Source: Cyanobium sp. AMD-g
GTDB lineage: Bacteria > Cyanobacteriota > Cyanobacteriia > PCC-6307 > Cyanobiaceae
Direction: 5' to 3'
Assembly (NCBI RefSeq): GCF_024346395.1
Contig: NZ_JAGQCW010000001.1
Location: 186,001-250,000, forward strand
Length of the DNA stretch: 64,000 nucleotides
The notes under the pieces: model-generated
What the model was told of the DNA's origin: nothing
Database searches by the model: none
The model's input: the letters and a program-made list of their open reading frames with translations, nothing else
Shown: piece after piece, positions 1-64,000 of the stretch
Position numbering within the stretch: the first letter of the stretch is position 1
How the letters are laid out: each line of letters begins with the position of its first letter
Translations under genes and position numbers: made by a program

Positions 1-566
1 TCGCGGCCGCACAGCAGCCGGCGCAGTTCCGGCCGCAGGTCCTCCCGCAGCTGGGCATCGAGGTTGCTCATCGGCTCATCGAGCAGCACGATCCGTGGTT
101 GGCGCAGCAACGCCCGGGCCAGGGCCACCCGCTGGCGCTGGCCGCCGGAGAGCTGGGCGGGCCGCCGCAGGCGCAGTTCGCCCAGTTGGAGCAGTTCAAG
201 GGTGGCATCGATGCGCCGCTGGCGCTCGCGGTGGGCCATGCCGCGCACCTTCAGGCCCAGGTCGAGGTTGCCCTCCACACTCAGGTGGGGGTAGAGGGCA
301 TAGCTCTGGAACACCATCGCCACCTGCCGTTCACCCGGGCTTCGGCCGCTGAGATCCACCCCGTCCAGCAACACCTGTCCGCCGCTGGCCGGATCCAGGC
401 CGGCCACCAGGCGCAGGGTGGTGGATTTGCCGCAGCCGCTGGGTCCGAGAAGGGCGACGCATTCGCCGGGGGCGACCTGCAGGTCGAGGCGATCCAGCAG
501 GCACCGACCGCCCACCTCCCGGCCCAGCTGCCGCAGTTCCAGACCGGCGTCGGAGCGGGAGCTCAT
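1..566 (-). CDS. Sugar/solute ABC transporter ATP-binding protein (partial, 3' end off window)
   Basis: Nucleotide-binding subunit that would power the two permeases encoded just upstream on the same strand. The 188 visible codons contain Walker [10 protein letters not shown] near residues 42-50, a Q-loop VFQSYALYPH, the signature LSGGQRQR and Walker B IVLLDEPMSNLD, the arrangement of MalK/UgpC (CUT1) ATPases. The ATG at 566 overlaps the preceding permease stop as ATGA, so translation is probably coupled. The window edge removes the end of the ATPase domain and the usual C-terminal regulatory TOBE domain. In cyanobacteria this four-gene set often resembles the glucosylglycerol/sucrose/trehalose system (Ggt), but the substrate cannot be read from sequence here. 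Confidence 0.93.
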   Translation of the reverse strand, partial: MSSRSDAGLELRQLGREVGGRCLLDRLDLQVAPGECVALLGPSGCGKSTTLRLVAGLDPASGGQVLLDGVDLSGRSPGERQVAMVFQSYALYPHLSVEGNLDLGLKVRGMAHRERQRRIDATLELLQLGELRLRRPAQLSGGQRQRVALARALLRQPRIVLLDEPMSNLDAQLREDLRPELRRLLCGR

Positions 567-1357
567 CCCTTCACCGCCCCGCGGGTGAGTCCCGAGACGA
601 TCGACCTCTGGGCCAGCAACACCAGCAGCAGCAGGGGCAGGCTGCCCAGAACGGTGGCAGCGGCGAAGGCTCCGTAGGGGATGGTGAACACCGAGCCGCC
701 CCCGATCCGGGCAATGGCGATCGGCAGGGTGAGCAGATCACTGCGGCTGATCCAGGTGAGGGCGATGGCGTACTCGTTCCAGCTGGCCAGGAACACCAGG
801 ATGGCGGTACTGGCCAGGGCCGGCCCCAGCAGGGGCAACAGCACGAAGCGGAGCCGTTGCCCCAGCCCCAGCCCCTCGAGTCGCGCCGCATCCTCCAGCT
901 CTCCGGGAAGGTCGGCGAAGGCGGCCCGCAGCAGCAGAACCGCCAGGGGCAGCGACAGGGCTGTGTACGGCAGGCTGAGGGCGAGCAGGTTGTTGGCCAG
1001 GCCGAAGCTGCGGGCGATCTCCAGCAGCGCCAGAAACAGCAGCACGGTGGGGAACATGGCCGCCGCCACCAGGGCCAGGCCCACCCCCCAGCGCAAGGGG
1101 CCGCGTTCTTTGTGCAAGCCGTAGGCGCAGGGCACCGCCAGCAGCAGGGTGAGCAGGGTGGTGGCCAGTCCCACCAGGGTGCTGTTGGCCAGGTACCGCC
1201 AGAAGGGGGGGTCTCCGGAGAGCACCAGTTGGTAGTTGGCCAGCGTCCAGCGGTTGCCTTCGAGCAGCGGCGCCACCAGGGCCTCCGGGCGCAGCAGGGA
1301 GGTGCGCAGCTGCCAGAGCAGGGGACCCAGGCTCCAGAGCAGTACGAGCAGCCTCAT
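563..1357 (-). CDS. ABC transporter permease, MalG/UgpE type
   Basis: Inner-membrane permease of 264 residues, a little short for the MalG family. It has about six hydrophobic segments and the cytoplasmic EAA loop (EDAARLEGLG followed by a Leu/Pro-rich helix) that docks on the ATPase. It forms a heterodimer with the permease encoded immediately upstream, whose stop overlaps this start by four bases. The end likewise overlaps the ATPase start. Substrate is inferred only from CUT1 family membership: a sugar, polyol or compatible solute such as glucosylglycerol. Confidence 0.9.
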   Translation of the reverse strand: MRLLVLLWSLGPLLWQLRTSLLRPEALVAPLLEGNRWTLANYQLVLSGDPPFWRYLANSTLVGLATTLLTLLLAVPCAYGLHKERGPLRWGVGLALVAAAMFPTVLLFLALLEIARSFGLANNLLALSLPYTALSLPLAVLLLRAAFADLPGELEDAARLEGLGLGQRLRFVLLPLLGPALASTAILVFLASWNEYAIALTWISRSDLLTLPIAIARIGGGSVFTIPYGAFAAATVLGSLPLLLLVLLAQRSIVSGLTRGAVKG

Positions 1358-2241
1358 GCCGCCCGCTCCGTGGTGCGCTCCAGGCCGTGGCGCCGCAGCA
1401 GCAGCCAGCCGCCACCCAGGGACACCAGCAACAGCAGGAAGGTGGCGAGCATGACGGTGCTGGCGTAGCCGAAATCAAGGAACCGCATCGCATTGAGATA
1501 GGCATAGAGGGCCAGGCTCTCGGTGCTGCCGGCCGGCCCCCCGCCTGTGAGCACCTGGATCAGGTCGAAGACACCGAGGGCCTGGGCGAGCCGGAACAGC
1601 AGCGCCAGGCTGAGGTAGGGCACCAGCAGGGGCAGGGTGAGGCGGCGCAGGATCTGGAGGCGGCTGGCCCCCTCCAGGCGCAGGGCTTCCTCCAGATCCG
1701 CCGGAATGGTCTGCAGTCCCGCCAGCAGCAGCAGGGCCACGAACGGCATCGTCTTCCAGACATCCGCCAGCACCACGAAGAACCAGGTGGTGGACGGGGT
1801 GGAGAGGAAGCCGTAGCTGCTGCCGCCCACGGAGCGGATGGCAGCGTTGAGCGGACCGTGGGGATCGTTGAAGATCCAGCGCCAGCCCAGGGCCATCACC
1901 GTGGTGGGCAGGGCCCAGGGCAGCAGGGTCAGGGCCCGCAGAGCTCCCCGACCCCGCAGGGGGCGGTGCAGCAGCAGGGCGAGGGCGAGGCCCCCCAGCA
2001 GTTCCAGGGCCACCGAGCAGAGGGCGAAGCGCAGGGTCTGGCCCGCATCCGTCCAGAACCGGGCGTCTTCGAGCAGCCGCCGCCAGTTGGCGCCACCATT
2101 CGGAACGGGCACGAGGCCGGTGAGCACCGAGCTGGCCTGCAGGCTCAGCCAGCCGTAGCGCAGCAGGGGGTAGAGGAACACCGCCGCCAGCAGCAGCAAG
2201 GCCGGCAGCATCAACAGCAGGGTGACCGTGCGGGATTTCAT
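1354..2241 (-). CDS. ABC transporter permease, MalF/UgpA type
   Basis: Inner-membrane permease of 295 residues with an N-terminal hydrophobic helix (LLLMLPALLLLAAVFLYPLL) and about six membrane spans. The EAA loop is visible as EEALRLEGAS. This is the UgpA/MalF-like partner of the downstream MalG-like permease. Start and stop both sit in four-base overlaps with neighbouring genes, so the transporter reads as one translationally coupled operon in the order binding protein, permease, permease, ATPase. Confidence 0.9.
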   Translation of the reverse strand: MKSRTVTLLLMLPALLLLAAVFLYPLLRYGWLSLQASSVLTGLVPVPNGGANWRRLLEDARFWTDAGQTLRFALCSVALELLGGLALALLLHRPLRGRGALRALTLLPWALPTTVMALGWRWIFNDPHGPLNAAIRSVGGSSYGFLSTPSTTWFFVVLADVWKTMPFVALLLLAGLQTIPADLEEALRLEGASRLQILRRLTLPLLVPYLSLALLFRLAQALGVFDLIQVLTGGGPAGSTESLALYAYLNAMRFLDFGYASTVMLATFLLLLVSLGGGWLLLRRHGLERTTERAA

Positions 2242-3563
2242 GGGTCTGCCGATCCATTCCCCGGGGGACCGGCCAGGGAGCGCAGCACCTGCAGGCTCTG
2301 GCGCTGGGCGGTGGCCATGGTCTGGTCGGGCCCTGCCTGGCCGGTGAGCATGCCGTTCACCTGTCGGGCCAGCAGGTCGCTGAGCTGGGCATAGGCCGGC
2401 GTGGGCGGCCGCAGCTGGGGATGTTGCAGGGCCTGCCGCTGCACCGCCAGCAGCGGCGCGCGGCGCTGCAGGTCCGGGTCGTCATAGAGCCGGCTCCAGG
2501 TGGGGGCATAGCCCTGCTCAAGGGCCAGCTGGCGCTGCACCTCCGGGCTGGTGAGCCAGCGGATCACCGCCACCGCCTCCTCAGGATGGGGGCTGCCCTT
2601 GATCAGGGACAGCCCCCAGGTGCCCAGGGTGCCCCCTCCCTGCTCCCCCGGGGCGCCCACCATCGCGGTGACGCCCACCTTGCCTTTCACCGGCCCGTCG
2701 CCCTTCTCGATCTCCCGCCAGGCGTAGGGCCAGTTGCGCAGAAAGGCGGCCTCACCGGCGGCAAAGGACTGCAGGGCATCGTTCTCGGCGTAATTGGCCA
2801 CCGCCCTGGGGCTCACCCCATCGCGCAGCAGGCCATCCAGCCAGGCGGTGGCCGCCACGGCCTGCGGTGTGTCCAGCTCGGTGCGTTCGGTGGCGTCATC
2901 CCACCAGCGGGCGCCGAAGCCCTGCAGCATCTCCACCATCACGCAGCTCAGCCCCTCGTACTGGCGCCCCTGCCAGAGGTAGCCCCAGCGCACCCTGCCG
3001 CGGCGCTGCAGGTCGCGGGAGATGGCCACCAACTCCGCCGTGTCCCGGGGCGGGCGTGGCATCAGATCGGTGCGCCAGTAAAGCAGGCCCGTGTCGCCGG
3101 TGAGGGGCATGCGCCAGAGGTGCTCGCCCAGGCCATTGCCCAGGCGGGCGCCGGGCTCCATGGCCGCCAGCACCTCCGGGCCGAACCAGCGCTCCAACGG
3201 CACGAACCAGCCAGCGGCCACGTACTTCGGCAGCCAGCTGACATCCACCAACAGCAGATCGAACGGGGCCTCCCCCAGCAGCAGGCTGCTGATGGCCAGA
3301 TCGGAGATGGTCTCGGTGTCCAGGGGGCCACGAATCACCTCCACCGCCACACCGGCGCCGCTGGTGTTGAAGCGCGCCACAGGGCCCGCCACCGCATCGG
3401 CCAGGGGGGCGGGCATCAGCACCCGGATCGGCACCGGCTCCGCCGCGACCGTCTGCACTGACCTCTGGCCGCTGGCGGAGAGCAGCACCAGCAGCAGAAC
3501 CGCCAGCAGACCCACAACGGCGGGCTGCCGCCGCAGGCTGGAGAAAGTGGGGCGGGCCGCCAT
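2238..3563 (-). CDS. ABC transporter solute-binding protein (family 1)
   Basis: Periplasmic ligand-binding component of 441 residues and first gene of the transporter operon. Residues about 15-30 form a hydrophobic signal or anchor segment. I see no lipobox cysteine, so it is either cleaved and soluble or held by an uncleaved N-terminal helix. The body has hallmarks of family 1 carbohydrate-binding proteins: DLLLVDVSWLPKYVAAGW, a GDTGLLYWRTDL segment, and a C-terminal region with SPEVQRQLALEQGYAPT. It starts 58 bp downstream of the htpG stop on the same strand. A GgtB-like compatible-solute role is plausible but not demonstrated. Confidence 0.88.
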   Translation of the reverse strand: MAARPTFSSLRRQPAVVGLLAVLLLVLLSASGQRSVQTVAAEPVPIRVLMPAPLADAVAGPVARFNTSGAGVAVEVIRGPLDTETISDLAISSLLLGEAPFDLLLVDVSWLPKYVAAGWFVPLERWFGPEVLAAMEPGARLGNGLGEHLWRMPLTGDTGLLYWRTDLMPRPPRDTAELVAISRDLQRRGRVRWGYLWQGRQYEGLSCVMVEMLQGFGARWWDDATERTELDTPQAVAATAWLDGLLRDGVSPRAVANYAENDALQSFAAGEAAFLRNWPYAWREIEKGDGPVKGKVGVTAMVGAPGEQGGGTLGTWGLSLIKGSPHPEEAVAVIRWLTSPEVQRQLALEQGYAPTWSRLYDDPDLQRRAPLLAVQRQALQHPQLRPPTPAYAQLSDLLARQVNGMLTGQAGPDQTMATAQRQSLQVLRSLAGPPGNGSADP

Positions 3564-3621
3564 GGGCCAACGTTACGCGGCCTGTTCAGACCCCCGGCAG
3601 TCGCCCTTGACGCCGCTGGGC

Positions 3622-5544
3622 TCAGAGGCCCCGCTGCATCAGCTGGCCCATCAGGTCGGAACTGCGTTGCTGGAAGCCGGCCAGTTGGTTCGGCTCCAGA
3701 CCCCCCACGGCTAACCGGGCCATTTCATAGATGTGGCGGCTGAGATCCTCCGCCAGTTTCCGACTGGGGGAGGTGGTGTCGGAGCCGGTGATGACAGCAC
3801 CGGAGGAGAGCTTCAGCAGACCTTCCACCAGGGGATGGCGACGGTTGACCAGCAGCACATGGTGGTCGGGCAGGCCCGGCAGCCGCTGCTCCATCAGGGC
3901 TCCCATGTCGTTGAGACGGCGCATCTGCTCCGGGAGCAGGATCAGGGCAGCCGGTGAGCCTTCCCCCTTCAGCGACTGCACCTGGATGGTGATCCTGTTG
4001 TCGTCGAGGGCGGCCTTGAAAAGGTCACGGAGCTTCTCACCGCTGTCCTTGCCGTCGGCATCGGCCAGCTCGCTTTCGGGCTCATGCAGGCTGGCGTCGA
4101 GCTCCGCATCCACCCGCTGGAAGCGCAGGTCGCCGTGGCGGGCTTCCAGCCAGGGGATGAACTGGGAATCGATCAGGGTGTCGGCCAGCAGCACCTCCGC
4201 CCCCTGCCCCTTCCACAGGGCCAGGGCCCCGGCCTGGCCGGCCTCATCGGTGCAGTACAGGATCCGATCGGTGTTGTCGCCGCTCAGGCGGCCCCGGTAA
4301 CCGGCCAGGGTGGTGTAGGTGCGGCCATCGGTGGCGACCGGGTCGAGACCGGTGGCCTGCTCGTCGTCCTCAGCCGGTTCGGCCGCTGCCGCGGTGGTGC
4401 CGTAGAGGATCAGATCCGCCACCTGCTCAGCGAATTTCTCATCCTCCATGGCGCCGATCTTGATGAAGGGGGCCAGCGAATCCCAGATCTCCGCGTAGCG
4501 GGCCGGTTCGTCGCGGTGCAGCTCCTTGAGCCGGTCGCCCACCTTCTTGGCCACGAAGCCACCGATGGAGCGCACCCGGCGGTCGGTCTGCAGGGCGCTG
4601 CGGCTCACGTTGAGGGGGATGTCGGGGGAATCGATCACGCCGCGCAGGGGGAGCAGGTAGCGGGGAACGACCTCCTTGATCGAATCGCTGACGAACACCT
4701 GGTTGCAGTAGAGGCGGATCTCGCCCTTCTCCCAGTCGGCCCTCCCGGTGATCCTGGGGAAATAAAGAATGCCCTGCAGGTTGTAGGGATAGTCGGTGTT
4801 GAGGTGCACCCAGAGCAGGGGATCCCCCTGAAACGGGTACAGATAGCGGTAGAGGGCGATGTAATCGTCGTCGCTGAGGTCACGGGGGCTCTGGCGCCAG
4901 GGTGCCTCCCGCTTGTTGACCGTATCGCCATCGAGCTGCACCGCCACCGGCAGGAAGTCGCAGTAGGTGGTGATCAGGGTGCGAATCCTGGAGGGCTCGA
5001 TGTACTCCAGCTCCTCCTCCATCAGGTGCAGGATCACATCTGTGCCGGGTTCGGAGCGCTCGGCAGCCTCGAGGCTGAAGTTGGGGGAGCCATCGCAGCT
5101 CCAGCGCACCGCCTCGGCATCCGGCCTGGCGCTCAGGCTGACCAGCTCCACCCGGGAGGCCACCATGAAACTGGAGTAGAAGCCCAGGCCGAAGTGGCCG
5201 ATGATGGCGTCGCTCTCGCTCTTGTACTTCTCGAGGAAGTCCTCGGCGCTGGAGAAGGCCACCTGGTTGATGTAGCGCTTCACCTCATCGGCGGTCATGC
5301 CGATGCCGTTGTCGCTGATCGTGAGGGTCTTTGCTTCCCGGTCGATACGGATGGCGATGAACCCTTCGGTGCCTTCGCTGCAATCGCCGGCCATGGCGGC
5401 CATGCGGCGCTTGCTGATCGCATCCACCCCATTGCTCACCAGCTCCCGCAGGAACACCTCATGGCCGGAATAGACGGCCTTCTTGATGATCGGGAAGATG
5501 TTCTCGGTGTGGATCTGAATCTGGCCCTGTTCCAGCACCGTCAT
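3622..5544 (-). CDS. htpG: Molecular chaperone HtpG (Hsp90)
   Basis: Cytosolic ATP-dependent chaperone of 640 residues, full length for bacterial Hsp90. The GHKL ATPase domain shows the catalytic-Glu helix FLRELVSNGVDAISK, the TISDNGIGM motif and GHFGLGFYSSFMVA. A middle-domain segment PLNVSRSALQTDR follows. The C-terminal dimerisation domain is acidic and Glu-rich near residues 490-515. The SNGVDAIS version of the N-terminal motif matches my recollection of cyanobacterial HtpG. No CIRCE-type inverted repeat is visible upstream, so any heat control must use another route. Confidence 0.97.
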   Translation of the reverse strand: MTVLEQGQIQIHTENIFPIIKKAVYSGHEVFLRELVSNGVDAISKRRMAAMAGDCSEGTEGFIAIRIDREAKTLTISDNGIGMTADEVKRYINQVAFSSAEDFLEKYKSESDAIIGHFGLGFYSSFMVASRVELVSLSARPDAEAVRWSCDGSPNFSLEAAERSEPGTDVILHLMEEELEYIEPSRIRTLITTYCDFLPVAVQLDGDTVNKREAPWRQSPRDLSDDDYIALYRYLYPFQGDPLLWVHLNTDYPYNLQGILYFPRITGRADWEKGEIRLYCNQVFVSDSIKEVVPRYLLPLRGVIDSPDIPLNVSRSALQTDRRVRSIGGFVAKKVGDRLKELHRDEPARYAEIWDSLAPFIKIGAMEDEKFAEQVADLILYGTTAAAAEPAEDDEQATGLDPVATDGRTYTTLAGYRGRLSGDNTDRILYCTDEAGQAGALALWKGQGAEVLLADTLIDSQFIPWLEARHGDLRFQRVDAELDASLHEPESELADADGKDSGEKLRDLFKAALDDNRITIQVQSLKGEGSPAALILLPEQMRRLNDMGALMEQRLPGLPDHHVLLVNRRHPLVEGLLKLSSGAVITGSDTTSPSRKLAEDLSRHIYEMARLAVGGLEPNQLAGFQQRSSDLMGQLMQRGL

Positions 5545-5631
5545 GGCGAATCAGAAGAATCGCCCTGAACCTAGGTGGCGCCGCCACGGCCCTCAAGGCC
5601 GGCGAGGGTGGGGTCTCCGAACCCCTGTCCG

Positions 5632-5859
5632 TCAAAGACCGGGCTTCTGCAGGTCGGGGCGCTCCTCGGGCAGGATCGCCCCCGCCACCGGGCACACCTG
5701 CAGGCAGATGCCGCAGTCGATGCAGGTGTCGAAATCGATCCAGTAGAAGGCCGTGCCCTTGCTGTTCGCCCCTGCGCCGGGGTGGATGCAGGCCACCGGG
5801 CAGGCATCGACGCAGTCGGCCACGCCCTCACAGACGTTGGTGACGATCGAATGGGCCAT
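5632..5859 (-). CDS. Bacterial-type ferredoxin with two cysteine clusters (75 aa)
   Basis: Small soluble electron carrier. Cysteines lie at 10, 16, 20 and 24 in the first half. In the second half C46-x2-C49-x2-C52-x3-C56-Pro is a classic 4Fe-4S motif. The first cluster has unusual C-x5-C-x3-C-Pro spacing, so it may hold a 3Fe-4S or a variant 4Fe-4S centre as in 7Fe ferredoxins. It is not PsaC: it lacks the second standard CxxCxxCxxxCP motif and is 75 rather than 81 residues long. It sits between hisZ and htpG on the same strand. Its redox partner is unknown. Confidence 0.9.
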   Translation of the reverse strand: MAHSIVTNVCEGVADCVDACPVACIHPGAGANSKGTAFYWIDFDTCIDCGICLQVCPVAGAILPEERPDLQKPGL

Positions 5860-5886
5860 CGACGCGACGGAGAGGGCGGGCGGATC

Positions 5887-7077
5887 CTAGGCAGCCAGCC
5901 ACACGGCACCGCGGCAGCCCCGTTCCTCCGCCAGCTGGTCTGCCGCCGCCTGGTCGGCGCAGGGCCGCGTGCAGAGTTCGGCGGCTTCCCCCTCCCGGTG
6001 CAGATCTGTCATGCGGATGAGGGCCTGCCCAAGGCCGGCGGCGGTGGCGCAGGCCACCAGCCAGGGTCCCGGGGTCTGGGCCTCGGCCGCCGCACGGGCA
6101 CCCTCCGATTCGAGCAGGTCGCGGATGGCTTCCACATCGAAGCCGAAGCCGGTGCCGGCCGCCTCTGAGCTGCCAGAGCAGAAGCGACCCACCAGGGCGT
6201 CGTAGCGACCGCCGCTGGCGATGGCCACCGGAGCATCGGCCCCATGGCAGACGAGCTTGAACACCAGGCCGTCGTACAGATCGAAGTGGGGCTGGAAGGT
6301 GGGATCCAGCTGCACCCGCACACCGAGGGCGGCGGCCGGGGCCGTGATGCTGGCCAGGGTGGCGGCGAGAGACTCCAGCAACGGCACGGGGCCGAGCCAT
6401 TGCTCCAGCTGATAGAGCACCCGCACCGGCTCGCCCCGCAACCCGATCAAGGCCATCAGCCGCTGGCGCTGGCTGTCCGGCAGGGAGAGGGCGGCGAGGG
6501 CCAGGGGGTCGAAATCGGTGAGGGCATGGCGCGCCACGGAGCGCTGCTCCTCCGGCACCTGGCTCAACAGGGCGCTGAGCAGTCCGTGGTGCCCCACCAG
6601 CAGGGTGGGCTGGTGCCGGGGCGGCAGCCCCAGGCTGGCCACGGCCGCCAGCAGCAGGTGCAGCAGTTCAGCGTCGGCGGCGGGGGAGGGTTCCCCAAGC
6701 AGCTCCACGCCACTCTGCAGCTGCTCGCTGATGCGCTGGCCGCCGCCATCACCGGTGAAGCTGCGGAAGGTGGTGCCACTGGCCCAGAGCCGCAGGGGCC
6801 GGGGCCGGCCCAGCATCCGGGTGCTGGCGGCGCGGGCGATCGGAGCGGTGAGTTCCGGCCGCAGCCCGAGGGGCTCATCGGCCACCAGCCGCACCAACTC
6901 CCGTTCGGCGATGGCGCCACCGGCCTCCAGGGTGTCGAGCCGCTCGATGGTGGGGGGCGCCACCTCCTGGTAGCCCCAGAGGCGGTACACGTTGGCCAGC
7001 AGATCGCACAGGCGCCGGTTGCTGTCCACCTGACCCGGGTTCAGGTCCCGCGCGCCGGCGGCAGGTTGGAGGGCCAT
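5887..7077 (-). CDS. hisZ: ATP phosphoribosyltransferase regulatory subunit HisZ
   Basis: Paralogue of the histidyl-tRNA synthetase catalytic core that partners the short-form HisG in the first step of histidine biosynthesis. The synthetase-like motifs are visible: GYQEVAPPTIERLDTL, LGLRPELTAPIARAAS and FRSFTGDGGGQ. There is no anticodon-binding domain, as expected for HisZ. I chose the ATG at 7077 (MALQPAAGARDLNP) because the upstream in-frame extension is Pro-rich and shows no conservation with the family; this gives 396 residues. HisG is not in the window. Confidence 0.93.
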   Translation of the reverse strand: MALQPAAGARDLNPGQVDSNRRLCDLLANVYRLWGYQEVAPPTIERLDTLEAGGAIAERELVRLVADEPLGLRPELTAPIARAASTRMLGRPRPLRLWASGTTFRSFTGDGGGQRISEQLQSGVELLGEPSPAADAELLHLLLAAVASLGLPPRHQPTLLVGHHGLLSALLSQVPEEQRSVARHALTDFDPLALAALSLPDSQRQRLMALIGLRGEPVRVLYQLEQWLGPVPLLESLAATLASITAPAAALGVRVQLDPTFQPHFDLYDGLVFKLVCHGADAPVAIASGGRYDALVGRFCSGSSEAAGTGFGFDVEAIRDLLESEGARAAAEAQTPGPWLVACATAAGLGQALIRMTDLHREGEAAELCTRPCADQAAADQLAEERGCRGAVWLAA

Positions 7078-7114
7078 GGAGGACGGGGGTCGGGCGGGGG
7101 TGGGGGGTCGGATC

Positions 7115-7999
7115 CTATGGAGCGGTGGCGTCCAGTTCGGGGGCCCCGAAGCTGGCACCGCTGAGTGGACGGCACTGGGCCAGCCCTTCGATCAGGGGCT
7201 GGCGCAGGGCGGGGGTGCAGGCGATCACCCGGCCGTCGCCCAGGTCGAGGCGGCCGCCGTCGTAGGCGCAGACCTGCCCACCGGCCTCCTCCACCAGCAC
7301 CACGCCAGCCACCAGGTCCCAGGGGGACAGGCCCCGTTCCCAGTAACCATCGACCCGGCCGGCGGCGACGAAAGCCAGATCCACGGCGGCAGCCCCGGCC
7401 CGCCGCACCCCATGGCTGCGGTGGGTGAACCAGGCGAACTCGGCGTAGTTGTTGTCGAGGCGGTGAACCCTGTCGTAGGAGAAACCGGTGACGAGCAGGG
7501 CATCCGCCAGGGCGCCGCAGTCGCTCACCTGCAGCCGGCGTTGGTTGCACCAGGCGCCCCGGCCCGGGGCGGCCCAGTAATGCTCCTCAAGCACCGGCAC
7601 CTCCAGGGCACCGAGCAACGGCAGCCCCTGCCAGCTGAGCCCCACGGAGGTGCCGAAGAACGGATAGCCGTGGGCGTAGTTGGTGGTGCCATCGAGGGGG
7701 TCGACGCACCACAGCAGGTCGCCCTGGCCAGCAAGTTGGCCACTTTCCTCGGCCAGCACGGCCACGGTGGGGCTGCCGGCCGCCAGGACCGCCAGCACGG
7801 CGGCTTCGGCCGCCAGGTCGGCTTCGGTGACCAGATTGCCCGCCATGCCCTTCTCCTTCACTTGCTCCAGCCGGCCGAAATGGCGCCGAAGCTCGCGGCC
7901 CCCGGCCTCAGCGGCTTCGCGGGCCACCAGCAGCAACCGCTCCAGTTCGGCGGCATCCAGGCCTGAGCCCACCAGGGCCCGTTGACAGAGGGAGGTCAT
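7115..7999 (-). CDS. Inositol monophosphatase family protein
   Basis: Mg2+-dependent, Li+-sensitive-type phosphatase of 294 residues. The metal-binding motifs are present: VLAEESG (first Glu), WCVDPLDGTTNYAHGYPFF (Asp pair and DGT) and the C-terminal SPWDLVAGVVLVEEAGG. The family includes inositol-1-phosphatase, histidinol-phosphatase and fructose-bisphosphatase-like enzymes. Placement just upstream of hisZ in the same orientation makes histidinol-phosphatase worth considering but does not prove it. Its ATG overlaps the upstream ferredoxin stop by four bases, so the two are probably co-translated. Confidence 0.9.
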   Translation of the reverse strand: MTSLCQRALVGSGLDAAELERLLLVAREAAEAGGRELRRHFGRLEQVKEKGMAGNLVTEADLAAEAAVLAVLAAGSPTVAVLAEESGQLAGQGDLLWCVDPLDGTTNYAHGYPFFGTSVGLSWQGLPLLGALEVPVLEEHYWAAPGRGAWCNQRRLQVSDCGALADALLVTGFSYDRVHRLDNNYAEFAWFTHRSHGVRRAGAAAVDLAFVAAGRVDGYWERGLSPWDLVAGVVLVEEAGGQVCAYDGGRLDLGDGRVIACTPALRQPLIEGLAQCRPLSGASFGAPELDATAP

Positions 8000-8364
8000 T
8001 CGTCGTCCAGGGGCAGACCGGGACGCACCAGTCCGCGGCCGAAGAAGCGGCCGAACTGGCGGTCGTAGACCTCATCTTCATCCTGGGTCTCCACCTCCAG
8101 CGGACCGGTGGCCCGGGCGACGCAGAGCAGGCCGTAGCCCTGCTGGCGCAGCTCCTTGGAGAGGCCGAGGGCCTCCCGCTGATCGATGCTTCCCTCCAGC
8201 ACCCGCACGGCGCAGGCGGTGCAACAGCCGTTGCGGCAGCTGAAGGGCAGCGGCTCGCCCTGGGCTTCGAAGCTGCGCAGGATGTACTCCCCCTCCGGCA
8301 CATCGAGACGGATGACGCGGTTGTTCTGTCGCCAGTGGACCGTGATCGGGTAGGTGCGGGGCAT
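7996..8364 (-). CDS. Plant-type 2Fe-2S ferredoxin with C-terminal extension (FdC2-like)
   Basis: Electron-transfer protein of 122 residues. The 2Fe-2S ligands are CRNGCCTAC plus a downstream cysteine in GLLCVARATG. An ordinary photosynthetic ferredoxin would end soon after that cysteine; here an extra tail follows, with QDEDEVYDRQFGRFFGRG and an acidic end. That tail resembles the conserved extension I recall from plant FdC2 and cyanobacterial relatives, which differ from photosynthetic ferredoxin in redox behaviour. It is the first gene of the set with the phosphatase and hisZ. The physiological partner is unknown. Confidence 0.88.
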   Translation of the reverse strand: MPRTYPITVHWRQNNRVIRLDVPEGEYILRSFEAQGEPLPFSCRNGCCTACAVRVLEGSIDQREALGLSKELRQQGYGLLCVARATGPLEVETQDEDEVYDRQFGRFFGRGLVRPGLPLDDE

Positions 8365-8420
8365 GGGGACCTGGGCGGAAGGGACGGTGCCGGTGGGGCG
8401 GGAAGGCGAGGTGCAGCCCC

Positions 8421-8429
8421 TGCTACATT
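8421..8429 (+). promoter_or_regulatory. Candidate extended -10 promoter for tRNA-Ser
   Basis: TGCTACATT matches an extended -10 element (TGnTAnnnT) and ends 23 bp before the mature tRNA start. No convincing -35 box is seen upstream, consistent with an extended -10 promoter. Confidence 0.4.
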
Positions 8430-8452
8430 GACATCTGCCCCATTTCGCCCCT

Positions 8453-8539
8453 GGAGAGGTGGCCGAGTGGTCGAAGGCGCAGCACTGGAAATGCTGTATA
8501 GGGGCAACTCTATCGAGGGTTCGAATCCCTCCCTCTCCG
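8453..8539 (+). tRNA. tRNA-Ser(GGA)
   Basis: An 87-nt class II tRNA. The acceptor stem GGAGAGG pairs with CCTCTCC, followed by discriminator G. The anticodon loop CTGGAAA (anticodon GGA at 8487-8489) is closed by CAGCA/TGCTG. A long variable arm (ATAG...CTAT) and the T-arm GAGGG-TTCGAAT-CCCTC are clear. The 3' CCA is not encoded. It reads UCC and UCU codons. It lies alone between two reverse-strand operons. Confidence 0.97.
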
Positions 8540-8548
8540 TTATCTGAG

Positions 8549-8574
8549 TCGGCCCACCGGGCCGGCTTTTTTTT
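8549..8574 (+). terminator. Rho-independent terminator of tRNA-Ser
   Basis: CGGCCC-ACC-GGGCCG hairpin (8550-8564), then GC and a run of eight T. It starts 10 bp after the tRNA. Confidence 0.88.
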
Positions 8575-8587
8575 CGTTCGCCGCTAA

Positions 8588-8623
8588 GGCGAAAGCCCCT
8601 TCAGCCCATGGTCTGAAGGGGTT
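8588..8623 (-). terminator. Candidate terminator of the pst operon
   Basis: A perfect 9-bp inverted repeat (8596-8604 with 8613-8621, CCCCTTCAG/CTGAAGGGG) has an 8-nt loop. On the reverse strand it is followed by only a short CTTTCG. It begins about 40 bp after the pstB stop and faces the tRNA terminator. Confidence 0.6.
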
Positions 8624-8663
8624 CCACTGGCAGATTTGCTGATGACGACCCCCGGGCCCGGGA

Positions 8664-9473
8664 TCAGCCGAAGCGTCCGCTGACGTAGTCGAGCGTCGAC
8701 TGCTGACTGGGGGAATTGAAGATGTTTTCGGTTTCGTTGAATTCCACCAGATAGCCCACCTTGCCCGTGCCCCCTTCGACGGCCTCGGCGTTGAAGAACG
8801 CGGTCATGTCGGCCACGCGCACGGCCTGCTGCATGTTGTGGGTCACGATCATGATCGTGTAGCTGCGCTTGAGTTCGTGCATCGTCTCCTCGATCTTGAG
8901 AGTCGAGATCGGATCGAGCGCCGAGCAGGGCTCGTCCATCAGGATCACCTCCGGTTCGGTGGCGATGGCACGGGCGATGCAGAGCCGTTGCTGCTGGCCG
9001 CCGGAGAGGGAGAAGCCGCTCTCCTTGAGCTTGTCCTTGCACTCGTCCCACACGGCCGCCTTACGCAGGGAGCGCTCCACCAGCTCGTCCATGTCGCCCT
9101 TGAAGCCGTTGATCCGGGCACCGAAGGCGATGTTCTCGTAGATCGATTTCGGGAAGGGGTTGGGCTTCTGAAACACCATGCCGATGCGGCGCCGCACCTC
9201 CACCGGATCGACCCGTTTGTCGTAGAGGTCGTGCTGATCGAAGATCACCCGGCCCTTGAGGCTGCAGCCCGGGATCAGATCGTTCATGCGGTTCAGGGCC
9301 CGAAGCACCGTGCTCTTGCCACAGCCCGAGGGGCCGATGAAGGCGGTCACCTTGCCCTTGGGCAGATCCATGTAGACGTTCTTGACCGCTTCGAAGCTGC
9401 CGTAAGAGATCGTCACGTCCTGCAGGGACATGCAGACGTCGCTGGCCACGGTGGAGGGGGAGGAAGCAGTCAT
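8664..9473 (-). CDS. pstB: Phosphate ABC transporter ATP-binding protein PstB
   Basis: ATPase of the high-affinity phosphate importer, 269 residues and full length. Motifs: [20 protein letters not shown] (Walker A with the PstB-typical LNRMND), [18 protein letters not shown], signature [14 protein letters not shown], and Walker [16 protein letters not shown]. PstB specificity is clear from the LNRMND and CSALDP segments. Last of the pstC-pstA-pstB set, 49 bp after pstA. Expected to respond to phosphate through the Pho box upstream of pstC. PstS is not in the window. Confidence 0.97.
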
Positions 9474-9522
9474 GTCAGGGAGGAGGTGAATCGAAGCCGG
9501 AGGGAATGGACTGGGAACAGGG

Positions 9523-10437
9523 TCAGGAGCGGGAGGCGTTGCTGATCCAGCGGGCCAGCAGGTTGGCCCCGAGAATCATGATCACGAGCACGAAGGAGGC
9601 GGCCCAGGCCAGCTCGTTCTGCGCTTCGTAGGGCATGATCGCGAAGTTGAAGATCAGCACCGACATGGTGGCGATCGGATTGAACAGTCCTTCCGGCCAG
9701 AAGGGGGAGAACAGGGCCGTGAAGATCAGTGGGGCCGTTTCGCCGGCGGCCCTGGCGATCCCCAGCACCACGCCCGTGGCGATCGGTGTGAACGCCGCGG
9801 GCAGGGTGATCTGGGTGATGGTGACGAACCGGGAAGCCCCAACGCCGTAGGCCCCCATGCGCATCTCCTGGGGCACCAGCAGCAAGCCCTCATAGGTGGT
9901 CTTGATGACGGTGGGAAGCATCAGCACCGAGAGGGCGATGCCGCCGGCCATGGCGCTGAAACTCTGGTCGAAGAAGATCCGCGTGGTGACGATCAGGGAA
10001 TAGATGAAGACTCCGCAGATGATGGAGGGCACCCCAGCGAGCACATCGTTGCCGAAACGCACGAACTTCGAAAACCAGCCGTCCTGGGCGTATTCGGAGA
10101 GGTAGACACCACCTCCCACCCCCACCGGGATGGCGATCAGGGAGGCGATCAGGGTCACGACGATGGTGCCGAGGATCGCGTTACCGATACCGCCGCCTTC
10201 GAGGCCGGGGGCTGGGGGCAGTTCGGTGAGCAGCCGCAGGCTGAGCAGCCGGCCCCCCTGGATCAGGACATAGATCAGCACGAGGAACAGGGGGACAACC
10301 GCCAGGGCCGCGAAAAAGGCGGCAATGGCGTTGGCCACCTGGTTGAAGCGGTTGCGCTTCAGGGCCGGGTCGTAGTGAAGGGTGAGCCGCTCCGTGAATT
10401 GATTGGTCGTTGGTGGTGTCGAGAAGGACATGGCCAT
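9523..10437 (-). CDS. pstA: Phosphate ABC transporter permease PstA
   Basis: Inner-membrane permease of 304 residues with about six hydrophobic helices. PstA-typical segments include [37 protein letters not shown] and the loop [20 protein letters not shown]. It pairs with PstC to form the phosphate channel. Starts at ATG 10437 or 10431 are both possible (MAMS). It lies 43 bp downstream of pstC. Confidence 0.95.
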
Positions 10438-10480
10438 GGAACGGCGTGGGCGGTGAGTGGAGGGGGAAGCGTGGTCGGGT

Positions 10481-11434
10481 TCAGTAGCGCAGGCTGAGAC
10501 GCCGCACGATCCACTGGGCCATGACGTTGACGACGAAGGTGAGGATCATCAGCACGACAGCGGCATACATCAGTGCTGACACCTGGATGCCATCGGCTTC
10601 ACCGAACTGGTTGGCGAGCATCGAGGAGATCGTGTTGCCCGGGGCCAGCAGGGACACGCTGAAGTTGAGCGAGTTGCCGATGATCATCGTGACGGCCATG
10701 GTTTCGCCCATCGCCCGGCCGAGGGAGAGCATCACGCCCCCCATGATCGAGGACACCGCCGCTGGGAGGATCACATTGAAGATGGCGCCCCAGCGTGTGG
10801 TGCCGACCCCATAGGCCCCTTGGCGCAACTCGATCGGCACCTGGTTGAGGGCATCCCGGGAGATGGCGGTGATGATCGGCAGCACCATCACCACCAGAAT
10901 CAGGATCGCCGGTGCCGTACCGGGCCCCTGGGGTTCGGTGGCGAAGAAGGGGGTCCAGCCCAGCGTGGTGTGCAGCAGCGACAGGAATGGGCGGATGGCC
11001 GGCTCCATCACGAAGATCGCCCAGAGGCCGAGAACCACCGAAGGGATGGCGGCCAGCAGTTCCACGAGCAGGCCGATGAGGTCCCGCAGGCGACGGGGCA
11101 GCAGATCCTCGGTGATGAAGATGGCGGTCCCCAGCCCGATGGGCACGGCGAGGAGCAGCGACAGGATCGCGGTGACGAGGGTGCCGTAGATGGCGATCAG
11201 GGCGCCGTACTCCTCGTTGACCGGATCCCAGGCGGAGGTGGTCAGAAACTTGAAGCCGAAGGTGGCCATGGCCTCCCTGGCGCCGCTGAACACCGTCAGG
11301 AAGATCGCCAGCAGCACGATCCCCACCGAAGCTGCCAAGACAAGTGTCAGCTGGCGGAAACCGATGTCGACCAGTTTTTCCTGTGGCGGGCGTCGCCTCA
11401 GGGTGAACGCATCGATGGGTGGGGCGCTCCTCAT
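10481..11434 (-). CDS. pstC: Phosphate ABC transporter permease PstC
   Basis: Inner-membrane permease of 317 residues. PstC features are a membrane helix after the basic N-terminus, GLGTAIFITEDLLPRRLRD, LLAAIPSVVLGLWAIFV, and the EAA-type loop DALNQVPIELRQGAYGVG. I chose the ATG at 11434 (MRSAPPIDAF). The open frame runs upstream to 11665, but that extension would overlap the divergent dnaK gene and cross the candidate Pho box, and it does not look like PstC. First gene of the pst operon. Confidence 0.93.
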   Translation of the reverse strand: MRSAPPIDAFTLRRRPPQEKLVDIGFRQLTLVLAASVGIVLLAIFLTVFSGAREAMATFGFKFLTTSAWDPVNEEYGALIAIYGTLVTAILSLLLAVPIGLGTAIFITEDLLPRRLRDLIGLLVELLAAIPSVVLGLWAIFVMEPAIRPFLSLLHTTLGWTPFFATEPQGPGTAPAILILVVMVLPIITAISRDALNQVPIELRQGAYGVGTTRWGAIFNVILPAAVSSIMGGVMLSLGRAMGETMAVTMIIGNSLNFSVSLLAPGNTISSMLANQFGEADGIQVSALMYAAVVLMILTFVVNVMAQWIVRRLSLRY

Positions 11435-11496
11435 GCAGGGATGGTGCCAGTCGGCATGGACGTTCCACCTGATATGAGCATGAGTTTCAGCCCCCG

Positions 11497-11516
11497 CGTT
11501 TAAGCTGGGTTTAACG
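11497..11516 (-). promoter_or_regulatory. Candidate Pho box upstream of pstC
   Basis: On the reverse strand GTTAAACC-CAG-CTTAAACG gives two TTAAAC cores spaced exactly 11 bp apart (plus-strand GTTTAA at 11498-11503 and 11509-11514). This matches the tandem 8-mer plus 3-nt spacer layout of cyanobacterial PhoB/SphR boxes. It is 64-81 bp upstream of the pstC start and 43 bp before the divergent dnaK start. Confidence 0.65.
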
Positions 11517-11558
11517 GCCGTCAGGCTCCGGTAGCGTTGGGCCGCCATCAAGACTTCC

Positions 11559-13706
11559 ATGGGGCGCATCGTCGGCATCGATCTGGGCACCACCAACTCG
11601 GTGGTGGCCGTGCTCGAAGGCGGCAGGCCCCAGGTCATTGCCAATGCCGAGGGGGGCCGCACCACCCCTTCGGTGGTGGGATTCAGCCGGGATCAGGAGC
11701 TGCTGGTGGGCCAGCTGGCCCGGCGCCAACTGGTGCTCAACCCCCGCAACACATTCGCCAACCTGAAGCGGTTCGTCGGCCGCAGCTGGGACGAGCTGGA
11801 CGAGGGCAGCCTGGGGGTGCCCTACAGCGTGCGCGCCAACGACCAGGGCAACGTGCGCGTCATCTCCCCGGCCACCGAGCGGGAGTACGCCCCTGAAGAG
11901 CTGGTGGCCTCCATCCTGCGCAAGCTGGTCGACGACGCCACCACCTACCTCGGCGAGGAGGTCGAGGCGGCCGTGATCACGGTGCCGGCCTATTTCAACG
12001 ACGCCCAGCGCCAGGCCACCCGCGATGCCGGCCGGCTGGCGGGGATCGCCGTGGAGCGGATCCTCAACGAGCCCACCGCGGCCGCTCTGGCCTACGGCTT
12101 CGATCGCAGCACGGTCAAGCGCGTGCTGGTGTTCGACCTCGGCGGCGGCACCTTCGACGTGTCGGTGCTGCGCATCGCCAACGGCGTCTTCGACGTCATG
12201 GCGACCAGCGGCGACACCCAGCTGGGGGGCAACGACTGGGACCGGCGCATCGTCGACTGGGTGGCCGAGGCCTTCCTCGCCGAACACGGCCTCGACCTGC
12301 GCCGCGACCGCCAGGCCCTGCAGCGACTGACCGAGGCCGCCGAGAAGGCCAAGGAGGAGCTCTCCGGTGTCCAGAGCACCCCGTTGTCGCTGCCCTTCAT
12401 CGCCACGGGGCCCGACGGCCCTCTGCACATCGAAACGACCCTGGAGCGGGGCACTTTCGAGGGCCTCTGCCCCGACCTGCTCGACCGGCTGCTGCGCCCC
12501 GTCCAGCGCGCTTTGCGGGATTCGGGCCTGACGGCCGATGCCATCGATGACCTGGTGCTGGTGGGGGGCTCCACCCGCATGCCGATGGTGCAGGAGATGG
12601 TGCGCACCCTGATTCCCCGCGAGCCCTGCCAGTCGGTCAATCCCGACGAAGTGGTCGCCATCGGGGCGGCCGTGCAGGCCGGCATCCTCACCGGCGAGCT
12701 GCGCGACCTGATGCTCAACGACGTCACCCCGCTCTCCCTCGGCCTGGAGACGATCGGTGGGGTGATGAAGGTGCTGATCCCACGCAACACCTCGATTCCG
12801 GTGCGCAAGTCGGATCTGTTCAGCACCTCGGAGGCCAACCAGTCGTCGGTGGAGATCCACGTGCTGCAGGGCGAGCGCCAGATGGCCGCCGACAACAAGT
12901 CCCTCGGTCGCTTCCGGCTCTCCGGCATTCCACCGGCCCCACGCGGTGTTCCCCAGGTTCAGGTGTCCTTCGACATTGACGCCAACGGTCTGTTGCAGGT
13001 GTCCGCCACCGACCGCACCACCGGACGCCAGCAGAGCGTCTCGATCCAGGGGGGATCGAACCTCAGCGAAGAGGAGATCAACCGGTTGCTGGAGGAGGCG
13101 GAGCGCAAGTCGGTGGAGGATCGCCGCAAGCGGGCCGTCATCGACCGCCGCAACCGTGCCCAGACCCTGGTGGCCCAGGCCGAACGTCGCCTGCGGGATG
13201 CCGCTCTGGAGCTGGGCCCCGCCGGGGCCGAACGTCAGCAGCGCGCCGTGGAGCTGGCCCTGCGCGATGTGCAGGACGTCCTGGCCCAGGACGACCCTGC
13301 CGACCTCGACCTGACCGTCAGCCAGCTTCAGGAGGCGCTGTTCGGGCTCAACCGGCGCCTGCTGGGGGAACGGCGCTCGGAGAGCGGCCCGCTCAAGGGC
13401 CTGAAGAACACCCTGGGCTCCCTCAAGGACGAACTCTTCTCCGACGACGACTGGGACGACTGGGGCGGATCGGGCCGCTCCGACCCCTGGTCGAGCCCCC
13501 CCCGGCCGCTGCAGCGGGATCCCTACCCGCTCGGCCGCTTCGCCGAGCGGGAGGGGGGCTACGACGACGACCTTCCGTCCCGCCGCTGGGAGAATGGCCG
13601 CTCCTGGGATCGGCAGGAGTCCGTCGATCGGGATCTGGGCGCCGATCGTCACCGGCCGCGTCGCGGCGGTCGGGCCGATCAGGATGACCCCTGGGCTGAC
13701 GGCTGA
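11559..13706 (+). CDS. dnaK: DnaK-family Hsp70 chaperone with long disordered C-terminal tail
   Basis: ATP-dependent chaperone of 715 residues. The nucleotide-binding domain has GIDLGTTNSVVAVLEGG, VFDLGGGTFDVSVL and VLVGGSTRMPMVQ. The substrate domain includes the linker region NDVTPLSLGLETIGG and QGERQMAADNKSLGRF. After a helical lid (about 500-620) comes a tail of about 90 residues rich in Asp, Trp, Arg and Pro (DDDWDDWGGSGRSDPW) instead of the short acidic end of DnaK2-type proteins. That fits one of the accessory cyanobacterial paralogues (DnaK1 or DnaK3 type). A DnaJ-domain gene starts 5 bp downstream. It is divergent from pstC. Confidence 0.93.
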   Translation: MGRIVGIDLGTTNSVVAVLEGGRPQVIANAEGGRTTPSVVGFSRDQELLVGQLARRQLVLNPRNTFANLKRFVGRSWDELDEGSLGVPYSVRANDQGNVRVISPATEREYAPEELVASILRKLVDDATTYLGEEVEAAVITVPAYFNDAQRQATRDAGRLAGIAVERILNEPTAAALAYGFDRSTVKRVLVFDLGGGTFDVSVLRIANGVFDVMATSGDTQLGGNDWDRRIVDWVAEAFLAEHGLDLRRDRQALQRLTEAAEKAKEELSGVQSTPLSLPFIATGPDGPLHIETTLERGTFEGLCPDLLDRLLRPVQRALRDSGLTADAIDDLVLVGGSTRMPMVQEMVRTLIPREPCQSVNPDEVVAIGAAVQAGILTGELRDLMLNDVTPLSLGLETIGGVMKVLIPRNTSIPVRKSDLFSTSEANQSSVEIHVLQGERQMAADNKSLGRFRLSGIPPAPRGVPQVQVSFDIDANGLLQVSATDRTTGRQQSVSIQGGSNLSEEEINRLLEEAERKSVEDRRKRAVIDRRNRAQTLVAQAERRLRDAALELGPAGAERQQRAVELALRDVQDVLAQDDPADLDLTVSQLQEALFGLNRRLLGERRSESGPLKGLKNTLGSLKDELFSDDDWDDWGGSGRSDPWSSPPRPLQRDPYPLGRFAEREGGYDDDLPSRRWENGRSWDRQESVDRDLGADRHRPRRGGRADQDDPWADG

Positions 13707-13711
13707 GCGTC

Positions 13712-14653
13712 GTGAGCCCATCCACCCGCTCCGATTCGGCGGCGACGGCCGCCCGCGACCACTGGGAGGTGCTCGGTCTGGCTGCAGGCGCCGACGCGGC
13801 GAGCATCAAACGGGCCTTCCGCCAGCAGGCCCGCCTCTGGCATCCCGACCTCAATGGCAACGATCCGGTGGCGGAAGCCCGCTTCAAGCGGGTCAACGAG
13901 GCCTATGCGGTGCTCTCCGATCCGATCCGGCGCCGCGCCTGGGAGGCCGGTGAGGGGCAGGAGAGCTCCGGCCTCGACGCCGATCCCTTCGCCAGCGGCT
14001 TTCCCCCCTTTGAGGACTACCTGGCGCACCTCTTCGGCCAGGAGCCCCGCGGCTCGCGGCGCTGGGAGGATGAACCCGAGCCGGACGATCCGCCTGAGGC
14101 CCGCAGCGTCACCACCGCACCGCCATCGCCGCCACCGGTGATGGCCGCCACGGACGAGGAAACCCTGGTGAGCCTCACCCCGGAGCAGGCGCTCAGCGGC
14201 CAGCGGCTGGAACTGGAGTTGCGGGATGGCACCTTGGTGGAGGTCTGGACGCCCCCCCTGGCGGGGGATGGCTGGCGCCTGCGGCTGGCCGGCGTGGCGG
14301 CCGGCGGCGCCGATCACTTCCTGCAGCTGCGGGTGCGGACCGAAGAGGGACTGCGCATCGATGGCCTGCGGGTGCTTTACCAGCTCGATCTCCACCCGGC
14401 CGACGCGGCCCTTGGCTGCCAGGCGGTGGTGCCCACCCTCGAGGGGCCCGTGCGGCTGCGGGTGCCTCCCGGTTCCTCCAGCGGCCGGCAGCTGCGCCTG
14501 AGGCAGCGGGGCCAGAGCCAGGGGGAGCAGCGGGGCGACCAGCTGGTGGAGGTGAGGATCGTTGTCCCTGCCAAGCCCACGGAAGCGGAGGAGGCCCTGT
14601 TCCGGCGCCTGCGGGAGCTCGACCTGGAACAGAACAGCGCCAACGACGCCTGA
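13712..14653 (+). CDS. DnaJ-domain co-chaperone without zinc finger
   Basis: J-domain protein of 313 residues (GTG start) encoded directly after dnaK, so the likely partner of that Hsp70. The J domain occupies about residues 15-80, with the catalytic HPD in ARLWHPDLNGNDP and the FKRVNEAYAVLSDP helix. An acidic, Pro-rich linker (80-150) replaces the usual Gly/Phe region and Cys-rich zinc finger. The C-terminal half (about 155-300) looks like DnaJ C-terminal beta-sandwich domains ([34 protein letters not shown]). It is CbpA-like in architecture. Confidence 0.9.
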   Translation: MSPSTRSDSAATAARDHWEVLGLAAGADAASIKRAFRQQARLWHPDLNGNDPVAEARFKRVNEAYAVLSDPIRRRAWEAGEGQESSGLDADPFASGFPPFEDYLAHLFGQEPRGSRRWEDEPEPDDPPEARSVTTAPPSPPPVMAATDEETLVSLTPEQALSGQRLELELRDGTLVEVWTPPLAGDGWRLRLAGVAAGGADHFLQLRVRTEEGLRIDGLRVLYQLDLHPADAALGCQAVVPTLEGPVRLRVPPGSSSGRQLRLRQRGQSQGEQRGDQLVEVRIVVPAKPTEAEEALFRRLRELDLEQNSANDA

Positions 14654-14709
14654 TCGTTACACCGGCAGCCAACGGATGAGACACTGGCCTGCGCCCCATC
14701 CATGACGAT

Positions 14710-15150
14710 GTGACTGCCAGCGGTTCCCCCCACAAGCCGGTGCATGTCCTGCTGTTCGATCCGGGCAGTGACCAGGAGGGCATCCATTCCCTCGAACTCG
14801 GGGGCCGCACGGTGGTGCTGCTGTTCGAGGACCCTGACGATGCCGAGCGCTATGCCGGCCTTCTGGAAGCTCAGGATTTTCCGGTGCCCTGCGTTGAGGC
14901 CCTGGATCGGGAGGAACTCGAGAACTTCTGTGCCGAAGCTGGTTACGAAGCCCGCTTCGTTCCGGCCGGTTTCCTGCCCAACAGTGAAGAGGAGCGGCTG
15001 CTGATCGCGCCGCCCGAGCGCAACATGGATGTCACCACCTGGAAGGAAGAGCAGTCAGCGGCGCAACGATCCGGCGCTGAGGACTCCGGCGGCCCCGGCA
15101 GTGATCCGGAGCTGGAGGCCTTCCGTCGCCGCCTTGAAGGGTTGCTGTGA
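14710..15150 (+). CDS. DUF3110 family protein
   Basis: Cyanobacterial/plastid conserved protein of 146 residues, GTG start. The DUF3110 core HVLLFDPGSDQEGIHSLEL and VVLLFEDPDDAERYAGLLEA lies at about residues 12-60. A conserved-looking GYEARFVPAGFLP segment follows. The C-terminus is acidic and disordered up to DPELEAFRRRLEGLL, a short terminal helix. Function is not established. Its end overlaps the murQ start by four bases, so the two are probably co-expressed with dnaK-dnaJ upstream. Confidence 0.82.
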   Translation: MTASGSPHKPVHVLLFDPGSDQEGIHSLELGGRTVVLLFEDPDDAERYAGLLEAQDFPVPCVEALDREELENFCAEAGYEARFVPAGFLPNSEEERLLIAPPERNMDVTTWKEEQSAAQRSGAEDSGGPGSDPELEAFRRRLEGLL

Positions 15151-16097
15151 GCGCGTCCGGCGGCGACAGGGGCCACCTGCTCACCGAGCGGCCCAACCCT
15201 GCCAGCGAAGACCTCGACAGGCTGCCGACGGCGTCCCTGGTGGCCTTGTTCTGTGCCAACGATCTCTTGCCCCAGCAGGCGGTGGCGGCCGCCGCGCCCG
15301 CCCTGACGGCGGCCATCGATGCCATCGCCTCTCGGCTCGCCAACGGCGGCCGCCTGTTTTATCTGGGGGCCGGCACCTCCGGCCGGCTCGGGGTGCTGGA
15401 TGCGGCGGAGTGTCCGCCCACCTTCTGCAGCCCCCCCGAGCTGGTGCAGGGGGTGCTGGCGGGTGGTGCGGCGGCCCTGCTGCGCAGCTCCGAAGGGCTC
15501 GAGGACCTGCGGGAAGCGGGCCGCGACGACCTGATCCAGCGGGGCTTCGGCCCGGCGGATGCCCTGGTGGGCATCGCCGCCGGTGGCACCACCCCCTATG
15601 TGCTGGGGGGGCTGGCCCACGCCCAGGGGATCGGGGCCCTCACCATCGCCATGGCTTGCGTGCCGGCCGAGCAGGTGCCGATGCCCTGTGACATCGACAT
15701 CCGGCTGCTGACCGGGCCGGAACTGCTGACCGGCTCCACCCGGCTGAAGGCGGGCACGGCCACCAAGATGGCCCTCAACATCCTCTCCACCGGGGTGATG
15801 GTCCGCCTGGGCAAGGTCTTCGGCAACCGCATGGTGGATGTGGCGGTCACCAACAGCAAGCTGGAGGACCGTGCCCTGCGCATCCTGCGGGACCTGGCCG
15901 GGGTTCAAAGGGACGCGGGTCTGCGCTTGCTCCAGCAGACCGGGGGATCGGTGCGTCTGGCGCTGCTGATGGCGGCCTCAGGGCTGGAGGTCGAGGCGGC
16001 GCGGGCGGCCCTGGACCGCCACGGCCCCGGCCTGCGTGAATGCCTTGACCGCCTTGGGGTCAGCCTGGTGCCGTCGTCGAGGCCTCCGGTTCCGTGA
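15147..16097 (+). CDS. murQ: N-acetylmuramic acid 6-phosphate etherase MurQ
   Basis: Peptidoglycan-recycling enzyme that removes D-lactate from MurNAc-6-P to give GlcNAc-6-P. The protein is 316 residues (GTG start). Motifs: LLTERPNPASEDLDRL near the N-terminus, the SIS sugar-phosphate fold with FYLGAGTSGRLGVLDAAECPPTF, and NILSTGVMVRLGKVFGNRMV. The start overlaps DUF3110 as GTGA. The last 38 bp overlap the 3' end of the convergent mtnP gene, so both C-termini are encoded by the same DNA. No anhydroMurNAc kinase is adjacent. Confidence 0.95.
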   Translation: MSASGGDRGHLLTERPNPASEDLDRLPTASLVALFCANDLLPQQAVAAAAPALTAAIDAIASRLANGGRLFYLGAGTSGRLGVLDAAECPPTFCSPPELVQGVLAGGAAALLRSSEGLEDLREAGRDDLIQRGFGPADALVGIAAGGTTPYVLGGLAHAQGIGALTIAMACVPAEQVPMPCDIDIRLLTGPELLTGSTRLKAGTATKMALNILSTGVMVRLGKVFGNRMVDVAVTNSKLEDRALRILRDLAGVQRDAGLRLLQQTGGSVRLALLMAASGLEVEAARAALDRHGPGLRECLDRLGVSLVPSSRPPVP

Positions 16098-17034
16098 ACG
16101 GTCCCCAGTAGGGGGCGGTGAACAGCTCGGTGCGGCGGCGGGTGGTCGGCGGCACCTGGGCGGCCGGGGTCATCAGGGCGTCCTTGAGGGCTTGGTGGGC
16201 CTGGCTGGGGGGCCGCAGGGCCTGCACCCGCTCGGCGGCCAGCCGCACGATCTGCTGGGCCAGGGCCGCGTTGGCGCGCAGGTTGTCGATCACCAGCTCG
16301 ACGGTGACCGCGTCATGCATCGCGTGCCAGCAGTCGTAGTCGGTGACCATCGCCAGGGTGGCGTAGGCCATCTCCGCCTCGCGGGCCAGCCGTGCCTCGG
16401 TGTGGTTGGTCATGCCGATCACTGTGCAGCCCCAGGAGCGGTAGAGCTCGGACTCGGCCCGGGTGGAGAAGGCCGGCCCTTCCATGCAGAGGTAGGTGCC
16501 GCCGCGGTGCAGTTGGCGCCCCTCCGGCATCAGGCTGTCGCCCACGTCGCCGAGCACCCGGGAGAGCACGGCGCAGTAAGGGTCCGCGTTGCCCACGTGG
16601 GCCACCAGCCCCTCACCGAAGAAGGTGAGCGGCCGCTGCATGGTGCGATCAATGAACTGATCGGGCACCACCATGTCGAGGGGCCGCACGTTCTCCTGGA
16701 GGGAGCCCACGGCCGACACCGACAGGATCCAGCGCACGCCGAGGGAGCGCAGGGCCCAGAGGTTGGCCCGGTAGGGCACCTCGCTGGGGGTGAAGCTGTG
16801 GTGACGGCCGTGCCGGGCCAGGAACACCACCTCGAGATCGCCGATCCGGCCGATCCGCAGGCTGTCGGAGGGGGCCCCGTAGGGGGTGTCGACCGTCAGT
16901 TCGCGCACGTCCTCCAGGCCCTCCATCGCGTACAGGCCGCTGCCACCGAGGACCCCGAGGCGGGCCCGGGAAAGATCGGACGTCGACAGACCGCTGGCCT
17001 GGGGCGATGGGGTGGACGGCTCGGTGCTGGCCAT
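16060..17034 (-). CDS. mtnP: S-methyl-5'-thioadenosine phosphorylase
   Basis: Purine salvage enzyme that phosphorolyses methylthioadenosine, a by-product of polyamine synthesis, to adenine and methylthioribose-1-P. Motifs: [38 protein letters not shown], the purine-site segment [19 protein letters not shown] and [17 protein letters not shown] chose the ATG at 17034 ([10 protein letters not shown], 324 residues); the longer open frame would cross the start of the divergent cyclophilin. The tail after about residue 290 is Pro/Thr-rich and shares its DNA with murQ. Confidence 0.93.
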
Positions 17035-17083
17035 GGATGCGGGGTGCCCTGAACGGATACAGTCGAAGTTTGCCTCCTCGACC

Positions 17084-17524
17084 GTGACCAAGGCCCTGAT
17101 GGACACCGATGCCGGCCTGATCACCATTGATCTGTTCGACACCGAGGCCCCCGGCACCGTCGCGAATTTCGTCAAGCTCTCCAAGGACGGCTTCTATGAC
17201 GGACTGGCTTTTCACCGGGTGATCAATGGGTTCATGGCCCAGGGGGGCTGCCCCAACAGCCGTGAAGGCGCCCGTGGCACGGCCGGCACCGGCGGCCCCG
17301 GCTACACCATTCCCTGCGAAATCAACGCCCAGAAGCACAAGGCCGGCAGCCTGTCGATGGCCCATGCGGGCCGCAACACCGGTGGCAGCCAGTTCTTCCT
17401 GTGCCATGGCCCCCAGCCCCACCTGGATGGTCAGCACACCGTCTTCGGCCACACCGACAACATGGATGTGGTTCTGGCGCTGAAGAACGGCAGCCGGATC
17501 CGCAAAGTGACGATCGAGGAGTGA
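17084..17524 (+). CDS. Cyclophilin-type peptidyl-prolyl cis-trans isomerase
   Basis: Short cytosolic cyclophilin of 146 residues that catalyses prolyl isomerisation. The catalytic and binding motifs [45 protein letters not shown] and [11 protein letters not shown] are all present, so it should be active. The GTG at 17084 is chosen because [11 protein letters not shown] aligns with the usual start of this family (MTKALMET...). An upstream extension is open but overlaps mtnP on the other strand. There is no signal peptide. It is divergent from mtnP by 49 bp. Confidence 0.92.
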
Positions 17525-18156
17525 CGCGGCTGATCGATCCAGTCCCCGTCGCGCTGGCGGCGGCTTGATCGTGTCGGGTGGGGCCGGAAGGTCCCCCTGC
17601 GTCTGAACGCCGCCTCCCATCCCTGCCTGGATCTTCGGGACCGAGCGAGGCGTCTGCCCGTGACCGGAGGGATGGCGCAGGCCTGACGCCGGGCGGCCCT
17701 CCCTCCGGAGCTGGGAGCGTCTTGGGCCCATTCCCGCGGTTGTAGATGCCCATCATCAGTTTCCATCGATCGGCCCAGCGCAAGGCGTTTCGGCCCCCCA
17801 CCTCGGCTGGTGCCTGCTTCAGCCCATGGGGTCTGCCCACTTCAACCCCAACGCCACGGCCAGGGATGACCTGAAGGCGTTGTTGAGAAGTGAATGCAAC
17901 TGGGCGCATTAATCTCTAACGCTCCTGCTGCAGTCTTTGGAATGCAATATCGCTGTGGTCGCCAGTCCCTGGAGAACAATGTAACGTCGATCTGCTGCAG
18001 ATATGCAGATGCGCAATACATGTTAACCCAAAAGTATGAAACAACCTGAGAAGTCCTTGAGGAGATGGTTGTAAGAAAGAGGTCAGGAACGGCTGAGTCA
18101 TCCGCCTCGCCCTCTCCTGGGATTACAGGACTTCAGGTACCTTCATCCTTAGAAAC
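17525..18156 (+). promoter_or_regulatory. Long intergenic leader before the secretion locus
   Basis: These 632 bp contain no convincing gene. The first part is GC-rich and holds a large inverted repeat (17664-17708). From about 17890 the base composition turns markedly AT-richer, with CTGCTGCAG at 17925-17933 and 17992-18000, the inverted repeat CTGCA-GATA-TGCAG nearby, TTAACCC at about 18023 and a TATGAA at 18035-18040 that could be a -10 element. The start codon of the first repeat protein at 18157 lacks an obvious Shine-Dalgarno sequence. An open stretch ending at 17913 was examined and not recognised. Confidence 0.5.
17664..17708. repeat. Intergenic inverted repeat (9-bp perfect arms)
   Basis: CCGGAGGGA at 17664-17672 pairs with TCCCTCCGG at 17700-17708. 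Within the loop GGCG (17674-17677) pairs with CGCC (17687-17690), enclosing AGGCCT. There is no T-run after it, so it is not a standard terminator. It could be an RNA structure or a protein-binding element. Confidence 0.6.
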
Positions 18157-20868
18157 ATGACCGCCACCAACACCACCCGCACCGTCGGGATCGAGAAAAC
18201 GAAGATCGAGGTGGGCACCAGCACAACGCTGACGTCGAGTGCGACCTCCACCACTCCCGCCAGCGACACCGTGGTGTCCGGTGACGCTGATGCCACCGCG
18301 AACACCACCGCGCAGGCCGCCATCCTGAACAGCAAAATCAGTATCGGCACGGCGGGCACCCTCAGGGCCACCGAACTCGGAACCGTGGGGGCCACGGCCA
18401 CCACCACCACCGGTGATGCCACGGCCAGCGCCAGCAACGACGGACCGACCGGCGGCATCATCGCCACCAAGCATCCCATCCACATCGCCGTCGGCACGAA
18501 TGCGGTGGTGGACGCGAGCGCCACCAACGGCGCCACGGCAGCCGCCACCACCGTGGATGGATTCTCTTCCGCCACCGCCAACACCGGCAAGGTGTTCGGC
18601 CTCAAGAATGTGGGCCTCACGGCGGGTAACGGCACCAGCCTGGATGCCAAAGCGACCGCCTCGAACACGGCGACCGCCACATCGGTGGGCCTCTCCAGCG
18701 ACGATGACGGCTCCTCTGCCACTGCCGGCGACTACGGCGCCAAGGTGGTGGGCATCTATGCCAGCGGCGCCAAGGTCGTCGTCCCATCGGACACCGACAC
18801 CACTCCTGAAGCCGCGGCCAGCTCCAGCGAAGGTGGCTATGGCAACGGTGGCTATGGCGGCCCATCCGGACCGCTCAAGATCGCCTTCGGCAACAGCGCG
18901 GCCCTCTCCGCCTTCGGCGACGGCCAGTTCGATTCCAAAGCCACCAGCGTGACCGGTTCGGCGGATGCCGAGAGCCTGGCCAAGCTGGTGGCCGGCATCG
19001 CCGTGGGCCCGAACAAGGTCGTCACCGACGACGTGTCCGAGCCGGTGATCAAGCGTGAGGGCGGCATCGCCATCAGCTTCGGTGAGAACGGCGCCGTCGG
19101 TGCCCAGGGGACCCTGGGAGCGAACGCCATCGCCGAAACGGTCACTGGCCCCGCCAACGCCACCGTGGCGATCAAGACGATCGGCGGCATCGTCGATGTG
19201 AACAAGCTCCCCGGAGCTTCCCAGCCCGACGGCATCGGCGGCAGCACCCTCACGATCGGCAAGAACGGTGACGTCCAGGCGGCCGCGGTGGGCAACAGCA
19301 TCGCCAAGGCCACCTCGGTGACCGCGCCGGAGGCTGAAGACGTGACGGCTACCACCAACAACAGCAGCGTGGTGGGCATCGCCATCGACAAGCTGGCGAT
19401 CGGTGAGAACGCCACGCGGCTCTATGCCGGGGCCGGCAGCACCCAGGCCGCCACGGCCCAGAGCACCACCTCCGGTGGCGATCCGGCCGCCAGCGCAGCG
19501 GTCGGCGACTTCGTCGCCGGTTTCCACGACACCAAGGTGACGGTGGGCAAGGACGCCACCAGCCCTCTGGCCGAAGCCGTTCTCAACGCCACTGCCACGG
19601 CCGTCGGCGTCACCACCACGGCGGGGAGCAACGCCGCCGCCGGTAACGGCTCCAAGGTGGTGGGCTTCAACAAGGGCAGCCTCGACATCGGAGGGAGCAT
19701 CACCGGCACCGGCGTCTTCAATGCCAACGCCACGTCCAATCTGGCGGCCAACGCCTCCGCCGTCACCGGGGACTCCACGGCCCAGGCCGGCGGGGACGGC
19801 AGCAAGGTGATCGGCCTCAACAAGGCCCCGGTTTCCATCGGTCAGGCCGGCAGCGTGGCCGCGGTCGCCAACGGCAGCGTGGCGGCCACGGCAGCCTCCG
19901 TGACCGGCGACGCCACGGCCGAGGCCGCCCAGAAGGCCCGGGGCATCAAGGACAGCGAGATCACGATCGGCACCAACGGGAACGTCGCCGGCAGCGCCGC
20001 CCTGACCGGCACGGCCTCGGCGGGCACCACCACCGGTGACGCCACGGCCGAGACCTCCCTGTCCGCGAAGGGCATCGACAACGATGTGCGGATCGCCATC
20101 GGCAGGGCCGGCAACGTGACCGGCACCGCCTCGGCCACCGATCAGGGAACCACCGCTGCGGCCGTCACCGGCGCTGCCTCGAGTGACTCCGACCTCAAGG
20201 CGATCGGCATCCATCTGGGCAGCGGCACGCCGATCACGATCGGAACCGTCGGCAACACCACCGGCACCGCCACCGCCAGCGCCCCCAACGTGCTGGCGAC
20301 CACGACCACCGGTGATGCCTCCTCCACGGTGTACCAGACCGCCATCGGCATCAAGGGCAGCGGATACGAGAACGGTCTGGCCACCCAGAGCATGGCGGGC
20401 GGCAGCTCGATCGTGGCAGGCGTGGGCGGCAACGCCCAGGGGAATGGCACCGGCAGCGCCACCGTGGCCGCCAACACCATCACCGGTGACGCCGATGCCA
20501 GCACCTATGCCCTGATCGCCGGCATCAAGAAGGTCGACCTCTCCGTCGACAACCTGACGGCGAATGGAAGGGGGACCTACTCCACCACGGCGACCGCCGT
20601 GACGGGGGATGCCACGGCCAACTCCGATGTGAAGGTGGCGGGCCTGCTGGGGCACTGGAACAGTGCCAGCCTCAGCGGCAATCTCAATGCCTCTGCAGTG
20701 TTGACCAACACCGTGTTTGCCTCCACGGTCACCGGTGCGGCCACCGCCAACGCCAGCAGCGATGCCGTGGGCATCTACGGATACCACGTCAACATCCTCC
20801 AGAGCGGCGACATCACGGCCTCGGCTGTGAGCAACACCAGCGCCATCGCCAACACCGTGACGGTTTAA
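18157..20868 (+). CDS. Large low-complexity repeat protein, candidate type I secretion substrate
   Basis: A 903-residue protein dominated by Thr, Ala, Gly, Ser, Asn, Val and Asp; I saw no cysteine. It is built of roughly a dozen or more degenerate units of about 50-65 residues. The recurring pattern is a GI turn, then ITIGTNGNVAGSA-like and TVTGDATAEA-like strands (for example SVTGDATAEAAQKARGI and GTTTGDATAETSLSAKGI). The pattern suggests a beta-solenoid or stacked beta-strands. It has no signal peptide and no obvious RTX nonapeptides. The next genes encode an RTX-like protein and a type I exporter, so I infer it is exported or surface-associated. An intrinsic hairpin follows, which may set its expression apart from the exporter. 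No specific family was recognised. Confidence 0.75.
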   Translation: MTATNTTRTVGIEKTKIEVGTSTTLTSSATSTTPASDTVVSGDADATANTTAQAAILNSKISIGTAGTLRATELGTVGATATTTTGDATASASNDGPTGGIIATKHPIHIAVGTNAVVDASATNGATAAATTVDGFSSATANTGKVFGLKNVGLTAGNGTSLDAKATASNTATATSVGLSSDDDGSSATAGDYGAKVVGIYASGAKVVVPSDTDTTPEAAASSSEGGYGNGGYGGPSGPLKIAFGNSAALSAFGDGQFDSKATSVTGSADAESLAKLVAGIAVGPNKVVTDDVSEPVIKREGGIAISFGENGAVGAQGTLGANAIAETVTGPANATVAIKTIGGIVDVNKLPGASQPDGIGGSTLTIGKNGDVQAAAVGNSIAKATSVTAPEAEDVTATTNNSSVVGIAIDKLAIGENATRLYAGAGSTQAATAQSTTSGGDPAASAAVGDFVAGFHDTKVTVGKDATSPLAEAVLNATATAVGVTTTAGSNAAAGNGSKVVGFNKGSLDIGGSITGTGVFNANATSNLAANASAVTGDSTAQAGGDGSKVIGLNKAPVSIGQAGSVAAVANGSVAATAASVTGDATAEAAQKARGIKDSEITIGTNGNVAGSAALTGTASAGTTTGDATAETSLSAKGIDNDVRIAIGRAGNVTGTASATDQGTTAAAVTGAASSDSDLKAIGIHLGSGTPITIGTVGNTTGTATASAPNVLATTTTGDASSTVYQTAIGIKGSGYENGLATQSMAGGSSIVAGVGGNAQGNGTGSATVAANTITGDADASTYALIAGIKKVDLSVDNLTANGRGTYSTTATAVTGDATANSDVKVAGLLGHWNSASLSGNLNASAVLTNTVFASTVTGAATANASSDAVGIYGYHVNILQSGDITASAVSNTSAIANTVTV

Positions 20869-20892
20869 CGCCTCTCTAGAGGGTCTCCCAGT

Positions 20893-20925
20893 GGGGGGCG
20901 GATCTTCCCATCCGCCCCCCCTTTC
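20893..20925 (+). terminator. Intercistronic hairpin after the repeat-protein gene
   Basis: An 11-bp perfect inverted repeat, GGGGGGCGGAT (20893-20903) with ATCCGCCCCCC (20910-20920), has a 6-nt loop and is followed by CTTTCCT. It starts about 24 bp after the stop codon. It could act as a partial terminator or an mRNA-stabilising stem that lets the first substrate be made in excess of the downstream genes. Confidence 0.65.
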
Positions 20926-20961
20926 CTGTCTCCGTTCCGGTCCCTGCGCCTGTCGCTCACC

Positions 20962-23079
20962 ATGGAGTTCCAACCCATCACAACCGCCCTGTCGCGGGCC
21001 CTGGCCCTGCGACTCGATCCGGGCACCACCTATCTCGGGAGTGGTCTCAACCTCGAGATCTCCCCCAGCGCCCAGGCCAGCAACCAGGTGGTCCTGCCGG
21101 CCGCCCAGTCGATCGGGTCGATCGCCACCGCCCTGGGCCTCGGCCTCGGCGCCAGCCGGTTCCTCGCCGGTCCGGAGAACGGGGACTTCTTCAACAGCCC
21201 CGGCCTCTCGGTGGTCACCGGGGGAGGCTCAATCGGCGGCAACGCCGCCGCCACGGCCCAGACCAGAGGCCGCAATGACAACAGCGCCGATGCCACAGCG
21301 GTCAACATTGGCCTGGCCAATCTCGACGTCGTCACCCGCGGTGGCGGAGTCCTGAGCATCGGCACGGCGGCGGACCCCTTCACGGCGAGCGCCAAGGCGG
21401 CGAGCCGTTCACTGCTGGCTCCCCAGGCCAATCCGTTCCTCACGGCCCAGCTGTCGGCTCTCGCCACGGTGCGGGGACTGGAGGGTCTTCCCCCGGTCGC
21501 TCCCGCCCCCTCGGCGCCCAGCCTGGCGATCGCGGGCCTGCCCACCTTCTACGGCCAGCCCAACGCCGCGGTGCTGGCGGCCGCAACTCTGGATCTCGAT
21601 CCGGGGCCCACCACCACGACCGCCCGCGCCGTGGCCGATGCGAAGGGCATCGAGGGCTACCGGGTCATGGCCCTGTCCCCAGGGACGGGATCTGCCGCCC
21701 TGGTGAGCGGCATGGCCACCGCCAGCCTCGGCCTGGCCGGTGCTCCACCCACCACTGCCCAGCCGGCCGACCTGACGGCGACGGCCATCGGCATCGATCA
21801 GGCGGCCCTGCGGGGCCCCGGCAATGGGGCTGTCCTGTTCAAGGGAGCGGGCCTGGCCTTGCTCAACGCCCCCGCCGCCCTGCCACCAGGTTCCCTGAAC
21901 CTGCAGAGCCTGCAGGGGATCGGCATCGCCGTCAGCGACATCCAGAGCAACGGTGGGGATGCCTGGGTGGTGGGCGAGGGCGGCTTTGCGGCACCGAAGA
22001 GTGGTGGGCTGGTGCCCAGCATGGACGCCGCGGGCATCGATCGCTCCAGGATCTACACCGGCTCCGGCAACGACGTGGTGATCGGCCGCATCTTCACCGA
22101 GCAGAACGCCGGGGTGGATGCCAACGGTGACGGGGTGCTCTCGCCCAACGTCTTCCTTGATGCCTCCGCGCTGATCGGGGGGCCGGGCGGCTTCGATGGC
22201 ATCCGCAACAGCACGATCAACACCGGCCTGGGGGACGATCTCGTCGGGATCAGCAACAAGGGAGAACTCGCACTCCCGGCTCCCGGTTCATCCGCCAGCA
22301 ACAGCCAGATCGACACCTCCATCGGAAACGACCAGATCAAGCTGTACAACGCCCGCACCTCCAGCCTCGATGGCGGCTTCGGCAATGACGTCGTGATGGT
22401 GACGAACCTGGCTCTCGACAACAGCCTGAAGGGCGGTTTCGGCAACGACCGTGTGGAGGTGGCCGCCGGTGACGGCAACCGCCTGGATGGCGGCTTCGGC
22501 CAGGACCTCACGATCGGCGGGACCGGTAAGAACACCTTCCTGCAGTCCAATGCCGGTGCGGCGCTGGATGCCGCCAGCCGCGACACGGCGCCGGGCACAA
22601 CCTCAACCTTCGCCGAACGGCTCACCGATCCCAACTTCTGGGAGGGCCTCGGGGCGGAGACGAAACAGTATCTCTGGAATAAGGGAAAGCTGGCTCCCGA
22701 CGAGCCAGTCATCGCGGACACATTCAAAAACTTCGATGCCGCCCGCGGCGACGTCCTCGAACTCAGCAGCTCGCTGGGCTCGCTCACCCAGAATCTCTGG
22801 GACAGCCAGGGGGCCCTGTTCGGCGTGCAGGACGGCCAGCTGAAGGTGCTCGAAGGTCCAGCGAACAGCCAGCTGGGTCTGGTGGTGGGAACCCTCAACG
22901 ACATCCACTCGCTCGGGATCGGCTCGCCCTCGCTCGCCTACGCCACCGACACCCGCCAGCTGATGTTCGATGCCGATGGCGACTGGAAGGACGGCGGCAG
23001 CCGCAGCCTCGGCACGGTGAACATGACCGATCCCGCCTCCCTCACCAAGGCCAACATCCACTTCGGCAGCGGCGCCTGA
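20962..23079 (+). CDS. Secreted RTX-like protein with C-terminal type I export region
   Basis: A 705-residue protein without signal peptide. The N-terminal half (about 1-350) has degenerate SADATAVNIGLAN/TATAIGIDQAAL-type repeats reminiscent of the upstream protein. Residues about 360-540 carry acidic Gly/Asn/Asp repeats resembling RTX calcium-binding units: GSGNDVVIGRI, GLGDDLVGIS, GGFGNDVVMV, GGFGNDRVEV and GGFGQDLTIGG. The C-terminus (LMFDADGDWKDGGSRSLGTV) resembles the end of many RTX/type I substrates, where the export signal resides. It lies directly upstream of the exporter genes and is the most likely cargo. It may be a calcium-binding surface or extracellular protein; no enzymatic motif was seen. 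Confidence 0.8.
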   Translation: MEFQPITTALSRALALRLDPGTTYLGSGLNLEISPSAQASNQVVLPAAQSIGSIATALGLGLGASRFLAGPENGDFFNSPGLSVVTGGGSIGGNAAATAQTRGRNDNSADATAVNIGLANLDVVTRGGGVLSIGTAADPFTASAKAASRSLLAPQANPFLTAQLSALATVRGLEGLPPVAPAPSAPSLAIAGLPTFYGQPNAAVLAAATLDLDPGPTTTTARAVADAKGIEGYRVMALSPGTGSAALVSGMATASLGLAGAPPTTAQPADLTATAIGIDQAALRGPGNGAVLFKGAGLALLNAPAALPPGSLNLQSLQGIGIAVSDIQSNGGDAWVVGEGGFAAPKSGGLVPSMDAAGIDRSRIYTGSGNDVVIGRIFTEQNAGVDANGDGVLSPNVFLDASALIGGPGGFDGIRNSTINTGLGDDLVGISNKGELALPAPGSSASNSQIDTSIGNDQIKLYNARTSSLDGGFGNDVVMVTNLALDNSLKGGFGNDRVEVAAGDGNRLDGGFGQDLTIGGTGKNTFLQSNAGAALDAASRDTAPGTTSTFAERLTDPNFWEGLGAETKQYLWNKGKLAPDEPVIADTFKNFDAARGDVLELSSSLGSLTQNLWDSQGALFGVQDGQLKVLEGPANSQLGLVVGTLNDIHSLGIGSPSLAYATDTRQLMFDADGDWKDGGSRSLGTVNMTDPASLTKANIHFGSGA

Positions 23080-23129
23080 GTCGCGGGCGGACGCTCCCCC
23101 CTTCCCCTCCACGCCTGCTGGATAGATCC

Positions 23130-23933
23130 ATGCTTCCCGTTGCCCAGCTACACCGCGAACTCCGCAGCGCCGTGGACGCCATGGCCCGCCGGCCCCTGCA
23201 CGAGCTGCTCAAACAGCAGGGCATCCTGCAGGCCCTGGCCAGGGACCTGGCGCTCGAGGCGCTCCGGCGGGAGGCCCGCTTCTCCCCGGAGGAAAGCCCA
23301 GAGGTGCTGGCGCAGGTCTGCGCCGGATGGCCCGGGGCCCCCACCGTCAGCCTCGAGGGGGACTGGATCGCCGCCCTTCCCGAGAACCTGCGTGACACGG
23401 TGAAGCAGCGCTGGGATCATCTGCGGCTCCAGAAGGCCCTGGAAGACCGTTACGGCGAACGGGTGGAGGCCCATTTCCTGGAGCGGCGGGAGGATCTCGA
23501 GCAGGTGGTGTTCCGCCTGATGCGGCTGCAGCAGCAGGGACTCGCCGAGGAGCTCTATCTGCGCCTGATCGACGACGACGCCAGCTTCGGGGATCTGGCC
23601 AGCCGCCATTCCCTCGGGGAGGAGAGTCTCACCCGGGGGATCGTCGGCCCGATCGAGATCTCCCAGCTGCACCCCACCCTGCGGAGCGTCCTCCGCTCGC
23701 TCACGGCAGGGGAGATCCATCCCCCGTTTCTGCTCGATCAGTCGATCCTGCTGGTGCGGCTGGAGCACCGGCGGCCTGCGAGTCTGAACGAGGCCCTGCG
23801 CCACCGCCTGCTCGAGGAGCTGCTGCAGCCCGATCTGCAGGCCGCCATCGAGGCCGGCCTGGCCGACTACCGGCGAAGCCTCGCTCCGGCGGACACCCCG
23901 GTGTCCCCTGCGCTGGCTCTGGCGGGAGGCTGA
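23130..23933 (+). CDS. Parvulin/SurA-like peptidyl-prolyl isomerase linked to the exporter
   Basis: A 267-residue mostly helical protein with a parvulin-like region at about residues 115-215: EQVVFRLMRLQQQGLAEELY, DDDASFGDLASRHSLGEESL, GIVGPIEISQLHPTLRSVL and LLVRLEHRRPASLNE. I see no signal peptide or membrane helix, so it should be cytoplasmic. It ends 3 bp before the ABC exporter start, the signature of a functional unit. Linked parvulin-like genes occur beside type I or bacteriocin-type exporters in other cyanobacteria. A role in holding or preparing cargo before export is inference. Confidence 0.8.
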   Translation: MLPVAQLHRELRSAVDAMARRPLHELLKQQGILQALARDLALEALRREARFSPEESPEVLAQVCAGWPGAPTVSLEGDWIAALPENLRDTVKQRWDHLRLQKALEDRYGERVEAHFLERREDLEQVVFRLMRLQQQGLAEELYLRLIDDDASFGDLASRHSLGEESLTRGIVGPIEISQLHPTLRSVLRSLTAGEIHPPFLLDQSILLVRLEHRRPASLNEALRHRLLEELLQPDLQAAIEAGLADYRRSLAPADTPVSPALALAGG

Positions 23934-23936
23934 TCC

Positions 23937-26900
23937 ATGGCCACCGCCACCCGGATCGACGACCTGCTGCGCTGTTTCCCCTTCCTGGCCGACCAGCCGG
24001 AGGATGTGCTGCAACGGCTCTCCGACCAGGCCGAGCTGCAGCGTTTCCAGCAGGGCCAGCCCATCTGCCGCGTCGACCAGCCCCCGGCCCGGATCTACTT
24101 CCTCCTGGAGGGCACGGCCCGCGCCGTGGTGTTCTCCCGCCGCCTGCCCAGGGGCGTGGCCACGCTGCAGCGGCTCCAGCCCGGCACCGTGATCGGCTGG
24201 ACCCTGGTCAGCTGCGGCCGCTGCTGGGAGACCCTGATCGCCTCCACCGACCTGGTGGTGGTGGCCTTGCCCCATGAGGCCCTGCAGCGGGAGATGGAAC
24301 GGCAGCCTGCCCTGGGCGACCGGGTGCGGCGCGGTGTCAACGCGGCCGAACTGTTCGCCGTTCTGGATGCCCATCTCCAGGACTATCCACGCCCTCTCTC
24401 CCAGGAGGTGCTGGAGGCGGCCACCCAGCTGGCCGATGGCAGCGTCGCCCTCACCTGGACGCCCGCGGATCCGCCCCACTTCGAGCGGACCGACGAACGC
24501 CTGTGGCTGGTGGCGGGTGGTCCGTTGCCTCTCGGCATGGCCCTGGGCCGCCAGGAGCCCGTCGAGGCGCAGGAGGCCGTCCGGCTGCTCGGGATCGACC
24601 GTCAGCGGCTGGCGGCGATCCTGGAACCGCAGGTGGCGGAGGCCTCCGAGGATTCCGGCAACGGCTGGCATGCCAGGCTCCTGGCCCGCTGGGGGCAGGA
24701 GCGCCAGGCGCTCGAACCCGCCGCGATCACGGCCGCCGCTCCCATCGACGTGACAGCGCCGGTCGCGCCGCCGGATGCGGACCTGCAGGGACCCGAGGCC
24801 TACCCATGGGTGCGCGGTGTCGGCCCGCTGGAGTCGCCGATCGCGGCCTTCCTGATGCTCAGCCAGCACCTCGATCTCCCCTTCCGGCGCGACCTGCTGC
24901 GCCGGGTGTTCGGCGATCAGGTGCAGCGGCACGGCGAGGCGTCCCTGCCGCTGGCCGGCGCGGTGGCCGAATCCATGGGCCTGCAGACCCAGATGCTGGA
25001 CATCCAGGTCGGGGCCCTGCCCCGGTTGACGCCACCGCTGATGATCCGGTGGGGCAACGGCCTGGCGGTCATCTACCGCTGCAGCGCCCGGTCGCTGGTG
25101 CTGGGCATCCCGGCCGCCGGCAACCAGGAACTCACGCTCTCCGACTTCCGAGACCAGTGGGGGGAAGCCGGCGATGTGCTGACTCTGCGGGTGAACGACC
25201 TGACCCCGCGACGCCGCTTCGGCTTCCGCTGGTTCCTGCCGGCCCTACGGCAGCACCGCACCGTGCTGCTGGAAGTGCTGCTGGCCAGCTTCTTCGTGCA
25301 ACTGTTCGGCCTGGTGAACCCGCTGCTGATCCAGCAGGTGATCGACAAGGTGATCATCAACAACAGCCCCGGTGCCCTCGGCGTGCTCGGGGTGCTGCTG
25401 GTGGTCTTCGCCCTGTTTGAGGGGCTGCTGCTGTGCCTGCGCACCTTCCTGTTCGTGGACACCACGAACCGCATCGATCTGAGCCTGGGAACCCAGATCA
25501 TCGATCATCTGCTGCGTCTGCCCCTCAGCTATTTCGACCGACGGCCGGTGGGGGAAGTGAGCAGCCGTATCGGTGAACTGGAAAAGGTGCGTGGCTTCCT
25601 GACCGGTACGGCCCTCACCACGATCCTCGACGCCATCTTCTCGGTTCTCTACATCGGGGTGATGCTGATCTACAGCTGGCAGCTGACGCTTCTCACCCTC
25701 GCCGTGGTGCCGTTCCTGGTGCTGCTGGTGCTGGTGGTCTCTCCCATCGTGCAGCTCCAGTTGCAGAACCGGGCCGTGGCCAACGCTCGCACCCAGAGCC
25801 ACCTGGTGGAAGTCCTCAGCAGCATGATGACGGTGAAGGCCCAGAACATCGAACTGCGCAGCCGCTGGAAGTGGCAGGACCTCTACACCGATTACATCGC
25901 CGAGGGCTTTGATAACACGCTGGTCGGCACCACGGCCAGCTCGATCAGCGGCTTCCTCAACAAACTCTCCGGTCTGATCGTCATCTGGGCCGGGGCCGGC
26001 ATGGTGCTGTCCGGTTCGCTGAGCCTGGGGGAACTGATCGCCTTCCGCATCATCGCAGGCTATGTCACCGGCCCTTTGCTGCGCATGACGTCGATCTGGC
26101 AGTCCGTCCAGGAGACAGCCCTGTCCCTGGAGCGTCTGAGCGACGTGATCGACCATCCCCAGGAAGCTCCCGAGGACAACGCGAAGCGACTGATCATGCC
26201 TCCAATCCAGGGAGAGATCTGCTTCCGAAACATCTCCTTTCGCTACAAGTCTTCGTCCCCTCTGTTGCTGAAGTGCCTCAACCTGACGATTCCCCGGGGC
26301 ACGTTCGTGGCGATCGTGGGAACCAGCGGATCGGGCAAGAGCACCCTCACCAAACTGCTGGCGCGGCTGTATAGCCCGGAGGAAGGGGTGGTGCTGGTCG
26401 ACGGCATCGACATAGCCAAGGTGGAGCTCCATTCCCTGCGCCGCCAACTCGGCATCGTTCCCCAGGACACGGTGCTGTTCGATGGTTCGGTGCAGGAGAA
26501 CATCACCCTCACCAATCCCGACGCCAGCACCGAGGAGGTGATCGAGGCCGCCAGAATCGCCGCTGCCCACGACTTCATCATGGAGCTGCCCGCCGGCTAC
26601 TCCACGGAGGTGGGGGAACGGGGCAGCAGCCTCTCGGGAGGCCAGCGGCAGCGGATCGCCATCGCCCGCACGATCCTTCAGAAGCCGCGGCTGCTGATCA
26701 TGGACGAGGCCACCTCCGCCCTCGATTACCAGACGGAGCGGGTGGTGAGCGAGAACCTGATGCACGCCCTGCAGGGCTGCACCGTGCTGTTCATCACCCA
26801 TCGCCTCTCCTCGATCGTCAAGGCGGACATGATCGTCTGCATGGGGCAGGGGGCCGTCCTGGAAGTGGGCACCCATGACGAGCTGATGCAGGCCCGGGGT

Positions 26901-26972
26901 CCCTACTACGCCCTGTTCCGTCAACAGGGCCGTTCCTCCCAGGACAGCTCCCTTGGAGGGATCGAACCATGA
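23937..26972 (+). CDS. Type I secretion ABC exporter with degenerate cNMP-like and C39-like domains
   Basis: Inner-membrane exporter of 1011 residues. Residues 1-130 look like a cyclic-nucleotide-binding fold, but the phosphate-binding cassette is replaced by IGWTLVSCGRCWETLIAS. Residues about 290-415 resemble a C39 peptidase domain in which the catalytic Cys position reads LESPIAAFLML and the usual His strand reads NGLAVIYR, so it should be inactive, as in HlyB. About six membrane helices span 430-720. The ATPase domain has Walker A GTSGSGKST (about 795), signature LSGGQRQRIAIARTI (about 899) and Walker B LLIMDEATSALD (about 920). Its last four bases overlap the adaptor gene start. Confidence 0.93.
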   Translation: MATATRIDDLLRCFPFLADQPEDVLQRLSDQAELQRFQQGQPICRVDQPPARIYFLLEGTARAVVFSRRLPRGVATLQRLQPGTVIGWTLVSCGRCWETLIASTDLVVVALPHEALQREMERQPALGDRVRRGVNAAELFAVLDAHLQDYPRPLSQEVLEAATQLADGSVALTWTPADPPHFERTDERLWLVAGGPLPLGMALGRQEPVEAQEAVRLLGIDRQRLAAILEPQVAEASEDSGNGWHARLLARWGQERQALEPAAITAAAPIDVTAPVAPPDADLQGPEAYPWVRGVGPLESPIAAFLMLSQHLDLPFRRDLLRRVFGDQVQRHGEASLPLAGAVAESMGLQTQMLDIQVGALPRLTPPLMIRWGNGLAVIYRCSARSLVLGIPAAGNQELTLSDFRDQWGEAGDVLTLRVNDLTPRRRFGFRWFLPALRQHRTVLLEVLLASFFVQLFGLVNPLLIQQVIDKVIINNSPGALGVLGVLLVVFALFEGLLLCLRTFLFVDTTNRIDLSLGTQIIDHLLRLPLSYFDRRPVGEVSSRIGELEKVRGFLTGTALTTILDAIFSVLYIGVMLIYSWQLTLLTLAVVPFLVLLVLVVSPIVQLQLQNRAVANARTQSHLVEVLSSMMTVKAQNIELRSRWKWQDLYTDYIAEGFDNTLVGTTASSISGFLNKLSGLIVIWAGAGMVLSGSLSLGELIAFRIIAGYVTGPLLRMTSIWQSVQETALSLERLSDVIDHPQEAPEDNAKRLIMPPIQGEICFRNISFRYKSSSPLLLKCLNLTIPRGTFVAIVGTSGSGKSTLTKLLARLYSPEEGVVLVDGIDIAKVELHSLRRQLGIVPQDTVLFDGSVQENITLTNPDASTEEVIEAARIAAAHDFIMELPAGYSTEVGERGSSLSGGQRQRIAIARTILQKPRLLIMDEATSALDYQTERVVSENLMHALQGCTVLFITHRLSSIVKADMIVCMGQGAVLEVGTHDELMQARGPYYALFRQQGRSSQDSSLGGIEP

Positions 26973-28369
26973 CGTCCTCCAGCAACGGCAACGGCAACGG
27001 CACGGGCAATGGCCATGGGTCCGCAGCGGTGCCGGCGCCTGTCGCGTCCAATCCCGGACGCACCGCCACCCTGGCGCCCCCCCAGGAGGCTCCTTTGCCA
27101 CAGGTGCGCCTCAGCCGCCGCCGCACCCATCTGCCCCGTTCCACCCGCGGCTGGAGCCGGGCCATCGTCTGGAGCCTGATCGGCCTGACCGGTTTCGGCG
27201 TCATCTACGGCGCCGTGGCCAGGATCGATTCCTCGATCAGTGCCACCGGCAAGCTGCGCCCCATCGGCGGCAGCGTCGAGGTCCTGCCACCCTTCACGGC
27301 ACCGATCCGGCAGGTCCTCGTTCGCGATGGCCAGACGGTCAGGGCTGGCCAGCTGCTGGTGACCTTCGACAGCCAGCAGGCGCAGCGCGAGCGGAGCGAT
27401 CTGCTCCTGCAGGCCGATCTCTGGCGCCGGCAGGTGAACCAGGCGGCGCTGCAGCTGGGGCTTCCGTCATTGCCCGGTGGGAGCGAGGAGGAACGCCAGG
27501 TGCTGGCCCTCGAGCGCCGGGACATCCAGTTGCGCCATCGGGTGGCCCTGCAGCGGCGACGGCGCGCCGAGGCCGCGGAGCGGGAGCAGGTGGATGTGCT
27601 GGCGGCGCTGCGGGCCCGCTACGCCCTCAACGCCAACATCCGTGAGCGCATGGCCCAGCTGGCCAGAGAGGGGGCGATCTCCCACCTCGAACTGGAGCGC
27701 CAGGACGAACGCCAGCTGGATCTGCTGAGCACCATCCGCCGCACCGAGCAGCAACGGCTCGGAGCCGGCAGCGGCGTCATCGAAAGCCTGACGACCCAGG
27801 AGCAGGTGAGCACCGAGAACAACCGACGGCTCTGGGATCGCTACGACGAGGCCCGTCATCGCCTGCTCGAGACCACCACCCGTCTCGGCCAGGTGGAGGA
27901 ACGGCTCCGTCTCGGCCGGATCGTCGCGGCGCGTCCCGGCAAGGTCTTCGACCTCCAGGCCCGGGCCGGGGACATCTCCACTCCGGGCCGTCCCCTGCTT
28001 AGGTTGGTGGGTCAGCAGGGGCTGGAGGCGGAACTGGCGATCTCCAACCACGACATCGCCTTCCTGAGACCGGGTCAGGAGGTCGACGTGCGGGTGAACT
28101 CCCTTCCCTTCACCGATTACGGCTCCCTCAAGGGAACTGTGGTCCGGGTGGGGGCGGATGCCCTTCCCCCCGACCCACGCACCGGTCAGGAATCCTTCCC
28201 TGTGCTCGTGCGCCTCGATCGCAAGCAGCTGGGCAAGAACGGTCGCACCTATCCCCTGCAGGCCGGCATGGCGGTCACGGGCCTGGTGCAGCTGGGTTCG
28301 AGACCCGTTCTGGCCCTGCTCAACGACCGCTTCGGGGGCTTCCTCGACGCCACCCGCACGATGCGCTGA
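26969..28369 (+). CDS. HlyD-family membrane fusion protein of the type I system
   Basis: Periplasmic adaptor of 466 residues that would link the ABC exporter to a TolC-like outer-membrane channel. The first 60 residues are Gly/Asn/Ala- and Pro-rich, followed by a single membrane helix (AIVWSLIGLTGFGVIYGAVA, about 70-90). A biotinyl-lipoyl half-motif (VEVLPPFTAPIRQVLVRDGQ), a long alpha-helical hairpin (about 145-310) and a beta-barrel region (RPGQEVDVRVNSLPFTDYG) follow in the expected order. The ATGA overlap with the exporter indicates coupled translation. No TolC-like gene is present in the window. Confidence 0.92.
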   Translation: MTSSSNGNGNGTGNGHGSAAVPAPVASNPGRTATLAPPQEAPLPQVRLSRRRTHLPRSTRGWSRAIVWSLIGLTGFGVIYGAVARIDSSISATGKLRPIGGSVEVLPPFTAPIRQVLVRDGQTVRAGQLLVTFDSQQAQRERSDLLLQADLWRRQVNQAALQLGLPSLPGGSEEERQVLALERRDIQLRHRVALQRRRRAEAAEREQVDVLAALRARYALNANIRERMAQLAREGAISHLELERQDERQLDLLSTIRRTEQQRLGAGSGVIESLTTQEQVSTENNRRLWDRYDEARHRLLETTTRLGQVEERLRLGRIVAARPGKVFDLQARAGDISTPGRPLLRLVGQQGLEAELAISNHDIAFLRPGQEVDVRVNSLPFTDYGSLKGTVVRVGADALPPDPRTGQESFPVLVRLDRKQLGKNGRTYPLQAGMAVTGLVQLGSRPVLALLNDRFGGFLDATRTMR

Positions 28370-28399
28370 GCGCCGCACGGGCCAGCGCCAGGCCAGGCC

Positions 28400-30991
28400 T
28401 CAGATGGCGGCTACGACGTTGACCGACTGCAGGCCAGGGAGCTCGGCAATGGCGGTGACGCTCCTGTCGGATCCCAGAAGCACCAGGCGGCTGCTGAGCT
28501 CCCCGGTGGCGATCGCCAGCTGGTCCATCCCTGACGACCGCGATCCCATGCCGCGGACCAGTTCATCGAGGGGGGCGATCGGCAGCAGCCGGGGCTGGCC
28601 GATCCCCTCCAGTCCCGCCGGTGTCAGGTCGACCATGCTCTCCGCCGCCGCATCACCCAGCAGGATGCCGCTCAGACGCCAGGACAGGCCATCGGTGAGC
28701 CCGATGCCATCGACGGTGCCGGGGCTGCGCTCCAGATCGGCCAGCACCGGCAGAGGACGGTCGTGGCCACCGGCCACCAGGCTCCGGATGGCCTCCATGC
28801 CGGCCAGCACGAACCGATCGCGTCCCTCGCCGCCATGGACGACCAACGCCGAGGCGACCGATTCCCCACTCCCGGCCAGGAGCGACAGATCCAGGTCGAA
28901 ACGGTCGTCCCCATCACCACCTTCGAGCGACAGCGTGCCGGCAGCGGCGATCATCCGGTCGTCTCCGGAGCCACCCCGCACCGCTTCGAAGCCGGTGATG
29001 CCACCCAGGATGCCGCTGGCTTCTCCGCTGGTGAGATCGACCACCACGGGCTCCTGCCAGGCGGCGTAGTCGAGAGCGTCCAGTCCATGGCCCGCCTCCA
29101 GCCGACCCTCGAGGCTTCCCAGGGCCCCCACCGCCACAGTCGCACCGGTGTCCCCGAGGGAAAGATTCTCCAGCCCGCTGAAACGCAGCGATCCGATCGT
29201 GCCTGTCCCGGGGCCATCCAGGCTGACGGCCAGGACGGGATCCTGCGGGGCCCTGACCACCATGCCGTCGTCATCTCCGGGGGCGTTCCGCAGGCTGTCG
29301 ACACCGGCACCGGCGTCGATGGATCCGGATAGATCCGCCAGGGGAAGGAGGATCAGGTCGTCTCCGCCCGCCGTGTCCAGCATCAGCTCCGCCCCGGGGC
29401 CTGCGTCCAGGGTGATTGTGAGCTCGTCCTCCCCATCGCCCAGTCGGATGGCATTGATGGACTCCGGAGCCAGGGCCACCGTGGACCCGTTCAGGGGTCC
29501 GGCGACCACCAGTCCGTTGGTGCCGCTGCCCAAGGCGATGCGGGATCCGATCACGGCACCTTCGACGCTCAGCAGGTCGTCTCCCTTCCCCAGGACGACG
29601 GTCGAATCCTGCAGGGCGATGGCCTGCGAGGGGGCCGGCAAGGATCCATCCAGCCAGGTCGCGATGCTGACCTGATCATCGCCGCCGCCGGTGTCGAGCA
29701 GGCTGTTCACCAGGCCGAGCGCCCGCGCCCGCAGTTGGAGGCTGCCGTCGCTCTCTGCCGCGTCGGCGGCCGGAAGGGTGAGGAGCAGACCGGGCCCTGT
29801 CCCGTCGAGGCTGCGGAAGCCACTGGCGATCGTCACGCGGTCGCTCCCGTCCCCCATGAGGATGGCGCTGTCCTGCATCGCCTGGGCGAGAAGGTCGATG
29901 CCCAGCTGCCGCTTCGTTGGGGCCTCAGGGGCCCTGAGATGGAACTGAGCCAGGCTGATGAGCTCAAGCGTGCCCCCGCCTCCAGCGTCCTGCAGGCGGC
30001 TGTCCAGCATGCCGATCAGCGACTGGAGCACCTGCCCCCGCGCCAGGCCTCCCGCCAGCAACCCCAGGTCGATGTCGTCACTGACCTGGAGACGGATGTC
30101 GTTGGCCTCGGGCCCCAGCAGAAGCGCGGACCGGTTCAGCCCGGTGTTGCGGCTCTCCAGGGTCAGCACGGCATCGTTGAGCACCGAGAGCGCCAGGAGG
30201 TGAAGCTCGCGGTCGGAGCCCACCTGCACCTGAGGCGTACTGATGTTGCGCAGATTGATCACCGCGTCTGTGATGGCGCCCAGGGTGTTGCTGTACTGGG
30301 TGCTGGCCACACCCTCCACGGACCGGCTGACGAGGCTTTCGTCGCTGCGCAGCACCACCCTGAGGCCCGGGATCTCCGGCTCCATCGCCTCCCTGGACGT
30401 CGACGCTTCCATCCGTTGTCCCGAGGCTTTCCGCGCTGCATCGCTCGGGTCGGAGGAATCGTCGCTCGGGTTGGAGGAGTCGGCCTCCAGGAGGGACCGT
30501 GCCGTTCCGTCGGCGCCGCTCCCCGGGAGGGTGAAGGACCAGGGAAAGCTGAACGAGCCCGCGGCTTGCGACTGCCGTCCCATCGGCGGCCCACCTGGCG
30601 TTGCCGCACTGTGCGCGAGCGGGGTCTGGTCCTCGCCCCGCGACGACAGCCATGGCTCGCCTCCTGGCGTCGTGCCAGGCCGATCAGCCGCGCCGAGTCC
30701 TCCGTCGGCGCTGCCCGCCACAGGTGGGGATGGCTCCAGCGGCGCCTGGGGTGTGCGGTTGCTGCCGGACCCTCCTGGGGATGGGGCAGTCTGCGGAACC
30801 TGCGCCTCGCCATCTCCAGTTCTGGCTTCCGCCTGCCGGGCTTCGACCGGACTGGCGGCAGCCCCATCCTGCATCAGATAGAGAAACGCCAGCCACAGGG
30901 CCGTTCCGGTCAGCACGGACTCCAGGGAGAGGCGACCGCGGTCGCCACGGAGACTCAACAGGTTGCGGAACTGGTGGGTGGCCTGGCCCAT
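28400..30991 (-). CDS. Membrane-anchored RTX-like repeat protein, convergent to the secretion operon
   Basis: An 863-residue protein. A basic N-terminus (FRNLLSLRGDRGR) precedes one hydrophobic helix (VLTGTALWLAFLYLM, about 27-41). Residues about 45-200 form a Pro/Gly/Ser-rich disordered linker. The rest contains irregular acidic Gly-Asp repeats, for example MGDGSDRVTIASG, GGGDDQVSIATW, GGSGDDRMIAAAG and EGGDGDDRFDLDL, in a beta-strand-rich context. It ends 30 bp from the HlyD gene, tail to tail. It may be a further substrate, or an anchored partner or receptor for the secreted proteins; the N-terminal helix argues for membrane retention. No catalytic motif was recognised. Confidence 0.75.
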   Translation of the reverse strand: MGQATHQFRNLLSLRGDRGRLSLESVLTGTALWLAFLYLMQDGAAASPVEARQAEARTGDGEAQVPQTAPSPGGSGSNRTPQAPLEPSPPVAGSADGGLGAADRPGTTPGGEPWLSSRGEDQTPLAHSAATPGGPPMGRQSQAAGSFSFPWSFTLPGSGADGTARSLLEADSSNPSDDSSDPSDAARKASGQRMEASTSREAMEPEIPGLRVVLRSDESLVSRSVEGVASTQYSNTLGAITDAVINLRNISTPQVQVGSDRELHLLALSVLNDAVLTLESRNTGLNRSALLLGPEANDIRLQVSDDIDLGLLAGGLARGQVLQSLIGMLDSRLQDAGGGGTLELISLAQFHLRAPEAPTKRQLGIDLLAQAMQDSAILMGDGSDRVTIASGFRSLDGTGPGLLLTLPAADAAESDGSLQLRARALGLVNSLLDTGGGDDQVSIATWLDGSLPAPSQAIALQDSTVVLGKGDDLLSVEGAVIGSRIALGSGTNGLVVAGPLNGSTVALAPESINAIRLGDGEDELTITLDAGPGAELMLDTAGGDDLILLPLADLSGSIDAGAGVDSLRNAPGDDDGMVVRAPQDPVLAVSLDGPGTGTIGSLRFSGLENLSLGDTGATVAVGALGSLEGRLEAGHGLDALDYAAWQEPVVVDLTSGEASGILGGITGFEAVRGGSGDDRMIAAAGTLSLEGGDGDDRFDLDLSLLAGSGESVASALVVHGGEGRDRFVLAGMEAIRSLVAGGHDRPLPVLADLERSPGTVDGIGLTDGLSWRLSGILLGDAAAESMVDLTPAGLEGIGQPRLLPIAPLDELVRGMGSRSSGMDQLAIATGELSSRLVLLGSDRSVTAIAELPGLQSVNVVAAI

Positions 30992-31048
30992 GTCCTGACC
31001 GACTCGCCGAGCATCCCTTCACCCCTAGCCCGTTTCCGGGCCCAGAGA

Positions 31049-31075
31049 CACCACGTGGTGCAATCACGCTGTGAT
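31049..31075 (-). promoter_or_regulatory. Adjacent palindromes upstream of the RTX-like gene
   Basis: A perfect 12-bp palindrome CACCACGTGGTG (31049-31060) is followed by the inverted repeat ATCAC-GCT-GTGAT (31063-31075). They lie 58-84 bp upstream of the start at 30991, where an operator would be expected. No known regulator is assigned. Confidence 0.4.
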
Positions 31076-31125
31076 CATGCCCACCGACGTCACCGTTCTT
31101 AAGCCCGACGGCGACGCCACACCGA

Positions 31126-32820
31126 TCAGCACCAGACGATGAAGGCGCCGGGGGTGAGGTTGAGGAGAGGGCAGGCGAGAGTCGGGCCAGGCTCCCCATC
31201 CCCAAGCTCCGCCTCGGGGTGCCGTGGCACGAGATCGGTCAGTTGCCTCCGCTCCGGTTCAAGGTCGATGCTCGGATGGCCCTTGCGGCGGGCATCAGGC
31301 GCCAGCAGCAGGTTCACACCGGTGGTGCCCTGCCAGCGGGCCATCTCCATCAGCGGTCCGGCCAGGTCGGCGGCCGTCAGCTGGCGGCTCTGGTGGGCGG
31401 CCAGCAGCAGGGCCAGCCCGGGACGGTCGAGCAGGGCGAGCAGCCGCGGATCCTCTTCGCGCTCCAGCAGCAGCCCCTTGCGCCGGGCCCAGTCCCGCAG
31501 CACCTCCAGACGGGTCGCCCCCAGCAGGGGATCGTGGGGGCCCTGCCAGCCCAGCACCGCCGTGAGGCCATGGGATTCCGCCTCCATCAGGTGGCCCAGC
31601 TTGGTGCGCTTCACCCGCAGGTAGGCGGCGTTGTGGATGCCGGGGTCCATCACCAGGGGGACCCGGTCGACCACCTGCAGGCCGTAGCCCCCCAGCCCGG
31701 CAATCTTGCGGGGGTTGTTGGTGATCAGCCGCAGGCGCCGCACACCCAGGTCGCTGAGGATCTGGGCGCCGACGCCGTAGTTGCGCAGGTCGGCGGCGAA
31801 TCCCAGCCGTTCGTTGGCCTCCACCGTGTCCAGACCGCCGTCCTGGAGGCTGTAGGCCTTGAGCTTGTTGATCAGGCCGATGCCGCGCCCTTCCTGGCGC
31901 AGGTAGACCACCACCCCCTCTCCGGCCGATTCGATCATGCGCAGGGCCGCCTCCAGCTGGGGGCGGCAGTCGCAGCGGAGCGAGCCGAAGGCATCGCCGG
32001 TGAGGCACTCGGAGTGCACCCGCACCAGCACCGGCCCGCTGCCGCGCTCCGGGTAGCCCTTGACGATCGCCACGTGCTCGCTGCCATCGAGCTCGTTGCG
32101 GTAACCGATGGCCCGGAACTGGCCGAAGCTGCTGGGCAGGGTGGCCTCCGCCTGCCGGGCCACGAAGCGTTCGGTGTCCAGGCGATAGCGGATCAGGTCG
32201 GCGATGCTGATCAGCCGCAGCCCATGCTGACGGGCGTAGTCGGCGAGCTGGGCCAGGCGGGCCATGGAGCCGTCGGCGTTCTGGATCTCGCAGATCACAC
32301 CGGCGGGGTAGAGCCCGGCCAGGCGGGCCAGGTCGACGGCTGCCTCGGTGTGGCCGGCCCGTTGCAGCACGCCGCCCTGGCGGGCCCGCAGGGGAAAGAT
32401 ATGGCCGGGACGGCGCAGGTCGGCGGGGCGCGAGTCCGGATGGATCGCCACCTGGATCGTCCGGGCCCGGTCGTCGGCCGAGATGCCCGTGCTCACCCCC
32501 CGCTCCGGCCCCGCATCGACGCTGACGGTGAAGGCGGTCTGGTTGCTGTCGGTGTTGCGATCCACCATTAGGGGCAGATCCAGGGCATCGAGCCGTTCGC
32601 CTTCCATGGCCAGGCAGATCAGTCCCCTGGCATCGGTGGCCATGAAGTTGATCTGCTGCGGTGTGGCGAACTGGGCCGCACAGATCAGATCACCTTCATT
32701 TTCGCGGTTCTCGTCATCGACCACCACGATCGATTCGCCGTTGCGGATCGCCGCCAGGGCATCGGCGATGGCATCGAAGTGAATGCCCGTGGATTGACGT
32801 GGGCCGGACAGGACGGTCAA
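31126..32820 (-). CDS. ribBA: Bifunctional DHBP synthase / GTP cyclohydrolase II RibBA
   Basis: Supplies both precursors of riboflavin: 3,4-dihydroxy-2-butanone-4-phosphate from ribulose-5-P and the pyrimidine from GTP. The N-terminal RibB domain (about 1-210) has [18 protein letters not shown] and a [20 protein letters not shown] stretch. The RibA domain (about 215-415) has the zinc site [19 protein letters not shown] and [21 protein letters not shown] further 150 residues follow the RibA core, making the protein (564 aa) longer than the common two-domain form. Divergent from argC. Confidence 0.96.
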
Positions 32821-32856
32821 GGGACGGAAAGAAAAGGAAGACCTGCGCCCCCATGG

Positions 32857-32879
32857 GCGATGGACGTCGCGATGGACGT
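32857..32879. repeat. Tandem 11-bp direct repeat in the ribBA-argC divergent promoter region
   Basis: GCGATGGACGT occurs at 32857-32867 and again at 32869-32879, one base apart. This gives a 12-bp period, close to one helical turn. It sits 37-59 bp upstream of ribBA and 72-94 bp upstream of argC. It could be an operator; no regulator is recognised. Confidence 0.5.
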
Positions 32880-32950
32880 GGCCGAACCCTGAAGGGATCG
32901 ATCCTCATTTATAGGCTGCCGGTACGATCCAGCGTTCCTCTTCGTTCCGC

Positions 32951-34015
32951 ATGGCTGGACAGCGCGTTGCGGTGATCGGTGCCAGCGGCTACGGGGGACT
33001 GCAGACCCTCCGGCTGCTGCAGGGCCACCCCCATCTCACGGTGAGCTTTCTGGGCGGGGAGCGCAGCACGGGCAAGCGCTGGAGCGAACTGGTGGCCTTC
33101 CTGCCCCTGGAGGACGACCTGGTGGTGCGCTCGCCCGATCCGGACGCCATCGCCGCCGCGGCCGATCTGGCCGTGTTGAGCCTGCCGAACGGCCTGGCGG
33201 CCGGTCTGGTGCCCGGGTTGCTGCAGCGCGGCGTCAAGGTGGTGGATCTCTCGGCCGACTACCGCTATCGCTCCCTGTCCCGGTGGCAGGAGGTCTACGC
33301 CGCCGAAGCTCGCCAGGTGTCCCGCCAGGACGGCGACCTCTGCCAGGAGGCGGTGTACGGACTGGTGGAAGTGGCTGAGGCGCGCATCCGCGAGGCTCGC
33401 CTGGTGGCGGCCCCCGGTTGTTTCCCCACGGCCAGCTTGCTGGCCCTGTTGCCATTCCTCGAGCAGGGACTGATCGAGACGAACGGCATCGTGATTGATG
33501 CCAAGACGGGCACGTCCGGCGGCGGCCGAGCCGCCAAGGAGAACCTGCTGCTGGCCGAAGCCGCTGAAGCGGTCGCCCCCTATGGGGTGGTGGGCCATCG
33601 CCACACCAGCGAGATCGAGCAACTGGCGGGCCAGGCGGCGGGCCAGCCGATCCAGCTGCAGTTCACCCCCCACCTGATGCCGATGGTGCGCGGCCTGCTG
33701 GCCACGGTCTACGGCCGGCTGCGGGACCCCGGACTCACGGCCGAGGACTGCACGACCCTGCTGAAGGCGTCCTACCGCCACAGCCCCACGGTGCAGGTGC
33801 TGCCGGTGGGGACCTACCCCTCCACCAAGTGGGTGCGCAACACCAACCGCTGTCTGCTGTCGGTGCAGGTCGACCCGCGCACCGGCCAACTGATCATCAT
33901 GAGCGCCATCGACAACCTCGTGAAGGGGCAGGCCGGCCAGGGGGTGCAGTGCCTCAACCTGCTCAGTGGCCTGGAGGCGGGCACCGGACTGCCCCTGCTG
34001 CCCTTCTACCCCTGA
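32951..34015 (+). CDS. argC: N-acetyl-gamma-glutamyl-phosphate reductase ArgC
   Basis: NADPH-dependent enzyme of arginine biosynthesis that reduces N-acetylglutamyl-phosphate to the semialdehyde. The protein is 354 residues. The Rossmann motif VIGASGYGGLQTLRLL is at the N-terminus, the catalytic Cys lies in VAAPGCFPTASLLAL (about residue 157), and the ArgC-typical AKTGTSGGGRAAKE and HRHTSEIEQL segments follow. It ends in a 10-bp tail-to-tail overlap with purN. Confidence 0.97.
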   Translation: MAGQRVAVIGASGYGGLQTLRLLQGHPHLTVSFLGGERSTGKRWSELVAFLPLEDDLVVRSPDPDAIAAAADLAVLSLPNGLAAGLVPGLLQRGVKVVDLSADYRYRSLSRWQEVYAAEARQVSRQDGDLCQEAVYGLVEVAEARIREARLVAAPGCFPTASLLALLPFLEQGLIETNGIVIDAKTGTSGGGRAAKENLLLAEAAEAVAPYGVVGHRHTSEIEQLAGQAAGQPIQLQFTPHLMPMVRGLLATVYGRLRDPGLTAEDCTTLLKASYRHSPTVQVLPVGTYPSTKWVRNTNRCLLSVQVDPRTGQLIIMSAIDNLVKGQAGQGVQCLNLLSGLEAGTGLPLLPFYP

Positions 34016-34665
34016 GCCAGCCTCCGGGCGGCCAGGGTGACGGCCAGCGGCAGGATCCGGTGCTCCTGCTTCTGGATGCGGGCGTGCAGCCGCTGCCGGT
34101 CGTCCCCAGCCAGCACCGGCACCGCCGCCTGCACCAGGATCGTGCCCGCATCCACTTCGGCACTCACCAGGTGGGCCGTGCAGCCCGCCAGGGTGACCCC
34201 GGCGGCCAGGGCCTCACCCACCCCATCGGCGCCGCGGAAGCTGGGCAACAGGGAGGGGTGGATGTTCACCAGCCGATCCGGGAAGGCTTCGATCAGCACC
34301 GGGGTGACGATCCGCATCCAGCCCGCCATCACCACCAGATCGACCCGGTGCGCCCGGAACAGGGCGATCAGGGCCGCGTCCAGGGCCTGCCGGGACGGCT
34401 GCAGGCGGTGGTCGATCACCTGGCAGGGAATGCCGAGCCGTTCGGCCCGGCGTTGGGCTCCGCAGCCCTCCCGGTTCACCGCCAGAACGACCACGTCCCC
34501 CTGCAGGCGCCCCTCCAGGCAGGCCTCCACCAGGGCCTCGAAGTTGCTTCCTTCGCCGGAGGCCATCACCGCCAGTCGCAGTGGTGCCTTGCTGGCTGGA
34601 AGTGGCTGTGGCAACGGCCACTGGAGAGACCCGCTGGGATCGCTATGGTCAGCGGAATCGGGCAT
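34006..34665 (-). CDS. purN: Phosphoribosylglycinamide formyltransferase PurN
   Basis: Purine biosynthesis enzyme transferring a formyl group from 10-formyl-THF to GAR. Motifs: LAVMASGEGSNFEALVEAC, the active-site Asn-x-His in VNIHPSLLPSF, and TAHLVSAEVDAGTILVQAAV with the catalytic Asp. I chose the ATG at 34665 (MPDSADHSD, 219 residues). The ATG at 34674 is also possible but would overlap the divergent DUF1257 start by two bases, and the longer open frame upstream is antisense to that gene. Confidence 0.94.
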   Translation of the reverse strand: MPDSADHSDPSGSLQWPLPQPLPASKAPLRLAVMASGEGSNFEALVEACLEGRLQGDVVVLAVNREGCGAQRRAERLGIPCQVIDHRLQPSRQALDAALIALFRAHRVDLVVMAGWMRIVTPVLIEAFPDRLVNIHPSLLPSFRGADGVGEALAAGVTLAGCTAHLVSAEVDAGTILVQAAVPVLAGDDRQRLHARIQKQEHRILPLAVTLAARRLAQG

Positions 34666-34672
34666 TGCGTCC

Positions 34673-35017
34673 ATGTCCCATCTCTCCATCCTGCCCACCG
34701 TGCTGCGGGATGCCGATGTCCTGGCGGACACCCTCTCCTCCCTCAACCTCCCCTGGCGCCGCGGCGGTGAACTCGTCGGCTTCGGCGGCGAACGGCAGGC
34801 GGTGACCCTGCAGTTGCAGCTCCAGGATGGCCAGGGACTGGGATGGACCCGGCAGTCGGACGGATCGCTGGCCGTGGTGGGCGATCTCCAGCGCCTCAGC
34901 CGCAACACCGCCCTGCAGCGGCTGCTGGGCCGGATCACCCGGGCCTACGCCGCCAGAGCGGCCCTCCAGGACGCCAGCCTGGCCCTCCCCACGGCGTCGA
35001 TCGAGCTCCGTGCCTGA
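34673..35017 (+). CDS. DUF1257 (Ycf35-like) protein
   Basis: A 114-residue protein of the cyanobacterial/plastid Ycf35 family, recognised from its start (MSHLSILPTVLRDADVLADT), the GQGLGWTRQSDGSLAVVGDL core and the ITRAYAARAAL helix. Function is not established. It begins 7 bp from the divergent purN start. Its last 8 bases overlap the GTG start of the M61 peptidase gene, so the two are probably translated together. Confidence 0.85.
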   Translation: MSHLSILPTVLRDADVLADTLSSLNLPWRRGGELVGFGGERQAVTLQLQLQDGQGLGWTRQSDGSLAVVGDLQRLSRNTALQRLLGRITRAYAARAALQDASLALPTASIELRA

Positions 35018-36758
35018 CGACCCACCCCTTCGAGATCCGTTCGCCGGACCCACCGTCCAGCTCGATCTGCGTGAACCCCACCGTCACCTGGTCAAGGTCA
35101 CGCTCCATGTCACGCCCCGTTGCCTGCAGCCGGAACTGCGCCTGCCGGCCTGGACGCCGGGTTCCTATCTGATCCGCGACTACGTTCGCCATCTGGAGGC
35201 CCTGCAGGTGCACCAGGGGGGGATCCCCGTGGCCAGCGCGCGAGCGGCGGAGGCCTGCTGGCGACTGGAGCTCACCAGCCTGGCGCCACTGGTGATTCGC
35301 TACCGCCTCCAGGCCACGGAGCTGAGCGTGCGCACCTGCCACCTCAGTGCCGACCACGGCTTTCTGGCCCTGGCCGGGGTGGTGCTGCAGGTGAGCGGCG
35401 AACGCTGGCACCCCCATCGACTCGAACTGGCGTTGCCCGAGGGATGGCAGGCCTTCGTTCCCCTGCCCAGCGCTGCTGACAACGGCTGGATCGCCGCCGA
35501 CTTCGACCAGCTGATCGACAGTCCGATCGAGGCCGGCCCCCATCCGTGCCACCGGTTCAACGTCGCCGGTGTGCCGCACCGCTGGGTCACCTGGGGGACG
35601 GACCTGCCCGCCGACGATCCCCTCTGGCTCGCCGACGTGGAGCGGGTCGCCCTGGCCTGCTGCCGCCTGATGGGGGAGCCGGCGCCCGCGAGCGGCAACT
35701 ATCTGTTCGTGCTGCATCTGCTGGGCGAGGCCTATGGCGGCCTGGAGCACGACCACAGCTGCGTGCTGCAGTTCGGACGCCGGGCCCTGGCGGCCCCAGC
35801 GGGTCGCCGCAAGCTGCTGCAACTGGTGGCCCACGAGTACCTGCACCAGTGGAATGTGCGCCGCCTCAGGCCCGCCGAACTCACGCCGATCGACTACGAC
35901 CGGGTCACGATCGTGCCCGGTCTTTGGTTTGCTGAAGGCGTCACCTCCTACCTCGACCTGCTCCTGCCCCTGGCGGCCGGCATCGGCACGGAAGCCGAAC
36001 TGCTGGAAGATCTGGGGGCCGACCTCAGCCGCTACCTGCTCACCCCCGGGCGTCGGGTGCAGGGGTTGCGGCAGAGCGCCGAAGAAGCCTGGGTGAAGCT
36101 GTACCGGCAGGATGCCTCCTCGGCTGACAGCCAGATCAGCTACTACCTCAAGGGGGCCGTGGTGGCCCTGATGCTCGACCTGCATCTCCGGCGACAGGGT
36201 TCCTGCCTGGCCGTGGTGTTGCGGGACCTCTGGCGCAGCCATGGGGCCTGGGGCCGGGGCTACCGGAACGACGACCTGGTGACGGCCTTCGCCGAGCAGG
36301 CCGCCGACCTGGCCGAGCTCCTGCCCCATTGGCTGGAGAGCACGGACGACCCCGATCTGGCCGGTTACCTGGCAGACGTGGGCCTGGCCCTGGTACCGAA
36401 GCCGGCGAGCGAGTCCTTCTGCGGCTGGCTGCTGGAGGACGCCGCGGACAGGCCGATGCACCTGAAGCGGGTGCACAGGGACGGCCCGGCCGAGCGGGCC
36501 TGCCTGCAGAGCGGCGATGAGCTGCTGGCCCTCGATGGTGTGCGGCTGCGGCGGCCGGACGACCTCAGCCTGGCCATCGGCCCCAACCAGACGCCGTCAG
36601 AGCGGGAGCTGCTCTATTGCCGAGACGGTCTGGTGCGCACCACCAGGCTGCGGCCCGAACCCCCTGCCGTGGCCAGCTGGCAGCTGGTGGTCGACCCGCT
36701 GCTGGCCAACGAGCACACGGACCTGAACCGGCGGCGCTGGCTGTCCTTGCAGCCATGA
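35010..36758 (+). CDS. M61-family metallopeptidase with C-terminal PDZ domain
   Basis: Glycyl-aminopeptidase-like zinc protease of 582 residues. The N-terminal beta-sandwich (about 10-170) contains LRLPAWTPGSYLIRDYVRHL, typical of M61. The zinc site is HEYLHQWNVRRLRP with the third ligand Glu in LWFAEGVTSY. A PDZ-like domain near the C-terminus has VHRDGPAERACLQSGDELLA. No signal peptide is evident. The GTG at 35010 is chosen because upstream frame content is antisense-like and the family begins close to this point. It overlaps the amidase gene by ATGA. Confidence 0.92.
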   Translation: MPDDPPLRDPFAGPTVQLDLREPHRHLVKVTLHVTPRCLQPELRLPAWTPGSYLIRDYVRHLEALQVHQGGIPVASARAAEACWRLELTSLAPLVIRYRLQATELSVRTCHLSADHGFLALAGVVLQVSGERWHPHRLELALPEGWQAFVPLPSAADNGWIAADFDQLIDSPIEAGPHPCHRFNVAGVPHRWVTWGTDLPADDPLWLADVERVALACCRLMGEPAPASGNYLFVLHLLGEAYGGLEHDHSCVLQFGRRALAAPAGRRKLLQLVAHEYLHQWNVRRLRPAELTPIDYDRVTIVPGLWFAEGVTSYLDLLLPLAAGIGTEAELLEDLGADLSRYLLTPGRRVQGLRQSAEEAWVKLYRQDASSADSQISYYLKGAVVALMLDLHLRRQGSCLAVVLRDLWRSHGAWGRGYRNDDLVTAFAEQAADLAELLPHWLESTDDPDLAGYLADVGLALVPKPASESFCGWLLEDAADRPMHLKRVHRDGPAERACLQSGDELLALDGVRLRRPDDLSLAIGPNQTPSERELLYCRDGLVRTTRLRPEPPAVASWQLVVDPLLANEHTDLNRRRWLSLQP

Positions 36759-37633
36759 GTGCGTCCCTGCGACCCCTGGTGCTGGCGGTGGCAGGAGCTG
36801 GCGTGCTGAGCATCGGCGGACTCACCTGGCTGGGTCGCGACCTGTTCGGCGCCCCTGGCAACGCCGGCGGGCGCTCCTCCCTGCTCGACCTGCTGGAGGA
36901 GGTGCGCCAGTCCCCGGGCGCCGGCGGCCAGCCGCAGCAAACCCCACCGGTCAAGGCCTTGCCACCGCCCCATGCGGCCTGGCGTGCCCCGCTGGGGGGC
37001 GCCTGCCAGGCCGATCCCCAGCTGCGCGGTCGCCTGCTCGCGCTGGCCGAACGCCTCCGCTACGAGACCATCCGACTCCGCATCGACCCGAGCAACTACG
37101 GCGAGCGCTTTCGTCAGGATGTCTTCGGCCAGCCGCTGGATCCCACCCCCCAGGTCGTCGTGCTGCACGAGACCGTGTACGGCATCAACTCGGCGATCAA
37201 CACGTTCATGACGCCCCATCCCCGTGACGAGGACCAGGTGAGCTACCACACCCTCATCGGTCTGGACGGCCGGGTGGTGGAGGTGCTCGATCCCTCCAAG
37301 CGGGCCTTCGGGTCCGGCAATTCCGCCTTCAACGGCCGCTGGGTGGTCACCAATCCGGAGGTGGGGGGATCGATCAACAACTTCTCCCTGCACCTGAGCC
37401 TGGAGACCCCCATCGACGGGGAGGACCAGGAGGCGGCCCACAGCGGCTATACCGCCGCCCAGTACGACGCCCTGGCGATCGTTCTGGGCCGCTGGATGCG
37501 TCGCTTCAGCATTCCGGCCAACAACATCACTACCCACCGCCATGTGGATCTGGGTGGGGAACGCATGGATCCGCGCAGTTTCGACTGGCGCGAGCTGCAG
37601 GTGCGCCTGGCTTCGATCGGTGTTCTGTGCTGA
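36755..37633 (+). CDS. N-acetylmuramoyl-L-alanine amidase (Amidase_2/PGRP type)
   Basis: Zinc amidase of 292 residues that cleaves the bond between MurNAc and the peptide stem. Residues 7-26 (PLVLAVAGAGVLSIGGLTWL) are a signal or anchor helix, placing it in the periplasm. The catalytic domain (about 125-285) has zinc ligands in VVVLHETVYG and THRHVDLGGERMDP, plus the YHTLIGLDGRVVEVLD strand typical of AmpD/PGRP folds. It follows the M61 gene with a four-base overlap. With murQ and the PBP4 homologue it adds to the peptidoglycan remodelling genes of the window. Confidence 0.9.
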   Translation: MSASLRPLVLAVAGAGVLSIGGLTWLGRDLFGAPGNAGGRSSLLDLLEEVRQSPGAGGQPQQTPPVKALPPPHAAWRAPLGGACQADPQLRGRLLALAERLRYETIRLRIDPSNYGERFRQDVFGQPLDPTPQVVVLHETVYGINSAINTFMTPHPRDEDQVSYHTLIGLDGRVVEVLDPSKRAFGSGNSAFNGRWVVTNPEVGGSINNFSLHLSLETPIDGEDQEAAHSGYTAAQYDALAIVLGRWMRRFSIPANNITTHRHVDLGGERMDPRSFDWRELQVRLASIGVLC

Positions 37634-37648
37634 TGGGGTCGGCCTCGA

Positions 37649-37668
37649 CCGGCCAGAAGCAGGGCCGG
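37649..37668. terminator. Weak hairpin between convergent amidase and hypothetical genes
   Basis: CCGGCC (37649-37654) pairs with GGCCGG (37663-37668) across an 8-nt loop in the 36-bp space between two convergent genes. There is no T-run on either strand, so it would be a weak bidirectional terminator at best. Confidence 0.3.
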
Positions 37669-37669
37669 C

Positions 37670-38557
37670 TCAGATCAGCGGGCTGGTGATCGGCTTGCGA
37701 CTGCCGTAGAGGAGGGCGTGCAGTTCGGGGTCCTGCATGTAGCGGAGCACCCGGGCGGGGTAATCGAGTTTGCCGTTGTGCAGGTAGGCCAGCGTGGCCA
37801 TCGCCTTGGCATCGGCGGGCGAGGTGCTGGCCATCAGCAGGGACCGGTCGGCCAGACCCAGGGCCTGCTTGAGGCGAACGAACTTGCCCACCAGCAGCCG
37901 CACGTTGCGATCGGGATCGAGCAGCTCCATGCGCGCTTCCTCGATCTGCTCCTGGGTGGGATTGGCCGGCAACAGGCCCTGCTTGACCAGTTCACCGAGG
38001 CTGAGCTGGGCAGGGCCATGGGTGCTGAACAGGCCGCTGCGGGCCGCCAGGGGATGGTCCTCGCCGGGCTTGGCGTGCTGCAGTTCATCGAACAGAACGG
38101 CGGTCACCAGCATCGGGTTGATCTGGTGCCGGCGGCTTTCGCTGAGGATCACCGGCCTGAGCTCCTCGAGGCGCCCGAGGGTGTGGGTTCGCAGGGGTTG
38201 GAGCTGGTCGATCCCTTCGGTGAACAGCTGTGCCAGCCGGGGCTGGGGCCCGTGGACGCCGAAACGGCGATTGAGTTCCCGCAGTTCCTCCGGGCTGAAA
38301 TCGATCGGGTCGGGCCGGAGGCCTTCACTGGTGGAGGGGCTGATCAGGGGGAAGGCGTCAACGCCACGCTTGCCATCGGTGAGCAGCACGGGTCTGCGAC
38401 TCTGAAACGGGGGTTCGCGCAGCAGGGGCACCAGACACAGGGCGACAGCCCCCAGCAAGGAGGCGCCCTGCAGGACAGGACGAAGCCGCCACGGCGAGCG
38501 GGTGGAGCTAGTTCCTGCGAGGCGCGACAGCAAGCAAAAAAGTGCTCTGTAGATCAA
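37670..38557 (-). CDS. Hypothetical envelope protein, mostly helical
   Basis: A 295-residue protein not assigned to a family. A basic start and the hydrophobic stretch LQGASLLGAVALCLVPLL (about 29-46) suggest a signal anchor, with the body in the periplasm. The helical core (about 130-270) includes ESRRHQINPMLVTAVLFDEL followed by a GPAQLSLGELVKQG segment. That arrangement is loosely like lytic transglycosylase (lysozyme-like) domains with their catalytic-Glu helix and GPMQ motif, but the match is weak. Its neighbour is a convergent amidase, which makes a cell-wall role attractive but unproven. Divergent from pgi. Confidence 0.7.
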   Translation of the reverse strand: MIYRALFCLLSRLAGTSSTRSPWRLRPVLQGASLLGAVALCLVPLLREPPFQSRRPVLLTDGKRGVDAFPLISPSTSEGLRPDPIDFSPEELRELNRRFGVHGPQPRLAQLFTEGIDQLQPLRTHTLGRLEELRPVILSESRRHQINPMLVTAVLFDELQHAKPGEDHPLAARSGLFSTHGPAQLSLGELVKQGLLPANPTQEQIEEARMELLDPDRNVRLLVGKFVRLKQALGLADRSLLMASTSPADAKAMATLAYLHNGKLDYPARVLRYMQDPELHALLYGSRKPITSPLI

Positions 38558-38705
38558 TCGTAACGAAGATTTCCAAAATGGCCGCCGGCCTGGGGCGCTC
38601 TCACCGCTGGACCCTGTGGCGGATGACCCGCATCCGCCGATCCGCTTGCCGAACGTGGAGGCTGATGGATACGGTTCGGGGGCCCGTCACGGCGTCCCAG
38701 GAGCC

Positions 38706-41439
<2,734 letters not shown>

Positions 41440-41470
41440 ACCCCCTGCGACCCCGGAGGTCGGCGTCCCC

Positions 41471-42319
41471 ATGCTCGAGCTGCTCAGCGAGAACCGCAGC
41501 TTCGGCGGTCTGCACCGCCGTTTCCGCCACCCGTCCTCCGAGCTGAACGGGCCGGCGACCCTGGCGGTGTACCTGCCGCCCCAGGCCCTCGCCGGGGAGC
41601 GGGTGCCGGCCCTCTACTGGCTCTCAGGCCTCACCTGCACCGACGAGAACGTCATGCAGAAGGGCGGGGCCCACCGGCTCGCCGCCCAGCTCGGGCTGGC
41701 CCTGGTGGCGCCGGACACGAGCCCCAGGGGAACGGAGGTGCCCACGGATCCGCAGGGCGGCTGGGACCTGGGCCATGGGGCGGGGTTCTACGTGGATGCC
41801 ACCGAGGCCCCCTGGGACCGGCACTACCGGATGCACGCCTACGTGGTTGAGGAGCTGCCCGCCCTGCTGGAAGCGGAGCTGCCCCTGACGCAAGCCCGCA
41901 GCATCAGTGGCCATTCGATGGGGGGCCACGGCGCGCTGGTGGCGGCCCTGCGGCACCCGGGCCGCTACCGCTCGGTGTCCGCCTTCGCGCCCATCTGCCA
42001 CCCCTCGGCCTGTCCGTGGGGCCGGAAGGCCTTCCGGGCCTATCTGGGACCCGATCCACGGGCCTGGGCCGCCTGGGATACCACGCTCCTGCTCGCCTCA
42101 GCGGCGCAGCGGCTGCCCCTGCTGGTGGACCAGGGTCTCGCCGACCCGTTCCTCGAGAACCAGCTGCGGCCTGCCGACCTGGCGGCGGCGGCCGAGGCGG
42201 CAGGCCACCCCCTGCAGCTCCGCTACCAGGAGGGCTACGACCACAGCTACTTCTTCATCGCCAGCTTCATCGACGACCACCTGCGCCACCACGCGGCCGC
42301 CCTCAGGGCACCAGGTTGA
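41471..42319 (+). CDS. fghA: S-formylglutathione hydrolase
   Basis: Serine hydrolase of 282 residues that releases formate and glutathione from S-formylglutathione, completing formaldehyde oxidation after frmA. Alpha/beta-hydrolase features: [20 protein letters not shown], the nucleophile elbow [26 protein letters not shown] (Asp) and [15 protein letters not shown] (His). The last 17 bp overlap the convergent leuS gene. Confidence 0.95.
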
Positions 42320-44927
42320 CGAGCTTGCCGGGCACCACGATCACCCGCCGGGGGGGCTGACCCTCCAGCCAGCGCTGGGCCACCTCGCTCTCCAGGGCCA
42401 GGCGTTCCAGGGTTGCCGCATCGGCGTCGGCGGGCACCTCGAGGCTGCCGCGCATCTTGCCCTTCACCTGGATCACCAGGGGGATGGTGTCGCGCACCAG
42501 CGCGGTCGGGTCCACGGCGGGCCAGCGCTGGCGATGGACACTCGCCGCCGCCTCCACGCTTGCCCCATCCCCGTGGCCGTTGAGCTTCTGCCAGAGCTCC
42601 TCGGCCAGGTGGGGCGCGAAGGGGGCCAGCAGGATCAGCAGGGTGGCGAGCGCCTCGCGGCCCACCGCCGGGCCGGACCCTTCCAGATGGACGGCCAGGG
42701 CGTTGCTGAGCTTCATCAGCTCGGAGACGGCGGTGTTCAGCTGGAGTTCCCCTTCCAGGTCTTCACTGATGGCGGCGATGGCCGTGTGCACCGCCCGCCG
42801 CAGCTGACGCTCGGCGTCGCTGAAGGAGGTGGGATCAAGCTCCTGTGTCGACAGTGCCCCAGAGCCAGTCAGACGCAGGCCCCGGCCAAGGGCCCCGTCC
42901 ACCAGGCGCCAGAGGCGCTGCAGGAAGCGGTACTGGCCTTCCACGTCGGCGTCGTCCCACTCCAGATCCTTCTCGGGCGGCGCCTTGAACAGGATGAACA
43001 TGCGGGCCGTGTCGGCGCCGTAGCGGTCGATGACCACCGCCGGATCGACGCCGTTGTGCTTCGACTTTGACATCTTCTCGTAGAACACCTCCAGCACCTC
43101 GCCGCTGATCGGATCGCGGGGGTCGCTGGGGTCGGCCACCTGGGCCGGCGCCACGTACTGGCCGGTGTGGGCGTTGCGGTAGGTGATGCCCTGCACCATG
43201 CCCTGGGTGAGCAGGCGGGCGAAGGGTTCGGAAAAGCCCAGCAGGCCCCGGTCCCGCAGCACCTTGGTGAAGAAGCGGGAATAGAGCAGGTGCAGGATGG
43301 CGTGCTCGATGCCGCCCACGTACTGGTCGACGGGCAGCCAGCGGTCGACGGCATCGCGCCCGAACGGTCGCTGGTCGTTGTGGGGGTCGCTGTAGCGCAG
43401 GTAGTACCAGGACGAGCACATGAAGGTGTCCATGGTGTCCGTCTCCCGCTGGGCGGGGGCGCCGCAGCTCGGACAGGGCACGTTCACCCACGATTCCAAC
43501 TTGGCCAGGGGGGTGCCCCCTTTGCCACTCAGGGGGATGTCCCGGGGCAGTTCCACCGGCAGCTGGTCGTCGGGGACCGGCACCACACCGCAGCTGTCGC
43601 AGTGGATCACGGGGATGGGGCAACCCCAGTAGCGCTGGCGCGAGATCAGCCAGTCGCGCAGGCGGTACTGCACCCGTCCCTGGCCCCAGCCCTGGGATTC
43701 GGCACGGGTGACGATGCTGGCTTTGGCCTCGGCGGTGGTCAGGCCGTCGAAGGAATCGGAGCCGATCAGCACACCGGCTTCGGTCCAGGCCTGGCCCTCG
43801 TAGGCGTGGGGGTCGGACCCCTCGGGGATCACCACCCGTAGCACCGGCAGTTCGTACTGGCGGGCAAAGGCGAAGTCGCGCTGGTCGTGGGCCGGCACCC
43901 CCATCACGGCACCGGTGCCGTAGTCGGCCAGGACGTAGTCGGCGATCCAGACGGGAATCCTCTCGCCGCTGGCGGGGTTGTGCACCCAGGCGCCGATGGG
44001 TACGCCGCGCTTGGGACGGTCCTCGGCTGTGCGCTCCTGCTCACTCTGGCGGCTGACCAGGTCGCAGAAGGCGGCCACGGAGAGGCGGCAGTCGTCGGTG
44101 GTGAGCTCCGCCACCAGGGGATGCTCCGGAGCCAGCACCACGTAGGTGGCCCCGTAGATCGTGTCGGGTCTGGTGGTGAAGACGGTGATGGCGGCACCGC
44201 TTTCGGTGGTGAAGGTCAGCTCGGCCCCGAGGGAGCGGCCGATCCAGTTGGCCTGCATCGTGCGCACCCGCTCCGGCCAGCCCTCCAGGGAGGGCAGATC
44301 GTCGAGCAGGGCATCGGCATAGGCGGTGATCTTGAGGAACCACTGGCGCAGCCGGCGCTTCTCCACCTGGGCACCGGAGCGCCAGGAGCGCCCCTCCGCA
44401 TCCACCTGCTCATTGGCGAGCACCGTCTGGTCGATCGGGTCCCAGTTGACGGTTGCCTCCTTGCGGTAGGCCAGGCCGGCATCGAGGAACTGCAGGAACA
44501 GCCACTGGGTCCAGCGGTAGTAATCGGTGTGGCAGGTGGCCACCTCCCGGTCCCAGTCGATCGAGAGGCCCAGGCGCTTGAGCTGCTCGCGCATCTGGGC
44601 GATGTTGCGGTCGGTCCAGTCCCCCGGGTCGACGCCCCTCTCGATGGCGGCGTTCTCCGCCGGCAGACCAAAGGCGTCCCAGCCCATGGGATGGAGCACC
44701 TGCCGTCCCCGCAAGCGGGCCGCCCGGGCGATCACGTCGGTGATGACGTAATTGCGCACATGGCCCATGTGCAGGCTCCCCGAGGGATAGGGGAACATCG
44801 ACAGGGCGTAGTAGGCGTCGCCGCTGTCGCCGCTGAGGTCAGGGGTGGCGTGGAGTCCCAGTTGCTCCCACTGCCGTTGCCAGCGCTGCTCAATCGTCTC
44901 GGGACGGTAGCGGGAGGGGTCTGTCAC
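42303..44927 (-). CDS. leuS: Leucyl-tRNA synthetase
   Basis: Class I synthetase of 874 residues, the normal bacterial length. The HIGH-type motif is [17 protein letters not shown] near residue 45, KMSKS appears as [13 protein letters not shown], and the CP1 editing domain (about 220-420) includes [23 protein letters not shown] zinc-binding-like pair CPSC plus a second Cys site is seen near residue 480. The C-terminal anticodon-binding helices end in the LeuS-typical [15 protein letters not shown] and a [11 protein letters not shown] tail. Confidence 0.97.
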
Positions 44928-44944
44928 AGGGCCTATGGGGTGGA

Positions 44945-44959
44945 TGTGATCGTGTCACA
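44945..44959 (-). promoter_or_regulatory. TGTGA-N5-TCACA inverted repeat in the leuS leader
   Basis: Perfect 5-bp arms around a 5-nt spacer, centred about 25 bp upstream of the leuS start. It resembles a CRP/SYCRP1 half-site pair, but the canonical spacer is 6, so it may be coincidental or an RNA hairpin. Confidence 0.3.
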
Positions 44960-44972
44960 ACCCATGGGGGGC

Positions 44973-45212
44973 TCAGCTGAGGGCGCGCAGCGAGGCGATC
45001 GCCGCCAGGCTGATCAACAGCAGAGGCGTGCCGGGTTCGGTGCTCATGGCCAGAAAATGGCTGTCCTGCCAGCGGATCACGCCGTCACACTCCTGTCCGG
45101 AGAGCAGCACGACGTTCACGGGTGTGCGGATGCGGATCAGCTCCTGAACATGGCGCACACTCGGCAGTGTGGTGTCGAGCCTGGGCCCCCGTCGTTCAAA
45201 GAAACTCTGCAT
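44973..45212 (-). CDS. hfq: Cyanobacterial-type Hfq (Sm-like protein)
   Basis: A 79-residue Sm-fold protein. Cyanobacterial Hfq homologues are divergent from enterobacterial ones; the match here is LPSVRHVQELIRIRTPVNVVLLSGQE, with the Sm1 strand region and GVIRWQDSHFLAM as the Sm1/Sm2 boundary, ending in LLISLAAIASL. In Synechocystis, Hfq is needed for motility and works with the type IV pilus ATPase rather than as a typical sRNA matchmaker. It starts 34 bp from the divergent dapF and ends 45 bp before leuS. Confidence 0.88.
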   Translation of the reverse strand: MQSFFERRGPRLDTTLPSVRHVQELIRIRTPVNVVLLSGQECDGVIRWQDSHFLAMSTEPGTPLLLISLAAIASLRALS

Positions 45213-45246
45213 AGGATCGACCCCAACCTCCAGGACTTACGGAACG

Positions 45247-46395
45247 GTGCTCCAGGTGCTCCCATTCAGCAAATACCAGGGTCTTGGGAATGACTTCTTG
45301 CTGCTGGACGGCCGCAGCTTAGGGGATTCTGAGGACGCGTTCGGATTGACCCCCGAGCGGGTGCAGCGGCTCTGCGACCGTCGTTTCGGGGTCGGTGGCG
45401 ATGGCGTGATCCTGGCCCTGCCGCCCCGGGAGGGGGGCGAGCTGCGCATGCGCATCTTCAATGCCGATGGCACCGAGCCCGAGATGTGCGGCAACGGCAT
45501 CCGCTGTCTGGCCCGGTTCCTGGCCGACAGCGACGGTGACGTCGCCCCCCGTCGCTGGGAGGTCGAGACCCTGGCCGGTCGCATCGTGCCGGCCCTGGCT
45601 GAGGACGGGCGCATTCGCGTCGACATGGGCGCACCCTTCCTGACGCCGGAGACCATTCCCACCGCCCTTGACGTCGGGGTGGAGGGGTTGCCGGTGGGTG
45701 TGCTGGAGGTGCTGGGCCAGCCCCTGGCCGTGGCGGCCGCCGGCATGGGCAATCCCCATGCCGTGGTCCCGGTCGATGACGTGGCGGCCATCGATCTGGA
45801 CACCCTGGGTGCCGCCCTGGAGGTGCATGAGGCCTTCCCAGCCCGCACCAATGTCCATTTCGTGGAGGTGATCGCCCCCGACCACCTGGTGATGCGGGTG
45901 TGGGAGCGGGGAGCCGGGCCCACCCTGGCCTGCGGCACCGGCGCCTGCGCCACCCTGGTGGCCTGCCACCTGCTGGGTCTGGCCGACCGTCAGGCCCGGC
46001 TCGATCTGCCCGGCGGACCCCTGGAGATCGAGTGGGATGAGGCCAGCGGTCATGTGTTCATGACCGGCCCGGCCGAGGCGGTGTTCGACGGCGTGGTGGC
46101 CCCCTCCCTGTTCGGAATGGCAGACGCCCTGCCTGCCGCCGCAGAGACGCCCCCGCCGACCACCGCCCCACCGGCCCTTGTCGAGACGGCACCCGCTGCG
46201 GCCAGCCTTGATTGCGCCACGGCGTGCGTCAACGGTTGCCTCCGCCCCGAGGCCTGTGCCAGTGCCGACGCCCGGGCCCGGGTCACGGCCCTGCTGGAGG
46301 GTCGCTCGCTCGATGATCTGGTGGCCATGGCCGGCGAGTCCCTGGAATCCCGCACCCTGGGACGCCTCTCCCGCGATGCCTCCCCTGCGCCCTGA
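45247..46395 (+). CDS. dapF: Diaminopimelate epimerase with Cys-rich C-terminal extension
   Basis: Converts LL- to meso-diaminopimelate for lysine and peptidoglycan synthesis. Both catalytic cysteines are present (EPEMCGNGIRCLARF and TLACGTGACATLVACH), as is KYQGLGNDFLLLDG at the start. A GTG at 45247 (382 residues) or 45256 is likely the start. The core ends near residue 290 (VFDGVVAPSLFG), yet some 90 more residues follow: a Pro/Thr/Ala linker, then a CX3CX3CX5C motif (CATACVNGCLRPEAC) and a short helical end. That tail is not part of ordinary DapF. The gene overlaps the cysteine desulfurase by 20 bp. Confidence 0.94.
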   Translation: MLQVLPFSKYQGLGNDFLLLDGRSLGDSEDAFGLTPERVQRLCDRRFGVGGDGVILALPPREGGELRMRIFNADGTEPEMCGNGIRCLARFLADSDGDVAPRRWEVETLAGRIVPALAEDGRIRVDMGAPFLTPETIPTALDVGVEGLPVGVLEVLGQPLAVAAAGMGNPHAVVPVDDVAAIDLDTLGAALEVHEAFPARTNVHFVEVIAPDHLVMRVWERGAGPTLACGTGACATLVACHLLGLADRQARLDLPGGPLEIEWDEASGHVFMTGPAEAVFDGVVAPSLFGMADALPAAAETPPPTTAPPALVETAPAAASLDCATACVNGCLRPEACASADARARVTALLEGRSLDDLVAMAGESLESRTLGRLSRDASPAP

Positions 46396-47590
46396 AGCTC
46401 CTGGGAGGTCAGGGTCCACACCTGGGGTCTACCTCGATGCCTGCGCCACCAGCCCCCCGGCGCCGGAGGTGCTCGAGGCCATGGCCCAGGCCCATCGGCA
46501 GGCCTGGGCCAATCCCTCCAGCCTGCATGGCTTCGGTCTGGCGGCGGCGGACCGGCTGGAGCGCGACCGCCTGGCGATCGCGGGACAGCTGGGCTGCGAC
46601 CGGGACGAACTGGTGCTTCTGTCGGGAGGGAGCGAAGCCATCCATACCGCCCTGATCGGCTGCGCCGGCTGTCTGGAGCCCGGGCGGATGCTGCTCTCGG
46701 CGGTGGAGCATCCAGCCAGCTACGCGGCCGCCGCCGCCATGGAGAGGCGGGGTTGGCAGCGGCAGCTGCTGCCGGTCGATGGCCGTGGTCTGGTCGACCT
46801 GGAGGCCCTCCAGGAGCTGCTGGTGCCGCCGACCCGACTGGTGTCGATCCTCTGGGGACAGAGCGAAGTGGGCACGCTCCAACCGATCACCAGCATCGGC
46901 CGGCTCTGCCGCCAGGCCGGCGTGCTGCTGCATGTGGACGCGGTGCAGGTGGTGGGCCACCAACCCGTTGACTTCAGCGAGCTGCCGGTCGACCTGCTCA
47001 GCTGCGCGGCCCACAAGCTGCAGGGTCCCCGCGGTGTCGGCGCCCTGCTGGTGCGTCACGGGCTCGAACTGGAGCCCCTGATCGGCGGCGCGCAGGAGGG
47101 GGGGCGTCGTGGCGGCACCGAGCCCGTGGCCCTGGTGGCCGGATTCGCGGCGGCCCTGGAGCTGGCCCGGCAGCGCCTTGCGGCCCATGGCGGTGAGGAC
47201 CCGATCCGGCCCCAGCGGGACCGGCTGCTGGAGAGGCTGCTGGCCCTCGACGGGGTGCGCCTCAGCGGGCCGGCACCCACAGATCCCTGTGGACGCTTGC
47301 CCCATCACATCAGCCTGCTGGTGTCTGGTCCGGACGGCCGACCGCTGCCAGGACGCCGGCTCGTGCGCGAACTGTCCCGGCGGGGCTACGCCGTCAGCAG
47401 CGGGTCGGCCTGCACCAGTCGCGGGGCCCCGGGCGCCAGTGCCGTGCTGCTTGCCATGGGCTACAGCCCCGAGGAGGCCGCCAGCGGCCTGCGAATCAGC
47501 CTGGGACCCTGGCTCAGCCCGGCCGATCTGGCCGGCCTGCCGACGGCCCTGGAGGAGGCGCTCCGCAGTGTCGCCGCAGCGCCTGGGTAG
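46376..47590 (+). CDS. Cysteine desulfurase (class V aminotransferase family)
   Basis: PLP enzyme of 404 residues mobilising sulfur from cysteine for Fe-S cluster or thio-cofactor assembly. Features: YLDACATSPPAPEVLEAM at the start, the PLP Lys in LLSCAAHKLQGPRGVGALLV, RRGGTEPVALVAGFAAAL, and the catalytic Cys loop AVSSGSACTSRGAPG. It is NifS/IscS-like rather than SufS-like, judging by the RRGGTEN-type motif and the long Cys loop. The ATG at 46376 is the start best matching the family and gives a 20-bp overlap with dapF in another frame. Confidence 0.92.
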   Translation: MPPLRPEAPGRSGSTPGVYLDACATSPPAPEVLEAMAQAHRQAWANPSSLHGFGLAAADRLERDRLAIAGQLGCDRDELVLLSGGSEAIHTALIGCAGCLEPGRMLLSAVEHPASYAAAAAMERRGWQRQLLPVDGRGLVDLEALQELLVPPTRLVSILWGQSEVGTLQPITSIGRLCRQAGVLLHVDAVQVVGHQPVDFSELPVDLLSCAAHKLQGPRGVGALLVRHGLELEPLIGGAQEGGRRGGTEPVALVAGFAAALELARQRLAAHGGEDPIRPQRDRLLERLLALDGVRLSGPAPTDPCGRLPHHISLLVSGPDGRPLPGRRLVRELSRRGYAVSSGSACTSRGAPGASAVLLAMGYSPEEAASGLRISLGPWLSPADLAGLPTALEEALRSVAAAPG

Positions 47591-47616
47591 GGTCCGCTCG
47601 GACCTGCCGAACGCCG

Positions 47617-48306
47617 ATGCTGCCCGCCGATCTGCGCACCGCCGAAGCCGAAGCCCTTGAGGCCCTGCAGGCGGCCCTGGCGGCTGGATCCGCTGGACGC
47701 TGGACCGTGGAGTTCCGCTTCGAAGGGCTGCGGCTGCTGCCGGTGGTGCTGCGCCTGCTGGAGGGGCTGCTGGCGGAACGATCCGAGCTGCGACTGCTGT
47801 TCCCGGATGCCGGCGCCACGGCCCTGGCCCGCCGTGATGCCCCGGCATTGGCGGATCGCATCGGCAGCTTTTCCGACCAGCGCCGGCTGCAGCAGGAGGC
47901 CCCCTCCGCCGGGGAGCTGCTGCTCGTGGGAGCCAGCCAGGCGGAATACGAGCTGGTGGAAGCAGTGTGTGGCGGCCACACCGGCACCGTGGTGCTGCTC
48001 AATCCTTCGCTGGAGGATGCCGCCATCGGCATCGGCAGCGTGGCGCGCCAGCGCCGAAAGGGCTTTCTGGCCGGCTGGCGGGCCGCCTATGCCCTGCTGC
48101 CCCAGGCCGAAAGCGCCCTGCGCTGCGCCTACCCGGGCGAGTGGGAGCTCTACCGGCTCGACCCGGACGGCTACCGGCTGGCTGGTCGCTTCGAGCAGAA
48201 ACCCGATGCCGAGCAACAGGACCTGGCCCTCAGTGGTCGCGAGCAGGCGGGTCTGGGGAGCAACCTGCGGGCCCTCGGCCAGATGATCGAAGACCTGCAG
48301 AACTGA
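47617..48306 (+). CDS. DUF1995 family protein
   Basis: A 229-residue protein of a cyanobacterial/plastid conserved family, recognised by its opening LPADLRTAEAEALEALQAAL, the WTVEFRFEGLRLLPVVLRLL strand-helix and VVLLNPSLEDAAIGIGSVAR. Distant plant members are nucleus-encoded chloroplast proteins. Molecular function is not known to me. It follows the cysteine desulfurase by 26 bp in the same direction. Confidence 0.8.
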   Translation: MLPADLRTAEAEALEALQAALAAGSAGRWTVEFRFEGLRLLPVVLRLLEGLLAERSELRLLFPDAGATALARRDAPALADRIGSFSDQRRLQQEAPSAGELLLVGASQAEYELVEAVCGGHTGTVVLLNPSLEDAAIGIGSVARQRRKGFLAGWRAAYALLPQAESALRCAYPGEWELYRLDPDGYRLAGRFEQKPDAEQQDLALSGREQAGLGSNLRALGQMIEDLQN

Positions 48307-48371
48307 CGGGGCGGCCCGACTGGTGCATCCCGGAAAGGCTGCGTACACTTCGCGCTGGCTTTCAGGTGCCC

Positions 48372-48896
48372 ATGCCCAGCGATTCGCCCCGATCCCGTTC
48401 CTGGAGCCTCGTCGACCTCGGCGCTGCCGCCGCGGCGCTGCTGGCGATCGGGGGCGTGATCTGGAGTCCCCGCCTCAGCGGTGCGGTGGCCCAGGCCACC
48501 GGCGCCCTCGAGCCCGTCACCGTGATGGTGGATGTGCGTGGTGCCCCCGCGGCGGACCCGCTGGAGCTGCTGCAACAGGCCCGCGCCGAGGGCAAGGTGG
48601 CGATCGTGATCCGCAACCAGCCCCACGGCAGCGTGGCGGTGAAGCAGATCCTTCCGTTCGATCGGATCATCTCCACCCTCACCCCCGACGGGAAAGTGGT
48701 GAGCGCCCCCGATCCCAACCAGAAGACCTTCAGCACCTTTGATGGGCGTTTCGTTCTCGAAGGCCAGGGGCGCCGCACCGCCGGGGGGGTTGTCTTCGGC
48801 AACCAGACGATCAAGATCGGCGCCCCGGTGGAACTGGAGGGAACCAACTACCGGTTCAACGGCACCGTCACCGACCTGAAACTCGGAGCTTCCTGA
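48372..48896 (+). CDS. DUF4330-type membrane-anchored protein
   Basis: A 174-residue protein with a short basic N-terminus, one hydrophobic helix (LGAAAAALLAIGGVIW, about 16-31) and a predicted beta-rich extracytoplasmic domain (VTVMVDVRGAP; VAIVIRNQPHGSVAVKQIL; VGFLEGT-like end GAPVELEGTNYRFNGTVTDL). This matches DUF4330, common in cyanobacteria. It lies one base ahead of the PBP4-type gene, suggesting an envelope function. The start at 48372 is chosen because upstream in-frame sequence is antisense-like and Arg/Gly-rich. Confidence 0.78.
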   Translation: MPSDSPRSRSWSLVDLGAAAAALLAIGGVIWSPRLSGAVAQATGALEPVTVMVDVRGAPAADPLELLQQARAEGKVAIVIRNQPHGSVAVKQILPFDRIISTLTPDGKVVSAPDPNQKTFSTFDGRFVLEGQGRRTAGGVVFGNQTIKIGAPVELEGTNYRFNGTVTDLKLGAS

Positions 48897-48897
48897 A

Positions 48898-50226
48898 ATG
48901 ATCTCGCCCCTCCGCCTTCTGCCCGGGTTGCAGCGCCCCCGTCGCCCGCTGCGGGCGGTGGCGGGGCTGCTGGTGGCCGCGAGCACCAGCCCCGTGGGCA
49001 CGGCGGCCTGGGCCCAGAACGCGCCGGCACTGCCCTCACCCCGGGCCCTGCGCTCCCTGCCGATGGCTGCCCTGCCGGTGGCTCCGCCACCGGTGGGCAT
49101 GCCGCGTCTGGCCGGGGAGGTCAGCTGTCCGCTGCTGCAACGCCAGGTTGCCCAGGCCCTGGGGGATGAACAGTCCCGTTGGAGCGTCAGCGTTGCCGAT
49201 GGCACTGGCCGGCTGCTGGCCGATGTCAATGGGCGCCAGCCGAGGGTGCCGGCCTCCAACCAGAAGCTGATCAGCACCGCCTTCGCCCTCGACCGACTCG
49301 GCCCCGACTACCGCCTCACCACCCAGCTGTGGCGACTGCAGGACGGCACCCTGCGCATGGTCGGCCAGGGCGATCCCGACCTGGCCCTGCCCCAGCTGCA
49401 ACGCTTTGCCCGGCTGGCCATGGCGGCCGGAACCCCCGTGCGGCTGGAACTGGCGGAGGAAGCCCCCCAGAACTGGTGGCCCAGTGGCTGGCACATGGGA
49501 GACCGCGCCTATGCCTACGGCGCACCGATCACCCGGTTGGCCATCACCAGCAACGCCATCGACGACGCGGTGAGCAATCCCGCCTCGCGCCTGCAGACCC
49601 TGCTGCGCCGCTCGATGGCCCAGAACGGCGGTGCGCAGGTGCAACTGGCCCTGGTGTCAGCCCGCCAGCCCCTGCCCAGCGATGCCGTGCTGATGCATGA
49701 GGAGCCCTCCACCTCCATGCACGGCCTGCTCAGCCTGGCCAACACCGAAAGCCACAATTTCACGGCCGAAGTGTTGCTGCGTCAGGCCGCCGGCACCTGG
49801 GACCTCGTCGAAGCCAGCCGGCGCACGTTTCTCTGGCTGAACGACCAGGGCTTGCCGATGGAAGGTGTCCGGATCGCCGACGGCAGTGGACTCGACCGGG
49901 CCAACCGGCTCACCAGCCGTTTCCTGGCGGCCCTGCTGCTGCGCATGGATCACCATCCCTATTCCAGGGATTACCTCAGTTCGATGGCCATCGCCGGCCG
50001 GCGGGGCACCCTGCGCAACCTCTACAAGGGCACCAGTCTGGATGGTCAGTTCTTCGCCAAGACTGGCACCCTCACGGGTGTGCGCTCGATCAGCGGCGTC
50101 CTCCAGACCACGGATGGCCCCCGCTACGTCAGTGCGGTGTCCGCCGGGGCGGGAGCGCCGAACACCACCATCGGCCGCGTTCTGCGCCAGGTTCAGACGG
50201 TGGGAGCCTGCCAAGCGGCGTCCTGA
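48898..50226 (+). CDS. dacB: D-alanyl-D-alanine carboxypeptidase, PBP4 (S13) type
   Basis: Periplasmic low-molecular-weight penicillin-binding protein of 442 residues that trims or hydrolyses peptidoglycan peptides. An N-terminal signal sequence (RAVAGLLVAASTSPVGTAAWA) precedes the catalytic motifs SxxK (VPASNQKLIS), SxN (ANTESHNFTAEVLLRQ) and KTG (FFAKTGTLTGVRS) in the right order. The insertion between SxxK and SxN fits family S13. The gene starts one base after the DUF4330 gene stop. Confidence 0.93.
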   Translation: MISPLRLLPGLQRPRRPLRAVAGLLVAASTSPVGTAAWAQNAPALPSPRALRSLPMAALPVAPPPVGMPRLAGEVSCPLLQRQVAQALGDEQSRWSVSVADGTGRLLADVNGRQPRVPASNQKLISTAFALDRLGPDYRLTTQLWRLQDGTLRMVGQGDPDLALPQLQRFARLAMAAGTPVRLELAEEAPQNWWPSGWHMGDRAYAYGAPITRLAITSNAIDDAVSNPASRLQTLLRRSMAQNGGAQVQLALVSARQPLPSDAVLMHEEPSTSMHGLLSLANTESHNFTAEVLLRQAAGTWDLVEASRRTFLWLNDQGLPMEGVRIADGSGLDRANRLTSRFLAALLLRMDHHPYSRDYLSSMAIAGRRGTLRNLYKGTSLDGQFFAKTGTLTGVRSISGVLQTTDGPRYVSAVSAGAGAPNTTIGRVLRQVQTVGACQAAS

Positions 50227-50256
50227 GCCCCCTGTCTCCCAGGCCCAGGCCTGCGC

Positions 50257-51204
50257 TCAGCTGGCCAGGCCCCGGCTGGCGGCACGCTTGAGGCGGCCGG
50301 CGGCACGGCGGGCCCGGTCGACGGCAGCATTTTCCAGCGGAATCGGCGCTTCGGGGGGGCGGCTGGCAATGGCTGCCTCCTGGCCCTGCAGCCGCACCAG
50401 TTCCCGCCGGCCCCCCAGGACCACCTGGCTGAGTTCCTTGAGGCGCACCTCCAGTTCCCCCAGCACCTGCTCGGCATAGCGGTTGGCGCCCTCCTGGATG
50501 GTGGATGACTCCTGGCGGGTGCGGGCGATCAGGGCATCGCACTGCTGCTGGGTCTGCTGACGGAACTGCAGAGCATCGGCGTGGAGACGCTCGGCTTCGG
50601 CCTGGCTCTCACGCTGGACGCGCAGACCTTCCTGGCGGATGCCTTCGAGATCCTGCAGGGCCTGGGCCCGGCCGCGTTCGTGCTGCTCCAGGAGTTGGCG
50701 GTTGCGTTCGGCTGCCTCCTGCTCCAGCTGCTGGCGGCGCTGCTGGGCTTCCTGCTCCAGCTGCTGGCGGCGACCGGCGAATTGCTGCTCGAACTGGGCC
50801 ATCCGCGCCTGGTGCTCCTGCTCGGTCTGGGCCACCTGCTGGCGCGCCTGCAGCACCATCTGCTCACACTGCTGACGGGCCAGTTCCCGCTGTTCCGTCA
50901 CCTGACGCTCGGCCTCCTGGCGGATGGCGGCGGCATTGATCAGCTGCTCCCGCTCGCGACGGGCCTGGGTGACGATCTCCTCGGCCTGCAGCCTGGCCTT
51001 CTCGATGAAGCCTTCTCGCTGCCGGATCAGCTCCTCGGCCTGAGAGATCTGCCCGGGCAGGGCCTCACGCAGCGAATCCATCATCTCGATGGCGTCCTGC
51101 TCGTTGACCAGCCGTCCGCCGCTGAAGGGGATCCTGCTGCCTTCGAGGACGATGTCCTCCAGCTGGTCCAGCTGGTCGAGAACGGAGAGACGGACTTCAG
51201 CCAT
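50257..51204 (-). CDS. Long coiled-coil protein, DivIVA-like
   Basis: A 315-residue, almost entirely helical protein. The start [20 protein letters not shown] and [20 protein letters not shown] precede a coiled coil from about 60 to 260 with very high Gln/Glu/Arg/Ala ([20 protein letters not shown]). The C-terminus is basic ([18 protein letters not shown]). Such cyanobacterial proteins are often annotated as DivIVA-like or ATP-synthase-b-like; a role in cell division or polarity is possible but unproven. The start at 51204 overlaps the coaD stop by 8 bp. Confidence 0.78.
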
Positions 51205-51700
51205 ATGGGGATTCGGACGCTGCCTGTCGATTAAAGAGCCTCTCCAGGTCGATCGCCACTCCCGGCGGGACCATGTGGCCGACATCCCCACCGAAGCGGG
51301 CCACCTCCTTCACCACCGAGCTGCTCAGAAAGCTGTGGTGCGCAGCGGTGGCCAGGAACAGGGTCTCGACGCGGGGGGCCAGGGTCCGGTTGGTGTGAGC
51401 GATCTGCAACTCGAATTCGAAGTCGCTCATCGCCCGCAGGCCCCGCAGGATCACCTGGGCGCCGCAGCTCTGGGCGTAGGTCACGGTGAGGCCGTCGAAA
51501 TGGCCCACCTCGATGCCGGCGAGCCCTTCGGTGGCCAGGCGGATCTGCTCCAGCCGCCGCTCCAGGGGGAAGGCGGGCTGCTTGGAGGGGTTCATCAGCA
51601 CCGCCACCACGACCCCGTCGAAGAGGCCAGCCGCCCGCTCGATCAGGTCGAGGTGGCCAAGGGTGAGGGGATCGAAACTGCCGGGATAGAGGGCTCGCAT
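51197..51700 (-). CDS. coaD: Phosphopantetheine adenylyltransferase CoaD
   Basis: Penultimate step of coenzyme A synthesis, 4'-phosphopantetheine plus ATP to dephospho-CoA. The protein is 167 residues, normal for CoaD. Nucleotidyltransferase motif [20 protein letters not shown], substrate segment [19 protein letters not shown] and the [19 protein letters not shown]-like motif are all clear. It is divergent by 67 bp from the flavin reductase and overlaps the coiled-coil gene. Confidence 0.97.
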
Positions 51701-51767
51701 GCGCCCAGCCTATGGAGAGGGGCCCGGTCGGGTTCCTAGAGTTGGTCCATTCCTGCCGCCCACCCCC

Positions 51768-52259
51768 ATGACCGACGTTGTTCTGGATGCGGCCGCCAAG
51801 AAAACCCTGCTGCGCAAGATTCCCCACGGCGTGTTCATCTGCGGCGTGGCCGAAGGCGGGGAGGTGAACGGCTTCACGGCCAGCTGGGTCACCCAGGGCT
51901 CCTTCGAACCGCCCCTGGTGGTGATGGCGGTGCGCTCCGACTCCACCAGCAACGGCATGATCCAGCGCAGCGGGCGCTTCTGCCTCAACGTGCTGGCCGC
52001 CGATCAGAAGGACCTGGCTGCCGTGTTCTTCAAGCCCCAGAAGGGGGTGGGCGGACGCTTCGACGCCGCGCCCTTCAGCCTGGGCCCCCTGGGCCTGCCG
52101 GTGCTGGACGACGCCCTCGGCGCCGTGGAGTGCACCCTGGTGGGCCAGGTGGCCCATGGTGATCACACCGTTTTCGTCGGGGAAGTGAAGACGGCCACCC
52201 TGCACCGCGATGCCCCCGCCCTGGAACTGTCCGCCACGGGCTGGCAGTACGGCGGTTGA
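51768..52259 (+). CDS. Flavin reductase-like domain protein
   Basis: A 163-residue FMN-binding split-barrel protein. The family signature is IPHGVFICGVAEGGEVNGFT followed by ASWVTQGSFEPPLVVMAV, FCLNVLAADQKDLAAVF and LGAVECTLVGQVAHGDHTVF. This domain is also the C-terminal module of cyanobacterial flavodiiron proteins, but here it stands alone. A role as NAD(P)H:flavin oxidoreductase is likely. The ATG at 51768 is chosen; the longer frame overlaps the divergent coaD start. It ends 9 bp before uvrC. Confidence 0.9.
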   Translation: MTDVVLDAAAKKTLLRKIPHGVFICGVAEGGEVNGFTASWVTQGSFEPPLVVMAVRSDSTSNGMIQRSGRFCLNVLAADQKDLAAVFFKPQKGVGGRFDAAPFSLGPLGLPVLDDALGAVECTLVGQVAHGDHTVFVGEVKTATLHRDAPALELSATGWQYGG

Positions 52260-52268
52260 GGCACCGCC

Positions 52269-54257
52269 ATGGCTGAACCGGCCGGTGACGTCATCGGGCC
52301 GCTGCTGCTGCAGCGTGAACGGCTGTCGGCCCGGTTGCGGGAGCTGCCGGCGGAGCCGGGCTGTTACCTGATGCGTGATGCGAGCGATCGCATCCTCTAC
52401 ATCGGCAAGTCGAAGAGCCTGCGGGCACGGGTGCGCAGCTACTTCCGCAGCTCCCACGACATCAGCCCCCGCATCGCACTGATGGTGCGGCAGGTCTGTG
52501 AGATCGAGTTCATCGTCACCGACAGCGAGGCGGAGGCGCTGGCGCTGGAATCGAACCTGATCAAGAACCACCAGCCCCACTTCAACGTCCTGCTGAAGGA
52601 CGACAAGAAGTACCCCTACCTCTGCATCACCTGGAGCGAGGCCTACCCGCGCATCTTCATCACCCGCCGCCGCCGCCTGCGCAGCCCCCTGGACCGCTTC
52701 TATGGCCCCTATGTGGATGTGGGCCTGCTGCGCCGCACCCTGGCCGTGGTCAAGCGGGTGTTCCCCTTGCGCCAGCGTCCCCAGCCCCTCTACCGCGACC
52801 GCACCTGCCTCAACTTCGACATCGGCCGCTGTCCGGGGGTCTGCCAGGAAAAGATCGGCTCCGACGACTACCACCACATCCTGCGCAAGGTGGCGATGGT
52901 GTTCCAGGGTCGCAATGACGAGCTGCTGGACCTGCTGCGGCAGCAGATGGAGCGCTACGCCGAACGGCTCGATTTCGAGGCCGCCGCCAGGGTCCGCGAC
53001 CAGCTGCAGGGCCTCGACCTGCTCACCGCCGACCAGAAGATGAGCCTGGGGGACAGCTCCGTCAGCCGGGATGTGATCGCCCTGGCGGCGGATGATCGGG
53101 TGGCGGCCGTCCAGATCTTCCAGATGCGAGCCGGCAAGCTGGTGGGGCGGTTGGGCTACACCGCCGATGCGGCGATCGCCACACCGGCCGAGGTGCTGCA
53201 ACGGGTGGTCGAGGAGCACTACAGCCAGGTGGAGCCGGTGGAGATTCCGCCGGAGCTGGTCTTGCAGCATGCGCTGCCGGCCCAGGAGCTGATCCGTGAA
53301 TGGCTGGCGGAGCGGCGGGGGCGCAAGGTGCGCCTGGTCGTCCCCCAACGGCGCCAGAAGGCCGATCTGATCGAGCTGGTGGAGCGCAACGCCGGCTTCG
53401 AACTGGCCCGGGCCCAGCGGGGGGCGGAGCAACAGCTGCTGGCCACCGAGGACCTGGCCCAGTTGCTGGAGCTGGCGGTGCCGCCCCGGCGGATCGAGGG
53501 CTATGACATCAGCCACATCCAGGGCAGCGACGCCGTGGCCTCCCAGGTGGTGTTCATCGACGGGCTGCCGGCCAAGCAGCACTACCGCAAATACCGGATC
53601 CGCAGCAACAGCATCCACGCCGGCCATTCCGACGACTTCATGGCCATGGCGGAGATCATGCGGCGGCGCTTCCGCCGCTGGTCGCAGGCCAAGGCCGAGG
53701 GGGCCGATCTGGCCGCCCTGCGCCGTGCCGGTGCCTCGGCCCTTCACACCGACGGCCTCAGCGACTGGCCGGACGTGGTGATGATCGACGGCGGCAAGGG
53801 CCAGCTGTCGGCGGTGATGGAGGCGCTGCGGGAGCTGGATCTGCACGAGGAACTGACGGTGTGTTCCCTGGCCAAGCAGCGGGAGGAGGTGTTCCTGCCC
53901 GGTGCCGGCGACCCCCTCGATACCGAGGCCGACCAGCTGGGGGTGGTGCTGCTGCGCCGCCTGCGGGACGAGGCCCACCGCTTCGCCGTGACCTACCACC
54001 GCCAGCAGCGGGGCGAACGGATGAAGCGTTCCCGCCTCAGCGACATCGCCGGGCTCGGACCCAAGCGGGTCAAGGATCTGCTGGCCCATTTCCGCTCCAT
54101 CGACGCCATCCAGCTGGCCAGCCCCGAGCAGATCGCCGCCGTCCCCGGCATGGGTCCGGCCCTGGCCCGGCAGGTCTGGGAGCACTTCCATTCCCCCATC
54201 GATGGGTCCGATGTCGCCGACGAAGGCGAGAACGCCCCCCTGGAGCTGGCCGGATGA
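52269..54257 (+). CDS. uvrC: Excinuclease ABC subunit C (UvrC)
   Basis: Dual-incision nuclease of nucleotide excision repair, 662 residues. Domains in order: GIY-YIG nuclease (about 25-105, [20 protein letters not shown]), cysteine pair in [18 protein letters not shown] motif (about 215-250, [20 protein letters not shown]), RNase H-like endonuclease (about 400-560, [20 protein letters not shown] and [10 protein letters not shown]), and C-terminal helix-hairpin-helix repeats ([33 protein letters not shown]). The end overlaps the next gene start as ATGA. Confidence 0.97.
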
Positions 54258-54613
54258 GAGCCGCTGGGAGGTGGGGTGCCGCGGGGCTGCTCTCCTGGCG
54301 GCTATGGGCCGGACTTCTTGGCCTGTGGCTGCTGCTCCCCTCTGCGGGGGGGGCGGCACTGGCCGCACCGGGTCTGTGCGTCGGGCCGGTCTGCGGCGAC
54401 GAGATCAGCCGCAGTGCCCAGTACCACTGGCAGCTCAGGCTGCGGGTGAGCGACCAGGAGAACCACCGGGAGCGGATCCTGGTGGACTGCCGCAACGGGG
54501 GCATCAGTCCACAGCTGGGGCCCGTGGATCGGGCCTATGCCGCCGCCGTGGCCCGCCGCTACTGCCGACTAACTTGGCGGTCCGACGCACCACCTGGTGC
54601 CCCCAGGTCTTGA
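54254..54613 (+). CDS. Small secreted hypothetical protein
   Basis: A 119-residue protein not recognised as a family member. Residues about 12-37 ([20 protein letters not shown]) form a strong signal peptide ending near GGAALAAPG. The mature part of about 80 residues has paired cysteines ([23 protein letters not shown]), compatible with two disulfides in the periplasm. The ATG at 54254 overlaps the uvrC stop, and the stop lies one base before the hemJ start, so it is embedded in the operon and probably real. Confidence 0.72.
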
Positions 54614-54614
54614 G

Positions 54615-55232
54615 ATGACGCTGCCGCTGCCCTTGGCCGTGAGCTTCCCCCCCGAGGCCTACCTCTGGTTCAAGACCCTCCACATCGTCGGGGTGGTGGT
54701 GTGGTTCGCCGGGCTGTTCTACCTGGTGCGGTTGTTCATCTATCACCGGGAGGCGGCCGAGCTGGATCCCCCCCTGCGGCAGGCCTTCGAGACCCAGTAC
54801 GCCGTGATGGAACGGCGCCTGGCCAACATCATCACCACCCCGGGCATGGTGGTGGCCGTGGCCATGGCGGTGGGCCTGCTGCTGGTGGAGCCGATCTGGC
54901 TGAAACAGGCCTGGATGCACGCCAAGCTGGCCGCCGTGGCGGGTCTGCTCGTCTACCACTGGTTCTGTTACCGGCTGATGGGCCAGCTTCAGCGGGGTGA
55001 ATGCCTGTGGAGCGGCCGCCAGCTGCGGGCCCTCAACGAACTGCCCACCCTGCTGCTGGTGCTGGTGGTGATGCTGGTGGTGTTCAAGAACCAGTTTCCC
55101 ACCGGGGCGGCCACCTGGTTCCTGGTGGCCCTGGTGGTGTTCATGGCTGCCTCTATCCAGTTCTATGCCCGCTGGCGGCGCTTGCGCAGTGAACGGCTGG
55201 CCCAACAGGAGAGCGGTGGTGCTGCGGCCTGA
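54615..55232 (+). CDS. hemJ: Protoporphyrinogen IX oxidase HemJ
   Basis: Membrane protein of 205 residues that oxidises protoporphyrinogen IX to protoporphyrin IX, the last shared step of heme and chlorophyll synthesis; this is the form used by most cyanobacteria. About four membrane helices are visible. Conserved residues include the His in WFKTLHIVGVVVWFAGLFY, the RLFIYHREA segment, and WMHAKLAAVAGLLVYHWFCYRL. The ATG at 54615 follows the previous stop immediately. It overlaps the PHP gene start by 17 bp. Confidence 0.93.
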   Translation: MTLPLPLAVSFPPEAYLWFKTLHIVGVVVWFAGLFYLVRLFIYHREAAELDPPLRQAFETQYAVMERRLANIITTPGMVVAVAMAVGLLLVEPIWLKQAWMHAKLAAVAGLLVYHWFCYRLMGQLQRGECLWSGRQLRALNELPTLLLVLVVMLVVFKNQFPTGAATWFLVALVVFMAASIQFYARWRRLRSERLAQQESGGAAA

Positions 55233-55884
55233 AGCCCTCGCCCATCCGCTCACGCCGGTGCTGCGGCAGGTGCGGGCCGACAGCTGCCCGGAGCGGCTCA
55301 ACTTCCACTGCCACACCATCTGCAGCGATGGCAGCTTCCACCCCGAGCAGCTGGCGGCCGAGGCCCTGGCCATCGGTCTGGAGCACCTGGCCGTCACCGA
55401 TCACCACGCCCTGGCGGCCCACGGGGCCATCGCTTCCGCCTTCGAGGCACACAGACGGCGGGGCGAGCCGGCCCCCGTCCTCTGGCGCGGCGTCGAGATC
55501 AGCTGCCTTCTGGAGGGTTGCCTGGTCCACGTCCTGGGGCTGGGTTTCGCCGAGGAGCACCCCTCCCTTCATCCCTACCTTCAGGGCACATCCGTGGTAG
55601 GGCCGGCCCTGCGGGCCGAGGCGGTGGTGGCGGCGATCCAGGCCGCCGCAGGCCTGGCGCTGCTGGCCCACCCCGCCCGCTACCGCCTGCCCCACCAGCG
55701 CCTGATCGCAGCGGCGGCGGATCTGGGCTTCGACGGGGCCGAAGTCTGGTACGACTACGCCATGCGGCCCCGCTGGCAACCCACCGAGCTGGTGTGCGAG
55801 GCGATCGCGGCGGATCTGGAGCAGCGCGGCCTTCTGATGAGTTGTGGTACGGATACCCATGGGCTGGTGCTCCACGGCCGCTAG
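55216..55884 (+). CDS. PHP-domain phosphoesterase
   Basis: A 222-residue metal-dependent phosphoesterase of the PHP family (YciV/TrpH-like, possibly acting on 5'-nucleotides or small phosphoesters). Metal-binding motifs: LNFHCHTICSDGSFHPEQ, HLAVTDHHALAAHGA, WRGVEISCLLEG, LLAHPARYRLPH and SCGTDTHGLVLHGR. The start is probably the GTG at 55216 or 55219, inside the last bases of hemJ; the longer frame runs antisense-like. It is a single-domain protein and no polymerase or histidinol-phosphatase context is present. Confidence 0.88.
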   Translation: MVLRPEALAHPLTPVLRQVRADSCPERLNFHCHTICSDGSFHPEQLAAEALAIGLEHLAVTDHHALAAHGAIASAFEAHRRRGEPAPVLWRGVEISCLLEGCLVHVLGLGFAEEHPSLHPYLQGTSVVGPALRAEAVVAAIQAAAGLALLAHPARYRLPHQRLIAAAADLGFDGAEVWYDYAMRPRWQPTELVCEAIAADLEQRGLLMSCGTDTHGLVLHGR

Positions 55885-55913
55885 GGTTTGCTGACACGTT
55901 TCTCCTTGCGTCG

Positions 55914-56450
55914 ATGGGCCTGTTCGATCGTCTGTTCGGTTCCCGTGCCGCCTCGGTGACCAAGCCTGAAGCTGCGGCCAAGGCCAAACCCAAGGCCGAG
56001 ACCTTTTTCCTCGATCCCGAGGCTTCCACCAGCCTTGGCGATGTCAAGTTCATGAAGCGGTCGAACACGATCCGCCACACCTTCCCCGGCAACGCCGACA
56101 GCCCCGGCGACAAGGAGATGGTGGCCGAAGTGGCCTCGATGGAGGCCCGGGTGGAGAAGATGACCCCTGGCCTGGCCGGCATCCAGCCCACCGAAAAGGG
56201 TTCCGTCAACCTCACCGGTGGGATCCCCAAGCCCGTCAAGAAGACCTTCGCCCAGCAGATGAGCGCCGCCGAGCTCGGCCAGCGCATGAAGGGGGCCGCC
56301 GTCACCCCCACCAACGTCCCCGGCGGTGCGGCGGCGGCGAAGCAGCAGAAGGACGCGGAGGCCCAGAGCCAGCCGAAGATCAGCCAGCAGCCCGCCAAGC
56401 CCGGCAACACCGATCCCTTCCGCTCCATGGTTCGGGACCTCGACCTCTGA
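55914..56450 (+). CDS. Conserved hypothetical protein, disordered, MGLFDRLFG start
   Basis: A 178-residue protein with no recognised domain. It starts MGLFDRLFGSRAAS, continues with a Lys/Ala-rich stretch, then FFLDPEASTSLGDVKFMKRS and IRHTFPGNADSPGDKEMV, the only parts that look foldable. The second half is Pro/Ala/Gln/Lys-rich and probably disordered, ending PFRSMVRDLDL. No signal peptide or membrane helix. Similar short FLDPDxAxTxGD-containing proteins exist in cyanobacteria, but I do not know a function. It is convergent with cobN. Confidence 0.72.
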   Translation: MGLFDRLFGSRAASVTKPEAAAKAKPKAETFFLDPEASTSLGDVKFMKRSNTIRHTFPGNADSPGDKEMVAEVASMEARVEKMTPGLAGIQPTEKGSVNLTGGIPKPVKKTFAQQMSAAELGQRMKGAAVTPTNVPGGAAAAKQQKDAEAQSQPKISQQPAKPGNTDPFRSMVRDLDL

Positions 56451-56476
56451 TCCCCTGAAGGACGCGAGGGTCTGGT

Positions 56477-59400
56477 TCAGCGTTGCTCCACCAGCCCCTC
56501 GCTCTCCAGCACCAGCTCCCTCAGCCCCTCCAGCCGCAGGGGATCGGCCCCTTCCCACAGGCCCCGGTGGTGGGCCTCCAGCAGCCGCTCGGCCATGTCC
56601 CGCAGGGCCCAGGGGTTGGAGCGGGCCAGAAACTCCCGCACGCTCCCGTCCTCCAGCCAGGCCGCGCTGATGGCGCCGTAGCCCCAGTCCGGCACCCGCC
56701 CGGTGCTGGCGTCGTAGGCGAACAGGTAGTCGAGGCTGGCGGCCATCTCGAAGCCGCCCTTGTACCCGTGCTCCTGCATGGCCTCGATCCAGCGGGGATT
56801 GAGCAGGCGGGAACGCAGCACCTTGTCGAATTCCCGCTCGAGGCGGTGCAGCCGCGGGCGCTGGCTGCGGGAGTGGTCGCCGAACCAGAGGGCCGGGGCC
56901 TGGCCCTGGAGCCGTTCGGCGGCGGCGCTGAGGCCCCCCTGGAACTGGTAGTAGTCGTCGGAATCCAGCAGGTCGTGCTCCCGGTTGTCCTGGTTGTGCA
57001 GCACCACCTGCACCTGGGCCAGACGCCGTTCGAGCCCGCTGCGGTCGGCCGTGGCGGCGATGGCGCCGCCGCTGGACCCGTCGGAGGGATCGCCGTCGTA
57101 GCGCCAGGCGCTCCAGTTGAGGAAGGCCTCGCCCAGGTCGCCGCGCTCCTCCCAGTTGCCGCTGTCGATCAGCCCCTGAAGCCCGGCCCCGTAGGCCCCA
57201 GGCGCCGAGCCGTAGATGCGGCCCCCATGGCCTTCGAGCCTGGCTGAGGCCGCCAGGGGATTGTCTCCGGGATCTTCCGGCAGGGCCGCCACCAGGCCGG
57301 TGGCGCGGTTGAACCAGCCCACCAGCTGGGGGAAGGCATCCCGGAACAGGCCGGAGATGCGCAGGGTGACATCCACCCGAGGACGGCCGAGCAGGCGCAG
57401 GGGAATCACCTCCACATCCACCAACCGCCGCGTCGGGCCATCCCAGACGGGGCGCACCCCCATCAGGGCCAGGGCCTGGCCGATGTCCTCGCCGCCGTTG
57501 CGCATGGTGGCTGTCCCCCACACCGACAGGGCCAGGGTGCGCAGGTCGTCGCCCTCCTCCTGCAGGTGGAGTTGCAGCAGTAACTCGGCGCTGCGCCGTC
57601 CCAGGTCCCAGGCGGCCTCCGTCGGCAGGCCGCGCAGGTCGACGCTGTAGAAGTTGCGGCCGGTGGGCAGCAGGTCCGGCCGGCCGCGGGTAGGCGCCCC
57701 AGAGGGCCCCGCGGCGATGCGACCGCCGGCCAGTCCGGTAAGCAGGGCCTGGCGCTCGGCCTCGCCGCAGGCCAGCAGGGGCGGCAGCAGCTTCTGGCGC
57801 AGGTGCTGGAGGGCCCGCTCGGTGGCGGCGCCAATCGCCCCAATCGCCCCCGGTTGCGCCGGCGACACCGCGGCGGCTTCGGCCAGCTGCTCCGCCACCA
57901 GGCCCAGGGCGGCGGCCTCCAGCACGGCGACCCCGTCACCGATGTGGCGCAGCACGGGACCGCCTTCCCCGGGGGCGGTGAGCCGGCCGCGGTCGGCGGC
58001 GGAGAGGGGGGCCTCCTCCGGATCGGACCAGGGGTCGAGATCCAGTCCCAGGTCGAGGGCGATGGCCTGGGTGAGCCCGGGTACCCCCGCCTGGGGCGCC
58101 CGGGCCAGGCACAGCAACAGCTCGGCCAGCTTCGCCGGCGCCGGCAAGGTGCCGAAGGTGTGCAGGCCCAGGCGGATCTGGGCCTCTTTCAATTCACACA
58201 GGTAGCCGTCGGCCGCCTCCAACCGGGCTTCCAGATCCACCAGGGCCATGGCGGGCAGTTGCAGCTGCTCCAGCAGGGTGCCGAGGCGCTCCCGCAGCAG
58301 CGGCGCCCGGGCACTGCCCAGCTGGCGCGCTTCCCAGTACTCATCGAGCAAGGCCTCCAGGGCCTGGAGGTCGCCGTGAAGGCCGGCCCGGCCCAGGGGT
58401 GGGGTCAGGTGGTCGAGGATCACCGCCTGGGCACGGCGTTTGGCCTGGCTGCCCTCGCCCGGGTCGTTGACGATGAACGGGTAGAGGTGTGGCAGGGGGC
58501 CGAGGGCCCACTCGGGAAAGCAGTCCTGCGACAGGCCCAGCCCCTTCCCTGGAAGCCATTCGAGATTGCCGTGTTTGCCCACGTGCACCACCACCTGGGC
58601 ACCGAAGCTCTGGCGCAGCCACAGGTACTGGGCCAGGTAGGCGTGGGTGGGGGGCAGGTCGGGGCTGTGGTAGCTGAGGCTCGGATCGCGGTCGTAGCCG
58701 CGCTCGGGCTGGATCAGCAGCAGCACCCGGCCGAAACGCAGCCCCCGCACCGGGAAGGCCGGGCCCCCGGTCAGCCGTTCCAGGCCCGCGTCGGTATCGG
58801 GCGGCCCCCAGACCGCCTCCAGCCGCTGGCGGCCCTCCGCCGGGAGGGTGGCGTACCAGCCCAGGTAGGTGGCCAGGGGCAGGTGGGTCAGGGGAGGACG
58901 ATGGCCGCTCTCCGGGTCGTTGCTGCGGCCCTCCAGGAGCCGGTGGATGAGGGCATCGCCATCGGCCGGCAGGTCGTCGGCCGCCCCCAGGTCGTAGCCG
59001 GCCTCCGCCAGCCAGCCGAGCATCAGGGCGGCGCTGGCGGGGGTGTCCAGGCCCACGCCATTGGCCAGGCGACTGTTGCGGTTGGGGTAGTTGGCCAGCA
59101 CCAGGGCGACACGGCGCTTGGGGGCCGGTGTCAACCGCAGGTCGGTCCAGGCGGCGGTGAGCTGGGCGATCCAGTCGAGCCGCTCCCGGTCCGGTTCGTA
59201 GCGGTGCAGGGCGGTGGCGAGGGCGTCGCTGGTGGAGCTGCGTTCCTTGAAGGCACCCACCCGGGTGGTGAGGCGCCCATCCAGTTCGGGCAGGGCCACC
59301 TGCAGGCTGAGGTCGAGCGGGGCCAGGCCGATGCTGCTCTGCTGCCAGGCCTCTCGGCTGCGGCCGCTGCACAGCACCTGCAGCACCGGCACCCCCAGCC

Positions 59401-60223
59401 GTTCCCACAGGGGGGCTCCCAGGCCCGCCTCCTCAAACGACACCGAAGCAAAGCCCGTGCCGCAGAGCACCGCCTGCACCTGCTCCCGCCCCAGCAGATC
59501 CGCCACACCCCGCTGCACGGCCCCGTCCCGCAGGCTGCTGACCCACAGGGCCCTGGGGGAGAGCCCGCGCTGGCGCAGCGCCTCCAGCAGCGCCTCCATC
59601 ACCGCCAGATCCCCCGCCTGCCAGAGGGCCCGGTACAGGATCAGCCCCACCCGGGAGCCGGGCTCGTCGCGCCAGTCGTGGGGCAGGGGGTCAGCGGCGG
59701 GCATCGGGCACGGCGGCTCGGGACGGCTGCCGGCCAGCAGGGCCGCCAGGGTCTGGAGCAGCAGGCGCAGATTGGCTGCGCCGCCCTCCCGCAGGCAGGC
59801 CGCGCAGGCCAGGGCCAGGGGGCCATCAAGGCTGCCGAGGCCAGCCAGGGCCTGCTCCTCCTCGGCGGTTCCGGCCAGCACCAGCAGCTGGCGGCCCTCG
59901 CCGCCCTCCACCCAGTGGCGCAGGCACTCCAGGCCGTAGCTCCAATGACCGCGGCCCCCCAGCAGCCGCACCACCACCAGGCGGGTGCTGGCCAGGGTGG
60001 TGGCCACGTAGTGGTCGATCACCGCCGGGTGTTGCAGCGCCGCCAGGTTGAGCGCTCTCAGCTCCGCCGGCAGCAGCTCCGGCTCGCTCGCGAGCAGCTG
60101 GGACACCGCCAGCAGATCCGTGTCGGCGCTGCTGAGCAGAACCACAGGGGCGGGTGGCTGCTCCACGAAGAGGGCCCCATCGTCCGCCGTCCTGTCCCCG
60201 GGTATGGACGCGAGTCGATGCAT
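56477..60223 (-). CDS. cobN: Cobaltochelatase subunit CobN
   Basis: Large subunit of the ATP-dependent cobaltochelatase, 1248 residues, in the CobN/ChlH family; inserts cobalt in aerobic-type cobalamin synthesis. Recognisable segments: RVALVLANYPNRNSRLANGVGLD, YHSPDLPPTHAYLAQYLWLR, HVGKHGNLEWLPGKGLGLS, RPRVDVTLRISGLFRDAFPQ and GSAPGAYGAGLQGLIDSGNW. GKHGNLEWLPGK marks CobN-type proteins. The ATG at 60223 (MHRLASIPGD) is preferred over the longer open frame, which is antisense to ilvE. The CobS/CobT partners are not nearby; ChlI/ChlD may serve. MetH, a B12 user, is encoded close by. Confidence 0.93.
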   Translation of the reverse strand: MHRLASIPGDRTADDGALFVEQPPAPVVLLSSADTDLLAVSQLLASEPELLPAELRALNLAALQHPAVIDHYVATTLASTRLVVVRLLGGRGHWSYGLECLRHWVEGGEGRQLLVLAGTAEEEQALAGLGSLDGPLALACAACLREGGAANLRLLLQTLAALLAGSRPEPPCPMPAADPLPHDWRDEPGSRVGLILYRALWQAGDLAVMEALLEALRQRGLSPRALWVSSLRDGAVQRGVADLLGREQVQAVLCGTGFASVSFEEAGLGAPLWERLGVPVLQVLCSGRSREAWQQSSIGLAPLDLSLQVALPELDGRLTTRVGAFKERSSTSDALATALHRYEPDRERLDWIAQLTAAWTDLRLTPAPKRRVALVLANYPNRNSRLANGVGLDTPASAALMLGWLAEAGYDLGAADDLPADGDALIHRLLEGRSNDPESGHRPPLTHLPLATYLGWYATLPAEGRQRLEAVWGPPDTDAGLERLTGGPAFPVRGLRFGRVLLLIQPERGYDRDPSLSYHSPDLPPTHAYLAQYLWLRQSFGAQVVVHVGKHGNLEWLPGKGLGLSQDCFPEWALGPLPHLYPFIVNDPGEGSQAKRRAQAVILDHLTPPLGRAGLHGDLQALEALLDEYWEARQLGSARAPLLRERLGTLLEQLQLPAMALVDLEARLEAADGYLCELKEAQIRLGLHTFGTLPAPAKLAELLLCLARAPQAGVPGLTQAIALDLGLDLDPWSDPEEAPLSAADRGRLTAPGEGGPVLRHIGDGVAVLEAAALGLVAEQLAEAAAVSPAQPGAIGAIGAATERALQHLRQKLLPPLLACGEAERQALLTGLAGGRIAAGPSGAPTRGRPDLLPTGRNFYSVDLRGLPTEAAWDLGRRSAELLLQLHLQEEGDDLRTLALSVWGTATMRNGGEDIGQALALMGVRPVWDGPTRRLVDVEVIPLRLLGRPRVDVTLRISGLFRDAFPQLVGWFNRATGLVAALPEDPGDNPLAASARLEGHGGRIYGSAPGAYGAGLQGLIDSGNWEERGDLGEAFLNWSAWRYDGDPSDGSSGGAIAATADRSGLERRLAQVQVVLHNQDNREHDLLDSDDYYQFQGGLSAAAERLQGQAPALWFGDHSRSQRPRLHRLEREFDKVLRSRLLNPRWIEAMQEHGYKGGFEMAASLDYLFAYDASTGRVPDWGYGAISAAWLEDGSVREFLARSNPWALRDMAERLLEAHHRGLWEGADPLRLEGLRELVLESEGLVEQR

Positions 60224-60276
60224 GCCCCCATCCTGCCGAACGCGGTGAGAAGATCGCATCGTCGCCACCGCCTTCC

Positions 60277-61194
60277 ATGCACCAGTTCCTGCCCTATGCC
60301 TGGTTTGGCGGACAGTGCGTCCCCTTTGCTGAAGCCACCCTGTCGGTGGCCACCCACGCACTGCATTACGGCACAGGCGCCTTCGGTGGCATGCGGGCCC
60401 TGCCCAATCCCGCCGACAACAACGAGATCCTGCTCTTCCGCGCCGACCGCCACGCCCGCCGCCTCAGCCAGAGCGCCCGTCTGTTGCTGACCGAGCTGGC
60501 CGAGGAGACGATCCAGAGCGCCATCACGGCCTTTCTGCAGGCCAACCGACCCACCTGCCCGATCTACCTGCGGCCTTTCGTCTACACGAGCGACCTCGGC
60601 ATCGCCCCGCGCCTGCACAACATCCAGACCGACTTCCTCATCTACGGCATCGAGATGGGCGACTATCTCTCCCCCGAGGGTGTCAGCTGCCGGATCAGCA
60701 GCTGGTGCCGCCAGGAAGATCGCTCCCTGCCCCTGAGGGGCAAGATCAGTGGCGCCTACATCACCAGCTCGTTGGCCAAGACCGAAGCGGTCAAGAGCGG
60801 CTTCGACGAGGCCCTGCTGCTCAACAGCCGCGGCAAGGTGAGTGAGGCCAGCGGCATGAACCTGTTCATCGTGCGGGACGGCGTGCTGATCACCCCCGGC
60901 GTCGATCAGGACATCCTCGAGGGCATCACCCGCGCCAGCATCATGGAACTGGCGCGATCGATGGACATCCCTGTCCTGGAGCGGGCGGTCGACAAGACCG
61001 AGCTGATGATCGCCGACGAGGTGTTTCTCAGCGGCACCGCCGCCAGGGTGACCCCGGTGCGGCGGATCGAATCCACCGATCTCTCCAGCCACCGTCCCGT
61101 GATGGAGCGCCTCCGCGACCGCCTCACGGCGATCACGGAGGGCCGCGATTCTTCCTATGACCACTGGGTCACCCGCATCCGCCTCGACGCCTGA
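60277..61194 (+). CDS. ilvE: Branched-chain amino acid aminotransferase IlvE
   Basis: PLP enzyme of 305 residues making the last step of valine, leucine and isoleucine synthesis. Motifs: [18 protein letters not shown], the PLP lysine in [31 protein letters not shown], and [15 protein letters not shown]. The fold-IV pattern is complete. The ATG at 60277 ([12 protein letters not shown]) matches the family start. The intergenic distance to divergent cobN is 53 bp. Its stop TGA shares a base with the metH ATG, so metH is probably translationally coupled. Confidence 0.94.
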
Positions 61195-64000
61195 TGGTCG
61201 TCTCCACCGCCATCCACTGCCCCACCGATCGCATCAGCTTTCTCGACTGGTTGCACGGTCCGGAACGTCCCGTGCTCGTCTTCGACGGCGCCACCGGCAC
61301 CTCCCTGCAGGAGATGGACCTGACGGCGGAGGATTTCGGTGGCGCGGCCCTCGAAGGCTGCAACGAGAACCTCGTCTTCACCAGGCCCGATGCCGTCCAG
61401 GCGGTCCATCGCCTCTTTCTGGAGGCGGGCTGCGATGTGATCGAAACGGACACCTTCGGGGCGGCCTCGATCGTGCTGGCCGAGTACGGACTGGAGGATC
61501 AGGCTTTTGCCATCAATCGCCGGGCGGCCGAACTGGCCCGCGAGATGGCCGCCGCCTTCAGCACCCCGGCCAAGCCCCGTTTCGTGGCGGGATCGATGGG
61601 TCCCACCACCAAGCTGCCCACCTTGGGCCACATCGATTTCGACACGATGAAGGCCTCGTTCCGGGAGCAGGCCGCCGGTCTGATCGCCGGAGATGTCGAC
61701 CTGTTCATCGTCGAGACCTGCCAGGACGTGCTGCAGATCAAGGCGGCCCTGCAGGGGATCGAGGAGGCCTTCGCCGCTGCCGGTGAACGGCGCCCCCTGA
61801 TGGTCTCCGTCACGATGGAAACCACCGGCACGATGCTGGTCGGCTCCGACATCGCCGCCGTGGTGGCGATCCTGGAGCCCTTCCCGATCGACGTGCTCGG
61901 CCTCAACTGCGCCACGGGGCCCGAGCAGATGAAGGAGCACATCCGCTACCTGAGCCAGCACAGTCCCTTCGTGGTGAGCTGCATTCCCAACGCAGGCCTG
62001 CCGGAGAACATCGGCGGTGTGGCCCACTACCGGCTCACCCCCACCGAGATGCGGATGCAGATGATGCATTTCGTCGAGGATCTCGGCGTGCAGGTGATCG
62101 GTGGCTGCTGCGGTACCACCCCGGCCCACATCGGCGCCTTGGCGGAGCTCGCCGCCGGTCTGCAACCGGCCCAGCGGCAGGTGCGACGGCCCCAGCAACG
62201 TCTGGAGAGGCCGCCGCTCCACTACGAGCCGGCGGTGGCTTCGATCTATGGCGTCACCCCCTACTTCCAGGACAACTCCTTTCTGATCATCGGCGAGCGG
62301 CTCAATGCCAGCGGTTCGAAGAAGGTGCGGGAGCTGCTCAATGACGAGGACTGGGATGGCCTGGTGGCGGTGGCCCGGGGCCAGGTGAAGGAGAACGCCC
62401 ATGTCCTCGATGTGAACGTCGACTACGTGGGACGGGATGGGGTCAAGGACATGCATGATCTGGTGAGCCGGCTGGTCACCAACGTCAACCTGCCATTGAT
62501 GCTCGATTCCACCGAGTGGCAGAAGATGGAGGCTGGCCTCAAGGTGGCTGGTGGCAAGTGCATTCTCAACTCCACCAACTATGAAGACGGCGATGAGCGC
62601 TTCTTCAAGGTGCTTGAACTGGCCCGGGACTACGGCGCCGGCGTGGTGGTGGGCACGATCGACGAGGAGGGCATGGCCCGCACCGCCGAGCGCAAATTCG
62701 CCATCGCCCAGCGGGCCTATCGCGATGCGATCGAGTTTGGCCTGCCAGCCCACGAAATCTTTTACGACCCCCTCGCTCTGCCGATCTCCACGGGTATCGA
62801 GGAGGACCGGGCCAATGCGGCGGCCACGATCGAGGCGATCCGACGCATCCGCAGCGAACTTCCCGGTGTGCACGTGGTGCTGGGGGTCAGCAACGTCAGT
62901 TTCGGGCTGTCTCCAGCTGCCCGCATCGTGCTCAACTCAGTGTTCCTGCACGACTGCTGCCAGGCCGGGATGGACGCCGCCATCGTCAGTCCGGCCAAGA
63001 TCCTGCCGCTGGCGAAGATCAGCGATGAACACCAGCAGATCTGTCGCGATCTGATCCATGACCGGCGCCGTTTTGAGGACGGGATCTGCGTCCATGATCC
63101 GCTCACCCTGTTGACCACCGAGTTCGAGGGGGTGAGCGCCAAGGAGGCCAGGGCTTCAGGCCCTTCGCTGGCCGATCTGCCACTCGAGGAGCGGCTCAAG
63201 CAGCACATCATCGATGGCGAGCGCATCGGTCTGGAGGCCGCCCTCCAGCAGGCCCTGGCGGAGCATCCACCGCTGAAGATCATCAACACCTTCCTGCTGG
63301 ATGGCATGAAGGTGGTGGGTGAACTGTTCGGTTCCGGGCAGATGCAGTTGCCCTTCGTGCTGCAGAGCGCCGAGACGATGAAGTCGGCTGTGGCCTTTCT
63401 CGAGCCGCACATGGAGCGCAAGGAGGGCGAATCAAGCAGCAAGGGCAAGTTCCTGATCGCCACCGTCAAAGGAGACGTGCACGACATCGGCAAGAACCTG
63501 GTGGACATCATCCTCACCAACAATGGCTATGAGGTGATCAACCTGGGCATCAAGCAGAGCGTCGATGCGATTGTCGAAGCGCAGCGTCTGCATGGGGCCG
63601 ACTGCATCGCCATGAGCGGCCTGCTGGTGAAATCCACCGCCTTCATGAAGGACAACCTGGAAACCTTCAATGCGCTCGGCATCTCCGTGCCCGTGATCCT
63701 CGGCGGTGCGGCCCTGACCCCCCGTTTCGTCCACGGTGACTGCCGAGCGGCCTACCGGGGCCAGGTGATCTACGGCCGTGACGCCTTCGCCGACCTGCGC
63801 TTCATGGACGCCCTGATGGACGCCAAGACCGCCGGCCGCTGGGACGACCACGCAGGTTTCCTCGACGGCGCCCCCGAGGGGCTGGGTCTCGGCGACCCCG
63901 CCGCCCCGGCGGCAGCCGCAGAGGAGGACACCGCGGTGAGCCCCAACGCCGTTCAGGCGGAAGCCCCACCAGCCGCGAGCGAGGAGCGATCCGCCGCCGT
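61194..64000 (+). CDS. metH: Cobalamin-dependent methionine synthase MetH (partial, 3' end off window)
   Basis: Transfers methyl from methyl-THF via B12 to homocysteine. About 935 codons are present. The homocysteine domain (about 1-320) has zinc cysteines in LNCATGP (about 238) and GGCCGTTP (about 303-304). The pterin domain (about 360-640) includes [17 protein letters not shown] and [13 protein letters not shown]. The B12 domain (about 660-890) has the cap helices and the His motif [14 protein letters not shown] near residue 761. An Ala/Pro/Glu-rich linker begins the missing AdoMet-activation domain at the window end. The start overlaps ilvE by one base. Confidence 0.96.

Follow-up and report, generated by a model that had tools for sequence, protein, structure and literature searches.

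In the cyanobacterium Cyanobium sp. AMD-g, the gene lying directly upstream of an HlyB-type ABC exporter encodes a SurA-like member of the parvulin fold that has lost the residues of the parvulin active site. We propose that this parvulin relative, hereafter the pseudo-parvulin, is catalytically dead and serves as a cytoplasmic dedicated chaperone or delivery adaptor of HlyB-type type I secretion, a reading to which we assign a probability of about 0.55. The original prediction for the locus, a cytoplasmic peptidylprolyl isomerase (PPIase) acting as an export chaperone, is retained in part: a chaperone role is plausible, as the coupling to the exporter is widespread and many neighbours are large proteins of the T1SS type, and a role as PPIase is unlikely, the active site being absent. 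Published work is cited below by PMC number.

Results

Gene call and operon layout

The window is the 64,000-nucleotide stretch of genomic DNA that was analysed, and all coordinates refer to it unless a locus number is given. The pseudo-parvulin gene (23130..23933, plus strand) is an ATG open reading frame of 267 amino acids, SurA/PrsA-like in its predicted fold and scoring above the cut-off of Pfam model PF00639. Its stop codon occupies 23931-23933 and the ATG of the exporter lies at 23937, coordinates that confirm the predicted 267-residue parvulin-like gene ending 3 bp before an exporter gene. Position 23130 is the first ATG, GTG or TTG past the preceding in-frame stop, and no longer common start exists. 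An orthologue in another genome is 84% identical over residues 1-267, and the 117 base differences between the two genes fall 22/15/80 at codon positions 1/2/3; because of this full-length identity and the third-position bias of the differences, we regard the frame as a real gene. The copy in genome G013 (L082:10061-10860) is broken into two frames, through either assembly error or decay.

The exporter gene (23937..26972, plus strand; 1011 amino acids) encodes an HlyB-type protein comprising a cNMP-binding-like domain, a C39-like domain, an ABC transmembrane region and an ATPase. Its ribosome-binding-like site, GGGAGG (23924..23929, plus strand; read from the sequence), is located inside the 3' end of the pseudo-parvulin gene. 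The gene for an HlyD-type membrane fusion protein (26969..28369, plus strand; 466 amino acids) follows with a 4-bp overlap. Two probable cargo proteins flank these genes, each with three GGxGxD motifs and no Cys: one of 705 amino acids (20962..23079, plus strand), 50 bp upstream of the pseudo-parvulin gene, and one of 863 amino acids (28400..30991, minus strand), convergent with hlyD. Farther upstream, a repetitive, Thr/Ala-rich open reading frame of 903 amino acids without Cys (18157..20868, plus strand), which has no Pfam or NCBIfam match, may go with the cargo. A minus-strand frame (18133-20973) overlies the same repetitive stretch and is probably its shadow.

Predicted fold

The AlphaFold2 model of the pseudo-parvulin (mean pLDDT 90.4) starts with a set of helices and a long helix, on which a parvulin domain and a C-terminal helix follow, an architecture of helical chaperone module plus parvulin domain of the SurA/PrsA type. 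DSSP of the model assigns residues 1-123 (23130..23498, plus strand) to a SurA-N-like helical module, and the model together with structure comparison assigns residues ~124-217 (23499..23780, plus strand) to a parvulin-fold domain lacking the signature His and Cys. The long C-terminal helix of the model (residues 221-251; 23790..23882, plus strand) is one that we take to resemble the corresponding helix of SurA/PrsA chaperone modules. PrsA and SurA are the top structural matches of the model (Foldseek, VIA-align). The parvulin part superposes on Pin1, PrsA and SurA domains mostly at 1.4-2 Å, and at up to 4.0 Å in some Pin1 entries; alignments spanning most of the chain give an rmsd of 5.8-16 Å, so that the similarity does not extend to how the domains are arranged.

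Sequence comparisons place the protein in the same fold. The Pfam Rotamase model PF00639 matches with 26.7 bits against a cut-off of 21.7, the match starting only at profile position 20. A profile built from 27 family members and run against the Protein Data Bank reaches SurA (E 4.6e-15), PrsA and Pin1, and it aligns with the SurA N region, weakly when that region is taken alone (i-Evalue 0.37). Searches with the single protein yielded two matches among solved structures, at E 0.53 and to a ribosomal protein, and a scan of the genome contigs with it returned no relatives. Membership in NifM was rejected, since the sole NCBIfam match, TIGR02933, reaches 19.8 bits where its cut-off requires 168.2. 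The earlier label "parvulin-like" is thus right for the fold, in which PrsA and SurA come out on top and PF00639 exceeds its cut-off, and wrong for the catalytic residues, as the signature His and the Cys/Asp are absent. One orthologue (L084:1484-3238) carries a Pro/Ala/Glu-rich tail of ~300 amino acids after the pseudo-parvulin fold, for a total of 585 amino acids.

Pairing with the exporter

Pairing with the exporter is a feature of cyanobacteria and not of this locus alone: the tight coupling noted in the original prediction is a 3-bp gap here and is found widely in the phylum. In the Cyanobium genome itself, the three PF00639 genes immediately precede the three best exporter matches, one gene before each. 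Across 60 genomes, an exporter lies just downstream of 77/109 family rows and a family member just upstream of 77/93 exporters, leaving 16/93 exporters without one. These counts use 109 of 110 family rows (E limit 1e-3), the second fragment of the split G013 gene being excluded, and all 93 exporter rows (E limit 1e-150, 13 candidates scored per genome). Some unpaired family rows are contig ends or adjoin weaker exporters. Counted by genome (n=60), both genes are present in 52, the exporter only in 0, the family member only in 3 and neither in 5 (Fisher 1e-5, kinship ignored).

Inspection of 50 loci revealed exporter traces at four further loci (L036, L068, L071 and L090) and no exporter match at L072. 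The copies at L068 and L071 form a divergent subgroup with a more parvulin-like loop (SRGxMP), and the exporters paired with them match the window's exporter only from about its residue 280.

A second sample was drawn with a nine-member alignment: of its 576 matches the best 80 were taken, all at named cyanobacterial loci. Within these best 80 of 576, the exporter is directly downstream in 49, with HlyD as well in 40 of the 49 and a 4-bp overlap between pseudo-parvulin and exporter genes in 23 of them under automatic start choice. The other 31 of this best-80-of-576 sample are uncoupled: 5 records end within 1.5 kb downstream and 26 show no exporter over a downstream stretch of 2.9 kb or more. 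By record names, 23 of these 26 exporter-less loci come from heterocyst-forming genera (order Nostocales). Three Nostocales loci (L178, L191 and L195, at about 6001-6800) hold a solitary copy at a shared site near glutamine amidotransferase (hisH-like), rsmD-like and cytochrome c-like genes, all three matched to Pfam in L178 and the last two recognised by eye in L191 and L195. No exporter was found in the ~6 kb downstream of these three solitary copies, which may therefore act in trans. The copy at L170 has different neighbours. Family matches also occur on 18 plasmid records, all cyanobacterial.

The distances among pseudo-parvulins and among their exporters correlate (r 0.93 over 86 loci, permuted maximum 0.19, kinship ignored), the nearest neighbour being the same for both proteins at only 42/86 loci. 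In HetC the cNMP domain is needed for function and binds ppGpp (PMC10986499, excerpt), a point in favour of the idea that the pseudo-parvulin is a subunit or regulator of the exporter, one that would bind its cNMP-like or C39-like domain for assembly, stability or gating without contact with cargo. Tight gene coupling, the complete lack of genomes with an exporter and no family member (0/60), the correlated divergence of the two proteins and the family-specific conservation of R132, E141, G170 and P199, outside the catalytic set, would all suit such a subunit. Two points speak against it: solitary copies exist, of which four adjoin cargo-type proteins and lack an exporter in the stretch examined, and the architecture of the SurA-like module is one that binds substrates. 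We regard a purely structural or regulatory role as a somewhat unlikely explanation, although one to be kept in view.

Loss of the active-site residues

The two His residues kept by E. coli PpiC and by both SurA parvulin domains are absent from 27/27 aligned family members, the window protein included. The places of the Pin1 site positions within PpiC were assumed and read off the alignment. A wider alignment of relatives holds 140 of 141 rows, a 112-amino-acid fragment having been dropped; 139 of these rows are distinct, and none of them is the window protein. The signature His residues were scored by residue range (beta1 and 203-211), not by alignment column, in the 139 readable relatives that remain when L082, frame-broken before beta4, is removed from the 140. 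The Pin1 positions themselves are His59, His157, Cys113, Met130 and Phe134 (PMC6468809, excerpt).

None of the 139 readable relatives has a His at residues 126-132 or 203-211, the places of the dual-histidine motif (His59 and His157 of Pin1), nor does the window protein. A His anywhere in strand beta1 (125-133) occurs in 3/140 rows, each time at the first or last residue of the strand. The catalytic-cleft Cys/Asp, Cys113 in Pin1, is Gly in the window protein and Gly in 136, Thr in 3 and Ala in 1 of the 140 rows, and the place of the proline-pocket Phe is held by Leu in 98, Met in 23, Ile in 15, Val in 3 and Phe in 1 of the same rows. Other positions are nearly invariant (n=140): R132 (135), E141 (139), A157 (139), G170 (140), G173 (139), P174 (139), P199 (140) and R210 (128). 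It follows from this conservation that the parvulin domain is under selection, though not for the textbook site. H181, conserved in 126/140 rows, lies beside the proline-pocket position and could conceivably serve in an altered active site, and loss of the signature His does not prove inactivity.

Because the signature His is absent throughout and the Cys/Asp is replaced by Gly, the label "isomerase" is unlikely to be apt, and we rejected an active isomerase as the default reading. The predicted PPIase activity most probably does not survive this result: absence of the parvulin active site had been named as evidence that would tell against it, and that site is missing from the window protein and from 139/139 readable relatives. 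A parvulin domain that superposes mostly at 1.4-2 Å on those of Pin1, PrsA and SurA, a PF00639 score above cut-off and the conserved H181 are what an active cytoplasmic prolyl isomerase, changing or holding the folding state of cargo before export, has in its favour. Set against them are the loss of both signature His residues, the change of Cys/Asp to Gly in 136/140 rows and the replacement of the proline-pocket Phe by Leu, Met, Ile or Val in 139/140. Nor does retention of these residues guarantee activity in a parvulin domain, TbPar42, SurA Par1 and PpiD being the inactive examples in the excerpt of PMC6468809. Judged from the sequences, activity of the pseudo-parvulin as an isomerase is unlikely, and its use as an isomerase in export is distinctly improbable.

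All three PF00639 matches in the Cyanobium sp. AMD-g genome (G000) belong to the His-less family, and PF13616 and PF13145 have no matches there; these models therefore detect no canonical parvulin in the genome.

Exporter type and candidate cargo

The exporter is closest to HlyB. Among solved chains, HlyB is the top match of a profile of the exporter family (E 2.8e-222), and the leading peptidase-type bacteriocin transporter follows at 8.2e-141; the best NCBIfam match, TIGR01846, scores 699.6 bits, below its cut-off of 725.55. The C39 domain model PF03412 scores near its cut-off of 22 (20.5 bits in one scan, 25 in another), and it matches no other protein of the genome. The C39 Cys motif, in the form that we presumed for the scoring, occurs in 0/90 aligned exporters, which have no Cys at the aligned column either, and phmmer with the C39-like region returned no matches. 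An ABC exporter with a degenerate C39 domain and an HlyD are thus both present, as in the HlyB type. TolC-type outer membrane factors (PF02321) score above cut-off in four frames of the genome, none of them in this operon.

Several neighbours resemble type I substrates. The 705-residue protein has weak metalloprotease/RTX matches below the cut-offs, and neither it nor the 863-residue protein has a Pfam RTX match, though both carry GGxGxD motifs; a single Pfam RTX match, at 23.9 against 23 bits, was found in the orthologue at L087. Among the 11 orthologous operons of the window's lineage (L078-L088), an RTX-like frame is convergent with hlyD in all 11, and a frame without Cys, 600 or more codons long and reaching 3,383 codons stop to stop, is directly upstream in 10, the contig of L084 ending at that point. 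A relative of the 705-residue protein is upstream in 6/11 (L078-L082 and L087). RTX-like frames occur at 30/140 loci overall, a raw count made with no control region.

Gene order is ExeM/NucH nuclease, pseudo-parvulin, exporter and HlyD on plasmid pAQ7 of PCC 7002, and Calx-beta protein, pseudo-parvulin, exporter and HlyD in Nostoc TCL26-01. In PCC 7002, a laboratory strain of Picosynechococcus, the pseudo-parvulin gene is SYNPCC7002_RS15550 and the nuclease gene SYNPCC7002_RS16275. On two further plasmids, the neighbour is a recombinase in one and the record starts there in the other. Elsewhere, chosen neighbours matched by Pfam include subtilase-RTX, phytase/PhoD, PPC, calpain-like, GDPD and FG-GAP proteins; these are 10 proteins picked as secreted-looking and so give a range, not a rate. 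The ten comprise 8 of 47 upstream frames of at least 600 codons, the 251-residue neighbour at L176 and that of PCC 7002, and they include those of L042 and L043, where the copies stand at contig ends and are not solitary. Four solitary copies (L062, L091, L176 and L194) adjoin PPC, calpain-like or GDPD/phytase proteins. A same-strand upstream frame of at least 600 codons is present at only 39/94 coupled loci, and many of these frames are not cargo-like (median 0.71 Cys per 100 amino acids). The other two operons of the Cyanobium genome follow glycosyltransferase genes, not cargo. Two cargo-like neighbours, L043:37-5373 and L200:3005-5434, end in DUF4114 (PF13448), which may be a tail for type I export in cyanobacteria. 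Taken together, the large secreted-type proteins are likely to be cargo of these exporters.

Type I secretion of big proteins is favoured over bacteriocin maturation because of the absent C39 Cys motif, the first-ranked match to HlyB and the many large secreted-type neighbours. A partner in RiPP or bacteriocin maturation, as the cluster classes of 2011 imply, would agree with the gene order, which equals that of group I clusters (PMC3140520), and with the requirement for MirC, encoded beside a PCAT, in formation of the graspetide rosaritide (PMC13097080). The group I clusters themselves, however, held just 0.35 predicted precursors each in the available part of PMC3140520, and on the retention of the C39 Cys motif in 0/90 exporters, the ranking of HlyB as first solved relative, the lone PF03412 match in the genome being this exporter, and the large size of many neighbours, we rejected maturation as very improbable.

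Cellular location

The pseudo-parvulin is probably cytoplasmic, to judge from its sequence. No N-terminal signal peptide is apparent by hydropathy, the best 15-residue mean in residues 1-50 being 1.02 versus 1.79 for E. coli SurA, the signal-bearing control; the absence of a signal peptide claimed in the original prediction is thus borne out by hydropathy and by the lack of an earlier common start. The same coarse measure reaches at least 1.5 in 14/140 relatives, one of which (L140), at 1.81, exceeds SurA. That the protein acts in the periplasm through an unrecognised route, SurA/PrsA-like, on emerging cargo or on HlyD/TolC is scarcely credible: solved relatives with the chaperone module, such as PrsA, SurA and PEB4, work outside the cytoplasm and the N-terminus of those 14 relatives includes a rather hydrophobic stretch, but the window protein has no hydrophobic N-terminus and its gene no longer common start.

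Discussion

We infer for the pseudo-parvulin a cytoplasmic location, binding of cargo, its hand-over and the exporter domain that receives it. In the mechanism we envisage, the pseudo-parvulin would be made together with the exporter through translational coupling, and its helical module and pseudo-parvulin groove would bind large cargo poor in cysteine, either ahead of export or in the course of it. The bound cargo would be kept unfolded and presented to the N-terminal cNMP-like and C39-like domains of the exporter. The C39-like domain of HlyB acts as a tether for RTX cargo in the unfolded state (PMC11026475 and PMC8277102, excerpts). Counting against the chaperone reading are the 26 exporter-less loci among the best 80 of 576 named loci, the glycosyltransferase-flanked operons, the 16/93 unpaired exporters, the long upstream frames confined to 39/94 coupled loci, the nearest neighbour shared at only 42/86 loci and the conserved H181.

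If the chaperone reading is true, C39-like type I secretion acquires a cargo chaperone of its own, whereas for the HlyA model no chaperone is known in the available text of PMC11026475. A broader and more tentative idea, which we think doubtful as it stands, is that the widespread pseudo-parvulins would be the first cytoplasmic chaperones dedicated to C39-like (HlyB-type) secretion and would hand cargo to an exporter in which the cNMP-like domain controls export in response to a nucleotide signal; the ppGpp-binding cNMP domain of HetC is a precedent for such a signal. The labels "peptidylprolyl isomerase" and "bacteriocin" cluster, applied to these common cyanobacterial operons, both look misleading.

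Among known systems, chaperones of the SurA, PrsA, PpiD and Cj1289 type share the helical module and the parvulin domain. The pseudo-parvulin differs from them in lacking a signal peptide by hydropathy, in being paired with a type I exporter and in having lost the signature His. NifM is a parvulin-type partner protein in the cytoplasm. The parvulin domain of PpiD and one of those of SurA are inactive, and the proteins nevertheless act as chaperones (PMC2956729, excerpt).

HlyB/HlyD secretion resembles the present system in its ABC exporter with a C39-like domain, its membrane fusion protein and the candidate RTX-like proteins nearby; the additional N-terminal cNMP-like domain and the additional pseudo-parvulin gene set the present system apart. 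HasD, by comparison, is without an N-terminal domain (PMC8277102, excerpt). Secretion of HasA needs the cytoplasmic chaperone SecB (PMC11026475, excerpt), which is alike in being a cytoplasmic chaperone of a type I substrate and unlike in being general and unrelated. The prediction that a chaperone would be unusual for type I secretion therefore stands with respect to the HlyA system, and has to be qualified by the service of SecB to HasA and by a gene order that is common in cyanobacteria and was reported in 2011 (PMC11026475 and PMC3140520, excerpts). MirC, a PpiC-annotated, SurA-like protein encoded beside a peptidase exporter, is similar in annotation and setting; it belongs to an actinobacterial RiPP pathway, and in its authors' comparison its C-domain shares nothing with the Cj1289 PPIase domain (PMC13097080, excerpt).

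Close counterparts are the "bacteriocin" clusters of groups I, II and VI of Wang et al. 2011, 57 of them in group I, which likewise combine a "SurA" (rotamase) gene, a long C39-ABC exporter with N-terminal CAP_ED, and HlyD (PMC3140520). The HlyD and rotamase domains were assigned there to peptide secretion and modification, with no tested function in the available part of the paper, and no later functional study of this protein is among the open-licence papers listed by the literature searches. The gene order has thus been known since 2011 (PMC3140520, excerpt); to it we add the loss of the catalytic residues, the loss of the C39 Cys and, in place of the peptide reading, large proteins as the likely cargo.
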